Assembly (NCBI GenBank): GCA_945897435.1 | Contig: CAMDFJ010000006.1 | Span: 1 to 61,755, forward strand | Reading direction: 5' to 3' | From: Candidatus Kuenenia stuttgartensis | GTDB taxonomy: Bacteria; Planctomycetota; Planctomycetia; Pirellulales; UBA1268 | Length of the DNA stretch: 61,755 nt | Shown here: in pieces, positions 1 through 61,755 of the stretch | Layout of the letters: every line of letters starts with the position of its first letter | How positions within the stretch are numbered: the stretch's first letter is position 1 | Made by a program: the position numbers and the translations under genes | Notes under the pieces: model-generated | What the model saw: only the letters and a program-made list of their open reading frames with translations | The model's database searches: none | What the model was told of the DNA's origin: nothing

Positions 1-1185
1 GCGGCGATCGAGGGGAAGCCGATCCCTGCGGAGGTGATCGGCGGTCAGCGATATGCGTTCATCCGGCCCGACGCGGCCGTGCTCGGACCGCAGTATCGCT
101 TTGCGCGGCACGGCGGAAGCGGGGCCGAGCTTTCGGAGGCCCTCCCGCAGCTTGCGAAGGTGGTCGATGAGATCGCAATCGTGAGGAGCTGTCGCACCGA
201 CCAGTTCAACCACGCCCCGGCCCAGATCTTCATGAACTGCGGCTTCGCCCAGCCGGGCCGACCGAGCATCGGATCATGGGTGACCTACGGCCTCGGCAGC
301 GAGACCACCGACCTGCCGGCCTTCATCGTGATGAGCACGGGGGCCGGGATCAGTGGCGGCAGCGCGAACTGGTCGAGCGGCTTCATGCCCAGCCTCTACA
401 CCGGCACCCGGTTCCGCAACGCCGGCACGCCGATCCTCAACGTCGACTCGCCGGCCGGTGCCGACATGCGACTGGCAGACGAAACCCTGAACCTCGTCAA
501 CTCGATCAATCGGCGGCGGCTGGCTGCCGACGGAGATCCCGAGATCGCGACGCGGATCGCCAGCTACGAGATGGCCCATCGGCTGCAGACATCGGCGCCG
601 GAACTGATGAACCTCGCCGACGAGTCGCCCGAGACCCTCGCCCTCTATGGCTGCAAGCCGGAGGAGTCGAGTTTCTCCCGGGCCTGCCTGATCGCCCGGC
701 GGCTGGTGGAGCGCGGGGTGCGGTTCATCACGATCTACCACGAGGGCTGGGACGGGCACACCGACGTTGCGGGCAACGTGAAGAAGAACTCCGCGGCGAC
801 CGATCAGGGGTCCGCGGCCCTGATCGCCGATCTGAAGCGCCGGGGGATGCTCGACAGCACGCTCGTCGTCTGGGGGGGCGAGTTCGGCAGAACGCCGATG
901 GTCGAGGCGAGCGCCGTGCTCGGCCGCTCGAAGGGCCGGGACCATCACCCCAACGCGTTCACGATGTGGCTCGCCGGCGGTGGGATCAGGGGCGGCGTCA
1001 ACTACGGCGAGACCGACGAACTCGGATTCCACATCGCCCGCGACGAGGTCCACGTGCACGATCTACAGGCCACGATCCTCCACTGCCTCGGCCTCGACCA
1101 CGAGCGGCTGACGTTCCGTCACGCAGGCCGCGACTTCCGGCTCACCGACGTCCACGGACATGTGGTTCAGGGCCTGCTCTCCTGA
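1..1185 (+). CDS. DUF1501 domain protein (5' truncated by window edge)
   Basis: This is the C-terminal 394 residues of a DUF1501 protein. The reading frame is open to base 1, so the gene starts outside the window; the GTG at 34 is internal, because the residues before it continue the family sequence. Full-length members run to roughly 450-490 residues, so about 60-100 are missing. Visible family marks are GWDGH, GGEFGRTP and GRDHHP with a following WLAGGG; such His/Asp clusters resemble the metal site of the alkaline phosphatase/sulfatase fold. The family is abundant in planctomycetes, usually exported by a Tat signal and encoded next to a DUF1549/DUF1553 cytochrome-like protein; neither can be checked here. 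The biochemical function is unknown. The family call is secure. Confidence 0.93.
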   Translation, partial: AAIEGKPIPAEVIGGQRYAFIRPDAAVLGPQYRFARHGGSGAELSEALPQLAKVVDEIAIVRSCRTDQFNHAPAQIFMNCGFAQPGRPSIGSWVTYGLGSETTDLPAFIVMSTGAGISGGSANWSSGFMPSLYTGTRFRNAGTPILNVDSPAGADMRLADETLNLVNSINRRRLAADGDPEIATRIASYEMAHRLQTSAPELMNLADESPETLALYGCKPEESSFSRACLIARRLVERGVRFITIYHEGWDGHTDVAGNVKKNSAATDQGSAALIADLKRRGMLDSTLVVWGGEFGRTPMVEASAVLGRSKGRDHHPNAFTMWLAGGGIRGGVNYGETDELGFHIARDEVHVHDLQATILHCLGLDHERLTFRHAGRDFRLTDVHGHVVQGLLS

Positions 1186-1217
1186 TCGGCATCGGCCCGA
1201 CGTCGGCGTCGGAATGC

Positions 1218-2330
1218 TTACCCTGCCGACCAATCCGGACGGGGTCGATCGTGGCTCCGGGAGTCTGCGGCGGTTGCCATAATCCGCTCCCGCACGCTGG
1301 CGACGGCCGGCCCCGTCAGGTGTTCGAGTTCCAGGGCGAAGGAGACACCCGCCCGGGGTGGCAGCGAAACCACCCTTCCCTGCGCCGCCTCGAACGACCT
1401 CGGATTCGGATAGTTCGTACCCGGTTCGAGCCCCGTGACATACCCGTCGGCGAGGCCGCCCTGATTCTTCCAGAGTGAAAAGCAGGGAAGCGTGTCGGAA
1501 CGCCAGGAGAGACAGACGGCATCACCGCCGCCAGGAGCGACGAGCATCGCCGACGCCCTGCCCGCCTCGTCCGACCGCAGCGCCATGAAGTGAACCTGCT
1601 CCGGCCGGCCCGGGCGTGACTCATCGTAGCGGTTCCAGGTCGGCACATCGGCTGCCGCTCCATGATCCCTCGGAGCCAGTTCCTCGACGGCGGCCACGAG
1701 TTCTGATCCGGCGCCGAGAAACGGCGGCCCGATGTTGACGTGATAGAGCATCTGCATCGTCGTCGGCCGATCCGAAAGGTTTTCGACCGTATCGACCCAG
1801 GAGACCCGCGGCCGATCGGCCTGCAGGGAGATCGAGGTCGTCATCCGCAGCGACTGGAACAGGAACCGCGTCTCGTCGACGGCGCCATGCAGCGTCACCC
1901 TGCCGGCCGCCTCGTCGAGCGTCACCTCGACCCCGTGGGCGGGGAGGTTGGCGATCCTCCCGTGCAGTGGGTGGAGAAGTCGTCCCTGCGGATCGAATTC
2001 CGGAGCCCCGTTGCTGACCAGACCGCAGCGGGCCACCAGTTCATCGAATCCCTCGAGCCAGCCGAGCCCGGAAGGATCGGTGATCGGCACGAACCGGGGA
2101 TGCACCGGCCCACGGACGGGCGACGACCAGCCGATGTCGGTGCCACCCGAGTTCATCCTCCAGATGCCGAGTCCTCGGTCGGGAAGCACCTGGGCCGTCG
2201 TCCCGCCGGCCGCAATCTCGACCAGCAGCAGGCCGTCCTGCAGGCCTCCCTGCAGCCGTCTGGTTCGGACGGCCAGCGGACCGATCGCCTCGTCCATTCC
2301 ATCCACAACAGTCAACCGCTTGAGGGCCAT
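1218..2330 (-). CDS. DUF4432 family protein (aldose-epimerase-like fold)
   Basis: A 370-residue protein whose sequence (WRMNSGGTDIGWSSP, YHVNIGPPFLG, GLEPGTNYPNPR) fits DUF4432, a family related to aldose 1-epimerase and predicted to bind sugars in a beta-sandwich. The frame is open far upstream, to about 3113, but that part lies antisense to the neighbouring uridylyltransferase gene and has no family similarity. The ATG at 2330, which begins MALKRLTVVDG, is therefore taken as the start; no good Shine-Dalgarno is visible. It is divergent from the next gene and separated from it by 261 bases holding palindromic repeats. The likely role is a sugar epimerase or mutarotase in the cytoplasm, but the substrate cannot be inferred. 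Confidence 0.85.
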   Translation of the reverse strand: MALKRLTVVDGMDEAIGPLAVRTRRLQGGLQDGLLLVEIAAGGTTAQVLPDRGLGIWRMNSGGTDIGWSSPVRGPVHPRFVPITDPSGLGWLEGFDELVARCGLVSNGAPEFDPQGRLLHPLHGRIANLPAHGVEVTLDEAAGRVTLHGAVDETRFLFQSLRMTTSISLQADRPRVSWVDTVENLSDRPTTMQMLYHVNIGPPFLGAGSELVAAVEELAPRDHGAAADVPTWNRYDESRPGRPEQVHFMALRSDEAGRASAMLVAPGGGDAVCLSWRSDTLPCFSLWKNQGGLADGYVTGLEPGTNYPNPRSFEAAQGRVVSLPPRAGVSFALELEHLTGPAVASVRERIMATAADSRSHDRPRPDWSAG

Positions 2331-2455
2331 CTGCGAGCATCCGCAACAAGGTTCGGGGAACGCGGCGAGGTTCGGGAAACGCGGCGGGAGTCTACCCTTC
2401 CGCTCGCTGTCCAGGGAACAACTCACTCCCGGAACTCCTCGATGGATATCAGCGA

Positions 2456-2515
2456 GGGGCTGCCCAAGCCCCGAGCGGGTTGTGAGTGTCGAGGCATGAC
2501 AGGCTGAAGCCTGTC
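2456..2515. repeat. Hairpin plus solo copy of dispersed palindrome M1
   Basis: Within the 261-base intergenic region 2331-2591 are two inverted repeats. The first is GGGGCT, five bases, AGCCCC (2456-2472). The second is GACAGGCTGAAGCCTGTC (2498-2515), identical to palindromes at 10032 and 40321 where it sits beside the larger structured repeats. Here it stands alone. The rest of the region has a TAGACT (2555-2560) that could be the -10 box of the next gene, which has a plausible AGGAG-type ribosome site at about 2580. Confidence 0.75.
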
Positions 2516-2591
2516 CCACATCGGGACTGAAAAACCGCAAAAGCCGAAGATCGATAGACTGGCGTCGGACGAGAACGAAAGGAGACCGACC

Positions 2592-3377
2592 ATGAGCCCC
2601 ACAGCCACGCCGATCGCCATTGTGCTCGCTGCCGGTCGCGGCACCCGGATGGGAAGCGATCTGCCCAAGGTGCTCTCCGAAGCCGCCGGAAAACCACTCG
2701 TCCGCTGGGTGCTCGACGCGCTTGCAGCGGCAGGTGTCGAGGACCGGATCGTCGTCGTCGGGTATCGGGCCGAACTCATCGAGACGGCACTCGAAGGCCT
2801 GCCCGGTGTCTCGTTCGCGATCCAGCATGAACAACGAGGCACCGGCGACGCCGTCGCCGCGGCCCGGCCGCTCATCGAGCGGCGGATTGCCGGGCAGGGG
2901 GAGCGGCGGCCGGTCGTGGTCGTCTGCGGCGATTCCCCGATGCTTCGCCCGGAGAGTGTGACCGGTCTGCTCGACAGGTTCAGGGCTGGAAACGCCGCCT
3001 GCCTGCTGGGAACCGCCCTCACGACCGAGCCTGCCGGGCTCGGCCGGATCGTTCGCAATGCTGCCGGCCGGTTCGAGAGGATCGTCGAGGAAAAGGATGC
3101 CACGCCCGACCAACGGGCGATCCGCGAGGTCAACATGAGCACCTACGTGTTTGACGCCGCCGACCTTCTGCTGGCCCTCTCCAGGCTCGGCACCTCGAAC
3201 GCCGCGGGGGAGTATTACCTGACCGACTGTCCCGGTCTGCTCCAGACCGAAGGCCGGGTCGTCGACGCGATTCCCTGCCTCGATCCGAGCGAAACCCTGT
3301 CGGTCAACACTCCCGAGCAGTTGGCTGCGGTCGCGGCGGCACTCGCCCGGGTCCGGCCTGACCCGCGGGAGGCTTGA
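2592..3377 (+). CDS. UDP-N-acetylglucosamine pyrophosphorylase-type nucleotidyltransferase (GlmU N-domain only)
   Basis: A 261-residue NTP transferase matching the uridylyltransferase half of GlmU, which makes UDP-GlcNAc from GlcNAc-1-phosphate and UTP for peptidoglycan and LPS. The signature LAAGRGTRMGSDLPKVL lies at about residues 11-27, the metal-binding region CGDSPM near 116, an EEKDATPDQRAI stretch near 165, and EYYLTD near 206. The left-handed beta-helix acetyltransferase domain of bifunctional GlmU (about 450 residues) is absent and does not follow in any frame, because prs comes next. The acetylation step must therefore be encoded elsewhere. ATG at 2592 follows AAGGAG. The exact sugar substrate is inferred from similarity. 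Confidence 0.9.
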   Translation: MSPTATPIAIVLAAGRGTRMGSDLPKVLSEAAGKPLVRWVLDALAAAGVEDRIVVVGYRAELIETALEGLPGVSFAIQHEQRGTGDAVAAARPLIERRIAGQGERRPVVVVCGDSPMLRPESVTGLLDRFRAGNAACLLGTALTTEPAGLGRIVRNAAGRFERIVEEKDATPDQRAIREVNMSTYVFDAADLLLALSRLGTSNAAGEYYLTDCPGLLQTEGRVVDAIPCLDPSETLSVNTPEQLAAVAAALARVRPDPREA

Positions 3378-3450
3378 AGACCCGCCCGATACCGGTCACA
3401 GTGCCTCTGCGGCACGGACGGCCACTCTCCCGAGCACCCCTCGAAGCGAC

Positions 3451-4395
3451 ATGAACGACCTCAAGATCTTCGGCGGCCCGGCCAATGGCCCTCTGACCCA
3501 GGACATCTGCCGGTATCTCAACCTGCCGATGGGCAAGATCACGCTCGGACGTTTTCCCGACGGCGAGATCTCCTGCAAGATCGACGAGGACGTCCGCGGC
3601 CGCGACGTGTTCATCGTCCAGCCCACCTGCCCGCCGGTGAACGAGCACATCATGGAACTGCTCGTGATGATCGACTCGTTCAAGCGGGCGAGTTCGTTCC
3701 GTCTGACGGCGGTCATCCCCTACTTCGGCTACGCGAGGCAGGACCGCAAGGACGCCGGTCGGGTGCCGATCACCGCCAAACTCGTCGCCAACCTGATCAC
3801 CCGGGCCGGCGCCGACCGAGTGCTGGCGATGGACCTGCACGCCGCGCAGATCCAGGGGTTCTTCGACGTGCCGGTGGACCATCTCTATGCGGCACCTGTG
3901 CTCAACAACCACTTCCAGTCGATGGATCTGCCGCACGACGACCTCGTCGTGGTGGCGGCCGACGCGGGCAGCATCAAGCGGGCCGTCGGCCACGCCAACC
4001 GGCTCGGCGTGCCGCTGGCGATCGTCGACAAGCGGCGGCTCAGCGCCGACACCACCAAGAGCACGAACGTCATCGGCGCCAGCGTCGATGGAAAGGTGGC
4101 GCTGATGTTCGACGACATGATCAGCACGGCGGGCTCGATCTGTTCGGCCGCGGCGGTCATCCACGATCACGGTGCCAGGGCGATCTACGCCGCGGCCACC
4201 CACGGCCTGCTCGTCGGCCCCGCGATCGAGCGGCTCCAGGCGGCGCCGTTTGCCGGGATCATCATCACCGATTCGATCCCGCTGACCCCGGAAAAGGCCC
4301 TTCCGAACATCACGGTGCTCTCGGTCGCCAGCCTGCTCGGGCAGGCCATCAAGCGGATTCACCGCAACGAATCGGTCAGCATGATGTTTCAGTAG
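3451..4395 (+). CDS. prs: Ribose-phosphate pyrophosphokinase (PRPP synthetase)
   Basis: A 314-residue cytoplasmic enzyme that makes 5-phosphoribosyl-1-pyrophosphate from ribose-5-phosphate and ATP for nucleotide, His and Trp synthesis. Motifs are in order and at usual spacing: GRFPDGE near 31, YFGYARQDRK near 91-100, DLHAAQIQGFFD near 128-139, VVAADAGS near 167-174 and the PRPP-binding loop DDMISTAGS near 220. The loop in the best studied enzymes reads DDMIDTAGT, so D-to-S and T-to-S changes are present. Length is standard for class I enzymes. It lies 73 bases after the uridylyltransferase gene on the same strand, with no obvious promoter between. Confidence 0.97.
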   Translation: MNDLKIFGGPANGPLTQDICRYLNLPMGKITLGRFPDGEISCKIDEDVRGRDVFIVQPTCPPVNEHIMELLVMIDSFKRASSFRLTAVIPYFGYARQDRKDAGRVPITAKLVANLITRAGADRVLAMDLHAAQIQGFFDVPVDHLYAAPVLNNHFQSMDLPHDDLVVVAADAGSIKRAVGHANRLGVPLAIVDKRRLSADTTKSTNVIGASVDGKVALMFDDMISTAGSICSAAAVIHDHGARAIYAAATHGLLVGPAIERLQAAPFAGIIITDSIPLTPEKALPNITVLSVASLLGQAIKRIHRNESVSMMFQ

Positions 4396-4435
4396 CCCCG
4401 CAGGGCCGCAGATTTGCGAGAAACCGCGGCCCGAC

Positions 4436-4465
4436 TTGCGGAAGCCGGCGGCCGTGGCAGACTAT
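4436..4465 (+). promoter_or_regulatory. Possible sigma70-like promoter of the L25 gene
   Basis: TTGCGG (4436-4441), an 18-base spacer and GACTAT (4460-4465) precede the L25 start by 24 bases. The -35 is good but the -10 matches only three of six consensus positions, so this is weak. A strong ribosome site AAAGGAG (about 4478-4484) follows. Confidence 0.35.
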
Positions 4466-4489
4466 GGGGCCCGAGAAAAAGGAGTTTTC

Positions 4490-5125
4490 ATGAGCGATTC
4501 ACTCGACGTCGTATCCCGCAAGGCAACCGGTTCCCGGGAAAGCCGTCGGCTCCGCCGTGAAGGCATGGTGCCGGCCGTTCTCTATGGCCACGGTGAGAAA
4601 TCTATCGATCTGGCTGCCAAGCGCGAGGCGATCGAGGCCGTCGTCCGTCACGGCAGCCGGGTCGTCGAACTCAAGGGTGCCGTCAAGACGAGCGCCCTGG
4701 TCCGCGAACTCCAGTGGGACACCTTCGGCGTCCAGCCGATCCACGTCGATTTCCTCCGGGTCGACAAGTCGGAACGGATCAAGGTCAAGGTTCCCGTCGA
4801 TCTCCGCGGCGAGGCCCCTGGGCACAGGGCTGGCGGTGTGGTCACGCTCATCCTCCACGAACTCGAGATCGAGTGCACTCCCGACGCGATTCCGGAAAAG
4901 ATCCACGCCCACGTCGGAAAGCTCGAACTGGGCGGTCACCTCAAGGTCCACGACCTCGAATTGCCTGCCGGTGCCAAGGCTCTGGCGGATGGCGAGGAGA
5001 CCGTGGTCAGCTGCTCGCTGCCACAGAAGGCCGACGAGACCGCGGCCGTCGCTGGAGCCGCCGAACCCGAAGTGATCGGCCGCAAGGCCGCTGAGGAAGG
5101 AGAAGGAGAGGCAGCGGAGGGCTGA
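4490..5125 (+). CDS. rplY: 50S ribosomal protein L25/general stress protein Ctc
   Basis: A 211-residue L25 of the long CTC/TL5 type that binds 5S rRNA in the large ribosomal subunit. The N-terminal L25 domain covers about 1-92 (GSRESRRLRREGMVPAVLYG near 15-34) and the C-terminal beta domain about 95-190. An Ala/Glu-rich acidic tail ends the protein. The start is the ATG at 4490, 6 bases after AAAGGAG; the frame extends 54 bases upstream but without family similarity. It is followed after 41 bases by pth, a common bacterial pairing. Confidence 0.95.
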   Translation: MSDSLDVVSRKATGSRESRRLRREGMVPAVLYGHGEKSIDLAAKREAIEAVVRHGSRVVELKGAVKTSALVRELQWDTFGVQPIHVDFLRVDKSERIKVKVPVDLRGEAPGHRAGGVVTLILHELEIECTPDAIPEKIHAHVGKLELGGHLKVHDLELPAGAKALADGEETVVSCSLPQKADETAAVAGAAEPEVIGRKAAEEGEGEAAEG

Positions 5126-5166
5126 TCCTGTCGGGCTCGATCCGTCGAGACCGGGGCTGATGCATC

Positions 5167-5724
5167 GTGAAACTCGTCGCAGGGCTGGGAAATCCGGGAC
5201 GCAACTACGAGGGCACCCGGCACAACGTCGGATTCGACGTTGTGGAAATCCTGGCGAAGCGGTCTGGCTCGCCCGTTCGACGAGCCCGGTTTCAGGGCGA
5301 CACGGCGCAGGTCACGATCCGCGGTTGCCCGGTGCTGTTGCTCTGGCCGCTCACCTGGATGAACCTCAGCGGTGCGAGCGTCCTGGCGGCCCGCGACTTC
5401 TACAAGATCGAGCATGACGACATCCTTATTGTGTGCGATGACTTCCAGCTTTCGACCGATACGATCCGCATCCGGGCAAGCGGCTCCGGCGGCGGTCAAA
5501 ACGGGCTCAGCGACGTGCTTGCTCGGCTTGGCACAAACGCCGTGCCGAGGCTCCGGCTCGGCATCGGCCCGGTTGCAGAGGGCTGGAAGACCGCAGATTT
5601 CGTCCTCGGTCGGTTCTCCAAATCGGAACGGGAGGCCGTGACGCCGTTGCTGGAGCGGGCGGCCGACGCCGTCGAGGAATGGGCTGCGGTGGGAATCGAA
5701 TCTGCGATGAACCGGTACAACTGA
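5167..5724 (+). CDS. pth: Peptidyl-tRNA hydrolase
   Basis: A 185-residue Pth that releases tRNA from prematurely dropped peptidyl-tRNA. The N-terminus GLGNPGRNYEGTRHNVGFD carries the catalytic His at residue 19, MNLSG lies near 66 and the catalytic Asp is in the CDDFQL stretch near 92. The usually invariant GGHNGL reads GGQNGL (Gln at residue 111, codon CAA at 5497-5499), and the preceding tyMN motif reads TWMN. GTG at 5167 is the start, since the family begins exactly there. It sits between the L25 and S6 genes on the same strand. The fold and main catalytic residues are intact, so activity is expected. Confidence 0.95.
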   Translation: MKLVAGLGNPGRNYEGTRHNVGFDVVEILAKRSGSPVRRARFQGDTAQVTIRGCPVLLLWPLTWMNLSGASVLAARDFYKIEHDDILIVCDDFQLSTDTIRIRASGSGGGQNGLSDVLARLGTNAVPRLRLGIGPVAEGWKTADFVLGRFSKSEREAVTPLLERAADAVEEWAAVGIESAMNRYN

Positions 5725-5804
5725 AGAACCACATTTCGACAATTCACCGATCCGCGACATGACATCCGGATCACAACAAGCGTACGACACGACAGAAAGG
5801 GAGC

Positions 5805-6200
5805 ATGCAGACCATGGTGGTATACGAAGGGATGTTCATTCTCGACGCCTCGAAGTTCGCCCGGGATCCGGCCGGGTCCGCCCAGCAGATCGTCGGCCTG
5901 ATCGAGCAGTTCGGCGGCACGGTGCTGGCGTCCCGGCTCTGGGACGAGCGGAAACTCGCCTATCCGATCAAAGGCCACAAAAAGGGCGTCTACTGGCTGA
6001 CCTACTTCAACATGCCGTCGGCCAATCTGGTGCCGCTTGAACGGCAGTGCGAGATCACCGACGACATCCTGCGAAAACTGGTCCTGAAGATCGAACCGCG
6101 AATCGCGGACGCACTCGTCCAGCATGCCCTGGCTGGTGAAACGTCGCAGCGAAAGGCGGCACCTGTCGCGGCCGCAGCGGCCCCCACCGCCGGAGAGTAG
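5805..6200 (+). CDS. rpsF: 30S ribosomal protein S6
   Basis: A 131-residue S6, which binds the central domain of 16S rRNA together with S18. The family core ([15 protein letters not shown], then [20 protein letters not shown]) covers about residues 5-100; an Ala-rich tail of about 20 residues follows. ATG at 5805 follows a purine-rich AAAGGGAG. Unlike the E. coli rpsF-priB-rpsR-rplI operon, the next gene is ssb and no S18 gene is present anywhere in the window. Confidence 0.96.
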
Positions 6201-6214
6201 CCACAACCGTTCCC

Positions 6215-6243
6215 TTGCAGTGCCGGTCGCCCCCCGGTATTCT
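6215..6243 (+). promoter_or_regulatory. Sigma70-like promoter for ssb-rplI-dnaB
   Basis: TTGCAG (6215-6220), a 17-base spacer and TATTCT (6238-6243) lie between rpsF and ssb. This predicts a transcript start near 6250 and a leader of about 46 bases ending in a GAGGAGG ribosome site. It also rules out translation from the in-frame ATG at 6215, which lies inside the -35 region. Confidence 0.6.
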
Positions 6244-6295
6244 GGGATTCAGTTGTACATGTGTTCAGCATTTGAAGACTGAGGAGGCAGGTGCC

Positions 6296-6802
6296 ATGGC
6301 AAGTTTCAATCGGGTGATTCTTCTCGGCAACGTGACCCGCGATCCGGAGTTGCGTTACATCGCCAACGGAACGGCCGTGACCGATATCGGCCTCGCCGTC
6401 AACGATCGTCGCAAGACGGCGACGGGCGAATGGGTCGAGGAGACGACATTCGTCGATGTGACGCTCTGGGGCCGTACCGCCGAGGTCGCCGGGGAATATG
6501 TCACCAAGGGGGCCCCGCTGATGATCGAGGGCCGGCTGAAACTCGACACCTGGGAGAAGGACGGCAAGAAAAACTCCAAGCTCCGGGTGGTCGGCGAGCG
6601 GATGCAACTCCTCGGGTCTCGTGGTGGCGAAGGCGGCCGCAGCGGTGGCGAGGGTCGGCCCAAGGCCAGGGCCGGGAGCGGCCGTCCCGCCCCTTCCGTG
6701 AACGACGATTACGATCAGTCGGCCGACGTGTATGATGGTCCCTCCCGCGGTGGCAGCGAGCCGGGCGGACATATCGGCGGCGACGACGACATTCCTTTCT
6801 GA
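6296..6802 (+). CDS. ssb: Single-stranded DNA-binding protein
   Basis: A 168-residue SSB that coats single-stranded DNA in replication and repair. The OB fold covers about 1-105 ([18 protein letters not shown] near 4-21). A Gly/Ser/Arg-rich flexible linker follows, and the protein ends DDDIPF, the acidic tip that recruits partner proteins. The start is the ATG at 6296 behind GAGGAGG; an upstream in-frame ATG adds 27 unrelated residues and lies within the predicted promoter. It is clustered with L9 and dnaB, placing SSB next to the replicative helicase. Confidence 0.97.
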
Positions 6803-6876
6803 TCCCCCTTCAGACTGCCTTCCCAAACTTTTTTTCAGACACTCAAGCTTCTTCGTTTTGCGCCAGGAGAGCCCCC

Positions 6877-7410
6877 ATGCCCCCCAGAACCATGCCCTCG
6901 ATCACATCCCGACAGTCCCGGCTTCCCAAGGGGGATCGAGGCGGGATCCAGCTTCTTCTCGTCCACAATGTCGAGCATCTCGGCAAGCAGGGAGAGGTCG
7001 TCGAGGTCAAGCGTGGCTATGCCTACAACTTTCTGCTTCCCCAGGGTCTGGCGACCGTCGCCACCGACCACCACAAGCGAATGGTGGAAAAGCATCGGGC
7101 GAAGCTCGAGGAGATCGCCCGCGAACGGCTGGCCGGCCTTCGCAGTCTGCTGGAGGAGCTGTCGAGGACGAGCGTCACGATCGAGGCCAACGCCAACGAC
7201 GAGGGGCATCTCTACGGGTCCGTCGGGCCGGCGGAGATTTCCCGTTCGCTCAAACAGCAGGACCTCATGGTCGGGACCGATCAGATCGTTCTCCAGGGTC
7301 CCCTCAAGGAGGTCGGCCTGTACACCGTGAAGGTGAAGCTCGCAGCCGAAGTGGAAGGCGATCTTAAGGTCTGGGTGGTTCCATCCAGCGGTGACGGCGG
7401 CTCGAAGTAG
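6877..7410 (+). CDS. rplI: 50S ribosomal protein L9
   Basis: A 177-residue L9 of the large subunit at the base of the L1 stalk. The N-terminal rRNA-binding domain (NVEHLGKQGEVVEVKRGYA, about 32-50, then NFLLPQGLA) is followed by the long connecting helix and C-terminal domain. About 25 residues precede the usual start of the family (a planctomycete-type extension or a wrong start), but ATG at 6877 has a CAGGAGAG ribosome site at proper spacing and no ATG lies closer to the domain than 6892. It is co-directional between ssb and dnaB. Confidence 0.95.
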   Translation: MPPRTMPSITSRQSRLPKGDRGGIQLLLVHNVEHLGKQGEVVEVKRGYAYNFLLPQGLATVATDHHKRMVEKHRAKLEEIARERLAGLRSLLEELSRTSVTIEANANDEGHLYGSVGPAEISRSLKQQDLMVGTDQIVLQGPLKEVGLYTVKVKLAAEVEGDLKVWVVPSSGDGGSK

Positions 7411-7446
7411 CACCCTCTCCGCGGCGATGCAGGGAGGCTCGTACCG

Positions 7447-8910
7447 ATGGCTTCATCGAGGGAGGCTGATGCGCGCGATTCCGGCCACCGGGGCGTGCGG
7501 CGTCCGAGGCGGGCCGATCCGGACCCGGCTGGCAGATCGCCCCTGGGTCCTGCGGTCGAGCGACCGGCAAACGTCGACGCCGAGCGGGCGGTCCTCGGCA
7601 GCATTCTGCTGAAACCGGACGTCTGCGACGACGTGGCGCTCGTCGTTCGTGCGGAGGACTTCCACGACGAGTCCCACGAGATCCTCTATCGGCATCTGCT
7701 CGAACTGCACGACGGCGGCAAGCGGATCGATGTCACGATCGTCCACGAGCGGCTTCGGTCGAAGGGTGATTTTGAGAGGATTGGCGGCGCATCAGCCCTG
7801 GCTGAGATCCTCCAGTCGGTGCCGCACGCCGCCCACGCGACCCACTACGCCCAGATCGTCCGCGACAAATCGATGCTGCGGTCGTTGATCGACGCCAGCA
7901 CCGACATCCTTCGGGATGCCTATGACTCGGTGGATGAGCCGCGGGAACTTCTCGCCCGGGCAGAGGCCAAGATCTTCGAGATTCTCGAACATCGCAGCTC
8001 CGCGGAGGCAAAGCCGATCGACGAGGTGCTCGAGGAGGTGATGGTCAGAATGGACGCGAGGATGAAGCACGAACACGCCCTCGGCGGCGTGGAGACCGGC
8101 TTCACAGACCTCGACACCCTCTGTGGAGGCCTTCACAACTCCGAACTCATCATCCTGGCAGCGCGGCCCAGCATGGGGAAAACCGCGTTCGCGATGAATA
8201 TCGCCGAGCACGTTGCGATCGCCATCAAGCAGCCGGTGCTTTTCGTAAGCCTGGAAATGGCCTGTCTCGAACTGGCCGACCGACTCCTCTGTTCGGCCGC
8301 CCAGGTCAACGGGCACCGTCTTCGCAACGGAACGATCTCCCAGGAAGATCGCCGCCGACTGGTGCAGAAGTCGTCCGAGATCAGCTCATCGCCGCTCTAC
8401 ATCGACGACACTCCAGGCCGCACCCTGACCGAAATCGCAGCGGTCGCCCGCCGGCTCAAACGACGAAACGGCCTCTCACTCGTGGTGATCGACTATCTCC
8501 AGCTGATAGAGCCCGACAATCCCCGTGACCCCCGGCAGGAGCAGGTCGCGAGGATCGCCCGCCGGCTGAAGATGATGTCCCGCGAACTCGACATTCCGGT
8601 GCTCTGTCTCGCCCAGCTGAACCGGCAGGCGGAGGTTTCCCGTGACAATCGACCGCGGCTCAATCATCTGCGCGAGTCGGGGGCCATCGAGCAGGATGCA
8701 GACGTGGTGATGTTCGTCCACCGCGAGGAGTATTACCAGACGACGGACGAAGATCGGGAACGGGTCAAGGGACAGGCCGAAATCATCATCGCCAAGCAGC
8801 GCAACGGTCCGATCGGCGACATCAAGCTGCTCTGGCAGCACGACTACACCCGGTTCGTCAACCTCGAGCATCGTCCATACGACGAGTTCGAGCAGTTTTC
8901 CAGCTTCTGA
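7447..8910 (+). CDS. dnaB: Replicative DNA helicase DnaB
   Basis: A 487-residue hexameric 5'-3' helicase that unwinds DNA at the replication fork and recruits primase. The N-terminal domain begins near residue 38 (NVDAERAVLGSILL). The RecA-like ATPase follows: Walker A ARPSMGKTAF near 239-248, Walker B VVIDYLQLI near 345-353, and the LRESGAIEQDAD loop near 408-419. About 35 basic, low-complexity residues precede the family start, so translation could begin later. No intein is present in the Walker A or C-terminal sites where DnaB inteins often insert. It is the last gene of the ssb-rplI-dnaB run. Confidence 0.97.
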   Translation: MASSREADARDSGHRGVRRPRRADPDPAGRSPLGPAVERPANVDAERAVLGSILLKPDVCDDVALVVRAEDFHDESHEILYRHLLELHDGGKRIDVTIVHERLRSKGDFERIGGASALAEILQSVPHAAHATHYAQIVRDKSMLRSLIDASTDILRDAYDSVDEPRELLARAEAKIFEILEHRSSAEAKPIDEVLEEVMVRMDARMKHEHALGGVETGFTDLDTLCGGLHNSELIILAARPSMGKTAFAMNIAEHVAIAIKQPVLFVSLEMACLELADRLLCSAAQVNGHRLRNGTISQEDRRRLVQKSSEISSSPLYIDDTPGRTLTEIAAVARRLKRRNGLSLVVIDYLQLIEPDNPRDPRQEQVARIARRLKMMSRELDIPVLCLAQLNRQAEVSRDNRPRLNHLRESGAIEQDADVVMFVHREEYYQTTDEDRERVKGQAEIIIAKQRNGPIGDIKLLWQHDYTRFVNLEHRPYDEFEQFSSF

Positions 8911-8941
8911 CAGCCTGCCACCGCTCCCCGGGAGACGGCGA

Positions 8942-9991
8942 TCAGGCCTCTCGCCCAGCCCGGCGGCCACCGCTGCGATCTGTACCGGGGGTGACGTCGA
9001 GTTCGAGATCGTCCTGTTCACCCCGTTCAAGACGCTCCCAGGCGATGGCTCCCATGGCGGCATTGTCGGTGCAGAGTTCCCGAGGCGGCACGAATACCGA
9101 CAGGCCTCGATTCCGACCCAGCCGTTCGAGCGACTCCCGCAGCAGCGTATTTGCCGTCACCCCGCCTCCGACCAGCAGCGAACGACAGCCTGTCCGCTCC
9201 AGTGCCAGCCCGACCTTTGCGAGGATTGCATCGACCGCGGCCTGCTGGAACGATGCCGCGAGGTCGGCCAGCCGCTGACCGGTCGGTGGCGGTGTGTCGG
9301 CAGCGGCTCCGGGCGGTCGCACGAGATATCGCAGGGCGGTCTTCAGGCCGCTGAAACTGAGATCGATCCGCGCCTGGTCGCTGGCCAGCGGCCGCGGTAA
9401 TCGATGGGCCTTCGGATTGCCACCAGTCGCCGCCCGTTCAATCTGCGGTCCGCCCGGATAACCGAGGCCGAGAAGGCTGGCCGCCTTGTCGAAGGCCTCG
9501 CCCACGGCGTCGTCGATCGTGCCTCCGAGTCGTTCGAGATCGAGCGGCCCCCGGACGCGGAAGAGCGACGTATGGCCTCCGCTGGCGACGAGTCCGACAG
9601 CGGGATAGAGGTCGGCGAGAGGGTATGCCAGCCGGCAGGCGTAGAGATGGGCTGCGATGTGGTCGTATCCGACGACCGGAATGCCGAGCGTGGCGGCGAT
9701 CCCCTTGGCGGCCGAAAGACCCACGAGCAGCGAACCGACGAGACCGGGCCTGACCGCCACGGCCACGGCCTCGAGTTGCTGCCGACCGATGCCCGACCGA
9801 GTCATCGCCTCGTCGATCACCGGAATGATCCGTTCGACATGTGCCCGGCTGGCCAGTTCCGGCACGACACCCCGCCAACGGGCATGGAGGGCGTCCTGAC
9901 TGGCGACCACGCTCGAGAGCACGAGGCGGTTTCGGGAGACGATCGCAGCGGCCGTCTCATCGCAAGTCGTTTCAATACAAAGCAGCGGCAT
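8942..9991 (-). CDS. tsaD: tRNA N6-adenosine threonylcarbamoyltransferase
   Basis: A 349-residue TsaD/Kae1 protein that transfers threonylcarbamoyl to A37 of ANN-decoding tRNAs, working with TsaB, TsaC and TsaE (none in this window). It begins MPLLCIETTCDET, the family start. ASRAHVERIIP lies near 49-59, the metal-binding HxxxH as DHIAAH near 110-115, and the C-terminal CTDNAAMGA near 305-313. The gene is convergent with dnaB, with 31 bases between. A structured repeat array lies upstream. Confidence 0.97.
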   Translation of the reverse strand: MPLLCIETTCDETAAAIVSRNRLVLSSVVASQDALHARWRGVVPELASRAHVERIIPVIDEAMTRSGIGRQQLEAVAVAVRPGLVGSLLVGLSAAKGIAATLGIPVVGYDHIAAHLYACRLAYPLADLYPAVGLVASGGHTSLFRVRGPLDLERLGGTIDDAVGEAFDKAASLLGLGYPGGPQIERAATGGNPKAHRLPRPLASDQARIDLSFSGLKTALRYLVRPPGAAADTPPPTGQRLADLAASFQQAAVDAILAKVGLALERTGCRSLLVGGGVTANTLLRESLERLGRNRGLSVFVPPRELCTDNAAMGAIAWERLERGEQDDLELDVTPGTDRSGGRRAGREA

Positions 9992-10031
9992 CGCGGAAAA
10001 GTCTACCCGCCCGATGCGATGAGCGGCTCAT

Positions 10032-10049
10032 GACAGGCTGAAGCCTGTC
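10032..10049. repeat. Palindrome M1, copy next to array A
   Basis: GACAGGCTGAAGCCTGTC can form an 8-bp perfect hairpin around GA. The same 18 bases occur at 2498 and 40321. Here and at 40321 it is followed by CCCAC, a short spacer and then the M2-M3-M4 unit. Confidence 0.85.
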
Positions 10050-10060
10050 CCACATCGGAC

Positions 10061-10144
10061 AGAGGCCAGGGCCGGAGGCCCGGGTAAACACCAGCGACCG
10101 GAGGTCGCCAAGGAAAACTCGGCACGATGCCGAGATTTTCCGTG
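10061..10144. repeat. Structured repeat unit A1 (hairpins M2-M3-M4)
   Basis: This 84-base unit holds three consecutive hairpins: M2 GGGCC-GGA-GGCCC, M3 GCGACC-GGA-GGTCGC and M4 CTCGGCA-CGA-TGCCGAG, the last flanked by GGAAAA and TTTTCC, which can extend the stem. It is repeated in tandem after 4 bases. Homologous units near 40251-40433 keep the stems paired while their sequences differ. Read on the minus strand it lies downstream of the DUF1207 gene. Confidence 0.85.
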
Positions 10145-10148
10145 CAGC

Positions 10149-10232
10149 AGAGGCCAGGGCCGGAGGCCCGGGTAAACACCAGCGACCGGAGGTCGCCAAG
10201 GAAAACTCGGCGGGATGCCGAGATTTTCCGTG
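10149..10232. repeat. Structured repeat unit A2 (hairpins M2-M3-M4)
   Basis: A second copy of the 84-base unit, offset by exactly 88 bases from A1 and differing only at two bases in the M4 loop region (CGG for CAC). Its end lies only 3 bases from the TGA (10236-10238) of the minus-strand DUF1207 gene. In that gene's transcript M4 would form the first hairpin after the stop, with an A-tract before and a U-tract after, as in a bidirectional terminator. Confidence 0.85.
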
Positions 10233-10235
10233 AAT

Positions 10236-11399
10236 TCAGTAGTCGTACCAGACGCCGAAGCCGTAGCGGTTCTGGTTGTAGAACACGAACTCGTACTGCG
10301 GATCGGAGCCGTAGAGATATTCGAACCCGAGCCGGAACAGCTTCTCGCTGGCCCGTCCCCGCCAGGCCCAGCCCGTCTGCACGCAGATGTTGCCGCCCCA
10401 GTCGAGTTCCTGCCGGGTCATGCCGTTGACTGCCAGGAACGGCGTGCCCAATGCCCCGGTCGGCCGCGCCTGAATCAGTTCCGTGCCAAACTGAAATTCC
10501 CAGGGCTCCGAACCGCCGGCGTTGAAGAACGCCCAGCCGACCTCCCCGTAGAGTCGCATCCAGTCTCGCGGGTAATACGAGTTGCCCCAGACGATGCAGT
10601 CGCGGACGTAGTTGACCCTTGGAAAAGAGTGATACTTGAGCATTGCCTCGTCGCCGAGGTGGGCGCTGTTGTGATAGTAGGCGAGTTTTGTCTGCCAGCG
10701 GCCGACTCCATAGACGAGAGGAACACCAAACCGATAGTCACCCGACCGCAGATCGCGGTCATCCTCGGGGTCGAGTCGCACGAAGGCGGCACCCTCGACC
10801 TGCACCTCGAAGCCCTGCGGATGAACGACGGGATCGGATCCATACCGCAGGATCGAGACCCGACCGCCGAGCGTCGTGTCCCAAAGGGTGCCCTCTCGAC
10901 TGGAGGGCTGAAAGACTCCCGGGTCGGTGTCGAAATACATCACCGTACCGATCCGCGGCTCCTTGGGACCGGCGAGGTAACTCGTGTAGATCAGGTTGTT
11001 GGGCATGATCTGCCAGGACCAGGGTTCCGGCGCCCAGAGATCACCGATCCGATCGGACGGCAATTCATCGGGGGACAGCGGCCGCGATCGTTCCTCGGCG
11101 AACGGTTCGTAGACCACATCCGGAATCGCGCCGGGAAACATCGGATCCATCGAAGGCTGCGACTCCAGCCTCGCGGATGGCGGCGACGGGAGGGGGCTCG
11201 AAAGGCTCTCGGCCGGCGATTCCAGGGGTGTCGGGATATCGGCCGCCCTCCAGCCATCCTGGCCGTGGACTTCCAGATCAGAACCAGAGAACAGGCCGAG
11301 CATCAGCGTCACCGCCATTCCCACGATTCGCGCGCAGACGATCCGGGCCGCTGAACGGCGTTCGGACGACGAGACCGAGAGAGGTTGGGGCGTGGGCAT
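10236..11399 (-). CDS. DUF1207 family protein, predicted exported outer-envelope protein
   Basis: A 387-residue protein matching DUF1207. The N-terminus has a basic stretch and a hydrophobic segment (IVGMAVTLMLGLFSG near 25-39), consistent with an export signal. A Pro/Ser-rich linker follows, then from about residue 110 an aromatic, alternating sequence (WSWQIMPNNLIYTSYLAG, GFGVWYDY at the very end). A terminal aromatic residue and alternating polarity suggest an outer-membrane beta-barrel. No enzymatic motif is visible. The start is the ATG at 11399. The 203 bases upstream to the next gene hold nothing I recognise. Confidence 0.8.
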   Translation of the reverse strand: MPTPQPLSVSSSERRSAARIVCARIVGMAVTLMLGLFSGSDLEVHGQDGWRAADIPTPLESPAESLSSPLPSPPSARLESQPSMDPMFPGAIPDVVYEPFAEERSRPLSPDELPSDRIGDLWAPEPWSWQIMPNNLIYTSYLAGPKEPRIGTVMYFDTDPGVFQPSSREGTLWDTTLGGRVSILRYGSDPVVHPQGFEVQVEGAAFVRLDPEDDRDLRSGDYRFGVPLVYGVGRWQTKLAYYHNSAHLGDEAMLKYHSFPRVNYVRDCIVWGNSYYPRDWMRLYGEVGWAFFNAGGSEPWEFQFGTELIQARPTGALGTPFLAVNGMTRQELDWGGNICVQTGWAWRGRASEKLFRLGFEYLYGSDPQYEFVFYNQNRYGFGVWYDY

Positions 11400-11602
11400 G
11401 GAGGGTGGGCAGACCGCGGCTGGATATCCGCAGCGGCGAGGGAGCCAAAAACGCCGACAGACTGAGACTCAAATCGGCATCCGCAGGCAACTTCCATAGG
11501 AACATCCTGGTCGCCAGGACACGATGATGCTGCGGTGGAAAACAGGGTAAGATTGGTGCTTCGCAGTTCAACCAAGCCTCCCTGTCTTGCCGCGCCACGC
11601 AG

Positions 11603-12139
11603 ATGCCGCATTCACAATCGTCCCCTGATCCGACCGTGTCCAAGTCGAACGATGCCCAAGGCGTTCCCGTTCTGGAAGGAGTCGCCGCGGCCCTCGGAAG
11701 GATTCCCAGCGGCCTGTTTCTGGTCACATGGCGGGACCGCGGACATGACCGCCGCATGCTGGCGAGTTGGGTGATGCAGTCCGGCTTCTCGCCGCCCACA
11801 GTCACGATTGCCATCGGCACGACCCGGGATCTGCTCTCCGCTGTCACAAGCGGCACGCCGTTCGTCATCAACATGCTGGCGGAGTCACAGCGGTCGCTGC
11901 TCGGTCGATTGGGCAGGCCACAGGCCGAGGGTGAGGATGCCTTCCCGGGGGTTGAAATCCGGCGCACCCCCTCTGGCAACGCCATCATCGATTCGGTCGC
12001 CGGCTGGCTCGAGTGCCGGGCGATCTCCAGCCTCCCGGCCCACGATCACACAGTTGTCGTGGCCGAACTGCCGGCGGGGGATGCCGACGTCGAAACCACG
12101 CCTCTGGTGCACGTCCGCCGCAATGGTTTACGGTATTGA
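11603..12139 (+). CDS. Flavin reductase-like FMN-binding split-barrel protein
   Basis: A 178-residue protein with the split-barrel flavin reductase fold. PSGLFLVTW near 35-43 and LASWVMQSGFSPPTVTIAI near 51-70 are the usual FMN-binding segments (consensus tSWv.qvSfdPP). The first 25 residues are low complexity and the true start may be the GTG at 11637. Relatives reduce flavin with NAD(P)H or bind FMN in other roles; the partner is unknown. It lies 18 bases before a sugar-binding lipoprotein gene on the same strand, which could be co-transcription without functional linkage. Confidence 0.85.
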   Translation: MPHSQSSPDPTVSKSNDAQGVPVLEGVAAALGRIPSGLFLVTWRDRGHDRRMLASWVMQSGFSPPTVTIAIGTTRDLLSAVTSGTPFVINMLAESQRSLLGRLGRPQAEGEDAFPGVEIRRTPSGNAIIDSVAGWLECRAISSLPAHDHTVVVAELPAGDADVETTPLVHVRRNGLRY

Positions 12140-12157
12140 GCAGAGGAGGAACACCTG

Positions 12158-13303
12158 ATGCACGGATCCCGTTTCTGGAGAGCGATTGGAGCCTGTCTGG
12201 TCATGGCCCTCGTCGGTTGCTCGCAGCAAGTGGCCCGCCAGGAGGCACCGCAGGCGGCAGAGGATGCCCCACCTGCCGCAGGTCTGAAGGCCCAGGCAGC
12301 CAAACGTTTCATCTTCATCACCAATGGCGACGACCCCTTCTGGGACGCTCTGCTGAGCGGACTCAAAGAGGGTGAAAAAAGGTTCGGCTGCGCCGCCGCC
12401 GGAATCAGCGTCTCCCGTGACGTCAACAACGCCTCTGCTGAGGGTCAGATCGAACGGCTTCGTCAGTACGCCACCCAGGACGACATTGCCGGCATCGCGA
12501 TCAGCGTCATTCAGGCCGACAACAAGGCGATCGCCGACGAGATGAAGAAACTCCAGGCGAAGGGCGTGAAGCTGATCACGGTCGACGGCGACGTGAATCG
12601 CGGCACATTCCGCGACGCCCGTCCCTACTACATCGGCACCGACAACATGGTCGGCGGACGCACGCTCGGCACCGCGGCCAGAGCCGTCCTCGAGGCCAAG
12701 GGACTGAAGGGTGGAGGCTACGCCCAGTTCGCCGGTTTCACCGACAATGACAATGCGAGGAGCCGGATGGACGGCGTCAGGGAGGCGCTCGGTGCCGCCT
12801 TCACCGAGCGGGACCGGATGGCGGACGAAATGGATCTTCCCCGGGCCCGGGACAACGTTCGCAACGCAATCCAAAACCACGGTGATCTTGCGGCCCTCGT
12901 CGGCATCTGGGCCTACAACGCCCCCGCCATCGCAGACGTGCTCAGTGAGAGCGGCAGCCGCAACCGCTACGTGGTCGCCACCTTCGATGCGGCCGACCTC
13001 GCCATCGGCCAGATGGAGAAGGGCAACATCGATGTGATGGTGGTCCAAAACCCGTTCGAGATGGGCGTGCGGACGGTACGACTGCTCAAGGCGATGGTGG
13101 AGAACGACGAGGCGACCGTCGCCGAAATGTTTCCGCGGGCCGGTGAGCCCGACGGCGACATCCACACCACCGGACTGCGGGTGGTCGTTCCGGCAGCCAC
13201 CTCACCCGTGAAGGCTGAGCTGTTCGACCCAGAAGTCGTCGAGTTCATGACCCTTTCCGAGTTCAGGGCCTGGCTGGCGAAGTACAACCTCACTAGTTCC
13301 TGA
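12158..13303 (+). CDS. Sugar ABC transporter substrate-binding lipoprotein (ribose/RbsB type)
   Basis: A 381-residue periplasmic-binding protein of family 4 (ribose/galactose type). The N-terminus is a lipoprotein signal with ALVGC, Cys at residue 21, followed by a Gln/Ala/Pro-rich linker to about 45. The fold begins AKRFIFITNGDDPFWDALL near 47-65, and has DNDNARSRMDGVREAL near 194-209 and a YVVATFDAAD segment near 271-280, where the ligand-binding Asp is expected. The permease ATG starts 2 bases after its stop, and the ATPase follows with overlap, giving a complete importer. The substrate is probably a pentose or hexose but cannot be set from sequence. ATG 12158 follows AGAGGAGG. Confidence 0.93.
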   Translation: MHGSRFWRAIGACLVMALVGCSQQVARQEAPQAAEDAPPAAGLKAQAAKRFIFITNGDDPFWDALLSGLKEGEKRFGCAAAGISVSRDVNNASAEGQIERLRQYATQDDIAGIAISVIQADNKAIADEMKKLQAKGVKLITVDGDVNRGTFRDARPYYIGTDNMVGGRTLGTAARAVLEAKGLKGGGYAQFAGFTDNDNARSRMDGVREALGAAFTERDRMADEMDLPRARDNVRNAIQNHGDLAALVGIWAYNAPAIADVLSESGSRNRYVVATFDAADLAIGQMEKGNIDVMVVQNPFEMGVRTVRLLKAMVENDEATVAEMFPRAGEPDGDIHTTGLRVVVPAATSPVKAELFDPEVVEFMTLSEFRAWLAKYNLTSS

Positions 13304-13305
13304 GC

Positions 13306-14541
13306 ATGAACCCTCCACGTCCTGCCGATCGCGGCTGGCGGCTGCCCCGTCACGAACTGGCCCTCCTGGCCGCGGTGGTGCTCGTCTTCGTGGGCACAGG
13401 CTGGCTCGACCCCAACCACACCTACTTCGCCAAGTGGGTGGAGAGCCGCGACATCATTCTGCGAAACACCTCCCTGCTCGGGATCCTCGCGTTGGGCGCA
13501 GCCGTGGTGATCATCGCGGGCGGAATCGACCTCTCGGCCGGATCGATGGTGGCATTCAGCGCCACGACCTGCGGCCTGCTGCTGACAGTCTTTGCGGATG
13601 CGGGCGACAAGCGGCTTGAAACCGTCGGCACGGCCGGTGTCGCCATGGCGATCGGCGGGGCCATGCTCTCGGGTCTGCTCGTGGGCACGCTCCACACCTG
13701 GCTGATCACCGCGATCCGGCTGCCACCATTCGTCGCCACGCTCGCCACGCTCGTCGGCCTACGGAGCTTCGCCCGGGCGATGTGCCTGTTCGTGACGAAG
13801 GAGCGCTGGGGCAGCGAGAACCAGCAGATCAATATCGGCACGCCGTTTTTCGTCTGGCTCAAGGAAAACAACGTCTGGATCTCGACGGCCACCTTCCTGG
13901 TGCTGGCGATCCTGACATGGCTGATCCTCTCCCGGACGGTGCTCGGCCGCCACATCTACGCCCTCGGTGGCAACGAGCAGGCGGCCCGACTCAGCGGCAT
14001 CCGCACCGAGAACGTGAAGTGGTTCGCCTACTGTTTCGGCAGCCTGACCGCTGCCCTCGCCGGAATCTTTCTGATGGCCGACAGCAGCGTGGCACAGCCG
14101 GGAACCATGGCCCGCGGCTACGAACTCAACGCGATTGCCGCGGCCGTCGTGGGGGGCTGCAGTCTGCAGGGTGGCGTGGGCACGGTGACCGGCACGGTGC
14201 TCGGATCCCTCTTCCTGCGGGTCGTGATCGATTCGGTTTCCAAGCTCATCAAGGCGAGTGCCGACGTCTACGAAGGGATGATCGTCGGAATCATCGTCGC
14301 TCTGGCCGTCACCCTGACCCAGTTCGGCGGGCTGGCGAAGACGGGACATGCGCTCTTTGCCGGCGCCCGCGGCCTGGCCGCCATTCCCACGATCGCCATC
14401 TTCGCCGGCCTGCTCGCGATGATGGCCGCTGCCAACATCGATGCCTTCCGGGGACGCACCGGTCTGCTCGGGGCGGCGGTCGGCCTGGGCTCGCTCCTGC
14501 TGCTCGCCGCCGTCCGCAGGCTGCAGGACCGCCGCCCGTGA
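13306..14541 (+). CDS. Sugar ABC transporter permease (RbsC/MglC type)
   Basis: A 411-residue inner-membrane permease of the BPD_transp_2 class. Family marks include AAVVIIAGGIDLSAGSMVAF near 65-84, LGRHIYALGGNEQAARLSGI near 214-233 and the AAVVGGCSLQGGVGTVTGT stretch near 281-299. RbsC is about 320 residues; the extra length is partly a polar segment near residues 160-185 and partly two additional hydrophobic helices at the C-terminus (about 353-375 and 385-405), possibly membrane-anchored. The TGA stop overlaps the GTG start of the ATPase gene by 4 bases, implying translational coupling. Confidence 0.93.
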   Translation: MNPPRPADRGWRLPRHELALLAAVVLVFVGTGWLDPNHTYFAKWVESRDIILRNTSLLGILALGAAVVIIAGGIDLSAGSMVAFSATTCGLLLTVFADAGDKRLETVGTAGVAMAIGGAMLSGLLVGTLHTWLITAIRLPPFVATLATLVGLRSFARAMCLFVTKERWGSENQQINIGTPFFVWLKENNVWISTATFLVLAILTWLILSRTVLGRHIYALGGNEQAARLSGIRTENVKWFAYCFGSLTAALAGIFLMADSSVAQPGTMARGYELNAIAAAVVGGCSLQGGVGTVTGTVLGSLFLRVVIDSVSKLIKASADVYEGMIVGIIVALAVTLTQFGGLAKTGHALFAGARGLAAIPTIAIFAGLLAMMAAANIDAFRGRTGLLGAAVGLGSLLLLAAVRRLQDRRP

Positions 14542-16049
14542 CCACGCCCATCGTCGCCTTTCGCGGTGTCGGCAAGCGGTTCCAGGGGGTCGTCGCGCTC
14601 TCCGACGTGACGTTTGAACTCCAGCCGGGCGAGTGCCATGCCATCTGCGGCGAGAACGGCGCCGGCAAAAGCACCCTCATGAAGATCCTCTCCGGAGTGA
14701 TCACGGAACACGAAGGTGAGATCCTCGTCCGTGGCCAGCCGGTCAGTTTTCGGGGCACTCGTGACGCCGAATCGGCCGGTATCGCGATCATCCATCAGGA
14801 ACTCAATCTCGTCGAACAACTCCCCGCGGCGGCGAACATCTTCCTCGGACGCGAACGGCGAACGCGGCTTGGACTGCTCGACGATGCCGCCATGGAGCTG
14901 GAGGCGGGATCGCTCCTCGCCGGCCTCGACTGCCAGATCGACCCGCGTGTGCCGGCGGGCTCGCTTCGGGTCGGCGACCAGCAGCTGCTCGAAATCGCCA
15001 AGGCTCTTTCCCTTCAGAGCGACGTGCTCATCATGGACGAGCCAACCAGCGCCCTGACGGAGGCAGAGGTCGCGAGACTCTACCGGGTGATCGCCCAACT
15101 TCGGGAGCGGGGAGTCACGATTCTCTACATCTCCCACAAGATGGATGAGGTCTTCCGGCTGGCCGACCGGATCACGGTGCTCCGCGACGGCCGTCAGGTT
15201 CGAACGGTCCCGCGGTCGGCCACGACTCCGAAGGAGATCACAGGCTGGATGGTGGGCAGAGAGATCGCCGGCCAGCAGTTCCACCAGGCCCGTCCTCGCG
15301 GCCGTCGGCTGCTCGAGGTGCGCGGACTCACCCTCCCCTGGCCGGGCCATCCCCGCGGCTACCGGCTCAAGGATATCGACCTCGAACTGCATGCGGGAGA
15401 GGTGCTCGGCGTGGCGGGGCTGATGGGAGCGGGCCGCACGGAACTGCTCGAGGTCATCTTCGGGGCCGCCGGCCTCGACTGGACCGGCGAGATCCGACTC
15501 GAGGACGAACCGGTCCGGTTTGCCCACCCGGGCGAGGCCTGCGCGGCCCGGGTCGCGATGGTGACGGAAGACCGCAAGCGACTGGGACTGTTTCCCGAAC
15601 TCGATGTCGCCGGCAACGTGAGCATTGCCAGTCTTGGGAGGGCCTCCGCCGGCGGACTCGTCTGGCGGGCCCGCGAGGAGGCACTCGTCGCCCCCATGAT
15701 CCGCGAGACGGGCGTCAAGGCGGCCGGGCCCCAGGCTTCGATCATGGGACTCTCCGGAGGCAATCAGCAGAAGTGCATCCTCGGCCGCTGGCTTCTCACC
15801 GAGCCACGGCTGCTGCTGCTTGACGATCCCACCCGGGGCATCGATGTCGGGGCCAAGGCCGAACTCTACACCCTGATCGACGGTCTCTGCCGCAGGGGCA
15901 TGGGGGTGATCCTGACGTCGAGCGAATTGCCGGAACTGCTGACGCTCGCCGACCGGATCATCGTGCTCGCCGAGGGAAGGCTGACCGCTGAGTTTGCCCG
16001 CGATGAGGCGACCGAGGCGGCGATCATGGAGGCAGCGATGGCGTGTTAG
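14538..16049 (+). CDS. Sugar ABC transporter ATP-binding protein, tandem ATPase (RbsA/MglA type)
   Basis: A 503-residue double-ATPase that powers the preceding permease. The first half has Walker A GENGAGKST near 39-47 and Walker B VLIMDEPTSAL. The second half has the degenerate P-loop GLMGAGRTE near 295 (Lys replaced by Arg, as is normal for this family), signature LSGGNQQKCILGRW near 404-417 and LLLDDPTRGIDVG. The start is the GTG at 14538, overlapping the permease stop; the frame is open upstream to 13782 but only as a shadow of the permease. Length matches RbsA. It ends 9 bases before the ThiF-like gene. Confidence 0.95.
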   Translation: MTTPIVAFRGVGKRFQGVVALSDVTFELQPGECHAICGENGAGKSTLMKILSGVITEHEGEILVRGQPVSFRGTRDAESAGIAIIHQELNLVEQLPAAANIFLGRERRTRLGLLDDAAMELEAGSLLAGLDCQIDPRVPAGSLRVGDQQLLEIAKALSLQSDVLIMDEPTSALTEAEVARLYRVIAQLRERGVTILYISHKMDEVFRLADRITVLRDGRQVRTVPRSATTPKEITGWMVGREIAGQQFHQARPRGRRLLEVRGLTLPWPGHPRGYRLKDIDLELHAGEVLGVAGLMGAGRTELLEVIFGAAGLDWTGEIRLEDEPVRFAHPGEACAARVAMVTEDRKRLGLFPELDVAGNVSIASLGRASAGGLVWRAREEALVAPMIRETGVKAAGPQASIMGLSGGNQQKCILGRWLLTEPRLLLLDDPTRGIDVGAKAELYTLIDGLCRRGMGVILTSSELPELLTLADRIIVLAEGRLTAEFARDEATEAAIMEAAMAC

Positions 16050-16058
16050 GATTCCCGG

Positions 16059-17090
16059 ATGGATCCTTTCGACGCCGAACGCTACTCGAGACAGGTGCGA
16101 TTTCCGCCACTCGGTCCGGAGGGGCAGGCGAAACTCTCCGCCGGACGGGTCGCGGTGGTGGGCTGCGGTGCCCTCGGCAGTGTCGTGACGCTGGCCCTGG
16201 CCCGGGCCGGCATCGGCTACCTGCGGCTGATCGATCGAGACGTTCCCGAGATCAGCAACCTTCCCCGCCAGGTGCTGTTCGACGACGCCGACGTCAGGGC
16301 AGGCCTGCCGAAGTCGGTGGCGGCAGCCCGCCAGCTGGAGCGGGTGCATTCTGGCACCGTGCTCGAGCCGCTCGTCGCCGATCTGACGGCTGCCACGAGC
16401 GACCGCCTGCTCTCGGGCGTCGATCTGGTCGTCGATGGCAGCGACAGTTTCGAGACGCGGTTCATCATCAATGAGTTTTCCTGCAGCCGGGGCATTCCCT
16501 GGGTGCACGGAGGCGCGATCGGGGCCGAGGGCCGCGTGCTGACCATCCTTCCCGGCCGGACGGCATGCCTGCGTTGCCTGATCCCGGATCCGCCCGCCTT
16601 CGGCGCACTTCCCACCTGCGAGACCGCCGGCGTGCTCGGCACGGCGGCGCTCGTGGTCGGCGCGGTCGAGGCCAACGAGGCGATCCGGCTGCTCGCCGGC
16701 GACCGCGTTGGCCTCGGTAATCGGCTCTTCGTCTGCGATCTCTGGGCCGGCCAATGGAGGACGATCGACCTTGGACCACTGGCTGTCGAGGGCTGCCCGA
16801 CCTGCCGGGGCGGCGACTTCCCCTGGCTCGAAGGCCGAACTGGCTGCCAGGTGGCGCGGATCTGCGGCCGCGATGCCGTACAGATTGCTTCGGCGGGCGC
16901 CGGCGTCGATCTCGACCGTCTCGGTCGCCGACTCGCCGAGGTGGCCACCGTCACCACCAACGCCTGGATGCTCAGGGCCGAGGTCGAGCCGGGCATCGTC
17001 CTCTCGGTATTCGCGGACGGCCGGTCGCTCGTCGCCGGCACCCGTGATGAGACGCGGGCCCGGGCGATCGTCGCCCGTTACGTCGGCTGA
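16059..17090 (+). CDS. ThiF/MoeB/HesA family adenylyltransferase
   Basis: A 343-residue E1-like enzyme that should adenylate the C-terminal Gly of a ubiquitin-like sulfur carrier (ThiS or MoaD). Visible are the nucleotide loop VVGCGALGS near 31-39, DRDVPEISNLPRQVLF near 57-72, the VVDGSDSFETR loop near 126-136, zinc ligands CLRC near 170-173 and CPTC near 246-249, and the candidate catalytic Cys in PTCETAGVLG near 187. About 75 residues follow the adenylation domain and are not a rhodanese domain. It starts 9 bases after the sugar ATPase gene, with no carrier-protein gene nearby. Pathway (thiamine, molybdopterin or other sulfur transfer) is unresolved. Confidence 0.88.
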   Translation: MDPFDAERYSRQVRFPPLGPEGQAKLSAGRVAVVGCGALGSVVTLALARAGIGYLRLIDRDVPEISNLPRQVLFDDADVRAGLPKSVAAARQLERVHSGTVLEPLVADLTAATSDRLLSGVDLVVDGSDSFETRFIINEFSCSRGIPWVHGGAIGAEGRVLTILPGRTACLRCLIPDPPAFGALPTCETAGVLGTAALVVGAVEANEAIRLLAGDRVGLGNRLFVCDLWAGQWRTIDLGPLAVEGCPTCRGGDFPWLEGRTGCQVARICGRDAVQIASAGAGVDLDRLGRRLAEVATVTTNAWMLRAEVEPGIVLSVFADGRSLVAGTRDETRARAIVARYVG

Positions 17091-18082
17091 CCCCGGCCTT
17101 GGATGATCGGGCCTTCGACGATCAGATACCCGGCCCAGTCCCAGGTCGGAGGCGACTGACGGCCGTCGCAGTTCCAGGCCGCGAGATCGGCCTGCAGTCG
17201 ATCGCAGTCTTTTCTGGCCTGAACCGGCAGAGCGCCGGGGCCTGAAGCCGACTCCCGCAGTGCGACGAGCGGGAGTCCGGGATCGGAATCCCGCCAGGAC
17301 ACGTCGGGAACCGCATCCGGCGGTAGCCGAACCGCGATGAAGTCCAGCCCCGGCCTGTCTTCGGCAGCCTGTTTTCGGCGCAGGGTCGAGCCATTCGCCT
17401 CGATGCCGACGAGCATCGTTCCCTTGGAGTTCCGCACTGCCGCTGCCAGATCCTCGCGGCCGGCAGGCAGGATGGCCAGCACCACGGACGGATGCCGCGA
17501 CCACGCCTCCAGCCCGGCGACCGCGGTCTCGTACGGGCTCTGCAAACCGACCCGCGCCGCGATCGCCAGGCCAGACAGGTCCGCCGCAGTGCAGATCGGG
17601 TCGGACGGTTCTTCGATCACCGCGACGGCCCCCGTCCCCAGGATGGCATCCAGTTCGGCGACAGCGTCCGGGCAGGGAATGCCACGCGGCACCCAGCGTC
17701 GCCCGTCGAGCCAGAACGACCGCCCGCGGACGCCCGAGCGGCGGAGCCCCACGAGCCCGCGATACGAGACCTCATTCGCCGCCACTTCGAGCCGGGCGTC
17801 AATCCGGTAAAGACTGGGCGATTCGGGCGTCCAATACGACGGCTCCGTCAGGATCGCCCGGGCCGCCGGCCGCGGCCCCGGACCGAGATCGACGAATCTG
17901 GTGGTCACCGGCAGCGTCGTGCCACGAATGCACTCGGGTCCGGAGATCGTTCCGCTGAGCGAGATCGGCCCGACAACGGCCTCGATCGCGGCGCCGTCGA
18001 ATGACAGATACACCTCCGCCCGCAGGTCGTCGGCCCGGCCGAGCCGGCAGTCACATCGAGGTGGACGGCCACCGACGGCCAT
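17078..18082 (-). CDS. Uncharacterised protein with degenerate GH2-like architecture
   Basis: A 334-residue protein without clear family. The middle resembles glycoside hydrolase family 2: YWTPESPSLYRIDARLEV near 83-100 (like the LWSPENPYLY of beta-galactosidases) and FWLDGRRWVPRGI near 123-135 (like the FLLNGKPVRLRGV that opens the GH2 barrel). The following region is only half the length of a TIM barrel, and the place where GH2 enzymes have the catalytic NE reads AILPAGRED, so hydrolase activity is unlikely. Its ATG overlaps the TGA of the upstream ligase gene (TGATG at 18084-18080), implying coupling. Its 3' end overlaps the convergent ThiF-like gene by 13 bases. Function unknown. Confidence 0.7.
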   Translation of the reverse strand: MAVGGRPPRCDCRLGRADDLRAEVYLSFDGAAIEAVVGPISLSGTISGPECIRGTTLPVTTRFVDLGPGPRPAARAILTEPSYWTPESPSLYRIDARLEVAANEVSYRGLVGLRRSGVRGRSFWLDGRRWVPRGIPCPDAVAELDAILGTGAVAVIEEPSDPICTAADLSGLAIAARVGLQSPYETAVAGLEAWSRHPSVVLAILPAGREDLAAAVRNSKGTMLVGIEANGSTLRRKQAAEDRPGLDFIAVRLPPDAVPDVSWRDSDPGLPLVALRESASGPGALPVQARKDCDRLQADLAAWNCDGRQSPPTWDWAGYLIVEGPIIQGRGQPT

Positions 18083-19698
18083 CAGGCCTGATCTCCCGAA
18101 GCAAACCTCTCCTGGGCCAACAGAGCCAGTCGTCGCAGGTCGAGTTTGCCCGTACCGAGCACCGGCATCTCCTCGATCTCGGCGAAACTGTCGGGCGATG
18201 GAATCCAGAGATTGGGCAGCCCCCTCTCGGCCAGACCGCGACAGACATCCTGGGCCTGACGGGGCGTGGGCAGATGGAACACCACCAGCCTCTCCCCCTT
18301 CCTCGCATCCGCCACGGCGGTGATGACCGCCAGCATTTCGCCATCGGCGGCACCCAATTCCTGATTGATCGCCTCCTCGATCGCGATGTGTGGCACCATC
18401 TCTCCACCGATCTTGGAAAACCTGCTCTCGCGTCCGGTGATCGTGATGAATCCATCGGCGTCGATCTTGGCGATGTCTCCGGTGCAGTACCAGCCGTCCT
18501 GCACCACCTTCGCCGTCAGGTCGGGCCGGTCGAGGTAGCCCTGCATGACGTTCGGGCCGCTGATCCAGAGCAGTCCCTCCTCGCCGACTGGCACTTCGCC
18601 GGTCCCCTCCCGACCGCTGATCCGGGCTCGGCAGCCGAGTATCGGCTTGCCTACGGTCCCCTCTCGGGAATCGACCGGACGGCCAGGGACCTGCCGGGAG
18701 GGGGGCACGTTGGCGGCCACCAGCGGGGCCAATTCGGTGGCCCCGTAGGCCTCCCAGGGCCGCACGCCGAATCGCTTCTCGAAGGCGTCGGCCACGTCGC
18801 GGGTGAGTTTCTCGGCGGCCCCGAACACGACCTCGAGCGTCGAGAAATCCTCGGCCGGTGTCCGGCGAATGTAGATCCGCAGGAAGGTCGGCGTTGCCAT
18901 CAGGATCGTGGCATGGTGCTCGCGGGCCAGCCTCCCGACCGTCTGGGCATCCCGTGGATCGGCGTGGAAGACGACGGACGGATCCAATGTCAGCGGCGTC
19001 CAGAGCGTCGTCGTGTAGCCGTAGGAGTGGAAGAAGGGGAGCACGCCGAGGGCGACGTCGGAGGTCGACAGATGGAGCATGTTGTCGATCGCCCGCACCT
19101 GGGAGCCGACATTCTCCACGGTCAGCACGACCCCCTTCGGATCGCCCGTCGATCCAGATGTGAAGATCACCGTCAGCACGTCCTCGGGCCGGATCGCCTC
19201 GAGGCCGAGCATCCGGTCAAGCCAGGGCAGCGGTGTCAGCGTGGCATGAACGAAGGCCGCGATCTTGTCGAAGGCGGTGAGTTGGGTCCGCAGGCCGCCT
19301 GCATCGAGCAGTCGTTCGCCGACGTCGAGTTTGACCCGGGTCAGGAATGCGGGACTGGAGATCACGTGCCGAAGGCCGGCCTTGGCGATGCAGGTGTCGA
19401 GGATCGACTGGCTCGTCGTGTAGTTCAGGTTTACGGCCACGCGGCCGGAGAGCGCGAGTGCGGCGTTGACCACCATGCCGCCTGCGGTCGGCGGCAGGAG
19501 CACGCCGACCATCGTCTCGTCGCGGTCGAGCACCCGCTCCAGAACGCTGCGGGCGGCGAGGATCCGCGTCAGCAGTTCCCTGCCGGTGAGCCTGGTGCCG
19601 AGAGAGTCGGCGACCTTCATCCTGCCTGAGGCACTGCGACAGGCGCGGAGCAGTCGCCGCTGCAGGACCATCGGCGATTCGACTCTGGAATCGGGCAT
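18082..19698 (-). CDS. AMP-dependent acyl-CoA/acyl-ACP synthetase (ligase)
   Basis: A 538-residue ANL-superfamily enzyme that activates a carboxylate, probably a fatty acid, as acyl-AMP and then a thioester. Motifs: FTSGSTGDPKGVVLT near 188-202, YGATELAP near 317-324, WYCTGDIAKIDADGF near 408-422, GRESRFSKIGGEMV, and GTGKLDLRRL near 518, which contains the catalytic Lys. The sequence resembles the synthetase half of Aas, without an acyltransferase domain. The start is taken at the ATG 19698 (MPDSRVES); the frame is open 66 bases further, into the leuS promoter region. Coupled to the GH2-like gene downstream. Confidence 0.9.
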   Translation of the reverse strand: MPDSRVESPMVLQRRLLRACRSASGRMKVADSLGTRLTGRELLTRILAARSVLERVLDRDETMVGVLLPPTAGGMVVNAALALSGRVAVNLNYTTSQSILDTCIAKAGLRHVISSPAFLTRVKLDVGERLLDAGGLRTQLTAFDKIAAFVHATLTPLPWLDRMLGLEAIRPEDVLTVIFTSGSTGDPKGVVLTVENVGSQVRAIDNMLHLSTSDVALGVLPFFHSYGYTTTLWTPLTLDPSVVFHADPRDAQTVGRLAREHHATILMATPTFLRIYIRRTPAEDFSTLEVVFGAAEKLTRDVADAFEKRFGVRPWEAYGATELAPLVAANVPPSRQVPGRPVDSREGTVGKPILGCRARISGREGTGEVPVGEEGLLWISGPNVMQGYLDRPDLTAKVVQDGWYCTGDIAKIDADGFITITGRESRFSKIGGEMVPHIAIEEAINQELGAADGEMLAVITAVADARKGERLVVFHLPTPRQAQDVCRGLAERGLPNLWIPSPDSFAEIEEMPVLGTGKLDLRRLALLAQERFASGDQA

Positions 19699-19733
19699 GA
19701 AAGCTCCGCAGTGGCCGGGTTCGGCGGGTCTCG

Positions 19734-19761
19734 TTGCCCGAATTCCGCCGATCACTAAAAT
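19734..19761 (+). promoter_or_regulatory. Sigma70-like promoter for leuS
   Basis: TTGCCC (19734-19739), a 16-base spacer and TAAAAT (19756-19761) lie in the 164-base region between the divergent ligase and leuS genes. The predicted transcript start is near 19768. That excludes the far-upstream in-frame TTG as the leuS start and leaves ATG 19842 or 19863. Confidence 0.6.
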
Positions 19762-19862
19762 CAACTCTTTCCAGATTAGACCCTGCGCCGTCCGAGGTGA
19801 CCAGTTCGCCGCCGAACGGGACCGACTTCAACCGCGGCCCAATGCCGCCGCTGACGCGACAG

Positions 19863-22682
19863 ATGCCACGTTACCAGCCGTCGCGGATCGAGCCAAAATG
19901 GCAGGAGTGGTGGGAGTCGCAGCGGACATTTGCCACGCAGCGTCTGCCCACACCGGGCTCCACGGCCGCTGACCCGGGTCGCAAGGCCTACATTCTCGAC
20001 ATGTTTCCCTACCCCAGTGGGGACGGCCTCCATGTCGGCCATCCCGAGGGATACACGGCCACCGACATCGTGGCCCGGTTCGAGCGGATGCGGGGCACGA
20101 GCGTCATGCATCCGATGGGGTTCGATGCCTTCGGGCTTCCCGCCGAGGAATACGCGATCCGCACCGGCACGCCGCCTCGCGAGAGCACCGACCGGAACAT
20201 CGCCACATTCACCCGCCAACTCAAAATGCTCGGCTTCAGCTACGACTGGGACCGGGTGCTCTCGACGACCGATCCCGGCTACGTCCGCTGGACGCAGTGG
20301 ATCTTCCTCGTCCTCTTCGACACCTGGTTCGACCCGACGCTCCAGAAGGGGCGACCGATCGCCGATCTCCCGATCCCTGCCGAGGTCGCCAGCGATGGCG
20401 AGGGGGCGATCGCTGCCTATCGTGACTCCCACCGTCTGGCATATCAGTCGGAGGCCCCTGTCAACTGGTGTCCCGCCCTGGGCACGGTGCTGGCCAACGA
20501 GGAGGTGATCGGCGGGGTGAGCGAGCGGGGTGGACATCCGGTGGTCCGGATCCCGCTGCGCCAGTGGATGCTGCGGATCACAGCCTATGCCGACCGCCTG
20601 GAGCGGGAACTCGAGGGCCTCGACTGGCCGGCCAGCATCAAGAAGCTCCAGTCCGATTGGATCGGCAGAAGCACCGGCGCCGAGGTCGACTTCCTGATCG
20701 CCGCTCCTGACGCCGGTGCGGAGGCGTTTTCGCAGTGGAAAATATCGCGGGCGGCGGGCGGATTTCCGGCCAGACCCGGGACCGACGTGCTGCGGATCTA
20801 CACCACCCGGCCCGACACGCTCTATGGCGTGACCTTCATGGTCGTCGCTCCGGAACATCCACTGATCGATTCGTTGACCGCCCCGGGCCAGCGGCAGGCG
20901 ATCGCAGCCTATCGGGATGCGGCCGCCCGCAAGAGCGACCTCGATCGCACCGATCTTGCCCGTGAGAAAACGGGGGTCTTCACCGGTTCGCACGTGATCC
21001 ACCCGCTGACCGGCAGACCGGTGCCCGTCTGGGTGGCCGACTACGTGCTGGCGACCTACGGCACGGGCGCGATCATGGCCGTGCCGGCCCACGACGAACG
21101 CGACCTCGAATTCGCGAATGCCTTCGGGATCGAGGTGATCACGGTCGTCGAACCTGCCGACGGATCCGCTCCGGCCGAGGGCAGACTGTTCGCCGGCGAC
21201 GGCCGTGCGGTCGCCTCCGGACCCTACACGGGCCTCGGGACCCGGGACTTCATCGGCAGGGTCGCGGCCGACCTTGCGGCAGCAGGACTCGGCCGACCTT
21301 CGGTGAACTACAAACTCCGCGACTGGCTCTTCAGCCGGCAGCGGTTCTGGGGAGAGCCGTTTCCGATCCTCCACGAACTCGACGCCGACGGCTCACCCAC
21401 CGGCCAGATCCGCGCGGTCGACCAGCAGGAACTGCCTGTGGCGCTTCCGGAACTGACCGACTACCGCCCCGGAGACACCCCCGACCCGCCGCTGTCCCGA
21501 TCGGCGCCGGAGTGGCTCTTCCTGGAGCGTGATGGCAAACGCTACCGCCGCGAGACCAACACCATGCCCCAGTGGGCAGGTTCGTGCTGGTACTACCTGC
21601 GGTTTCTCGACCCGAAGAACGACCTTCGCTTCCTCGACCCCGAGATCGAAAAGGCTTGGATGCCGGTCGATCTCTATATCGGCGGTGCGGAGCACGCCGT
21701 GCTCCATCTGCTCTACAGCCGCTTCTGGCACAAGGTGCTCTACGACCGCGGCCACGTCTCGCAGCCCGAGCCGTTCGGCAGACTGGTGAATCAGGGGATG
21801 ATCCTCGGGGAGATGGAGTTCACCGGCTACCGCAGCGGCAAGGGGGGCTGGGTCTCGGCGGAGAAACGTGGCGAGGACGATGTCGCCGCCAAAGTTCCGG
21901 CCGACCAGGTGGAGAAGCAGGGGGAGCACTTCGTGCTCCGCGACGCCCCGAAGATCCGGGTCGAAAGCCGGGCCTACAAGATGTCGAAGAGCCGCGGCAA
22001 CGTCGTCAATCCGGATCAGGTGGTCAGGGATTTCGGGGCCGATTCGCTGCGGCTCTACGAGATGTTCATGGGACCGCTGGAGGCGACCAAACCCTGGAGC
22101 ACCACCGGCGTCAGCGGAGTCCGCGGCTTCCTCGACCGCTGCTGGCGGCTCGTCGTCGACGAGCGGGCCGAGGAACTCGCTCTGGCTTCCCAGGTCTGCG
22201 ACGACCCCCCTTCGGAGGATCAGTTCCGCGAATTGCACCGCACGATCGACAAGGTGACGAAGGACATCCAGTCGCTCTCATTCAACACGGCGATCGCCCG
22301 GATGATGGAGTTCGTCAACTTCTTCACGCCGCTGGAGCGCCGACCGCGGGCGGTCCTCGAACCGTTCGTGACCCTGCTTGCCCCCTTCGCCCCGCATCTG
22401 GCAGAGGAACTCTGGCAGATTCTCGGCCGGCCGGCCCCCGTGTCGCTGGCCGCATGGCCGGCTGTCGAGAACCGCTGGCTCCGCGACGAAACGATCGAGA
22501 TTCCGGTCCAGATCCAGGGCAAACTCCGGGGCCGGGTGGCCGTTCCGGCCGACGCCGACATTGAAACAATCCAGGCGACAGCCGCGGCTGACCCGAAAAT
22601 TGCAGAACTCCTTGCCGGCAGGGAGATCCTCAAGGTCGTCGTCGTCCCCGGCAGGCTGGTCAACTTCGTGGTCAAAGGCTGA
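19863..22682 (+). CDS. leuS: Leucyl-tRNA synthetase
   Basis: A class I aminoacyl-tRNA synthetase of about 939 residues that charges tRNA-Leu. Starting at ATG 19863 gives [14 protein letters not shown], the normal family N-terminus; ATG 19842 adds seven residues and is the alternative. HVGH (the HIGH motif) lies near 57-60 in [15 protein letters not shown]. The editing domain occupies about 230-440 ([12 protein letters not shown], and [15 protein letters not shown] near 399-413), and the KMSKS motif is exact near 706-710. The anticodon-binding and C-terminal domains are complete. Confidence 0.97.
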
Positions 22683-22799
22683 CTTTCGGGGATCTCCGAC
22701 GCCTGGGCGGAGGAGCCGAATCGGCTTTCGTGCCGGCCGCAGGTTCCGTAGCATGGGGACGTCCTTTTCCCAGCCAACGGCCCACGTGAGGAGCGATCC

Positions 22800-24113
22800 A
22801 TGCCTGTGAAGCGTGTTCTGGCCCTGGTTCTTGGAGGAGGCCGCGGCACGCGGCTCTACCCGCTGACCCGCGACCGCTCGAAGCCCGCCGTGCCCCTCGC
22901 CGGCAAGTACAGGATCATCGACGTCCCCCTCTCGAACTGCATCAACAGCGGTGTCCAGCGGATCTACGTGCTCACACAGTTCAACTCGGTCAGCCTCCAC
23001 CGCCACATCCGCCGCACCTATACCTTCGACCCATTCAGCGGCGGATTCGTCGAGATCCTCGCCGCCCAGCAGACGCTCGACAATTCCGGCTGGTACCAGG
23101 GCACGGCCGACGCGGTGCGGCAGAACATCCGCTACCTGCAGCAACCCGACATCCGCCACGTGCTGATCCTCTCGGGCGATCAACTTTACCGGATGAACTA
23201 CGCCGACATGCTGGCGACCCACATGTCCTGCGGGGCGGATGTCACCATCGCCAGCATCCCGGTGCACGAGGAGGCCGCATCGGCGCTTGGCATCATGCGG
23301 GTCGACGGCAGCGGTCGGGTCGAGGGCTTCCTGGAAAAGCCCCAGACGAAGGCCGAACTCGACATGGTCCGCACCGATCCGGCATGGATCGATCGCCAAG
23401 GGATCGCCTCCCAGGGCAGAAACCTGATGGCGAGCATGGGAATCTACCTGTTCGAGAGGGACTGCCTGCTGGATCTGCTCACCAAGACCGACTATCAGGA
23501 CTTCGGACGGGAGGTCTTTCCGGCGGCGATCCGCTCCAAGCGGGTGCAGCTCCATCCCTTCGACGGCTACTGGGAGGACATCGGCACGATCCGCTCCTAC
23601 TTCCAGTGCAACCTCGATCTGGCGGGCGCGGCGCCGCCGTTCCAGCTCTCGAGTGCAGAGGCGCCGATCTATTCCCGCGGCCGATTCCTGCCACCGTCAC
23701 GGATCGACGGTGCGAGCATCCGGGCCAGCCTGCTCTCCGACGGCTGCATCGTCGGCCACGGTGCCGTCATCGAAAACAGCGTGATCGGCCTCCGCTGCCA
23801 CATCGGCCGCAACGTGGTCATCCGCAACTCCGTCGTCCTCGGCAGCGACTTCTACGAAGCCGACGACGACATCGCCGCCAATACCGCCCGCGGCATCCCG
23901 CCGATGGGCATCGGCGAGGGCACGGTCATCGAAGGCGCCATCGTCGACAAGAATGTCCGCATCGGACGCAGGGTTCGCATCTGTAACGACCACGGATGGG
24001 AGCAGACCGGCGACAGCCCCATGTTCACCGTCCGCGACCGTATCGCGGTCGTTCCGAAAGACGCGGTTGTCCCCGACGGCTGGCTCCCCGAGCCCGGTAT
24101 CGCTCTCGGCTAG
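22800..24113 (+). CDS. glgC: Glucose-1-phosphate adenylyltransferase (ADP-glucose pyrophosphorylase), paralog 1
   Basis: A 437-residue GlgC, which makes ADP-glucose for glycogen synthesis. Motifs: LVLGGGRGTRLYPLTRDRSK near 9-28, AGKYRIIDVPLSNCINSG near 35-52, YQGTADAVRQN near 99-109, SGDQLYRM near 124-131 and GRNLMASMGIYLF near 203-215. The C-terminal beta-helix covers about 295-425 and ends with the NDHGWEQTGDSPMFTVRD stretch typical of cyanobacterial/plant-like forms. ATG 22800 follows GAGGAG. A more diverged second GlgC lies at 59110-60408, and no glycogen synthase or branching enzyme is in the window. Confidence 0.95.
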   Translation: MPVKRVLALVLGGGRGTRLYPLTRDRSKPAVPLAGKYRIIDVPLSNCINSGVQRIYVLTQFNSVSLHRHIRRTYTFDPFSGGFVEILAAQQTLDNSGWYQGTADAVRQNIRYLQQPDIRHVLILSGDQLYRMNYADMLATHMSCGADVTIASIPVHEEAASALGIMRVDGSGRVEGFLEKPQTKAELDMVRTDPAWIDRQGIASQGRNLMASMGIYLFERDCLLDLLTKTDYQDFGREVFPAAIRSKRVQLHPFDGYWEDIGTIRSYFQCNLDLAGAAPPFQLSSAEAPIYSRGRFLPPSRIDGASIRASLLSDGCIVGHGAVIENSVIGLRCHIGRNVVIRNSVVLGSDFYEADDDIAANTARGIPPMGIGEGTVIEGAIVDKNVRIGRRVRICNDHGWEQTGDSPMFTVRDRIAVVPKDAVVPDGWLPEPGIALG

Positions 24114-24344
24114 CGTCGGGCCGGCCGGGTTTGCCTGCACGAGCGGCGGCCATGGCCTGGCCGTGGCATGCCGCGGCAGGATGCCGTTGCTGCGGGCCCA
24201 GAAGTCGTTTTGCGGTGCCGAACCGTTCGGCACGGGCCCCGAATAGTCGAAGGGGTCGGGGCACATGGTGCAGCCCGCCGCGGCCAGGAACATGGTCGCG
24301 GCGGCGATCGGGGCGATGACGGCCCTGCGCGAGAAACCCACCAT
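23697..24344 (-). CDS. Small lipoprotein; frame continues antisense into glgC
   Basis: The N-terminus is a clear lipoprotein: MVGFSRRAVIAP, a hydrophobic stretch, then LAAAGC with Cys at residue 25. It is preceded by a strong GGAGG ribosome site 7 bases upstream of ATG 24344. A segment DYSGPVPNGSAPQNDFWARS (about 32-51) looks like small envelope lipoproteins I associate with planctomycetes. From about residue 77 the frame runs antisense through the last 417 bases of glgC, giving 215 residues in total. The composition of that part (Asp/Ala/Val-rich) looks like a shadow translation, so the original stop may have been lost. The first 77 residues are credible; the tail is doubtful. Confidence 0.6.
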   Translation of the reverse strand: MVGFSRRAVIAPIAAATMFLAAAGCTMCPDPFDYSGPVPNGSAPQNDFWARSNGILPRHATARPWPPLVQANPAGPTLAESDTGLGEPAVGDNRVFRNDRDTVADGEHGAVAGLLPSVVVTDANPASDADILVDDGAFDDRALADAHRRDAAGGIGGDVVVGFVEVAAEDDGVADDHVAADVAAEADHAVFDDGTVADDAAVGEQAGPDARTVDP

Positions 24345-24472
24345 CGGCGAACCTCCGGGGCCGGACGGTCGCCTCGACCGGTCCGACCATGGCGAACAGC
24401 AGCGGCTGCTCCACCCCCCAATGACCCCGTTAATTCATCGGATCGTTGCGACCGGCACCTTGAGCAAATCGG

Positions 24473-25258
24473 CTACAACTCGACGCCCATCCGGGCCATG
24501 AGGATCTTCATGTCGTCCCAGACGTGCCGCTTTGCGGCCGGATTCCGCAACAGATACGAGGGGTGGTAGGTGCAGATCACCTGGGAATCGCCATGCTCGA
24601 ACCAGCGTCCCCGCAGTCGACCGATCGGCTCCTCGGAGCGGAGCAGCGCCTGGGCCGCGGTCGTTCCAAGGCAGCAGATGAACTCCGGCCCGATGATTTC
24701 CAGCTGTCGCTCAAAGAACCCCCTGCAGTTGGCAACCTCGTCGGCGGTCGGGGGCCGGTTGCCGGGAGGCCGGCACTTGAGCACGTTGAGGATGTAGACG
24801 TCTTCGCGACGAAGCCTGCAGGCCTCGATGATCTTCGTCAACAACTGGCCGGCACGGCCGACGAAGGGAATGCCCGAGGCGTCCTCGTCGGCGCCTGGAG
24901 CCTCGCCGAGGAAGCAGATTCTCGCCCCCGGCGATCCCGTGCCAAACACCGTCTGGGTCCGGGCACAGGCCAACTCTTCGCAGCGGCGACAGCCGGCAAC
25001 CTCTGCCCGGAGCGGTTCGAGCAGCCGAAGCTTCTCCGCCGGGTCGACGGCCGGCAACGGACCGGCCGGCCGTTGATTGGCTGGAACCATCCCAACTGAC
25101 TTCTCAGGCCTCGTGGTCTGGGCCGCAACGACGCTCGCAACACCCGACCGCCGGGGCAGATCGAGCACACCGGCATCCACGAGGCTTTCGAGTTTTTGCC
25201 GGACCGCCCGACGCGATGGAGTCGGCTGGCCGCGATTTTTGCCCTTCGTGTCGTCCAT
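24473..25258 (-). CDS. Type 4/5 uracil-DNA glycosylase with iron-sulfur cluster
   Basis: A 261-residue UDG-superfamily protein that removes uracil from DNA. Four Cys at family spacing can hold a 4Fe-4S cluster: CRRC near 91-94 and the pair in LKCRPPGNR and VANCRGF near 162 and 178. The active-site block GEAPGADEDASGIPFVGRAG lies near 119-138, and the second motif TYHPSYLLRNP near 229-239 supplies the His. The first 80 residues form a variable Pro/Arg-rich extension usual in planctomycete homologues. It is downstream of the helicase gene on the same strand, with 78 bases between. Confidence 0.92.
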   Translation of the reverse strand: MDDTKGKNRGQPTPSRRAVRQKLESLVDAGVLDLPRRSGVASVVAAQTTRPEKSVGMVPANQRPAGPLPAVDPAEKLRLLEPLRAEVAGCRRCEELACARTQTVFGTGSPGARICFLGEAPGADEDASGIPFVGRAGQLLTKIIEACRLRREDVYILNVLKCRPPGNRPPTADEVANCRGFFERQLEIIGPEFICCLGTTAAQALLRSEEPIGRLRGRWFEHGDSQVICTYHPSYLLRNPAAKRHVWDDMKILMARMGVEL

Positions 25259-25336
25259 GCCGGTCAGGGTCCTCCGATCCTGCGTCTCTCAGCCACGGGC
25301 CGTCCCCGCGATCTGCCCACTCGCCGGCAGGCTTGT

Positions 25337-26776
25337 TTAGAGCGCCCGGCGAAACCGCTTCGGGGCCCGGCCCTTGCCCAGAAGCGCCGCAGCCGGTGGT
25401 TTCTTCGGCTGTTCTTCGGGGGCGGCATCGGCAGTCTGGCCGGCGTTGTCGGCAGGTCCCGTTCCCTCACGAATGGGCAGGGGCCCCGGCTTCGGGCGCC
25501 GATCAAAGGCCTCGAAGCCCGCGATCTCGTCCCGCTTGAGCAGTTTTTCGATCCGCATCTCGATCCGGGTCAACTGCGGCCCCTCGTCGGGGGCGACAAA
25601 CGTGTAGGCCACTCCCTCCCGCCCCATCCGGCCGGTGCGACCGACCCGGTGGACGTAGTCGTCGCAAAACTCGGGAATGTCGTAGTTGATGATGTGCGAG
25701 AGGCTGGAGACGTCGATGCCGCGGCCGACGACGTCGGTCGCCACCAGCACTTTGACGGTTCCCTCGCGGAACTGCTTCATCACCCGGTCGCGGATGCCCT
25801 GCGAGAGATCGCCGTGGATGCAGGCCACCTCGGCGGCATGGCCACGCCGCCGCGACAGCCGCTCGAAAATCTTGTCGGTCCCCCGCTTGGTCCTGCAGAA
25901 GACGATCACCTGACGCGGGTTCTCCCGCTCCAGGAGCCGCTCGAGGAGGTCGAACTTCCTGGTCGGATCGACGGTGAAATAGAACTGATCGATCGTCTCG
26001 ACGGAGATTTCGTTGGTGGAGAAGTCAAGGATCTCTGGGTCCCGCATGTACCGCGTCGCCAGTTTGGCGACGGGCGGCGGGACCGTGGCCGAGAGCAGCA
26101 GGGTCTGACGGCTCTCAGGGCAGCGTCGCAGAATCTTCTCGATGTCGGGCCGAAAACCGATGTCGAGCATCCGATCCGCCTCATCGAGCGTGACGATCTC
26201 AAGGCCGGAGAGCGTGATCGTGCCACGACTGAGATGGTCGAGCACCCGCCCGGGCGTGCCGACCACGACGGCCGGATGCTTGGCGAGTTTGTCGATCTGC
26301 CCCTTGATCGGCTTGCCACCGTAGACGGCGACACAATGGATCCGGGAGCCATGGGCCAATTTCTCGAATTCGTCTCGAACCTGGACAGCAAGTTCGCGTG
26401 TCGGCACGAGCACGAGGGCCCTCGGCCCGCCGCCGCGGCCGGGCTGCGACACCCGCTCCAGGATCGGAAGCACGAACGAGGCCGTCTTGCCGGTGCCCGT
26501 GCGGGCCTGTCCGAGCAGATCGGCGCCAGTCAAGGCCCGCGGGATGAGCCCGGCCTGTACCGGTGTGGGCACCGTGTATCCAGCCCGTTCGACGGCGGCG
26601 AGCGTCGCGGGCGAAAGGCCGAGTTCGCGAAAACTCCCCGCCACGACATCGGCAGCGTGGGCAGGCGTGCCCCGCGATCCCGCTGAGGCATCAGCATCCG
26701 CCCCGACGGCCGTGCCCGGCTCCGCCGGTCGACCGTCCCATGATTCAGAAACCACTCGCTGTCCCCGTGAGAACAC
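25337..26776 (-). CDS. DEAD-box ATP-dependent RNA helicase (RhlE-like)
   Basis: A 479-residue DEAD-box helicase for ribosome assembly or RNA turnover. The motifs are all present: F...GL and PTPVQ (Q motif) near 50-75, ARTGTGKT near 91-98, PTREL near 126, TPGR near 178, LDEADRML near 203-210, SAT near 235, RGIDVSS near 354 and HRVGRTGR near 377-384. About 45 variable residues precede the Q motif, and the tail is Pro/Lys/Arg-rich (KGRAPKRFRRAL), likely RNA-binding. The start is a GTG at 26776; the conserved core would allow a later start. 101 bases separate it from sdhB. Confidence 0.94.
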   Translation of the reverse strand: MFSRGQRVVSESWDGRPAEPGTAVGADADASAGSRGTPAHAADVVAGSFRELGLSPATLAAVERAGYTVPTPVQAGLIPRALTGADLLGQARTGTGKTASFVLPILERVSQPGRGGGPRALVLVPTRELAVQVRDEFEKLAHGSRIHCVAVYGGKPIKGQIDKLAKHPAVVVGTPGRVLDHLSRGTITLSGLEIVTLDEADRMLDIGFRPDIEKILRRCPESRQTLLLSATVPPPVAKLATRYMRDPEILDFSTNEISVETIDQFYFTVDPTRKFDLLERLLERENPRQVIVFCRTKRGTDKIFERLSRRRGHAAEVACIHGDLSQGIRDRVMKQFREGTVKVLVATDVVGRGIDVSSLSHIINYDIPEFCDDYVHRVGRTGRMGREGVAYTFVAPDEGPQLTRIEMRIEKLLKRDEIAGFEAFDRRPKPGPLPIREGTGPADNAGQTADAAPEEQPKKPPAAALLGKGRAPKRFRRAL

Positions 26777-26877
26777 TGTCCGTCACGCCGCGTGAACGTT
26801 TATTCATGAGGCAAGACTACCACGGCTGCCCGTTTCCGGCAAACCGACAGGGGGATCGGCTGCGTTCTCGATGCAGA

Positions 26878-27774
26878 TCAGCGGTCGAACAGCTTCTTGA
26901 TGGCCCAAACCGTGGCGGCCCGGCCCGCGCGGGCGATCGAGCGGGTCAGCGGGATGTGCTTCGGGCAGACGGCGACACAGTTCTGCGCATTGCCGCACAT
27001 CTGAATGCCACCTTCACCGGTCAATGCCGCCAGCCGTTCGTCGGCGATCATCCTGCCTGTCGGATGGGCGTTGAAGAGCATCGCCTGACTGATGGCGTGG
27101 GCGCCGACAAATCCCCTGTCGAATGCGGCCTTCCGCCTGGCATCGAAGGCCTCCGCCGATTCCCCTTCACGCTGCACGACCTCGATCTTCGTGTACTGCG
27201 GACAGGCCTCGAGGCAGCAGCCGCAGCTCATGCATGTCGAGAGCGGATAGGCATCCTCCTGGTCCTCCGGAGAAATCCGCGGGCCGGGGCCATGGTCGTA
27301 GGAGCCGTCGACCGGAACCCAGGCCTCAACACGCTCCAGACCCCGGAAGACCCTGCGCCTGTCGACGACGAGGTCCCTGACGACCGGAAACTTCGACATC
27401 GGTCGCAGTTCAATCTCCTCGGAGTTGTCCTCGAGCAGCCTGTCGACGAGCGCAGTGCAGGCCATTCTGGTCCGGCCGTTGACAAGCATCGTGCAGGAGC
27501 CGCAGACCTCCTCGAGACAGTTGCAGTCCCAGGCGACGGGCGCCACGCTGCGGCCGTCTTCGGCCCGGGCCGTGGCGGCGATCCGCTGCAGGATGCTGAT
27601 CACGTTCATGTTCGGTTCATACGGGATCGCATGTCGCTCCCAATAACTCTCCTGCCCCGGTGCATCCTGCCTCAGCACACGGACATGAATCGTGCGAGAC
27701 GTCGCCCCCGCACCGTGGCCGGCGGCCGTGGCGACATCGCCGGCGTCATGGTTCGTCTCAACAGCCTGGATCAT
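26878..27774 (-). CDS. sdhB: Succinate dehydrogenase iron-sulfur subunit
   Basis: A 298-residue SdhB that passes electrons from the flavoprotein to the membrane cytochrome. The 2Fe-2S ligands are in WDCNCLEEVCGSC with a later MAC (about 86-111). The 4Fe-4S and 3Fe-4S ligands are in CMSCGCCLEACPQY near 182-195 and in NCVAVCPKHIPL near 268-279. ATG 27774 (MIQAVETNHD) has AGGAG 8 bases upstream and is preferred over the upstream in-frame ATG at 27813. It is the last gene of the sdhC-sdhA-sdhB operon, 69 bases after sdhA. Confidence 0.96.
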   Translation of the reverse strand: MIQAVETNHDAGDVATAAGHGAGATSRTIHVRVLRQDAPGQESYWERHAIPYEPNMNVISILQRIAATARAEDGRSVAPVAWDCNCLEEVCGSCTMLVNGRTRMACTALVDRLLEDNSEEIELRPMSKFPVVRDLVVDRRRVFRGLERVEAWVPVDGSYDHGPGPRISPEDQEDAYPLSTCMSCGCCLEACPQYTKIEVVQREGESAEAFDARRKAAFDRGFVGAHAISQAMLFNAHPTGRMIADERLAALTGEGGIQMCGNAQNCVAVCPKHIPLTRSIARAGRAATVWAIKKLFDR

Positions 27775-27843
27775 CGGATGCTCCTGCCTTTGCTGACTCT
27801 CTGGTCGCGGCACGACCGGCCGCGGCTTCGTCCTTCCCGGTCC

Positions 27844-29838
27844 TCATGCACCTGCCGCAACAGGCTGCGGTGAAGTCTCTCCCGCCTGCCCTGCAGCCCG
27901 CTGCCGCTCCCTCCAGACCTCCTCGATCACGTCGCCGCCGACGAGTCCGTAGAGTCTCGGCCGCGGTGGAATGAGCGACGTGTCGATGTCCTCGTAGGAG
28001 ATCTGCGGGTGTCCGTCCGCACCGTGCTTGGCGATCGTGCTCTTGAGCCATTTCCTGGTGTTGGCCTCGAAACGATCGCACCATTCCTCGGCCTCGCGGC
28101 GCTGCTCGACGGGATCGGTGGCCGCGATCCCTGGCATCGCAGTCGACGGCTTGTAGTGGGCGCCGCGGCACTCGTCCCGCAGGAGCGCACCCTTGAGAAT
28201 CAATTTGGCGATCGGAAACATGTCGCCGAGCGACTTCGTGAAGACGACATTTTGATTCGTCCAGTTGCCGGTATCGGAGAGCGAGCATCGCTGCCAACGC
28301 TCCTCGAGGCCACAGACCTCGTCGTAGGCGGCGGCAAGTTGCTCGTTGCGGCGCACGACAGTCGCCACACGGGTCATCAGTCCGCCCAACTGCTGGTGGA
28401 GATCGTAGGGATTCTCATTGCCTCCGCGCCGGGCGAGCAGCGACTCATGACGGGCCTCCTGCCGCCGCAGCGAGGCGTCGAACAGCCGAGACGACTCCTC
28501 CGCCGACGTCTTCCGCACGGCAGCCCCGGAGGCGATCACGCTCGGTGCGCAGAACAGTCCGCTGAAGATGCAGGAGAGCAGCGAATTGGCCCCCAGCCGG
28601 TTGGCACCGTGATACTGGTAATCGCATTCGCCGATCGCATACAGACCCGGGATGCTCGTCTGCTGATTCTTCGGGTCACCCTCTTCGAGGCCGCCGGAAC
28701 TGCTCTTCTGATAGTCGACCCAGAGCCCTCCCATCGAGTAATGCACCGCCGGGAAGATCTTCATCGGCACGACACGCGGGTCGACGCCCTGGAACTTTTC
28801 GTAGATCTCGAGGATGCCGCCGAGTTTGCGGTCGAGCATCTCCCGGGAGAGGTGTGTCAGATCGAGGTAAACGCAGAGCCGATCCTTCTCGACCGACAGC
28901 CCGTCGGTCGTGCAGATGTCGAAGATCTCCCGCGTGGCGATGTCACGCGGCACGAGATTGCCATATTTCGGATACCGCTCCTCGAGAAAATAGCACCGCT
29001 CGGCCTCTGGGATTTCCCGCGGGTCGCGGGGGTCCTGCGGCTTTCGCGGCACCCAGACCCGGCCTCCCTCGCCGCGGGCGCTCTCGCTCATCAGCCGGAG
29101 TTTGTCGGCGCCTGGGATCGCTGTCGGGTGGACCTGGATGAACTCGCCGTTTCCATACCAGGCCCCGGCCTGATAAGCCCGGCTCACCGCACTCCCGGTG
29201 CAGACCATCGACATCGTCGAACGTCCATAAACCAGTCCGCACCCGCCCGTGGCGAGAACGACGGCGTCGGCCGGAAACGCCCGGAACTGCATCGTGACCA
29301 GATCCTGGCAGACGGCCCCTCGACAGCGGCCAGAGGCGTCGAGCACCGGTTCGAGGAAATCCCAGAACTCCCACTTCTTCACCCTGCCGGAAACCTCGTA
29401 TCGCCGAACCTGCTCGTCGAGGGCGTAGAGGAGTTGCTGGCCGGTCGTGGCGCCGGCAAAGGCTGTCCGCTTGTAAAGCGTGCCGCCGAAACGTCGCTGA
29501 TCGCGAAACCCCTCCGGCGTGCGATTGAAGGGCACGCCGAGACGATCCATCAGATCGATGATCCGCGGCCCCCAATCGGCCATTTCCTTGACCGGGGGCT
29601 GATGCTGGAGGAAATCGCCGCCGTAGACCGTGTCGTCGAAGTGCTTCCACTCGTTGTCGCCCTGCTGCCGCGTCAGGGCGTTGACGCTGTTGATGCCTCC
29701 CTGGGCGCAGGCGCTGTGGGATCGCTTGACGGGCACCAGACTCACGAGATCGACGTCGGTACCAGATTCGGCGAGTCGCATGGTCGCCGCGAGGCCAGCC
29801 AGACCGCCTCCGATCACGAGAACGCGAGGTTGAGCCAT
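27844..29838 (-). CDS. sdhA: Succinate dehydrogenase flavoprotein subunit
   Basis: A 664-residue SdhA/FrdA, the catalytic subunit oxidising succinate to fumarate. The FAD-binding loop VLVIGGGLAGLAA opens the protein at about 5-17. The covalent-flavin site is HSACAQGGINS near 44-54. The substrate region includes TGGCGLVYGRS near 194, and the C-terminal GANRLGANSLLSC lies near 425-437. Starting at ATG 29838 (MAQPRVLVIGG) matches the family; 12 unrelated residues would precede it from 29874, overlapping sdhC. The gene begins 4 bases after the sdhC stop. Confidence 0.96.
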   Translation of the reverse strand: MAQPRVLVIGGGLAGLAATMRLAESGTDVDLVSLVPVKRSHSACAQGGINSVNALTRQQGDNEWKHFDDTVYGGDFLQHQPPVKEMADWGPRIIDLMDRLGVPFNRTPEGFRDQRRFGGTLYKRTAFAGATTGQQLLYALDEQVRRYEVSGRVKKWEFWDFLEPVLDASGRCRGAVCQDLVTMQFRAFPADAVVLATGGCGLVYGRSTMSMVCTGSAVSRAYQAGAWYGNGEFIQVHPTAIPGADKLRLMSESARGEGGRVWVPRKPQDPRDPREIPEAERCYFLEERYPKYGNLVPRDIATREIFDICTTDGLSVEKDRLCVYLDLTHLSREMLDRKLGGILEIYEKFQGVDPRVVPMKIFPAVHYSMGGLWVDYQKSSSGGLEEGDPKNQQTSIPGLYAIGECDYQYHGANRLGANSLLSCIFSGLFCAPSVIASGAAVRKTSAEESSRLFDASLRRQEARHESLLARRGGNENPYDLHQQLGGLMTRVATVVRRNEQLAAAYDEVCGLEERWQRCSLSDTGNWTNQNVVFTKSLGDMFPIAKLILKGALLRDECRGAHYKPSTAMPGIAATDPVEQRREAEEWCDRFEANTRKWLKSTIAKHGADGHPQISYEDIDTSLIPPRPRLYGLVGGDVIEEVWRERQRAAGQAGETSPQPVAAGA

Positions 29839-29842
29839 GGGA

Positions 29843-30667
29843 TCAGGTTCCTTCGGATGAAACTGGACCGGCATTCGGCAAGGAGGAATTGGACGTCCCT
29901 CGAACGGCCGGAGATCGCCCCTCCTCGATCGGCATCTCCCCCTTCAGCATCCGCTTGACCTCGTCCATGCGGTCCTCGACGCCCCGGGCCTTGGCCACGT
30001 CGACCGTCCGCAGTCCGCCAATGGCGCCGAGGCCCGCGGCGGCGAGCACGACTCCGACGGCGATGCTGACCCAGTTGGCCCGTCGCATCGCGGCCGGACT
30101 GGTCCACAGCCCCCAGGTGATGCCCAGGGTCCAGAGGCCGTTGGAGAAGTGAAACACTGTCGAGAGCACGCCGATGGCGTAGAGAATCGAGACCAGCAGC
30201 GGCCGAATCGCGATCGCCGCCGTGCTCGTCGCATGATGCGGATCAAATCCTCCCTCGCTGCCACGGAGCGGTGCACCCAGCCAGTGCAGTTGGATCAGGT
30301 GGCCGATGATGAACGCGAAGGCGATCATGCCAGTTGCCCGCTGAAGCGTGTAACGGACGTTCCCGACGTAGGGATAGGAGCCCACGTTCGGCAATCCGCC
30401 GGCGATGATCGCGAAACCCACCGCGGCGTGAAACAGCATCGGCAGAAAAATGAAGGCGATCTCGATGGGCACGAGCAGCGGCCCGAGCGAATGGATCATG
30501 TCGACCCGAGACTGAAACGACTCCGGCCCGCCCAGCACCGAGGCGTTGGTGAGCAGGTGCACGACGAGAAACGCCCCCACCGGAATCAGTCCGGAGAGAG
30601 AGAACAGTCGGTAGATCAGAAACTGATGCCGGGAAAGGAAGGATCTCGATGGCTCGGGCTGGTTCAC
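29843..30667 (-). CDS. sdhC: Succinate dehydrogenase cytochrome b558 subunit
   Basis: A 274-residue di-heme, type B SdhC membrane anchor with about five to six hydrophobic helices between residues 20 and 225. Candidate heme-ligand His are in FLVVHLLTN, MLFHAAVG, FIIGHLIQLHW and STVFHFSNGLW. About 50 residues at the C-terminus are polar and cytoplasmic. The GTG at 30667 (VNQPEPSRSF) follows GAGG and lies downstream of the predicted promoter; the frame is open to 30766, but that stretch contains the promoter. It is the first gene of the sdhCAB operon. Confidence 0.9.
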   Translation of the reverse strand: MNQPEPSRSFLSRHQFLIYRLFSLSGLIPVGAFLVVHLLTNASVLGGPESFQSRVDMIHSLGPLLVPIEIAFIFLPMLFHAAVGFAIIAGGLPNVGSYPYVGNVRYTLQRATGMIAFAFIIGHLIQLHWLGAPLRGSEGGFDPHHATSTAAIAIRPLLVSILYAIGVLSTVFHFSNGLWTLGITWGLWTSPAAMRRANWVSIAVGVVLAAAGLGAIGGLRTVDVAKARGVEDRMDEVKRMLKGEMPIEEGRSPAVRGTSNSSLPNAGPVSSEGT

Positions 30668-30738
30668 TGACGGCCTCGTGGCACGTGAGACTGGCTGGAT
30701 GGCGGCGGAGCACTGGCGGGACTGCTGCCCGCAAAGGG

Positions 30739-30766
30739 AGTATAGGTTGGCGTCCAGCACCGGCAA
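30739..30766 (-). promoter_or_regulatory. Promoter of sdhCAB
   Basis: Read on the minus strand: TTGCCG (30766-30761), a 16-base spacer and TATACT (30744-30739). The predicted transcript start is near 30732, giving a leader of about 65 bases before the sdhC GTG. It faces away from the matching promoter at 30781-30809. A 9-base direct repeat TTGGCGTCC (30747-30755 and 30781-30789) overlaps both promoters and could be an operator. Confidence 0.6.
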
Positions 30767-30780
30767 CGCCGATCAGACAT

Positions 30781-30809
30781 TTGGCGTCCCAGGCAACCGG
30801 ATTTATACT
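30781..30809 (+). promoter_or_regulatory. Promoter of the GAF/response-regulator gene
   Basis: TTGGCG (30781-30786), a 17-base spacer and TATACT (30804-30809). The predicted transcript start is near 30816, and GGAGGG at about 30830 leads to the GTG at 30843. The two divergent -10 boxes form the inverted pair GAGTATA/TATACTC. Confidence 0.6.
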
Positions 30810-30842
30810 CTGGCCTTCAGCACGCCGCATGGAGGGTCGCTG

Positions 30843-32474
30843 GTGTCCGAGACGACCACATCGTCCGAGCGAAGCCCCGACGGGGCCGCCGGGAGCGGTA
30901 TCCCTCGAGCCACGCCGGACCTGATCTGCAACGTCGTTCTGGATCATTTCCCGGACGGAGTCGCCCTCGTCGACGTGCCGTCTCCGGATCGCGATCCAGA
31001 ATCCGTCGACGCAACGGTCGTCTGGGCGAACGATCGCTTCTGTGAATGGTGCTCCCAGGGCAGTGTCTTCGGCTGTGGCTTCTTTCAGGCCCTCGGCCTG
31101 CCGGAAATTCTCGGCCCCGAGCCCTCCCCTCTCAGGGCTGCCGCCAGGCTGCGAAAGACCGTCGGCACAACACTGCGAACGGCAACCCACCGCTATCTGA
31201 GCGTGCTTGCGAGCCCGGCCGCAGACGGTCCCGAAAATCTTCCAACGTCCGGCTGCCGGGTCATCGTCGCGGTCCGAGATGTCACCGACACGATCCTCGA
31301 GCAGCAGAAGCGTGCCGCCATCCACCAGGCCGGCCAGAAGCTGGCCGACCTCTCCCCGGCCGAACTGGCCGACATGACCGTCCAGGAGCGGATCGAACTG
31401 CTGAAGAGCAACATCATCCACTATTCGAAGGACCTGCTCCAGTTCGATGTCGTCGAGATCCGGCTCCTCGATCAGCAGACCGGACGACTCGAACCCTTGC
31501 TGGCGGAGGGCATGCAGCCCGAGGCCGAGGCCCGCGTCCTCTACGCGCGGCCCGAAAACAATGGCGTCACAGGCTACGTCGCCGCCACGGGACGGAGCTA
31601 TCGCTGCGACGACACCACCAAAGACCCGCTCTATCTGGAGGGCTGCAAAGGGGCCAAGAGTTCGCTCACCGTGCCGCTCATGCTCCACGATCAGGTGATC
31701 GGAACCTTCAACGTCGAGAGCCCGGAGCCAGGCGGATTTTCCGAGACTGACCTGCAGTTTCTCGGGATTTTTTCCCGCGATGTGGCCGCCGCCCTCAACA
31801 CCCTCGAACTGCTCGTGGCCGAGAAGGCCTCGACGGCCGCCGAGAGCATCGAGGCGATCCATGGCGCGGTCGCCCTGCCCGTCGACGACATCCTCAATGA
31901 TGCCGTCAACGTGATGGAGCGTTACATCGGACACGATGCAGAGGTCGTCGAACGGCTGCAACGGATTCTGCGAAACGCCCGCGACATCAAGCTCGTGATC
32001 CAAAAGGTGGGCGAGAAGATGGCCCCCTGCTCGGCTCATTCCCAGCTCCGTCAGGGGGAGCGTCGGCCGGGACTCGTCGGCCGGAGCATTCTGGTGGTCG
32101 ATGCCGACGAGCAGGTGCGTGCTGCGGCCCACGCCCTGCTCGAACGGTACGGCTGCACCGTGGAAACCGCCCGCGACGGTGCTGAAGCGACCTCGATGGT
32201 GCGGGCAGTCGGCAACGATGCCTACGACGTGATCATCGCCGACATCCGGCTTCCCGACATGAGTGGCTACCAGCTGCTGCTGAAGCTTCAGGAAATCCTC
32301 GACCCCGTGCCGCTGGTGCTCATGACCGGGTTCGGCTACGACCCAGGCCACTCGATCGTGAAGGCCAGGCAGGCGGGCATCGAACTCGTGCTCTTCAAGC
32401 CGTTCCGGGTCGACCAGCTTCTCGACACCGTCGAACGGGCCGTGTTCGGCCGGCCAAATCCGACCCGCTGCTGA
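30843..32474 (+). CDS. GAF domain and response-regulator receiver protein
   Basis: A 543-residue signalling protein. The N-terminus (about 20-150) looks PAS-like (VALVDVPSPDRD, WANDRFCEWC). A GAF domain spans about 190-330 (GVTGYVAATGRSY, SSLTVPLMLHDQVIGTFNVE). A helical linker near 345-400 follows, and a REC domain occupies about 415-540: VVDADEQVR acidic pocket, phospho-acceptor Asp in IIADIRLPDMSG near 466, and Lys in LFKPF. There is no histidine-kinase ATPase domain and no DNA-binding domain, so it probably works through protein contacts. The GTG start is set by the GGAGGG site and promoter; an in-frame ATG at 30678 lies upstream of the promoter. It is divergent from sdhCAB. Confidence 0.85.
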   Translation: MSETTTSSERSPDGAAGSGIPRATPDLICNVVLDHFPDGVALVDVPSPDRDPESVDATVVWANDRFCEWCSQGSVFGCGFFQALGLPEILGPEPSPLRAAARLRKTVGTTLRTATHRYLSVLASPAADGPENLPTSGCRVIVAVRDVTDTILEQQKRAAIHQAGQKLADLSPAELADMTVQERIELLKSNIIHYSKDLLQFDVVEIRLLDQQTGRLEPLLAEGMQPEAEARVLYARPENNGVTGYVAATGRSYRCDDTTKDPLYLEGCKGAKSSLTVPLMLHDQVIGTFNVESPEPGGFSETDLQFLGIFSRDVAAALNTLELLVAEKASTAAESIEAIHGAVALPVDDILNDAVNVMERYIGHDAEVVERLQRILRNARDIKLVIQKVGEKMAPCSAHSQLRQGERRPGLVGRSILVVDADEQVRAAAHALLERYGCTVETARDGAEATSMVRAVGNDAYDVIIADIRLPDMSGYQLLLKLQEILDPVPLVLMTGFGYDPGHSIVKARQAGIELVLFKPFRVDQLLDTVERAVFGRPNPTRC

Positions 32475-32498
32475 ATCTTCCGGAAAAGTTTCCTGGAT

Positions 32499-32520
32499 AG
32501 GCAGTTACTGCCCAATTTTC
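32499..32520 (+). terminator. Possible intrinsic terminator after the GAF/REC gene
   Basis: GGCAG-TTA-CTGCC (32499-32511) is followed by CAATTTTCC, 25 bases after the stop codon at 32474. The stem is only 5-6 bp and the T-run four, so it is weak. The rest of the 149-base gap before the secretin gene shows no convincing promoter. Confidence 0.4.
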
Positions 32521-32623
32521 CAGGGCCCGGTTTTTCCCGGATCTGACATGGCCTTGACCTGCAGGTGGCGGCGCACGTACCTCTCCCGCCTGACCGTTCT
32601 CCTGCACCGAGGAATTTCAGGCC

Positions 32624-35449
32624 ATGGCCCGCATCCCTGCCCTCCGACTGACGCTCGCGTTGGCCCTCATCTGCCCCACGCTCGCCCACGCCGAGGACCT
32701 GCCGGCCCCGGATCGCTCTCCGGAAAACGCCGCGGAAAACCTCTCTGGGCCGCCGTCGGAGATCGCCTCCGAACAGGCCGCGGCCGCCCGCCGGGCACTC
32801 GAGGAGGCGGCGACCCGATCTGCAGCCCGTCGGAACGATGCCGCCCCGCCAGCCGCCCCGAGGGCAGCTGCCGCCGAAGCCAAGGCATCGCCTGATTCCG
32901 TGCCGCAGGATCTCGTCATTGCCAAGTTGTCGGCCGAGGTGGCGGCGCGGCAGCTGGAGGCCAAGCGTGTCGCCCAACGTTCGCCGGCCGAGGCAATGGC
33001 GATCCTCGACGCCGTCGCCGCCGAGGTGGCCCGCCGGGAGATCCCGACCGAGGCCCGCAGCCAGCTCGAACGCCGCATCGAACGGACCCGCGCCGACATC
33101 GAGGAATCGACCGGCAAGCGTCGGGCCGAGATCGTCCTCGACCAGCGGAACGCGGCCATCGAGTCCCAGATCGACCGGGAGCGTGCCAAGCGGGTCGAGG
33201 TCGACGAGCGGCTGGCGATGCTCGTCGAGGAATACAACGTCCTGATCGACGAGCGCCGCTTCGCCGAGGCGGAGGCGATCGCCAAGAAGGCCGCACAGCT
33301 CTCGCCCGACAACGCCGTCGTCCGCCAGCTCCTCTCCCAGAGCCGGATCATCCGCCGGCTCGACACCCAGAAGTCGATCGATGGCGACAAGCAGACCGGC
33401 TTCCTCGACGTCGCCGAGGACTCGGAGAAGTCGAGCCGGCCGTTCGTCGGCCCGATCGAGTTCCCCGAGACGAAGGACTGGGAGGATCTGACCAAGAACC
33501 GCTCCCGGCTCGAGGCGGAGAGCCGTTCCCGGGGCACGGCCGCCGAGATCGCGATCAAGCAGAAGCTCGCGACACAGGTCAGCGCCGCCTTTCGTAACGA
33601 GCCCCTCGCCGCAGTCCTCGACGCCCTCGCCAAGCAGGCCGACGTGCCGATCCACCTCGACATGGTCGGCCTCGAGAGCGAGGCGATTCGCACAGACACC
33701 CCCGTCACGATCTCGCTCGACCAGCCGATCTCGCTGAAGAGCGCCCTCAAACTGCTTCTCGAGCCGCTCCACCTCGACTACACGATCAAGGACGAGGTCC
33801 TGAAGATCACGAGCCCGAAACTCGCCAAGGGGGAGGTCTACAGCGTCTCCTACCAGGTCGCGGACCTCGTCGTTCCGATCCCCAACTTCTCCTCCGACGG
33901 CCTCGGCATCACCGGGGCGTTGCGGGACGGCTATGCCCGCCTCTCACCGCGAAACACACTCTCCGTCGAGACGGGCCCGCCACCGGCCGGGATCAAGGCC
34001 GCCGCCGCGGCGCCGGCCGCGGTCGACGCCGCCTCGCTGGCCCAGTTTCAAACCGGAGGGAACGGCCCCCCGGCGACCGGCTCGAATCCCTCGATCCCCT
34101 TCGGTCCACCCACGGTCGGCGGCAGTCAGGCCGACTTCCAGTCGCTCATCGACCTGATCCAAAACACCGTCGCCCCGCAGACCTGGAACACGGTCGGCGG
34201 CCCGGGTGCGATCCAGCCCTTCATGACGAACCTCAGTCTCGTGGTCAGCCAGACGCAGGAGGTGCATGAACAGATCGCCGACCTGCTCGAACAGCTGCGC
34301 CGGCTGCAGGATCTGCAGGTCACGATCGAGGTTCGCTTCATCTCGCTCAACGATACCTTCTTCGAACGGATCGGCGTCGACTTCGACTTCAACATCCAGT
34401 CGAACGTCAACGAGCCGCTCAACATGACCGCCGTGCCGACCCAATCCAACGGCTCGACCTATCCCGCACTGCTCGGCATCAATGCCCAGCCAGGCGGTCC
34501 GTCGCAGACGATCGGCCTCGACAACTCTGGCAACCCTGGAGTTGCCCTCTCGCCATTCGCTAATCCATTTGCGAATCCCAACACCCCAGGCCTGGCTGCC
34601 CAGCGAAACAACTTCTCGATCCCGTTCCGGCAGAACAGCTTCGGCAGTGCGACCGTGCCCTCGCTCCCGGGCCTGCCCGATCCGACGACCTCGGCCGCCA
34701 ACTTCGGCTTTGCGATCCTCTCCGACATCGAGGCCTACTTCCTGATCCAGGCGGCCCAGGGCAACACCCGTTCGAACGTCATGCAGGCCCCGAAGGTGAC
34801 GCTGTTCAACGGCCAGAACGCCTTCGTGTCGGACACCCGGCAGCGGCCCTTCGTGACCAGCGTCGTGCCGGTCGTGGGCGACTTCGCGGCCGCCCAGCAG
34901 CCGGTGATCACGGTCCTTTCCGAGGGCACCGCGGTGAACGTCCAGGCGGTGGTCTCGAGCGACAGGCGGTTCGTCCGGCTCACGCTCGTGCCCTTCTTCT
35001 CGACGATCGGCAAGGTGGAGCAGTTCCAGTTCGAGGGCTCGCGGTCGACCAAGTCGAAGAGCAGCGACGAGAAGTCGGGGCTCGAGGGGGATGCCAACGG
35101 CCTGATCGACCTCAATGCCGGATTGGGCACGGGTGCCTCGAGTTCGCGTGAGGAGGAGGTCAGGTCGAGCGGCACCACGATCCAGCTGCCGGAGTTTCTC
35201 TTCACCACCGTGACGACCACCGTGAGCGTGCCCGACGGCGGCACGGTGCTGCTCGGCGGCATCAAGCGGCTCCGCGAGGGCCGCAATGAGTTCGGCGTCC
35301 CGATCCTCTCGAAGATTCCCTACATCAACCGCCTCTTCAAGAACGTCGGCCTCGGCCGCACGACCGACAGCCTGATGCTGATGGTCACCCCCCGGATCAT
35401 CATCCAGGAGGAGGAAGAGGACAAACTGCTGGGACAGAACCAGCCCTGA
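32624..35449 (+). CDS. Secretin-family protein (type II/III secretion or PilQ-like) with long N-terminus
   Basis: A 941-residue exported protein. A Sec signal covers about 1-23 (LTLALALICPTLAHA). An Ala/Glu/Arg-rich, probably coiled-coil region extends to about 230. An STN/N0-like domain (FRNEPLAAVLDALAKQADVP near 323-342) is followed by an N1-like segment near 540-620 and a Gly/Pro/Asn-rich region. The secretin barrel runs from about 730 to 925: VPDGGTVLLGGIKR near 868 and PILSKIPYINRLFKNVG near 892-908. It would form a multimeric outer-membrane channel. No other secretion or pilus genes are nearby, so the partner system is unknown. Confidence 0.88.
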   Translation: MARIPALRLTLALALICPTLAHAEDLPAPDRSPENAAENLSGPPSEIASEQAAAARRALEEAATRSAARRNDAAPPAAPRAAAAEAKASPDSVPQDLVIAKLSAEVAARQLEAKRVAQRSPAEAMAILDAVAAEVARREIPTEARSQLERRIERTRADIEESTGKRRAEIVLDQRNAAIESQIDRERAKRVEVDERLAMLVEEYNVLIDERRFAEAEAIAKKAAQLSPDNAVVRQLLSQSRIIRRLDTQKSIDGDKQTGFLDVAEDSEKSSRPFVGPIEFPETKDWEDLTKNRSRLEAESRSRGTAAEIAIKQKLATQVSAAFRNEPLAAVLDALAKQADVPIHLDMVGLESEAIRTDTPVTISLDQPISLKSALKLLLEPLHLDYTIKDEVLKITSPKLAKGEVYSVSYQVADLVVPIPNFSSDGLGITGALRDGYARLSPRNTLSVETGPPPAGIKAAAAAPAAVDAASLAQFQTGGNGPPATGSNPSIPFGPPTVGGSQADFQSLIDLIQNTVAPQTWNTVGGPGAIQPFMTNLSLVVSQTQEVHEQIADLLEQLRRLQDLQVTIEVRFISLNDTFFERIGVDFDFNIQSNVNEPLNMTAVPTQSNGSTYPALLGINAQPGGPSQTIGLDNSGNPGVALSPFANPFANPNTPGLAAQRNNFSIPFRQNSFGSATVPSLPGLPDPTTSAANFGFAILSDIEAYFLIQAAQGNTRSNVMQAPKVTLFNGQNAFVSDTRQRPFVTSVVPVVGDFAAAQQPVITVLSEGTAVNVQAVVSSDRRFVRLTLVPFFSTIGKVEQFQFEGSRSTKSKSSDEKSGLEGDANGLIDLNAGLGTGASSSREEEVRSSGTTIQLPEFLFTTVTTTVSVPDGGTVLLGGIKRLREGRNEFGVPILSKIPYINRLFKNVGLGRTTDSLMLMVTPRIIIQEEEEDKLLGQNQP

Positions 35450-35480
35450 CCGTCGAGCCGCTGATCGGACAGGCCACACG

Positions 35481-35864
35481 ATGCAACTCTGGCTCATCTG
35501 CGGTGCAGTGCTCGGCTGGATCGGCGTCGCCGCCGGCTCGTTCGGAGCCCACGGACTGAAAGGCCTCCTCGAGGCCAATGGCCAGGCCGCCAACTGGGAA
35601 ACGGCCGTCCGCTATTGCCTGTTCCACGCCATCGCGCTGCTCATCGTCGGCCTTTTGGCCGCCCTGCCTCAGGCACAGCCAGCACGTGCCCTGCTTGGCA
35701 TCGCCGGCTGGACCTTCCTGTTTGGAACGCTGATCTTCAGCGGCTTCCTCGCGGCCCTGGCCCTCTCAGGGGTCAAGATACTCGGCGCGATCGTGCCGAT
35801 CGGAGGCGTTCTGCTCCTCGTCGGCTGGACCTGCCTGGCGGTCGCTGGCTGGAAGTGCCGCTAA
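35481..35864 (+). CDS. DUF423 family membrane protein
   Basis: A 127-residue inner-membrane protein of the DUF423 (YgdD-like) family, with four hydrophobic helices (about 2-20, 44-63, 71-92, 98-122). The N-terminus GAVLGWIGVAAGSFGAHGLK near 7-26 is the family signature. The function is unknown. It begins 31 bases after the secretin stop and its TAA overlaps the stop of the convergent TPR gene. Confidence 0.9.
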   Translation: MQLWLICGAVLGWIGVAAGSFGAHGLKGLLEANGQAANWETAVRYCLFHAIALLIVGLLAALPQAQPARALLGIAGWTFLFGTLIFSGFLAALALSGVKILGAIVPIGGVLLLVGWTCLAVAGWKCR

Positions 35865-36538
35865 AACGTGTCGTCTGCAGCCGGGGCAGGCTTCTCGGCG
35901 GTGGGCGGGTCGGCGAATGGATCATCCGACTCGGCGGGTGGACTGGCAGGACGCGAGGCGGGTTCGGCCGGTTCCTCTTCCATCAGCTCCTCGCCGGCGG
36001 CCCGAGGCTTGGGTGCCGGCGGTTGCAGCGATTCGGCGGCCGGTGTCTGGATAGCCGGTGCCGGACGACGGCGGCGAAGCACCTCTTCCTCACGATCTTC
36101 GAGACCAGAGTAGCGTTGCCGATTCGCTTCGCGGCTCTGCTGCACGGCGGCGACGCGGGCCCGCGACCGATACCGTTCCAGCTTGAGCCGATCGGCGCCC
36201 TGCACCCGCTCCAACGCCCGAGAAACCGTATGGGCACCGCCACGTTCGGCCTCGAGATTGGCCCCCTGCTCGAAATCGGCCTGGGCCTCGTCTTCGCGGC
36301 CGAGTTTGAGGGCGGCGAGTCCACGGAAGTAATAGGCGCGGGGATCGCGGGTGCCGGCCTCGATGGCACTGCCCAGTTCTTCGAGGCTGCGTTGGTAGTC
36401 TCCGCCGTTGAAGGCGTGGACTCCATTGCCGTAGGCGGTGGTCAGCGGCGCGGGGTCGGCCCCAATCGCCATGGACGGGATGATCAGGCCGGTCACAAGG
36501 GCCGAAAGCAGCAGTCCGCATCTCGTTGAGGCAGGCAT
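35861..36538 (-). CDS. Exported TPR-repeat protein with Pro/Glu-rich tail
   Basis: A 225-residue protein. A signal peptide covers about 1-23 (LLLSALVTGLIIPSMAIGAD). TPR-like helices span about 30-100 (YGNGVHAFNGGDYQRSLEEL, YYFRGLAALKLGREDEAQAD). A charged helical segment follows, then a disordered Pro/Ala/Glu tail to the end. ATG 36538 (MPASTRCG) is preferred because GAGAGG lies 6 bases upstream; ATG 36544 would leave that site abutting the start codon. TPRs imply a protein-binding scaffold in the periplasm. Partners are unknown. Confidence 0.8.
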   Translation of the reverse strand: MPASTRCGLLLSALVTGLIIPSMAIGADPAPLTTAYGNGVHAFNGGDYQRSLEELGSAIEAGTRDPRAYYFRGLAALKLGREDEAQADFEQGANLEAERGGAHTVSRALERVQGADRLKLERYRSRARVAAVQQSREANRQRYSGLEDREEEVLRRRRPAPAIQTPAAESLQPPAPKPRAAGEELMEEEPAEPASRPASPPAESDDPFADPPTAEKPAPAADDTF

Positions 36539-36560
36539 GGTCATCCTCTCAGCCCGTGAC

Positions 36561-36587
36561 GGGCACCCGACGACGGTCGGGTCGCCC
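36561..36587 (-). other. Hairpin upstream of the TPR gene
   Basis: ACCCGAC-GACG-GTCGGGT with an outer GGGC/GCCC pairing gives an 11-bp stem with one bulged base, 23 bases before the TPR start. There is no T-run, so it is more likely a leader structure than a terminator. It may also separate the TPR gene from the upstream two-gene unit. Confidence 0.4.
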
Positions 36588-36679
36588 TGATGGCTCGATT
36601 CTCGAATGGAATTCGGCTTTTTTCCAATTGCGGCCACGGATTTTCGGTGCAGGCCGAACAGATCGCCCGGTCGCCCCTG

Positions 36680-37213
36680 TCAGCCGGGCCGCAGCGTCTT
36701 CCCATCCCCCGCTGCCCCACGGGCCGCGGCGTGCTGACGAAACGTCTGCTCGTCGAGCAGCACGGCTGCCCGGACAAGCTGCATCATCATCGGTTCATGG
36801 GGCCACCCGACGGCGGCAAGCAGCCGGTCAAATTCCTCCGGGGGACAGCTACCCTTCAGATCGACCAACAGCACCCGTCCATCCCGCTCGAAGGCGTTGC
36901 CGTCCACCTGCCAGGTGGAGTCGGAACGGGGACTGACCCAGACAAACGATCCGTCCGGCTCGACGAACATCCGCTCGAGCGCCGCGAGGCGAGACATGGC
37001 GTCGTCAAACTGGACGGCCATCGGCACGACAAGCTGATCCCGTGGCACATCGAGCGTGGGCCAGCGGCCTCGATCGTCGCCATACACGGGTCCAGGCGTG
37101 CCGTCTCCCCGCCGCAGGAGCGTGATGTCGAAGGCGTAGATCGGTGCCGCGGGCTGTTCGTCGTTCGAGGCTGAGGCTGGCCGGGGATTCATCTGCCACC
37201 TTGGATCGGCCAT
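36680..37213 (-). CDS. Conserved hypothetical protein, coupled to metallophosphoesterase-like gene
   Basis: A 177-residue protein that I do not assign to a named family. It has no signal peptide or membrane helix. A core near 25-140 reads as a compact alpha/beta domain (YAFDITLLRRGDG, FVEPDGSFVWVS, WQVDGNAFERDGRVLLVDLK). It may be a small planctomycete-specific family. ATG 37213 lies 6 bases after the stop of the upstream gene, so the two are surely co-transcribed and probably function together. Confidence 0.7.
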   Translation of the reverse strand: MADPRWQMNPRPASASNDEQPAAPIYAFDITLLRRGDGTPGPVYGDDRGRWPTLDVPRDQLVVPMAVQFDDAMSRLAALERMFVEPDGSFVWVSPRSDSTWQVDGNAFERDGRVLLVDLKGSCPPEEFDRLLAAVGWPHEPMMMQLVRAAVLLDEQTFRQHAAARGAAGDGKTLRPG

Positions 37214-37219
37214 CGGGTG

Positions 37220-38521
37220 TCAGGCGGCGTCGACGGTCGGCACGCCTGCCGGTGGCGCAGCGGGAGGTTCGTCCTCATCAGACCAGCAGGACAGGATCTG
37301 CAGTCCGCCGTATTCGTCGTCGTTGAACAGACATGCATGCCGGATCCAGATCTCAGGGTCAGCGAGCGGTGCCACCTCGATCGCCCGCGGCCGGTCTCGA
37401 CCGGCTGTGATCGAGGATCTTCGCAGCGGGTCGATTCCGAGGCAAACGATCCGCTGCGGTCCATCCGCGGATCGAGGGGGCGCCGAGGGATGACCGTAGA
37501 CCAGTCTCGCTTCTCCGGCCCCCGGCTCGAGCATCGGATCGCGCGGTTCACAGATCTCCACGGCGTCGGGGCGTGAATCCCTGCCGACATCGGCCATCAG
37601 GTTCGCCACCCGGTCCACCAGATCGAATTCCGATTCCAGCAGCGGCGGGTCGCGTCGGGCCAGACGGTGCCACCCCTCCACTGCCCGCTGCCAGATCTCC
37701 AGCGTCCTGCGTTCCAGCCATCCCTTCGATGATCCTGCCTGGCCTCTGCCCGCAAGCCAGGCTGCGAGCAGGGCGGGCAGGGCAAGAGGACGCACTGCGG
37801 CGAGTGTTCGAACCAGCCGCGGCGCCGTTTCACGGGTGGCGGCATGATCGCCCAGCAGCCCAGCGAACGGGACGAGGAGATCGACCGACAGGCTCTCGGC
37901 CAGGGTCGGGGGACGATCTGCTCCGATCCCGATCCGGGGAGAATTGTCTCCGGGATCGGTGCCGGAAGCGTCGCATGCCGGATCCCATCCGCTGCCATGC
38001 TGGACGACGACGCCGCCGCCGGCCCAGACCTGGCCGATGGCGAGGCCGAACCGGCCTGCCAGACGGCGGCAGAAATCTTCCTCGAGCCAGGGATCGCGAT
38101 CCCCTGTCAGCAGCGTGACATGGACGGGGATTCGCATCGCATTGCCCATCGCCGGACGCCCGCGGGAATCGGCTGAAGGCACCTCGACTCCGCGACGAAT
38201 GAGTCTGGCCAGCCGGCTGAGCAGTGGCCGGCCGGAGAGGATGGTCCGTTCCGTCACCTCGACCCTGGAAAGGGCGCTGGCTGCCGACCGCCGCCAGGGC
38301 CGCTGGGTTCCGAGCCAGGCCGAACTCAGGAGCCAGTCGAACGTGTCGCCGGCGAGCACGATGTCGAATCGCGAGATCGGTCGATAGCGGCCATCACGCC
38401 GAAACCCTGCCCGCACCGCAGCCCCGCATGCGGCCGAAAGGAAGCCGTCGATCGGGCGTCGCCGCGGACGTTCGGCAAGCGTGCCATCGCTGAAGCCCCA
38501 ATTCGAAACGACGACGAGCAC
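37220..38521 (-). CDS. Metallophosphoesterase-like protein with degenerate metal motifs
   Basis: A 433-residue protein whose order of motifs suggests the calcineurin-like fold. It starts LVVVSNWGFSDGT (where DxH is expected), then has FDIVLAGDTFDWLLSS near 53-68 (good match to GDxxD), LLTGDRDPWLEEDF near 136-149 (for GNHD) and VVVQHGSGWDP near 172-182 (for GHxH). Several metal-binding His and Asn are replaced, so catalysis is uncertain. The C-terminal 200 residues are not recognisable. The start is a GTG at 38521 with a weak ribosome site. It forms a two-gene unit with 36680-37213. Confidence 0.65.
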   Translation of the reverse strand: MLVVVSNWGFSDGTLAERPRRRPIDGFLSAACGAAVRAGFRRDGRYRPISRFDIVLAGDTFDWLLSSAWLGTQRPWRRSAASALSRVEVTERTILSGRPLLSRLARLIRRGVEVPSADSRGRPAMGNAMRIPVHVTLLTGDRDPWLEEDFCRRLAGRFGLAIGQVWAGGGVVVQHGSGWDPACDASGTDPGDNSPRIGIGADRPPTLAESLSVDLLVPFAGLLGDHAATRETAPRLVRTLAAVRPLALPALLAAWLAGRGQAGSSKGWLERRTLEIWQRAVEGWHRLARRDPPLLESEFDLVDRVANLMADVGRDSRPDAVEICEPRDPMLEPGAGEARLVYGHPSAPPRSADGPQRIVCLGIDPLRRSSITAGRDRPRAIEVAPLADPEIWIRHACLFNDDEYGGLQILSCWSDEDEPPAAPPAGVPTVDAA

Positions 38522-38684
38522 GCCCGCGGCCCCCCTGGCAAGCCGTTCTCCTCCAGTCCGCCCCCTGCGGTTGATCGACCGGCACCCGCCGTCTCCTCGA
38601 CTCGACGGCCTGGAACCGCCCCCCGATCACCGGGGCCGCGGAACCTGTGCCGGTCGGGCCGGGTATCGGGCCCTTCCGGGGGCC

Positions 38685-40160
38685 TCAGGGATCGCCGAAC
38701 GAGGTCGTGCAGACGGAGTCGAGCGAGCCGTCGAGTTCGGCACCGGTGAGGATGGCCGTGGCCTTGGCCGCCCCCGGGACTGACATCCGATAGGCCAGCT
38801 CAAAGGTTGCCTGCCCACCCGGCGGCAGGCTCGAGATCGAGTCGAAGGCGATGGTCGACCCGTCGATTCGCACCCTCGAAGGCGTCGGGTCGCCCACGAG
38901 CCGTGACTGATCGGGCAGCACGACGACGAGATCGAGCCGTCCCGAGGGAGACGAGCCGTTGTTGGAAACGATGCAGACGAGGTTGGTGGCGCCTCCGACC
39001 TGCACCGGATCATCGAGGTCGGCGAGGGCGACCCGCAGCCCGGCCTCCCGAGGCGTCCGCGGCCGCGTCGCGGTCGAACGAACCATCACGCAGGATTCGT
39101 CAGCCACCATCACCCCGCCAACAAGGCCGCTCAGAACGCTCCGCACGCAGGACCGCGAGGCGGGCGAGTCGCGGAAACTCGTCATCGGAGCCTGGGCGCG
39201 GAGGTTGATCTGACGCCGCAACTGGCCGCCCGGTTCGATCGCTGGCAGATCCCAGGAAACGCTCGATGAACCGAGCTTGTATCCGTCCGACGCCTCCAGC
39301 GGTGCGAAGGCCCCGTCCCAGGAAAATTCAAGCTTTGTCGGTGGCGCCGGGGCCGTCCCGGTGTTTCGGACGGTGGCCGAATATTCTGCCACGGCGCCCG
39401 ACATCAGTTCGCCGGGACCGTTGAGATCGAGTTCGAGCGACGGGGCAGCGACCGGCGAGGTCGAAGCCGATGCCAACGGCTGAAGCACCGGTGGCGTCGC
39501 CGGGACCGGCTGCGTCTGCACGACGGGAGCGGGTGGCTGCACTGGCGCCGGGGGAACGACGGGTGAAGGAATCACAGGTGCAGGCATCACCGGCGCAGGC
39601 ATGACAGGTGCCGGCATCACAGGTGGCGGTATGTACTGCGGCGTGCTGACAACTGGCGGCGGTGACGCAACGACCGGCGGCGCTGCAACCACTGCCGGCG
39701 GCGAGAACGAGGGCTGGGCGAGGGTTGCTGCCGAGACCTGCACGCACTCGGTCGCCCCGCCCATGAAGGTGTGCGCCTGATCGAGGATTTCGACACGATG
39801 GCACTGCCTGCCGGGCTCGTCGAGCGAGAAGTCGAGCGTCAGCCGACGGGATGTGCCGGCAGCCAGATCGATGGTGCCCCGCTGCTCGATCGGGCTGGCG
39901 GAGGCGGGGTGATGGAAGCCCTTGTCGAAGTAATCAACGACCCTGAGGCCGGTGAGCGGACGGCCGGAACGATTGACCAACTCCACCTCAAACGCCACCT
40001 TGTCGCCGACCCGTGCCGCGAGCGGGCCGGTAATGTTGACGAGCACCGGATCCTCGGCAAACACGGGAACCGCCCCGAGGGCGAACAGGCACGCAAGCCA
40101 GGCCAAGGCGTCTGGCCGGAGTGACGCTCTGTGCAGTCGCGATCGTGTCTTCGAGCCCAT
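38685..40160 (-). CDS. Exported DUF11/CARDB-type repeat protein with Pro-rich linker
   Basis: A 491-residue protein. A signal peptide covers about 1-36 (LAWLACLFALGAVPVFAED). Three immunoglobulin-like DUF11 domains lie near 40-145 (VGDKVAFEVELVNRSGRPL), 235-375 and 385-490 (NLVCIVSNNGSSPSGRLDL). Domains one and two are joined by a 70-residue Pro/Val/Ala linker with repeated PAPVM units. ATG 40160 follows a strong GGGAGGA site. Such proteins are common in planctomycete envelopes and probably mediate surface adhesion or structure. The gene lies between a structured repeat array and the metallophosphoesterase-like unit. Confidence 0.85.
   Translation of the reverse strand: MGSKTRSRLHRASLRPDALAWLACLFALGAVPVFAEDPVLVNITGPLAARVGDKVAFEVELVNRSGRPLTGLRVVDYFDKGFHHPASASPIEQRGTIDLAAGTSRRLTLDFSLDEPGRQCHRVEILDQAHTFMGGATECVQVSAATLAQPSFSPPAVVAAPPVVASPPPVVSTPQYIPPPVMPAPVMPAPVMPAPVIPSPVVPPAPVQPPAPVVQTQPVPATPPVLQPLASASTSPVAAPSLELDLNGPGELMSGAVAEYSATVRNTGTAPAPPTKLEFSWDGAFAPLEASDGYKLGSSSVSWDLPAIEPGGQLRRQINLRAQAPMTSFRDSPASRSCVRSVLSGLVGGVMVADESCVMVRSTATRPRTPREAGLRVALADLDDPVQVGGATNLVCIVSNNGSSPSGRLDLVVVLPDQSRLVGDPTPSRVRIDGSTIAFDSISSLPPGGQATFELAYRMSVPGAAKATAILTGAELDGSLDSVCTTSFGDP
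39571..39630. repeat. Four 15-base tandem repeats encoding PAPVM units
   Basis: Four consecutive 15-base units (39571, 39586, 39601, 39616), each a variant of ATCACAGGTGCAGGC, encode the repeated PAPVM/PAPVI motif of the DUF11 protein on the minus strand. The copies differ mainly at synonymous positions. Copy number is likely to vary between strains. Confidence 0.8.
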
Positions 40161-40250
40161 GCGGATTCCTCCCTGGAGCGGCCTCAATCGGCGGGAAGCC
40201 TACCACGCGACCGACCGCCGCTGCCACGTCCCACGGCCGCAGGGGTTGGG

Positions 40251-40310
40251 AGCGAGCCAGCCGGCGGAGCCAGCCTAGGAAAACCGGACACGATGTCCGG
40301 GCTTTTCGTG
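40251..40310. repeat. Structured repeat unit B1 (diverged M3-M4)
   Basis: A partial, diverged copy of the repeat. M3 is GCCGGC-GGA-GCCAGC with one mismatch, and M4 is CCGGACA-CGA-TGTCCGG flanked by GGAAAA and CTTTTC. M2 is not clear. It lies in the 281-base gap between phoU and the DUF11 gene. Confidence 0.7.
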
Positions 40311-40320
40311 AAGCACCCAC

Positions 40321-40338
40321 GACAGGCTGAAGCCTGTC
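40321..40338. repeat. Palindrome M1, copy in array B
   Basis: An exact copy of GACAGGCTGAAGCCTGTC, placed between units B1 and B2 and followed by CCCAC as in the copy at 10032. Confidence 0.85.
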
Positions 40339-40350
40339 CCACTTCCGACA

Positions 40351-40433
40351 AGGGTTAGGCCAGGATGGCCGGGTCAGCACCAGCAACCGGAAGTTGCCAA
40401 GGAAAACCGGACACGATGTCCGGGTTTTCCGTG
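40351..40433. repeat. Structured repeat unit B2 (hairpins M2-M3-M4)
   Basis: An 83-base homologue of units A1/A2: M2 GGCCA-GGA-TGGCC, M3 GCAAC-CGGAA-GTTGC and M4 CCGGACA-CGA-TGTCCGG inside GGAAAA/TTTTCC. Relative to A1 each stem has changed on both sides and stays paired, whereas the flanking sequence CCAAGGAAAA and the loops are conserved. It ends 8 bases from the phoU stop codon (40442-40444). Confidence 0.85.
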
Positions 40434-40441
40434 AAGCCAGC

Positions 40442-41101
40442 TCACTCGCTGGCCCGATGGCGGACGATGTCCCCCTCCACCATGTAGATCACGTCCTCGG
40501 CCACGTTCGTCGCCATATCGGCAATCCGCTCGATGTGCTTCGAGACCGAGTTCACCCGCAGCAGGTTCTCGACGTTCTCAGGGTTTTGCTGGATGCCGCG
40601 AAGCACCTTGCGACGGATCTGCTGGCGACACTCGTCGACCGCGTCATCCTCCTCCCGCACCTGACGGGCAAGGGCGGGATCGGCGTTGACGACGGCATCG
40701 AGGCACTGCTTCACCATCTCCTGGGCCTGCATCGCCATCGAGCGGATCTCCGGCGGCATGTCACGGGGATCCTGATTGGCGAGTTGGCCCACCCGCTTGG
40801 CGATGTTCTTGGCGAGGTCTCCCATCCGCTCGAGATCGTTGTTGATCTTCAGCACGGCCACCACGAACCGCAGATCGGCCGCCACGGGCTGGTAGAGGGC
40901 GAGGATCTTGAGGCATTCCTCCTCCACCTCGACCTCCATCCTGTCGATCTCCTCGTCGTTCGCGGTGACCCGCTGGGCGAGGTGGACGTCGCGATTGATG
41001 AGCGCTGTGATCGACTTTGAAATCGCCTCCTCGACGAGCGTGCCGACGCGGAGGATCTTCTCCTTGAGCTGGTCGACCTGTCGTTCAATGTGGCGGGGCA
41101 T
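40442..41101 (-). CDS. phoU: Phosphate signalling complex protein PhoU
   Basis: A 219-residue cytoplasmic PhoU with two three-helix PhoU repeats (about 15-105 and 115-210). It damps PstSCAB transport and Pho signalling. Family marks are the two metal-associated segments, of which one reads DLERMGDLAKNIAKR near 88-102 and the second HIERIADMATNVAEDVIYMV near 188-207. ATG 41101 begins MPRHIERQVDQL. It is the last gene of the pst operon, 44 bases after pstB. Confidence 0.96.
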   Translation of the reverse strand: MPRHIERQVDQLKEKILRVGTLVEEAISKSITALINRDVHLAQRVTANDEEIDRMEVEVEEECLKILALYQPVAADLRFVVAVLKINNDLERMGDLAKNIAKRVGQLANQDPRDMPPEIRSMAMQAQEMVKQCLDAVVNADPALARQVREEDDAVDECRQQIRRKVLRGIQQNPENVENLLRVNSVSKHIERIADMATNVAEDVIYMVEGDIVRHRASE

Positions 41102-41145
41102 GCGTGATCGGTTTTCGGTAAAGCCTCGGCAGCGGTCGTTCGGAA

Positions 41146-42078
41146 CTAGCCGAACCGGCCGGTGACGTAGGCCTCGGTTTCCCGGAGAATGGGCTTGGTG
41201 AAGATCTCTGTCGTCGGCCCGTACTCGATCAGCCGGCCGAGGTACATGAAGGCGGTGAAATCGCTCGTCCTGCTCGCCTGCTGCATGTTGTGGGTCACGA
41301 TCAGCACGGAGTAGCGGCCCCGCAGTTCCTGGATCAGATCCTCGACCTTCCCTGTGGCAATCGGATCGAGCGCCGAGCAGGGTTCGTCGAGCAGCAGCAC
41401 CTCGGGCTCCGCCGCAATGGCCCGGGCGATGCAGAGCCGCTGCTGCTGACCGCCCGAGAGGCCAAGGGCGCTGTCGTGGAGACGGTCCTTGACCTCGTCC
41501 CAGAGTGCCGCCCCCCGCAGGCTCAGTTCGCAGACCTCGTCGAGCACGCCGCGGCTGTGCTCCCCGTCGATCCGCAGGGAATAGACGACGTTCTCGTAGA
41601 TACTCATCGGAAATGGGTTCGGCTTCTGAAAAACCATGCCCATCCGCTTCCGCAGTTCGATCACATCCATTCGCGGGTCGTAGATCGAGTCGCCATTGAG
41701 ACGCATGTCGCCGGTGACGCGAACGCTCTGCACGAGGTCATTGAGTCGATTCACGCTTCGCAGAAGCGTCGACTTGCCGCATCCGCTCGGCCCGACCAGG
41801 GCCGTGACCTTGTTGAGAGGAATCGCCATCGTCACCGAGTGAATCGCCTGCTTTCCGCCGTACCAGAGATTGAACCGGTCGATCTCGAGCACGGGGTTTT
41901 CGAGCAGCACCTGCTCGTGGACCTCCGAGGGCACGTCCCGCCCGGCGGCCACGGAGGCAAGACGGTCGGTGATCGGGGATTCGGCGCCGCTGCCGGTTTG
42001 ACCCGCTGCCTGCGTTCGCTGGAGATCCATCGGAGACTGCATGGTGGGAGTGATGAAGATCTGGGGTTGGACGGTCAT
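41146..42078 (-). CDS. pstB: Phosphate ABC transporter ATP-binding protein
   Basis: A 310-residue PstB, the ATPase of the high-affinity phosphate importer. Walker [10 protein letters not shown] lies near 94-102, the PstB-specific [13 protein letters not shown] near 155-167, signature [14 protein letters not shown] near 204-217 and Walker [13 protein letters not shown] near 225-236. About 60 residues precede the ABC domain (starting [13 protein letters not shown]), longer than in E. coli. The frame is open to 42981, but the ATG at 42078 is the only sensible start, 26 bases after the pstA stop. Confidence 0.96.
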
Positions 42079-42104
42079 GATACCGGGTCTTTCACCGGCG
42101 CGAC

Positions 42105-43784
42105 TCAAAACTGCTGCGAGAGGTGGCGGCGTTTCAGCCGTGATCGGATCCAGATCGCGGTCAGGTTCAGCAGCGCGATGATCGTGACCAGGAGGAAGGT
42201 GATCGTAAACACGACTGGCTTTGCAGCCTGGCTGTTGGGGCTTTGGAAGCCGACGTCGTAGATCAGATAGGCGAGGTGCATGAACTCGCGTTCCGGATGG
42301 ATGAACGGAAACGTGCCATCGATCGGCAGATCGAGGGCCAGTTTCTTTACCCCGACGAGCATCAGCGGCGCCACCTCCCCTGCCCCGCGGGCCATGGCGA
42401 GGATCAGCCCGGTCATGATGCCCGGAAGCGCCCGCGGCAGCACGATCCGCCGAATCGTCTGCCACTTCCCCGCCCCGCAGGCGTAGGAACCCTCCCGCAT
42501 CGAGTTTGGCACCGCCGAGAGCGCCTCCTCGGTGGCCACGATCACGACCGGCAGCGTCAGCAGCGCCAGCGTCAGCGAGGCCCAAAGCAGACCGCCGGTG
42601 CCGAACGTCGGCTGATTGTCGGCGACCAGACTCGGCTGGAAGAAGATGTCGTCGATGCCGCTGCCGAGCACGTAGCAGAAGAAGCCCAGCCCAAATGCCC
42701 CGTAGACGATGCTCGGTACGCCGGCGAGATTGTTGATCGCGATCCGAATCGCGGTGGTCACGGGGCCCGGCGTCGCATACTCCCGCAGATAGAGCGCCGC
42801 GAGCATTCCGAACGGCGCCACCAGCAGCGCCATGATCAGGGTCATCGCCACGGTGCCCCAGATCGCCGGAAACACTCCGCCGGCGCTGTTGGCCTCCCTG
42901 GGATCGTCGCTGAGAAACTCCCACCAACGGGAGAAGTACACCCCCGCCTTGCCCAAGAATGACAGCCGGTTCGGCTGCCATGCCCGCACGATGCCATCGA
43001 GCCTGACCGGGATCTTCGTGCCGTCGGCGGCGAGAAACTCGACCGCCCAGCCCTCGTTCTGGCCCCGCAGACTGGCAGTCTCCTTGTCGAGCCGGGCCGA
43101 CTGTTCGCCGGTCCGCTGGGCAACCCTCTTTTCAGCCTCCAGCGCCCGGGCGTAACCGGCGCTCTGCCGGCCGCCGTCGAGATCCGCCTGGACAACAGCC
43201 AGACGGGCCGCCCGCAGATCCCTTTGCAACACGCCGCGGTCATGGCGATCGATCCTCAGCGCCCGACGCCATCGGGCCATCGCGGGCGGATGCAGCCGCT
43301 CGAACTCCCGCCAGGTCTTCTCCGGCCCCTCCGCGATCACCTCGTCACCGTGCAGGAGCCGGGAGGGTGTTCCGTGCAGCCTGCCCGATTCCATCCGCTC
43401 CACGGCGGTGGCCCAACGCGGAAGACTGACCGCGGCGATGCTCCGGTCCTCGAACCACTCGTAGTGGTTTCCGCTGATCTCGAAGTTCTCCGTCCGCACC
43501 AGGCGGCGACGAGCGGTCGCCGCCCCGCCCGCAGACACCGGCATCTCCTCGTTGGCGGTCACCTCGCCGAGCACCCGCCGCCCATCGGAGAGTTCCAGAA
43601 GTTCGAGTGGCGCCGGCCAAAACGTGCTCGCACCGCGGATCGCGATAAACGCCAGCAGGCCTGTGATCATCGCGATCGCCAGCGCGAGTCCTCCGCCAGT
43701 CAGCCAGATCCACGGCTCGCCGTGTGCGGCGAGGCTCGTGTGTGCCGAGCCCAGACGTCGCGGACGGCGGGTTTCAGAGCTCAT
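42105..43784 (-). CDS. pstA: Phosphate ABC transporter permease PstA with large insertion
   Basis: A 559-residue PstA; E. coli PstA has 296. Helix 1 lies near 30-55. About 220 residues follow before the normal permease core. That insertion includes an Arg/Glu/Ala-rich probable coiled coil (about 150-225) and a small domain around [17 protein letters not shown]. The core starts near 290 ([20 protein letters not shown]) with five further helices and the EAA-like loop [17 protein letters not shown] near 430-447. Its ATG at 43784 lies 11 bases inside the pstC 3' end. Confidence 0.92.
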
Positions 43785-46416
43785 AGGACCTTCTCCGGAA
43801 CCGCTGTCGCACGATCTCCGCTGCCGTGTTGACCACGAAGGTGATTGCAAAAAGGACGAGCGCGGCCAGGAACAAAACCCTGTAATGGGCGGTACCGCGG
43901 GCCGCTTCGGGCAGTTCGGTGGCGATGGCGGCCGACAGCGTCTGGAATCCATTGAACAGGTTCCAGCCAATCAGCGGCGTGTTGCCGGCGGCCATCAGCA
44001 CGATCATCGTCTCGCCGACCGCCCTGCCGAGACCGATCATCACGGCCGAGAACAGGCCGCTCGTGGCCGCGGGAATGATTACCCGAGTCGCCGTCTGCCA
44101 GGGTGTGGCTCCCGCACCCAGCGAGGCGCTCCGCAGATGTTCCGGCACGCTCGAGAGCGCGTCGTCGGCGATCGTGAAGATCAGCGGAATGATCGCGAAA
44201 CTCATGCCGATCGCGACGATCATCGCATTTCGCTGGACGTAGGTGTCGAAGATGCCACCGCGGGTGTCGAACCGCAGGGCGTCGAGAAAGACGGCTGCCG
44301 CGACGGCGAACACGACGGTCAGTCCGAGCCCGGCTGCGAACGTTGCCAGCGATGTGAGCCCGGCCCGGCGCCGGCTCCAGCCGACGCTTGCCTGCCGCAG
44401 CCAGGGATTGACGAGCCTGCCGCAGAGCACGGCCGCGGCGATCGCCGAAAGGGGGAGCATGGCCAGCATCCAGCCGCCCAGTCCGCTGCCCTCGCGGCCG
44501 TCGAGCCAGCCGCGAAAGTCTCCCTGAAAAAGCAGCCGCTCCATCAGCGGCCCGACGCTCCTCGCAAGCATCGCGCCGAGCGGCAGGGCAACCAGAGAGA
44601 TCACGAAAAACCGTGCCGCTGCCAGCGCGTTTCGCCACTCGGTCGGCAGCAACTGCCAGAGGTGGGCACCCGTCAGCAGCGTGAGCGGCACTGTGAAGCA
44701 ACCGGCGATCACGGTCATCACCCTGGATTCGACAAATGGCGCGAGGATCAGTCCGGCGATGAATCCGAGCACAACGCTCGGCAGGCTGGCCATCATCTCG
44801 ATCGTCGGCTTCACCCGGGCCCGCCAGCGCGGATGCATGAACTGGCTCGAATAGATCGCCGCCAGAAGGGCGATCGGGGTGGCGAAGAGCATCGAAAAGC
44901 AGGTCGCCTTGAGCGTGCCAAAGACCAGCGGTACGAGCCCAAATTTGGATTCGAACGACTCATGGCCGGTCGTCTCCCAGGCATGCACCGGCCGTGGGTA
45001 GTTCTCGTACCAGAGCCTGCCGAAAAGCGAATCGAGCGAGACCTCCGGGTAGCCGGCATCGAACGGCCAGGCAGCCACCCGCCGGGGGTCGGCGGCGAGA
45101 ATACGGTTCTCACGGGGCGTGATCAGGATCATGTCGGCCGACGGCCCGGACGCCCCGGCGGCGTTCGAGAGTTCGAGAACTGTCGTCCCGCCGGTCGCCT
45201 GGAGGAGCCGGATGCCACCCCCGGCATCGGCCACGGCGAACAGTCTCGACCGCGGCGAGGCTGCGATCGCGGTGACTGCGCCGGCGTCACCAGGACGCTT
45301 CGGAGGAAACGTCTTCGCGGCGACCATTCGCAGCCCGTCGGACGCCGTGGCATCGGCGGCCCGGGTCGCGAAGAAGACGCGAACGGTGCCCTTCGTGTCG
45401 GCGACGGCCAGCGACTTGCCGCCAAACAGCCGCGTGACGGCCGCGACATCTGGCTCGCCGGGGGCCACATCGAACTCCTCCATCAGCACCGGGTTCTCGA
45501 TCGTCCGAATCTCGTAGCGACGGGAAAGGCCGTCGGCGTCGATCACGAACACCTGGTCGCCGAGATCGGAGACCCGGACGAATCGCGGCCGCCGGCTGCC
45601 GCCGGCATCCGTGGCCTGTCCCGCTCCAGCCCGCCGGGATTCGGGCTCGATCGTCGCGCCTGAAGACGTGGAGACGACCTCGTCGGTGAGGAGGTTGCGG
45701 CGGGAACTGATAGCCTCGACGCGAACCCTGCCACGCTGGTCGAGGGCTGCTGCCAGTGGGCCGTCGGAGAGCTGAGTCACATCGACGTCGAGCACCGGGG
45801 AATCGAGCACCCGCTCGGGTTCGGCCGCAAGATCGGCGACGAATCGAAGTCTGGCATGGCGGTCGTTCGCCCCGCGGACGACCACTGCATCGCCATCCAT
45901 CGCGGCCTCGCCAGGACCGAGCTTTCGAAGAACGGCGTCAAGGTCGGCAGCCGCCACGAACTCCGAATCGATCCCGATCCGCCCGCTTCGAAACGAGCCG
46001 TTCTCGAACCCGACAACGGCCTGCATCGTGCCCGGCTGAACCCTGATCGCCGAGGCCCCGGCCAGACCGGTCTCTGAGGCCGTCTTCCCGGCGAGTCGGC
46101 CGCCGTCGGCCGTCTTGAACAGGGTCACGCCGGAACCGTCGAGCAGCCAGCCGACCGCCCCCGATTCATCGCTGCCGATCGCGGCGAGCCGGGCCGGATC
46201 GTGGGGAACGTCTGCCCAATGGCCCGATCCCACCCGGGCCGACCCGAAGAGCGGCATCGCCACGGCCACGAGAAACACGCCGACCATCAGAACGGCCGCG
46301 ATCGTGCCGATGCCGCCCATCGTGATCAGGAATCGGGCGAACGCGTCGCTGGCCTTGACCCAGGGGTGGGCCTTGCGACGCCGTGGTCGGCCGGTGAATG
46401 TCGGCTTGGGTTGCAT
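43774..46416 (-). CDS. pstC: Phosphate ABC transporter permease PstC with very large periplasmic domain
   Basis: An 880-residue PstC; E. coli PstC has 319. Helix 1 lies near 27-55. A soluble region of about 400 residues follows (about 60-465), with recurrent short beta blades such as AVGWLLDGSGVTLFKTADGG, SRLFAVADAGGGIRLLQATG and SLAVADTKGTVRVFFATRA, resembling a WD40/beta-propeller. The permease core resumes near 480 with extra helices and ends in the EAA loop LRSASLGAGATPWQTATRV near 750 and GLGRAVGETMIVLMAAGNTP near 785. ATG 46416 (MQPKPTFTGR) is preferred over an upstream TTG. Confidence 0.92.
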   Translation of the reverse strand: MQPKPTFTGRPRRRKAHPWVKASDAFARFLITMGGIGTIAAVLMVGVFLVAVAMPLFGSARVGSGHWADVPHDPARLAAIGSDESGAVGWLLDGSGVTLFKTADGGRLAGKTASETGLAGASAIRVQPGTMQAVVGFENGSFRSGRIGIDSEFVAAADLDAVLRKLGPGEAAMDGDAVVVRGANDRHARLRFVADLAAEPERVLDSPVLDVDVTQLSDGPLAAALDQRGRVRVEAISSRRNLLTDEVVSTSSGATIEPESRRAGAGQATDAGGSRRPRFVRVSDLGDQVFVIDADGLSRRYEIRTIENPVLMEEFDVAPGEPDVAAVTRLFGGKSLAVADTKGTVRVFFATRAADATASDGLRMVAAKTFPPKRPGDAGAVTAIAASPRSRLFAVADAGGGIRLLQATGGTTVLELSNAAGASGPSADMILITPRENRILAADPRRVAAWPFDAGYPEVSLDSLFGRLWYENYPRPVHAWETTGHESFESKFGLVPLVFGTLKATCFSMLFATPIALLAAIYSSQFMHPRWRARVKPTIEMMASLPSVVLGFIAGLILAPFVESRVMTVIAGCFTVPLTLLTGAHLWQLLPTEWRNALAAARFFVISLVALPLGAMLARSVGPLMERLLFQGDFRGWLDGREGSGLGGWMLAMLPLSAIAAAVLCGRLVNPWLRQASVGWSRRRAGLTSLATFAAGLGLTVVFAVAAAVFLDALRFDTRGGIFDTYVQRNAMIVAIGMSFAIIPLIFTIADDALSSVPEHLRSASLGAGATPWQTATRVIIPAATSGLFSAVMIGLGRAVGETMIVLMAAGNTPLIGWNLFNGFQTLSAAIATELPEAARGTAHYRVLFLAALVLFAITFVVNTAAEIVRQRFRRRSYEL

Positions 46417-46449
46417 GCCCGTGGGCAAACCTCGGCTCCGAGCCGCCTC

Positions 46450-47460
46450 TCAGGGAGTGACGGCGCCCACGCTCTCGAGCGCCCGCCTGGCAATCGGCGG
46501 CGTGACCGGCAGGTAGCCGTCCTTCTTCACGTCCGCCTGTCCATTGGCACTCAGAATATAGCGAATGAATTCCCGACGCAGTGGATCGAGTTCCGTGCCC
46601 GGTTTGTAGTTGACGCTCATGTAGAGAAACCGGGAGAGCGGATACTCGCCGCTGTAGGCGAACTTCGCGTCGGGGGGAATCGCGGCGGCGCCGGCCTTGG
46701 GCGCGAGGGGCACGGCGCGAACGTCGGCGGTCTTGTAGCCGATGCCGCTGTACCCGATCGCGTAACGATCGCTGGCCACGGCCTGCACGACGGTGGCACT
46801 GCCAGGCTGCTCCTTCACGGTCGGCTTGAAGTCGCCCTTGAAGAGCGCGTGCTCCTTGAAATAGCCATAGGTTCCGCTCGTCGCGTTACGGCCGTAGAGG
46901 CTGATCGGCTTGTCCTTCCATTCCCCATCGAGGCCGAGATCGCCCCAGGTACGGATCTCGTTCTTGGCCCCACCGGTGCGGTTTTTCGAGAAGATCGCAT
47001 CGATTTCCTGCAGCGAGAAGGCGTTGATCGGGTTGTCCTTGTGGACATAGACGGCCAGCATGTCGATCGCAGCCGGGATCACGGTCGGGGCGTAGCCGTG
47101 CTTCTCCTTGAAGAGATCGACTTCCGCCGGCTTCCAGTCGCGGCTCATCGGGCCGAACGTGCTCGTGCCCTCGGTCAACGCCGGCGGCCCCGAAGCCGAG
47201 CCCTTGCCCTCGATCCCCTCCTGCACGCTGGGATAGAACTTCTTGAATCCCTCAGCCCAGTGGGCGACGAGATTGTTCATCGTGTCGGAGCCGACGCACT
47301 TGAGGGTGCCTGAGACCTCTCCAGCAACTTTTTCGTAGGGGCCGATCTCCGCGGCCGGTTTGGCTGCCGGCGTGGCGACCGCCTGGGCATCGGCCTGCGA
47401 CATCGCGGCCAGCGAGAGCACGAGGGCCAGGGTGACAGTCTGAAAGATGCCGTCCCGCAT
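46450..47460 (-). CDS. pstS: Phosphate ABC transporter substrate-binding protein
   Basis: A 336-residue periplasmic phosphate-binding protein. A signal peptide covers about 1-26 (LALVLSLAAMSQADAQA). Phosphate contacts are expected in LKCVGSDTMNNL near 53-64, GTSTFGPMSR near 97-106 and NATSGTYGYF near 193-202, all at family spacing. It is the first gene of the pstSCAB-phoU operon. ATG 47460 follows AAGGAG, which is overlapped by an 18-base tandem repeat. Confidence 0.96.
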   Translation of the reverse strand: MRDGIFQTVTLALVLSLAAMSQADAQAVATPAAKPAAEIGPYEKVAGEVSGTLKCVGSDTMNNLVAHWAEGFKKFYPSVQEGIEGKGSASGPPALTEGTSTFGPMSRDWKPAEVDLFKEKHGYAPTVIPAAIDMLAVYVHKDNPINAFSLQEIDAIFSKNRTGGAKNEIRTWGDLGLDGEWKDKPISLYGRNATSGTYGYFKEHALFKGDFKPTVKEQPGSATVVQAVASDRYAIGYSGIGYKTADVRAVPLAPKAGAAAIPPDAKFAYSGEYPLSRFLYMSVNYKPGTELDPLRREFIRYILSANGQADVKKDGYLPVTPPIARRALESVGAVTP

Positions 47461-47473
47461 TGATCAATCTCCT

Positions 47474-47509
47474 TGAGTCGATGAAAAGGATTGAGTCATT
47501 GAAAATGAT
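47474..47509 (-). promoter_or_regulatory. 18-base tandem repeat in the pstS leader (candidate Pho-type operator)
   Basis: Two abutting copies, TGAGTCGATGAAAAGGAT (47474-47491) and TGAGTCATTGAAAATGAT (47492-47509), match at 15 of 18 positions and begin 13 bases before the pstS start codon. Tandem direct repeats in front of pstS are typical of PhoB/PhoP sites, but here there is no room for a -10 box between the repeat and the start. The rest of 47461-47706 holds no clear promoter. Confidence 0.55.
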
Positions 47510-47706
47510 TGTCTGAACAGTGAGCGAAGGCTGGTCGGAGTCTGTTCTGTCGGCATGCCATGATTTGGCCAGCATGCTGCCAGAGCACCATTGAAGCGCA
47601 GCGACAGCGGCCATTCAACGCGGGAGTCTGGCGAACGAGTATGAGGCTTTCGTGAGCGGAGGCAGATGGTCCTGAAAATTCCGCCTTGGGGGCTCGAAAC
47701 AGTTCC

Positions 47707-50775
<3,069 letters not shown>

Positions 50776-50901
50776 GAGACAACCTCCAGAAAAAAGTCCG
50801 CACGAATCCGCAAGTCTATCGTCTGAAGCAAGTTAGGTGGCACTCTCAGAGCCAATCCGGCGGCTATTCACCACCCTCCGAGCGGCCGTCTGGTAGACTC
50901 G

Positions 50902-51678
50902 TTGCTTCGTCGCGTGAGGCAGCGTAGCCCGCCGACGCTTTCCGTCTCGGACGTGCACGTGAATCGGCCGGCAGGACACGCGATCGATCAATTGGCCGTC
51001 TGCCTGGACACCCATGGGCCGGTGATCCTGCCCGCACTGCTGCTCTGCGACTTCGGCCATCTCGCTCGCGAGGTCTCGCGACTCGAGGAGGCTGGTGCCA
51101 GGGCCCTGCATCTCGACGTGATGGACGGCAGGTTCGTTCCCCAACTGACCTACGGACTTGTGGTCGTCGAGGCCGTTCGTCGGGCCGCGAAGGTGCCGCT
51201 CGAGGTCCATCTGATGGTCGACGAGCCTGAGCGGACGCTGGCCGACTACGCCAAGGCGGGTGCCGACATCCTCACCGTTCATATCGAGGCCCTCGCAGAC
51301 CCGCGTCGCACGCTCGACACCATTCGGTCTCTTGGGCCCAGGGCACATCTGGCAATCAGTCCGGGCACGCCGCTGGAGAGGGTCGAACCGCACCTCGAGC
51401 ACAGCGATGGAGTGCTCGTGATGAGCGTCGAGCCGGGCTTCGGCGGGCAACGCTTCAATCCCGTCGCCCTCGACAAACTGCGGGCACTCGACGCCATCAG
51501 GAGCCGGACCGGCGGATCGTTCCGACTCGGCGTGGACGGCGGCATCGCCATCGAAACCGTCGGCGCTGTGGCCTCGGCGGGCGCGGAATTGATCGTGGCG
51601 GGCAGCGCCGTCATCCGTGCCCCCGACTATTCCCGTGCGATCACCGAACTCGAACAGCTCGCGCGGAACGCCGCGTGA
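50902..51678 (+). CDS. rpe: Ribulose-phosphate 3-epimerase
   Basis: A TIM-barrel epimerase interconverting ribulose-5-phosphate and xylulose-5-phosphate. Metal ligands are present: LHLDVMDG (His and Asp) near 74-81, EVHLMVD near 104-110 and GVDGGI near 217-222; the phosphate loop region VEPGFGGQ lies near 179-186. The usual opening IxPSILSADF reads ILPALLLCDF, so the conserved Ser is Ala. The frame begins with TTG 50902 (258 residues), but a possible -10 TAGACT at 50894-50899 would put that codon before the transcript start. GTG 50953 or 50959 (about 240 residues) is therefore more likely. Confidence 0.92.
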   Translation: MLRRVRQRSPPTLSVSDVHVNRPAGHAIDQLAVCLDTHGPVILPALLLCDFGHLAREVSRLEEAGARALHLDVMDGRFVPQLTYGLVVVEAVRRAAKVPLEVHLMVDEPERTLADYAKAGADILTVHIEALADPRRTLDTIRSLGPRAHLAISPGTPLERVEPHLEHSDGVLVMSVEPGFGGQRFNPVALDKLRALDAIRSRTGGSFRLGVDGGIAIETVGAVASAGAELIVAGSAVIRAPDYSRAITELEQLARNAA

Positions 51679-51709
51679 CATTTTTTTCACCCCGGAGTCC
51701 AACACCCTG

Positions 51710-52327
51710 ATGGTCGATTCGCTCGTCGTGATCCAGTCTGGTGCCACGGCCTATGATCTGCAGGGCCGGATCCGGGGCACGCTCGACATGCCGCTCTGCA
51801 CCGAGGGAGTGGCGGCCGCTGAACGGGCTGCCGAAGGCCTTCGACAGGCCGCGACCGACCGCGGGCCGATGACGGCTCTCTACTCGGCCACCACGCTCTG
51901 TGCGATTGAAACATCCCGGATCATCGGCGGGGCACTCGGCCTCAAGCCCCGTCGGATTGCCGGTCTCGACAACCTCGACCAGGGTCTCTGGCAGGGCATG
52001 CGAGTGGATGAGATCCGGCAGAGACAGCCGAAGCTCTCCCGCCAGTGGCAGGAAAACCCGTGGTCGGTTTCGCCGCCGGATGGCGAACTCGTCGCGGAGG
52101 CCTCTGAACGGGTCGAGGCAGCGCTCGAGCGGTTGCTCAAGCGGCATGCCGGTGGCCGCGTCGGCCTGGTCGTGCCGAGGCCGCTCGACCAGGTCGTTCG
52201 CTGGCTGACCGGCGGCGAGTCTATCGGCGACCTCTGGACCCTGGATGCTGCCACGGCCTCCATCTCGGAGATCTCGATGGCGGAACAATGGGCTTCGGGC
52301 GGATCGCTGGAAAAGATTCGCAGCTGA
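51710..52327 (+). CDS. Histidine-phosphatase-like protein lacking catalytic residues (pseudoenzyme)
   Basis: A 205-residue protein with the phosphoglycerate-mutase/histidine-phosphatase fold order: LVVIQSGATAYDLQGRIRG near 5-23, PLCTEGVAAAERAAEGL, YSATTLCAIETSRII, LDNLDQGLWQGM and a late GRVGLVVPRPLDQVVRWLTG. The catalytic RHGxT reads QSGAT (residues 9-13), the Arg of the second motif is Cys, the Glu before the GxWxG turn is Gln, and the second catalytic His (VxxHG) reads VPRPL. All core catalytic residues are therefore gone, although the frame is intact. ATG 51710 follows CGGAG. It lies 31 bases after rpe and 90 before accD. Confidence 0.85.
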   Translation: MVDSLVVIQSGATAYDLQGRIRGTLDMPLCTEGVAAAERAAEGLRQAATDRGPMTALYSATTLCAIETSRIIGGALGLKPRRIAGLDNLDQGLWQGMRVDEIRQRQPKLSRQWQENPWSVSPPDGELVAEASERVEAALERLLKRHAGGRVGLVVPRPLDQVVRWLTGGESIGDLWTLDAATASISEISMAEQWASGGSLEKIRS

Positions 52328-52417
52328 CCGGCGGCCTGGTTCGGCGCAGCGGTTCCGATCGGCCCCGGCTAAACTGTTTCCGGCCCGCAACCCCTCAAGA
52401 CGGACAGACCTGACGCG

Positions 52418-53296
52418 ATGGAACGCCCAGTGGCCGCTCACCCCACACCAGGCCCTCCCACTACCGAAACCAGCCCGCCCGCTGGTTCCTCCCGTGCCAA
52501 ACGGGGTGTCCCCGAGGGGCTCTGGCTCAAGTGCGATGGCTGTCTGGCCACGATCTACCGCAAGGAGGCCGAGGATCTCCTCAACGTCTGCCCGCAGTGC
52601 GGCTACCACTGGTATGTCTCGGCCGCCCAGCGGATCAGCCAACTGCTCGATGACGGCACCTTTGAGGAATGGGATGCCACACTCAGGCCCACCGATCCGC
52701 TCGGGTTCCGCGACAAGAAGCCCTACGCCGAGAGACTCGTGGCCGAGCAGAAGCGAACCGGCCTCTCCGATGCAGCCCTCACCGGCAGCGGCATGATCCG
52801 GGCCCGACGCGTCGCCGTCGGCGTGACCGATTCGTCGTTCATCATGGGCAGTATGGGCAGTGTCGTGGGCGAGCGGCTCACACGGCTCACCGAGCGGGCC
52901 ACGGCCGAGAAACTACCGCTGATCATCATCAGCGCCTCCGGTGGCGGGGCCCGGATGCACGAGGGCATCCTCTCGCTGATGCAGATGGCGAAAGTCTCTG
53001 CGGCGCTCGCCCGCCATTCAGCGGCCGGCGGGCTCTTCATCTCGGTCCTCACCAACCCCACGATGGGCGGCGTGGCGGCGAGTTTCGCCTCGCTCGGCGA
53101 TCTCTGTTTCGCCGAGCCGCGGGCCCTGATCGGCTTCGCCGGTCCGCGGACGATCAAGGCCACGATCCGCGTCGAACTGCCGAAGGGTTTCCAGACCAGC
53201 GAGTTCCTCCTCCAGCACGGGTTCATCGACCGGATCGTGGCCCGCAAGGATCTCAAGAGCGAGATCGCCCGGGCGATCGACTACTGCGGCGGCTGA
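52418..53296 (+). CDS. accD: Acetyl-CoA carboxylase carboxyltransferase subunit beta
   Basis: A 292-residue AccD, which with AccA transfers CO2 from biotin to acetyl-CoA in fatty-acid synthesis. The N-terminal zinc ribbon has CDGC and CPQC near 39-61. The crotonase-like domain includes [15 protein letters not shown] near 142-156, [18 protein letters not shown] near 170-187 and [13 protein letters not shown] near 233-245. The first 30 residues are Pro/Thr-rich. ATG 52418 is the start. accA is not in the window. Confidence 0.96.
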
Positions 53297-53406
53297 AGCG
53301 ACGCCCACCAGCTCCTCGCCGAGAATCTCGATCAGGCCGAGGGGATGTGGGGAACTTTCAAAGGTTTCGCACCACCATTCCAACATCAGCCGGGAGACAA
53401 CCCGCC

Positions 53407-54381
53407 ATGCATCGGACCGCAACGCCCACCCTTGTCGCACTCTTCTGCTTTCTTGTCTGCGTGTCGGGGGGAGGCATCCTCGCCGCTGAAGCCCCGGCCG
53501 CGCCGATCCGCGTCGTCGTCTGGGACGAACGGCAGCCGGAGCAGAAGCAGGCCTACGAAAACTTCCTCGGCAACGCGATCGCAGAGTCGCTCTCACGTCG
53601 CGACGGTCTCGAGGTGCGGTCGGTCGGCCTCGATGACGCCGCCCAGGGCCTCGCCCCGGAGATCATCGACTGGGCCGAAGTGCTCATCTGGTGGAGCCAC
53701 CGCCGCAACGGCGACGTGAAGCCAGAGCCCGTCAAGGCGATCGTCGAGAAGGTGAAGTCGGGGCGGCTGCTCTTCATCGGACTCCACTCGGCCCACTGGG
53801 CGCCGCCGTTCACGGCGCTCATGGACGAGCGGGCCAGGGAGGACGTCCGGCGTCAGTTCGCCGACCTGCCGCCCGAAAAACTCCTGATCACCGAAGTTCC
53901 CGGCTCGAGGAAGGTGCCCGCCCGCGATGCCCGGTTCACGCCCGCCAGCGACGTCGAACGCAAGCCCGACGGCTCGGTCGCCGTCACGCTCCACCTGCCC
54001 GGCTGCATCTTTCCGGCGTTTCGCAACGACGGCAAGCCGAGCACGGTGAAACTGCTCGACCGGCAGCACCCGCTCGCCGCGGGCCTGCCCGAAGTATTCA
54101 CACTCGATCGCACGGAGATGTACGACGAACCCTATCACGTGCCCGAGCCGGACACGGTCGTCTGCGAGGAGACCTGGGCGGGGGGCGAGCGGTTCCGCAG
54201 CGTGATGGCATGGACCGTCGGCGAGGGCCGCGTCGTCTACATTCGCCCCGGCCACGAGACCTATCCGATCTGGAATGACGAACGGATGCTCCGCATCCTT
54301 GAGAACGCCGTTCGCTGGCAGCGAACCCCCGGCGTGAACCCCGGCTCGATCACCAAGCCTGCGGCCGGATCCGGAGGCTAG
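53407..54381 (+). CDS. Exported ThuA-domain protein (trehalose-utilisation-like)
   Basis: A 324-residue protein with a signal peptide (about 1-27, LVALFCFLVCVSGGGILAAE) and a ThuA/class I glutamine-amidotransferase-like domain from about 35 to 305. Features include VVVWDERQPEQKQAY near 36-50, VLIWWSHRRNGDV near 94-106, LLFIGLHSAHW near 119-129, and the late GEGRVVYIRPGHETYP near 275-290. Relatives act in sugar metabolism, and planctomycetes have many copies of unknown role. The frame is open far upstream, antisense-free but inside accD; ATG 53407 with GGGAG is clearly the start. It overlaps the convergent phhB by 4 bases. Confidence 0.88.
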   Translation: MHRTATPTLVALFCFLVCVSGGGILAAEAPAAPIRVVVWDERQPEQKQAYENFLGNAIAESLSRRDGLEVRSVGLDDAAQGLAPEIIDWAEVLIWWSHRRNGDVKPEPVKAIVEKVKSGRLLFIGLHSAHWAPPFTALMDERAREDVRRQFADLPPEKLLITEVPGSRKVPARDARFTPASDVERKPDGSVAVTLHLPGCIFPAFRNDGKPSTVKLLDRQHPLAAGLPEVFTLDRTEMYDEPYHVPEPDTVVCEETWAGGERFRSVMAWTVGEGRVVYIRPGHETYPIWNDERMLRILENAVRWQRTPGVNPGSITKPAAGSGG

Positions 54382-54743
54382 CCGGTCAGGTTTTGGGAGA
54401 TCTGGTCGATCTTGGCCGCGAGGATGAAGTCGCTCTCTGAGAGGCCGCCGATCGCGTGGGTGTGGATTTCAACCCATGCCCGCCGATAGCCCTCGAGGTG
54501 CAGGTCGGGATGGTGCTGCTCCCGCTCGGCGATCGCCCCGACGTTGTTGAGAAACCTGATCGCCTCGCGAAAGTTCTTGAAGGTCCAGTCGCGGCGGATG
54601 CGGGTGGCATCGTGGGTCAGACTCCAGCCCGAGAGGCAGGCCAACTGGGCTTCGGCCTGTGCCTGAGTCAGCTTCGGAACGCCGCCCTCACATGGCAGGC
54701 ATGCCTTCGCCCGTAGCTCTTCTGCTGTTGAACACTGTTCCAT
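54378..54743 (-). CDS. phhB: Pterin-4-alpha-carbinolamine dehydratase
   Basis: A 121-residue PCD/DCoH protein that dehydrates 4a-hydroxytetrahydropterin, recycling the cofactor of aromatic amino acid hydroxylases; some members act instead in molybdopterin-type metabolism. The active-site block is EREQHHPDLHLEGYRRAWVE near 72-91 with ETH-type IHTHAIGGLSESDF near 92-105. About 20 extra residues precede the domain. ATG 54743 is the start. No aromatic amino acid hydroxylase gene is nearby. Confidence 0.93.
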   Translation of the reverse strand: MEQCSTAEELRAKACLPCEGGVPKLTQAQAEAQLACLSGWSLTHDATRIRRDWTFKNFREAIRFLNNVGAIAEREQHHPDLHLEGYRRAWVEIHTHAIGGLSESDFILAAKIDQISQNLTG

Positions 54744-54813
54744 GACCGCATCTTACAGGAGGAGCTTCTCCATCCCAAAGCGGAACTGATCTCGACCTCC
54801 TCCCCTCCCAGGC

Positions 54814-54830
54814 ACCCGGCAGTGCCGGGT
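54814..54830 (-). terminator. Hairpin between the BBP7 gene and phhB
   Basis: ACCCGGC-AGT-GCCGGGT forms a perfect 7-bp stem 62 bases after the BBP7 stop (minus strand). There is no T-run on the minus strand, so termination there would be weak; on the plus strand it is followed by TCTTG. This is the only structure seen in the 149-base gap. Confidence 0.35.
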
Positions 54831-54892
54831 TCTTGCCAGCGGGCGGAACTGGCCAGGCCGTGCCGGCCGTGACGCCCTGATTTTGCCGGAAT

Positions 54893-56155
54893 CTAATACC
54901 GAGCCTCGAAGCCGGCGAATCCGCCGTGGATGATCGTGCTCGAGCCGGCAGTGATGCCCGAGAGGTCGGCGGCGGTCGTGACGTCGCCCGGCCACTGCCC
55001 ATCAGCCTGGGCGATGTTGCCGACTCCGACCACGCGATATCCGACCGACAGGCTCCAGTGATCGGTCACGTCCCAGGCCAGTCCCGTGTCGGCCGATCCC
55101 AGCCAGGAGAAGACGCCGAGCGTCGAGTGGACGTTGACGGGAGCACCGGAGGCAAACACCGCCGGCGTCCCCGTCGACGTGGCCAGTGATGAGGTGTTGG
55201 TGATCGTGTTGCCTGCAAGCAGGAACTTCGAAACCGTCGAGAACCGCACCCGGGGGAGGAGTCGCCAGTCAAACTTGGCCCCCAGCTGTCCGCCGTAGAG
55301 GTTGTTGTTGGTGGCCACGGCGAAGTCGAGCGGAGTCGCCGCCAGCGCCGGGTCTCCTGAGGTGGTGGCGAGCGTCAGCACGTCCTCCAACTGGAAGAAG
55401 CGGAAACCGGCCAGCCAGATCAGGCTCATCGGCCGACTGCCGTCGGCGGGATCCCGGGAAAGAAACTCCGGCCGGTCGCCGGGCGCGTACAGCCAGTTCA
55501 CCTCGATATCGTTGACCAGATCGGACCGGCTGATCTGCTGGGCCGTGGCGCCGCTCAGGTAGTCGGCCGCCGGCAGGCCGCCGACTGTCGCGTTGCTCGC
55601 CTGAGGTATCGCGTTGATGCCGCTGCCGGATACCGCAGCGCTCGAGTCCATTCCGTAGACACCCCAGTAGATGAATTCGACGGCGTTCCGCTGCTGGGGG
55701 CCGAACCAGCGGCCGATGTGGAGGTCGACGCCGCCCGGCCAGGACACCGCAGCGGAGGAGGTCCGGAGCTGCGTCACCCCGGCGAGCGGTTGCATCGTCG
55801 GCGTCCCGGCGGGAAGCGTGCGGGTCATCACGAGCCCGGTTGCACCGGCGAACCAGCGTGGCCACTGCGGTGGGGCGGCGGGCAGCACCGCGGCCGGCAG
55901 TCCTGCGAAGGCATCGGTATCGAGTGGGTCGGGCACGTAGAGCGGCACGGGAGTCGGAACAGGCTCGACGGCTGCAGGAGGAGCGTCGATCGCGGCGGCG
56001 ATGCTGGGCAGCGGTTCGGCCTCCGCTGAAACGGAAACCTGCGCCCATGCCAGCAGAACAGCCATCGCCGCACAGACCACCGCTGCGGCGGCCGGGCCGC
56101 GGCAGACCGGCGATGATCGGGCGTGATCGAAGGCTGTCGACATCTGGAAGGCCAT
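54893..56155 (-). CDS. BBP7/DUF1551 family outer-membrane beta-barrel protein
   Basis: A 420-residue protein of the BBP7 family, found mainly in planctomycetes. A signal or anchor lies near 20-45 (AAAVVCAAMAVLLAWAQV), followed by a Pro/Ala-rich linker to about 100. The barrel region runs from about 105 to the end: PRWFAGATGLVMTRTL, DLHIGRWFGPQQRNAVEFIY, NDIEVNWLYAPG and the terminal GFEARY with a closing aromatic residue. The start may be ATG 56155 or 56143. Probable location is the outer membrane; the function is unknown. It is divergent from folC, with about 120 bases between. Confidence 0.85.
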   Translation of the reverse strand: MAFQMSTAFDHARSSPVCRGPAAAAVVCAAMAVLLAWAQVSVSAEAEPLPSIAAAIDAPPAAVEPVPTPVPLYVPDPLDTDAFAGLPAAVLPAAPPQWPRWFAGATGLVMTRTLPAGTPTMQPLAGVTQLRTSSAAVSWPGGVDLHIGRWFGPQQRNAVEFIYWGVYGMDSSAAVSGSGINAIPQASNATVGGLPAADYLSGATAQQISRSDLVNDIEVNWLYAPGDRPEFLSRDPADGSRPMSLIWLAGFRFFQLEDVLTLATTSGDPALAATPLDFAVATNNNLYGGQLGAKFDWRLLPRVRFSTVSKFLLAGNTITNTSSLATSTGTPAVFASGAPVNVHSTLGVFSWLGSADTGLAWDVTDHWSLSVGYRVVGVGNIAQADGQWPGDVTTAADLSGITAGSSTIIHGGFAGFEARY

Positions 56156-56274
56156 GCTGAACGGAGGAGCCTGCCGGCCGCCGGGAGGGGAATGAGGCGG
56201 GAGGGTCAGCGATCCCCGGGAAGGGGTCAAGGCCGCTTTCTTCGCGGACGGTCGGACCGGGATACACTTTGGCA

Positions 56275-57681
56275 ATGCGCGAACGTCCAGGCAGCCTGCG
56301 GAAGATGGCGACTCCACGTCGGCTCCAGACTGACCTGACCCGGGCCGAGACGCTCGCCTGGCTCGACCGACGGATCAATTACGAACGTGGCATGCCGGCC
56401 GGTCGCGGCCCGGTCCTCGGCCTGGAGCGGATGCGACGCCTGCTTCGGGCCATCGGCTCGCCGCAGAAGGCCTTTCCCGTCGTCCATGTGGCCGGCACCA
56501 AGGGCAAGGGTTCGACCGTGGCGATGATCTCCGCGATCCTCGATGCAGCTGGCTACCGGGTCGGCCGCTACATGTCGCCGCACGTACACAGGCTCGAGGA
56601 GCGGATCGCCATCAACGGCGAACCGATCGACGAGGCCGCACTCGTGGCAGCCTTCGCTGAGGTGATCCCACGGGTCGAGGCCCTCGACGCCACTGCCGCA
56701 AAACGTGCCGGTAGCGGTCCGACATGGTTCGAGGTCGTCACGGCCGTTGCACTCCTCCACTTCGCCCGTTCCGGGGTCGAGATCGCCGTGCTCGAAACGG
56801 GCCTCGGCGGCAGGCTCGATGCAACCAACGTCACCCGGCCACTGCTGTCGGTGATCACCAGCATCAGCCTCGATCACATGCGGGTGCTGGGCCCGACGCT
56901 GGGCCGGATCGCGACCGAGAAGGCTGGCATCATCAAACGCGGCTGTATGGTGATCAGCGGGGCAACGGCGCCGGCGGCCCGCCGGGTCATCGTCGCGACG
57001 GCTGCCCGGCGCCGCGCGCCGCTGCTGCAGCTCGACCGGGATTTCAGCGCATCCCACGTTCCGCATCGGGATTCCGGGCCGCTGGCCGCCGGCTCGAGCC
57101 TGATCGTCGAACTGCCGGCTCGTTACGCCACCACGACCGGACAGGAACGGTATCCGCTCGCGATGGCCGGCAGCCATCAGGCCGCCAATGCGTCGCTGGC
57201 TGTCGTGGCCGCCCACGCCCTCCGGGCCCGCGGACTGAAGATATCCGCCGAGGCGATCGCATCTGGATTGGCACGAGCCAGTCTGCCGGCCCGGATCGAG
57301 GTCGTCTCCAAAAAACCCTTGCTGATCGTCGACGCCGCCCACAATGTGGCCTCGATGCGTGCCCTGCTCGACACGCTCCGCGAGCCGCTCGACAGGCTCC
57401 GGCCGCGGGTTCTCGTCTTCGCCGCCAGCGAAGACAAACAGATCGAACGCATGCTCTCATTGGCAGTCGATCGATTCGATCACGTCGTCATTACCCGCTA
57501 CGCGACCAACCCCCGCGCAGCCGGCCTCGACCGGCTGATCGAGGCCTGCCATTCGGCCGGGCTGCCCGAACCAAGACTGGCCGCGACTCCACACGCTGCC
57601 GTTCGCATGGCCAAAGAGCTCGCCGGCAGACAGGGGCTTGTCTGCGTGGCCGGCAGTTTTTTTCTGGCCGCCGAGATATGA
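56275..57681 (+). CDS. folC: Folylpolyglutamate synthase/dihydrofolate synthase
   Basis: A Mur-ligase-family enzyme of about 468 residues that adds glutamate to dihydropteroate or folates. The P-loop is HVAGTKGKGSTVAMIS near 71-86. SPHVHRLEERIAING near 101-115, the ETGLGGRLDATN block near 181-192, ITSISLDHMRVLGPT near 200-214 and the C-terminal VDAAHNVASM near 351-360 are typical. ATG 56275 is given here. A TTCGCG-16-TACACT promoter-like pair (56241-56268) would place the transcript start at about that codon, so ATG 56305 (MATPRRLQ, after GGAAG) is an equally good start. Confidence 0.94.
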   Translation: MRERPGSLRKMATPRRLQTDLTRAETLAWLDRRINYERGMPAGRGPVLGLERMRRLLRAIGSPQKAFPVVHVAGTKGKGSTVAMISAILDAAGYRVGRYMSPHVHRLEERIAINGEPIDEAALVAAFAEVIPRVEALDATAAKRAGSGPTWFEVVTAVALLHFARSGVEIAVLETGLGGRLDATNVTRPLLSVITSISLDHMRVLGPTLGRIATEKAGIIKRGCMVISGATAPAARRVIVATAARRRAPLLQLDRDFSASHVPHRDSGPLAAGSSLIVELPARYATTTGQERYPLAMAGSHQAANASLAVVAAHALRARGLKISAEAIASGLARASLPARIEVVSKKPLLIVDAAHNVASMRALLDTLREPLDRLRPRVLVFAASEDKQIERMLSLAVDRFDHVVITRYATNPRAAGLDRLIEACHSAGLPEPRLAATPHAAVRMAKELAGRQGLVCVAGSFFLAAEI

Positions 57682-57711
57682 ACTGCGGCCAACGATGCCG
57701 ACGGTCAACGC

Positions 57712-59058
57712 TCAGTGGACAGCAGCAATGCCGCGGGCTGATTCCAGGGCGTCGAAGGCCCGATCGAGCACCGGGTCGACATGCCGCGGGAGTGTGGCGG
57801 CCGAGTCGGATTTCGGTGGGGCTCTGCCCGGCGGGTAGGCCGCATCGCGCGCTTCCCGCCAGAGCCTGACGTCCTCGAGCGTTTGTTTGGAAGAATTGAC
57901 CTCCTGGCCCGGATCGGGTGAAACGAACCAGGCTGCAGCCGAGAGGCCGGCGGCCGTGTCCCGCGGCCGGATGTATTCGGTCGTGGTCAGTTTGAGCAGA
58001 CCGCCGCCGTCGGAAAGTGGAACGATCGATTGCACCGTACACTTGCCGAACGATCGGGTGCCGACAACCGTTGCCCGGCGATTGTCCTGCAGGCAGGCGG
58101 CCACGATCTCGGCGGCACTCGCGGTCAGTTCATCGACCAGCACTGCCATCGGCAGGCCCGGAAAAAGGCTGCCGGCAGTCGCATGGCTGACATCGATCTG
58201 CCCCAGCCCGCCGAGGCCACGCCGCCGGGTCGAGACGATCCTGCCGGCATCGAGGAATCGATCGCAGACTTCCACCGCCACCGGTATCAGGCCGCCGGGA
58301 TTGCCCCGCAGATCAAGGATCAGGCCATTTGGCTTCCGACCTGCGGAGATGGCGGCAGAAGCGGCCTCGAGTTCCCCGATCGTCTGCTCTCCGAAACTGG
58401 TGACTCGCACCAGGGCCACCGGCTCCTCTCCTTCGACGAGCCACTCCCAGGAGCCATCGGGCTGGCGGCGATCGCCGCGGACGCTCTCGGTGCGGAGACC
58501 GGCCCGAATCAGCGAGACGCCACGGCGCAGACCGTCGGGCGACACGACATCGACGGCCACCGGCGATCCCTCGCGGCCTCGGAGCGATGTCACGGCATCC
58601 CGCAGTCGCATGCCCTGTGTCGGCACTCCGTCGATGGTGATGATCCGATCTCCCGGTCCGATCCCAGCCTGCCATGCCGGGCCGCCGGGGAGCGGCGACT
58701 GCACGACCAGTTCGCCCTGAACGGCATCGATCATCAGTTCGATCCCGACCCCGCCGAATCGCTGGGCGAACTGGCCGAACGTGTCATGTTCGGCAACCTG
58801 ATTCAGGTTCAGACCCGGATTGAGTCGCTCCGGCCGACCGGCTGGCAGAAACACAGAATGGGCGTCGAGTTGTGAGACCAGACCGCGAACGCCGGCAGCG
58901 AACAGTGATTCCTGATCCACCTGATCGAGATAGTTGTGATCGATGGCGGCCAGTACCTCTCCGAACCGTCGACCCTGAAGCCCGTGATCGCGGGCGACCC
59001 AGGAGAGCAGGCCGACCACGGCCATCAGACAGACGATGAGGAGATTTCGCTTTGGCAT
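57712..59058 (-). CDS. S41 family C-terminal processing peptidase with PDZ domain
   Basis: A 448-residue exported protease. A single N-terminal hydrophobic segment (LLIVCLMAVVGLLSWVA, about 5-21) is a signal anchor. The PDZ domain spans about 95-180 (GVGIELMIDAVQGELVV, AWQAGIGPGDRIITIDG). The protease core has LILDLRGNPGGLI near 255, catalytic Ser in DELTASAAEIVA near 312 and catalytic Lys in GTRSFGKCTVQ near 338, at family spacing. The cleavage target is unknown; such enzymes trim envelope proteins in the periplasm. It is convergent with folC and separated from glgC paralog 2 by 51 bases. Confidence 0.93.
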   Translation of the reverse strand: MPKRNLLIVCLMAVVGLLSWVARDHGLQGRRFGEVLAAIDHNYLDQVDQESLFAAGVRGLVSQLDAHSVFLPAGRPERLNPGLNLNQVAEHDTFGQFAQRFGGVGIELMIDAVQGELVVQSPLPGGPAWQAGIGPGDRIITIDGVPTQGMRLRDAVTSLRGREGSPVAVDVVSPDGLRRGVSLIRAGLRTESVRGDRRQPDGSWEWLVEGEEPVALVRVTSFGEQTIGELEAASAAISAGRKPNGLILDLRGNPGGLIPVAVEVCDRFLDAGRIVSTRRRGLGGLGQIDVSHATAGSLFPGLPMAVLVDELTASAAEIVAACLQDNRRATVVGTRSFGKCTVQSIVPLSDGGGLLKLTTTEYIRPRDTAAGLSAAAWFVSPDPGQEVNSSKQTLEDVRLWREARDAAYPPGRAPPKSDSAATLPRHVDPVLDRAFDALESARGIAAVH

Positions 59059-59109
59059 GCTGCCGGGTTCGTCGTCGGATCAGATCATTGTGACGGTCGC
59101 CGCGACAGT

Positions 59110-60408
59110 TCAGGCCGTCGCGGAAATCTGGCCGTTTCGGGTCGTCGGGACCGGCTGAAACTGATGGCCCTTCGGTACCACGGTCACGCCTTGCGGCGAA
59201 ATCGTCAACCCCAACCCTGCATCCTGCGCCGGATCAAACCCGATGGTCAGGCCGGCCGGCACCCGCACCCCCTTGTCGATGATCGCCTTGCGGACCTGGG
59301 CGTGGCGGCCGATATCGACCCCCTCGAAAAGAATGCTTTCTTCGATTTTGGCAAAACTGTTGATCCGCACGCCCGGGCCGATGATCGACCGGGTCGCCCG
59401 GCCGCCGGAGAGGATGGCACCGGGGCAGACGAGGCTGTCGGTAGCCTCACCGCGGCGGGCCTCCGGTCCGTCGCCGGCAAACACGAACTTCGGCGGCGGA
59501 TAGGCCGGATGGTGGGTCCGAATCGGCCAGTGCTCGTCGTACATATTGAGCTGCGGATCGACCTCGATCAGGTCCATGTTGGCATCGAAGTAGGCGTCGA
59601 TCGTGCCGACATCCCTCCAGTAGGCATCCCGCTTTCGATTCTCGTCCCGAAATGCGAACGCCTGCACGGAGTGCGTCTGCACCACCGACGGCAGAAGATC
59701 GTGGCCGAAATCATGACGACTGGCGGGGGCATCCGCGTCGCGTTGCAAAAGTTCGAGGAGAAACGGCCAGGAGAAGCAGTAGATGCCCATCGAGGCCAGG
59801 CACATGCCGGGATGACCGGGCATTTCAGTCGGGTCTGCGACCTTTTCGCGAAACCCGCGAACCCGACCGCTGGCATCGACCTCCATCGTCCCAAACTCCA
59901 CCGCCGTCTCCCGCGGAACCGGCAGGGCCCCGATCGTGACATCGGCACCGGACTCTTCGTGGGCGTCGATCAGCGACTGGTAGTTCATCTTGTAGATGTG
60001 GTCGCCCGCGAGCACGAGCACCAGCCGCGGCGCGGCCATCTCCAGCGAGTAGATGTTTTGATAGACCGCATCGGCCGTGCCGAGGTACCAGTTGTCGTGT
60101 ACCCGCTGCTGTGGTGGCAGAACGTCGAGGCACTCGCCGAGATCGCGGCAGAAGAACCTGTGCCAGCCGAGATTCAGGTGGCGATCGAGGCTGCTCGCCT
60201 TGTATTGGGTGAGGAGCAGGACCCGTCGGAGCCCACTGTTGAGGCAGTTCGAGAGGGCGAAATCGACGATTCTGTAGCTGCCGCCGAAGGGCACCGCCGG
60301 CTTGGCCCGATCCCGGGTCAGTGGGTCGAGCCGAGCCCCCTTGCCACCAGCCAGAACCACCGCGGCGACGTCCCGCATCCGCGTCTTGTCAACATCTCTC
60401 GAATGCAC
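59110..60408 (-). CDS. glgC: Glucose-1-phosphate adenylyltransferase, paralog 2
   Basis: A 432-residue GlgC, the bacterial-type ADP-glucose pyrophosphorylase. VVLAGGKGARLDPLTRDRAK lies near 16-35, FGGSYRIVDFALSNCLNSG near 41-59, LGTADAVYQNIYSLE near 108-122, LAGDHIYKMNYQ near 131-142 and HDFGHDLLPS near 230-239. The beta-helix C-terminus ends near 410. It resembles the E. coli type more than the paralog at 22800 does. The start is taken as GTG 60408 (VHSRDVDK) behind GGAGG/GAGGGAG; ATG 60378 is the alternative. Confidence 0.93.
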   Translation of the reverse strand: MHSRDVDKTRMRDVAAVVLAGGKGARLDPLTRDRAKPAVPFGGSYRIVDFALSNCLNSGLRRVLLLTQYKASSLDRHLNLGWHRFFCRDLGECLDVLPPQQRVHDNWYLGTADAVYQNIYSLEMAAPRLVLVLAGDHIYKMNYQSLIDAHEESGADVTIGALPVPRETAVEFGTMEVDASGRVRGFREKVADPTEMPGHPGMCLASMGIYCFSWPFLLELLQRDADAPASRHDFGHDLLPSVVQTHSVQAFAFRDENRKRDAYWRDVGTIDAYFDANMDLIEVDPQLNMYDEHWPIRTHHPAYPPPKFVFAGDGPEARRGEATDSLVCPGAILSGGRATRSIIGPGVRINSFAKIEESILFEGVDIGRHAQVRKAIIDKGVRVPAGLTIGFDPAQDAGLGLTISPQGVTVVPKGHQFQPVPTTRNGQISATA

Positions 60409-60634
60409 GTCTCCCTCGCCTCCACGCCCTTGGCTCCGCGGGCATCGCGGCTCTGGAATCACTCCCGGCACCGGCCACCGGGAACGTGGCGAATATACGC
60501 TGCCCCTCGGTTTGGGAGCGATGGCATGCCATCCGGGCCGATTTTTGAGGCCATAAACCGATCTGGCAACCCGGGGGACGCTTCCCTAGGATCGCCACGT
60601 TTCCGGCATTTTACAGCCCTCTCGTGACATCCCC

Positions 60635-61755
60635 ATGGCCAGCCGTTCGAAGTCGTCCCACCGCCGCGACCGCGATTCCGATGCCGCGGATGCGATCAAA
60701 CCGCTGATCGTGCTCGGGCTGCTGGGAACCATCCTTTACGGCGCCTATTCCGTCGTCCAGAAAGGGCCGGCGACTCAGCCACCGGAGTGGCAGACCCCGG
60801 CTGCGAGTCAGGCCATGGCCGAGGGCGGCCTCGACAACGCACCACCCTTCGGTGCAGGACCCGCAGGCCCGCCAATCGTTGCCCCTCCCGCCGTCGAAGT
60901 TTCCGCCCCGCCCGCCGCCGGGCCGGTGGCGTTCACGCCGAATCCCGTCAGCGGACAGCCGGCCGGCCCCCAAGCCGTCGGTTCTGCCGGAATGACGGCT
61001 GCGGCCCGTCAACCACCAGCTGCCGCGATCCCGCAGCCCGACCTGCCGCTACAGCCCCCCACGATCCTGAATGCGCAATCGGCTCCACCTCCGGTCGCCG
61101 ATCCACCGGCGGCACTCGGAGCGACCGCAGCTCCACTGGCCGAACCCGTCGCAGCTCGAGGTTTTTTGGAGCATGGACTTGCTCATGGTCTGGCAGCCGC
61201 CCCCTCCGCCTCTCCCGCCGGGCTCTCCGCGGCGCCGGTCGGGCCGCCCGCGGCGACCGCCTCTGCCGAGGGTGCTCCGGCCACCGCCGCGTTTGCGACG
61301 AGCTGGGCCGAGGCTCACGACAAATTGGCCGCCGGCCGGTTCGCCGAGGCGCTCGCCACGCTCTCGACCTGGCAGGACGATCCCTCACTCGGACTCGAGG
61401 AGAGCCAGCGTCTCGACGACCTGCTCAGCCAGCTCGCAGGCTCGGTGATCTATTCGCAGCAGGATCTCCTGCTTCCACCCCATATCGTGGCCCCCGGCGA
61501 CACGCTCCAGTCGATCGCCGCCCAGCTGGGCGTGCCCTGGCAGCTGCTCGCCAAGATCAATGGCGTCGACGATCCTGAGCGACTGATCCCTGGCGAGCAC
61601 CTCAAGGTGCTCCGCGGACCGTTCGACGCGGTTGTCAGCGTTTCCCGGCGGCGACTCAGCCTGCAGGTCGGCGGCAACTATGCGGGCAGTTTTCCGGTGG
61701 TGATCGGCCGACAGATTCAGGAACGCGTCGGATCCTCCCTGGCGGTCGTCGACGT
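60635..61755 (+). CDS. LysM and L,D-transpeptidase-like protein (3' truncated by window edge)
   Basis: This frame is open from ATG 60635 to the window end (373 codons seen). The first 20 residues are basic, and residues about 22-40 form one membrane helix (IKPLIVLGLLGTILYGAYSV). A long Ala/Pro/Gly-rich linker runs to about 225, then a short helical segment (about 225-270, TSWAEAHDKLAAGRFAEALA). A LysM domain lies near 283-328 (IVAPGDTLQSIAAQLGVPWQ, then LIPGEHLKVL). The last residues (DAVVSVSRRRLSLQVGG, then FPVVIG) match the start of a YkuD L,D-transpeptidase domain; its catalytic Cys would lie beyond the window. It is a predicted peptidoglycan-binding envelope protein. The upstream 226-base region shows no clear promoter. 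Confidence 0.8.
   Translation, partial: MASRSKSSHRRDRDSDAADAIKPLIVLGLLGTILYGAYSVVQKGPATQPPEWQTPAASQAMAEGGLDNAPPFGAGPAGPPIVAPPAVEVSAPPAAGPVAFTPNPVSGQPAGPQAVGSAGMTAAARQPPAAAIPQPDLPLQPPTILNAQSAPPPVADPPAALGATAAPLAEPVAARGFLEHGLAHGLAAAPSASPAGLSAAPVGPPAATASAEGAPATAAFATSWAEAHDKLAAGRFAEALATLSTWQDDPSLGLEESQRLDDLLSQLAGSVIYSQQDLLLPPHIVAPGDTLQSIAAQLGVPWQLLAKINGVDDPERLIPGEHLKVLRGPFDAVVSVSRRRLSLQVGGNYAGSFPVVIGRQIQERVGSSLAVVD

Follow-up and report, generated by a model that had tools for sequence, protein, structure and literature searches.

The REPs of the GTAG super-family are known to use the TAG of their head as a stop codon, to occur also as GTGG variants and in sub-families with complementary stems, and to have members among the planctomycetes (PMC3733652). 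Modified REPs in BIMEs keep their palindromes, "suggesting selection for complementary mutations" (Nunvar et al. 2010, PMC2817692), and the key observation of the preliminary description of the arrays treated here is thus a known REP trait. Published REPs include those of genomes from which the RAYT has been lost and the transposase-less CGTC group; a flanking RAYT is therefore usual, but not obligatory. The class-3 TnpA-Y1 proteins of Planctomycetes go with high-copy atypical hairpins that have a CnGA foot (PMC6006769), and for REPs of E. coli that lie at most 15 nt from a stop codon, ribosome stalling is reported in work that a passage of PMC12306157 cites.

The window, i.e. the whole stretch of 61,755 nucleotides that we analysed, is one contig of a 3.0 Mb genome (205 contigs, 96% complete), and it holds two arrays of hairpins, A and B, together with a third unit and a lone M1 (Table 1). 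No family could be named for the arrays in the preliminary description; REP/BIME-like is a name that fits, and it is likely that they represent mosaics of REP-type hairpins in the manner of BIMEs, made of non-autonomous repeated DNA that has spread as modules and is retained solely outside genes. High copy number, extragenic sites, matched stem changes, a mosaic order, the GTGG or GTAG head of M1 and one-base-exact junctions are all direct observations. Array A is made up of an M1 followed by two M2-M3-M4 units of 88 nt. The hairpin loops are 3-4 nt, and the array folds better than 200 of 200 dinucleotide shuffles (z = -8.7). An Rfam scan of the window gave no match above the gathering score. 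The M1 sequence of array A has 95 exact copies in its own genome. The second unit of array A ends where the minus-strand DUF1207 gene has its stop (TGA at 10236-10238), and the junction there is STOP-A-TTCACGG; the second unit of array B is positioned 3' of phoU, and the third unit is likewise at a gene end, with the junction TAG-A-TTCCGG. On re-check, the sequence and coordinates of the arrays and the alternative stems first quoted for M2, M3 and M4 were all correct. What had been taken for a kept connector, CCAAGGAAAA, is instead the outer arm of M4, with its GGAAAA paired to, and co-varying with, TTTTCC.

Table 1. Hairpin modules and adjoining genes in the window, numbered from its first nucleotide
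Feature	Position	Strand	Basis
Lone M1 with GTGG head	2498..2519	-	copy search and head scoring
tsaD, other flank of array A	8942-9991	-	
M1 of array A, REP-type	10032..10053; hairpin GACAGGCTTCAGCCTGTC 10032-10049	-	sequence
GTGG head of array A M1	10050-10053	minus-strand reading	sequence
Array A unit 1	10061..10150	+	covariance model, 106.8 bits; alignment A1
Array A unit 1 modules	M2 10069-10081, M3 10094-10108, M4 10112-10141		
Array A unit 2	10149..10238	+	covariance model, 103 bits
Array A unit 2 modules	M2 10157-10169, M3 10182-10196, M4 10200-10229		
DUF1207 gene, 3' end abutted by array A	10236..11318	-	Pfam of flanking genes
Array B unit 1, decayed M2	40227..40316; M3 40260-40274, M4 40278-40307	+	65.2 bits
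Array B M1	40321..40342; hairpin 40321-40338, GTGG head 40339-40342	-	sequence
Array B unit 2, well preserved	40350..40439	+	96.6 bits
Array B unit 2 modules	M2 40358-40370, M3 40383-40397, M4 40401-40430		
phoU	40442-41101	-	Pfam of flanking genes
Third unit, strongly decayed	54803..54895	+	29.8 bits, E = 0.00035 in 0.79 Mb
Gene ending at the third unit	54893-56155	-	

The genome of the window has 71 BLAST matches to array A, and the copy search by covariance model that the preliminary description had suggested gives about 109 M2-M3-M4 units there (E<=0.01). The element is thus genomic and multi-copy, and what was first noticed is real but understated. Many contigs of the assembly terminate within or beside repeats, and two such stretches have the same gene end; with repeats at so many contig ends, the MAG probably understates how many copies there are. 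Among 60 genomes of this taxonomic family, M2-M3-M4 units occur in 38, and within one genus-level group the number of copies per genome spans from 0 to at least 72. The related MAGs are freshwater "Planctomycetia", and a scan of a collection with the M3 core gave a few planctomycete freshwater MAGs as well as matches in unrelated bacteria that resemble chance. There are also extra palindromes with GGA/TCC centres (GGCCATCCTGGCC, GACGCCATCCTGGCGTC) beyond M1-M4, which suggest further modules sharing the loop.

Compensatory changes of the stems, first noticed by comparing arrays A and B, hold up across many copies, where the pairing is kept. In an alignment of M2-M3-M4 from 57 units (A1), for which the structure was not used in aligning, paired cells make up 96.1% compared to 86.7% in shuffles, 98 cells are doubly changed (20.9 in shuffles, at most 20 with slid partners), and 10 of 24 pairs are changed on both sides (6.8 in shuffles, at most 4 with slid partners). 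The outer arm of M4, for instance, varies as GGAAAA/TTTTCC, GCAAAC/GTTTGC and GCAAAA/TTTTGC within the own genome, and as GCGAAA/TTTCGC, GGCAAG/CTTGCC, GGAACG/CGTTCC and GGGAAT/ATTCCC in relatives. For a tree-aware test we fitted 111 distinct units from several genomes to the covariance model (alignment A2), and used our own R-scape-like G-test with 100 nulls that re-place substitutions on a FastTree tree. With this tree, which ignores recombination between modules, nine column pairs are significant at E < 0.05; eight of them coincide with proposed pairs of M3 or M4, and the remaining one is off by a single column in M4. The sequence is conserved too, namely the GGA loops, the linkers CACCAGC and GCCAAG, and the CACG foot.

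The preliminary description took the pattern as selection on RNA or single-stranded DNA structure, and not on sequence. The pairing-preserving changes speak for this, but it does not stand as worded, since G-U pairs are scarce and sequence is conserved as well. When pair 58-74, the inner foot of M4, is excluded, the stem cells of M2-M4 comprise 2440 Watson-Crick, 26 G-U and 17 A-C pairs, which is a G-U share of 1.0% with G-U no more frequent than A-C, and on the tree there are 105 inferred double changes from one Watson-Crick pair to another against single steps of 17 G-U and 14 A-C. RNase P RNA from 30 genomes of the same family, given the same treatment, has 384 G-U and 18 A-C pairs in 3353 cells, i.e. 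11.5% G-U and a G-U:A-C ratio of about 20:1. With G-U this scarce and no strand bias in comparison with RNase P, the M2-M4 stems look like strand-symmetric DNA palindromes rather than selected RNA, and near-exclusive Watson-Crick switching could also be obtained by recombination of modules or by copying from arm to arm, without any selection on RNA. Pairs in M1 are asymmetric on the tagged strand of G001, a genome of the same genus in which M1 has a GTAG head (25 G-T vs 2 A-C), and number 11 G-T vs 17 A-C in the window's genome; for M1, one tagged strand might matter. Covariation within repeated palindromes need not imply a functional RNA, and a comparison of G-U pairs and strand symmetry against RNase P is a simple discriminator.

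To see where the units lie, we ran the covariance model on an unbiased sample, 0.79 Mb from the own genome and 1.18 Mb from G001, with genes predicted by our own codon-usage script. None of the 51 units (31 in the own genome and 20 in G001) lies within a predicted gene, and the M4 side faces the 3' end of a gene in 18 of 19 arrays of the own genome and 16 of 17 in G001. At 24 gene ends CACG[GC] comes exactly 3 nt after the stop, compared to at most 5 for each of the other offsets from 0 to 59, and all three stops (TGA, TAG, TAA) occur at M4 junctions. C stands ahead of the stop at 13 of 14 such junctions in the own genome (baseline 75/138, p = 0.004) and at 9 of 11 in relatives (baseline 18/77, p = 0.0003), and the consensus of the M4-end junction is CTRR-N-TW-CACG. 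The feet of M4 are of three sorts, CTGA, CTAG and CTAA, with CTGA among the two commonest. If transcribed with the upstream gene, the unit would form a 3'-UTR hairpin that begins 6 nt past the stop.

For M1, the same-genus genome offers a textbook case of a REP with a GTAG head. The 1.18-Mb sample of G001 contains 82 M1 hairpins with a GTAG foot; in 58 cases an M1 begins exactly behind a stop, 57 of these stops being GTAG, so that 58 of the 881 predicted genes in the sample (~6.6%) have an M1 immediately after the stop. In the window's genome 56 of the M1 copies scored have a GTGG head, and no M1 is locked to a stop codon. The GTRG head is confined to M1; M2, M3 and M4 are without it, and the M4 foot is CTRR-N-TTCACG. 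Orthologues have similar C-termini in 8 of 14 cases where the GTAG stop is followed by M1 and in 14 of 23 where it is not. Since C-termini are alike and the turnover of GTAG is equal, M1 probably inserts behind a GTAG that is already there; the other option, that M1 supplies its own stop codon, is disfavoured by the same comparison, small as the numbers are. The final codon in G001 is AAG in 32 of the 58 genes that M1 follows, and in 14 of the 103 that end in GTAG but have no M1.

Orthologous sites show turnover between relatives. At the site of array A, the DUF1207 stop is separated from the start of tsaD by two bases in G001 and by one in G002, both of the same genus, and four genomes of other genera (G013, G014, G008, G010) have M4-like hairpins with different stems; the site of array B shows the same behaviour. 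Of the own-genome sites that could be located in G001, one carries a complete M4-M3 whose stem is different, two hold remnants that keep the STOP-N-TTCAC junction, and the others include several with M1 alone and several empty ones. Old sites, losses, new insertions at sites once emptied and concerted change may all play a part and are not fully separable, and the orthologous-site comparisons gave no reconstruction of a target duplication or a clean two-sided insertion.

The BIME-like mosaics would have been spread by a HuH-type single-strand nuclease (IS200/IS605, TnpA-REP-like) that reads the hairpin together with its foot tetranucleotide, and joins the copies behind a matching tetranucleotide, which would be GTAG for M1 and, for the M4 end, CTRR one base before TTCACG. 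Stops preceded by G or C would be such target sites, and insertion there would leave the gene intact. After the spread, the stems would diverge to matched sub-families, and a unit behind a stop would be transcribed as a 3'-UTR hairpin starting at the distance given above, where it may, by analogy with the REPs of E. coli, stall terminating ribosomes and protect or trim mRNA 3' ends.

In the own genome, 96% complete, neither a Y1 transposase (PF01797) nor a class-3 HuH-Y1 protein was found. The RAYTs of relatives are not supported as mobilisers, as other inverted repeats flank those genes, and their presence does not follow copy number (p = 0.69); the RAYT-type genes have an inverted repeat like AAAAGGTGCCAGCCACCAAATCTGGGTAA...CCCAGATTTGGTGGCTGGCACCTTTT at their flanks, in a TIRtron layout. 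The weak PF01797 matches found in repeat-rich genomes come from class-3-like HuH-Y1 proteins (xHVH, W, Y....Q), present in 10 of 60 genomes. That these class-3 enzymes of the family (xHVH, Y....Q) mobilise the units is unlikely, in spite of five of the ten carriers being among the most repeat-rich genomes, a weak correlation of presence with copy number (p = 0.03), a unit situated 86 nt from a class-3 gene in one genome and another just upstream in a second, and the frequency of CTGA among the M4 feet, beside the published CnGA foot (PMC6006769); the proteins are lacking in the window's genome and in four of its five same-genus relatives, and the hairpins that directly bracket their genes are different ones, so that flanking repeats do not support them as mobilisers. 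In G002, G308, G298, G311 and G022 separate long-hairpin repeats bracket the class-3-like genes, as with GAAGCCCGAGGCGTAAGCCGA...TCGGCTCACGCCTCGGGCTTC in G002, and these repeats, which are found also elsewhere in those genomes, are likely the cognate repeats of the class-3 genes. There is some chance, albeit a modest one, that M2-M3-M4 is a compound stop-codon-targeted element with a CTRR-reading enzyme of its own, neither RAYT nor class-3 HuH. If so, it would be a third kind of REP-like system, with the terminal hairpin placed single-base-exactly behind native stops of any type.

The position behind genes could also mean that the unit is a 3'-UTR RNA element of the host, with three hairpins selected for the transcript end, mRNA stability or translation termination and with copies made by recombination. 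The distance to the stop codon and the orientation are fixed, every hairpin would be co-transcribed with the upstream gene, array A has four terminator-like matches, and some orthologous gene ends are occupied across genera. We still hold it to be unlikely, because relatives do not keep the U-tracts, because G-U pairs in M2-M4 are rare and strand-symmetric, unlike those of RNase P, and because copy number varies so widely within a genus. The T-tract of M4 is replaced in relatives together with its partner arm (TTTTCC to CTTGCC, CGTTCC, ATTCCC or TTTCGC), and as the U-tract, though present in array A, is not conserved, intrinsic termination is not the shared function and was rejected as such. 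An RNA that sequesters CsrA by its GGA loops does not agree with the UCC loops of gene-sense transcripts, and no promoter-like site was seen; an integron attC, to which the post-stop position might point, does not agree with copies behind many unrelated chromosomal genes and with sister genomes that have the gene without the site. It is improbable that the structure is not selected at all, so that template switching or arm-to-arm gene conversion perfects the palindromes and ordinary recombination between intergenic repeats spreads them. The strand-symmetric excess of Watson-Crick double changes would fit, as would half-palindromes fused mid-way and near-identical units within an array, but the one-base-exact link to the stop, the preferred base before it, the orientation bias and the GTAG head would be left unexplained.

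Compared with known systems, the REP/BIME-like arrays agree with the GTAG super-family (Di Nocera et al. 2013, PMC3733652) in having short GC-rich hairpins, loops of the 2-4 nt size class and a GTAG/GTGG head, in lying outside and 3' of genes with the TAG of the head as stop, in the presence of PVC members and in the sub-families with complementary stem changes. They differ in that M2, M3 and M4 are joined in a constant compound unit that lacks the GTRG head, that M4 has a CTRR foot one base ahead of TTCACG, and that G-T pairs are scarce in M2-M4. With BIMEs (PMC2817692) they share regularly spaced modules, mosaic arrays, tandem copies and palindromes kept by matched changes, but no cognate RAYT flanked by the repeat was found, either in the own genome or with the RAYTs of relatives. 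The class-3 TnpA-Y1 repeats (PMC6006769) are likewise atypical hairpins of planctomycetes, present in high copy number and with a foot other than GTAG; theirs is CnGA, whereas here it is CTRR, other hairpins bracket the class-3 genes, and the window's genome is without such a gene. The missing enzyme, the compound unit and the CTRR foot are what is distinctive here. With these arrays, an uncultured lineage of planctomycetes gains a REP/BIME-like family that is well populated. Its copies number in the hundreds, orthologous gene ends are filled in one genome and empty in another, and sister genomes have two types of stop-locked junction, all of which makes the target choice of REPs and their stop-proximal effect directly testable. 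The REPs of E. coli, as far as they are cited in PMC12306157, are alike in placing a hairpin shortly after the stop, where by analogy an effect on terminating ribosomes is possible, whereas the distance is here fixed to one base in many genes.
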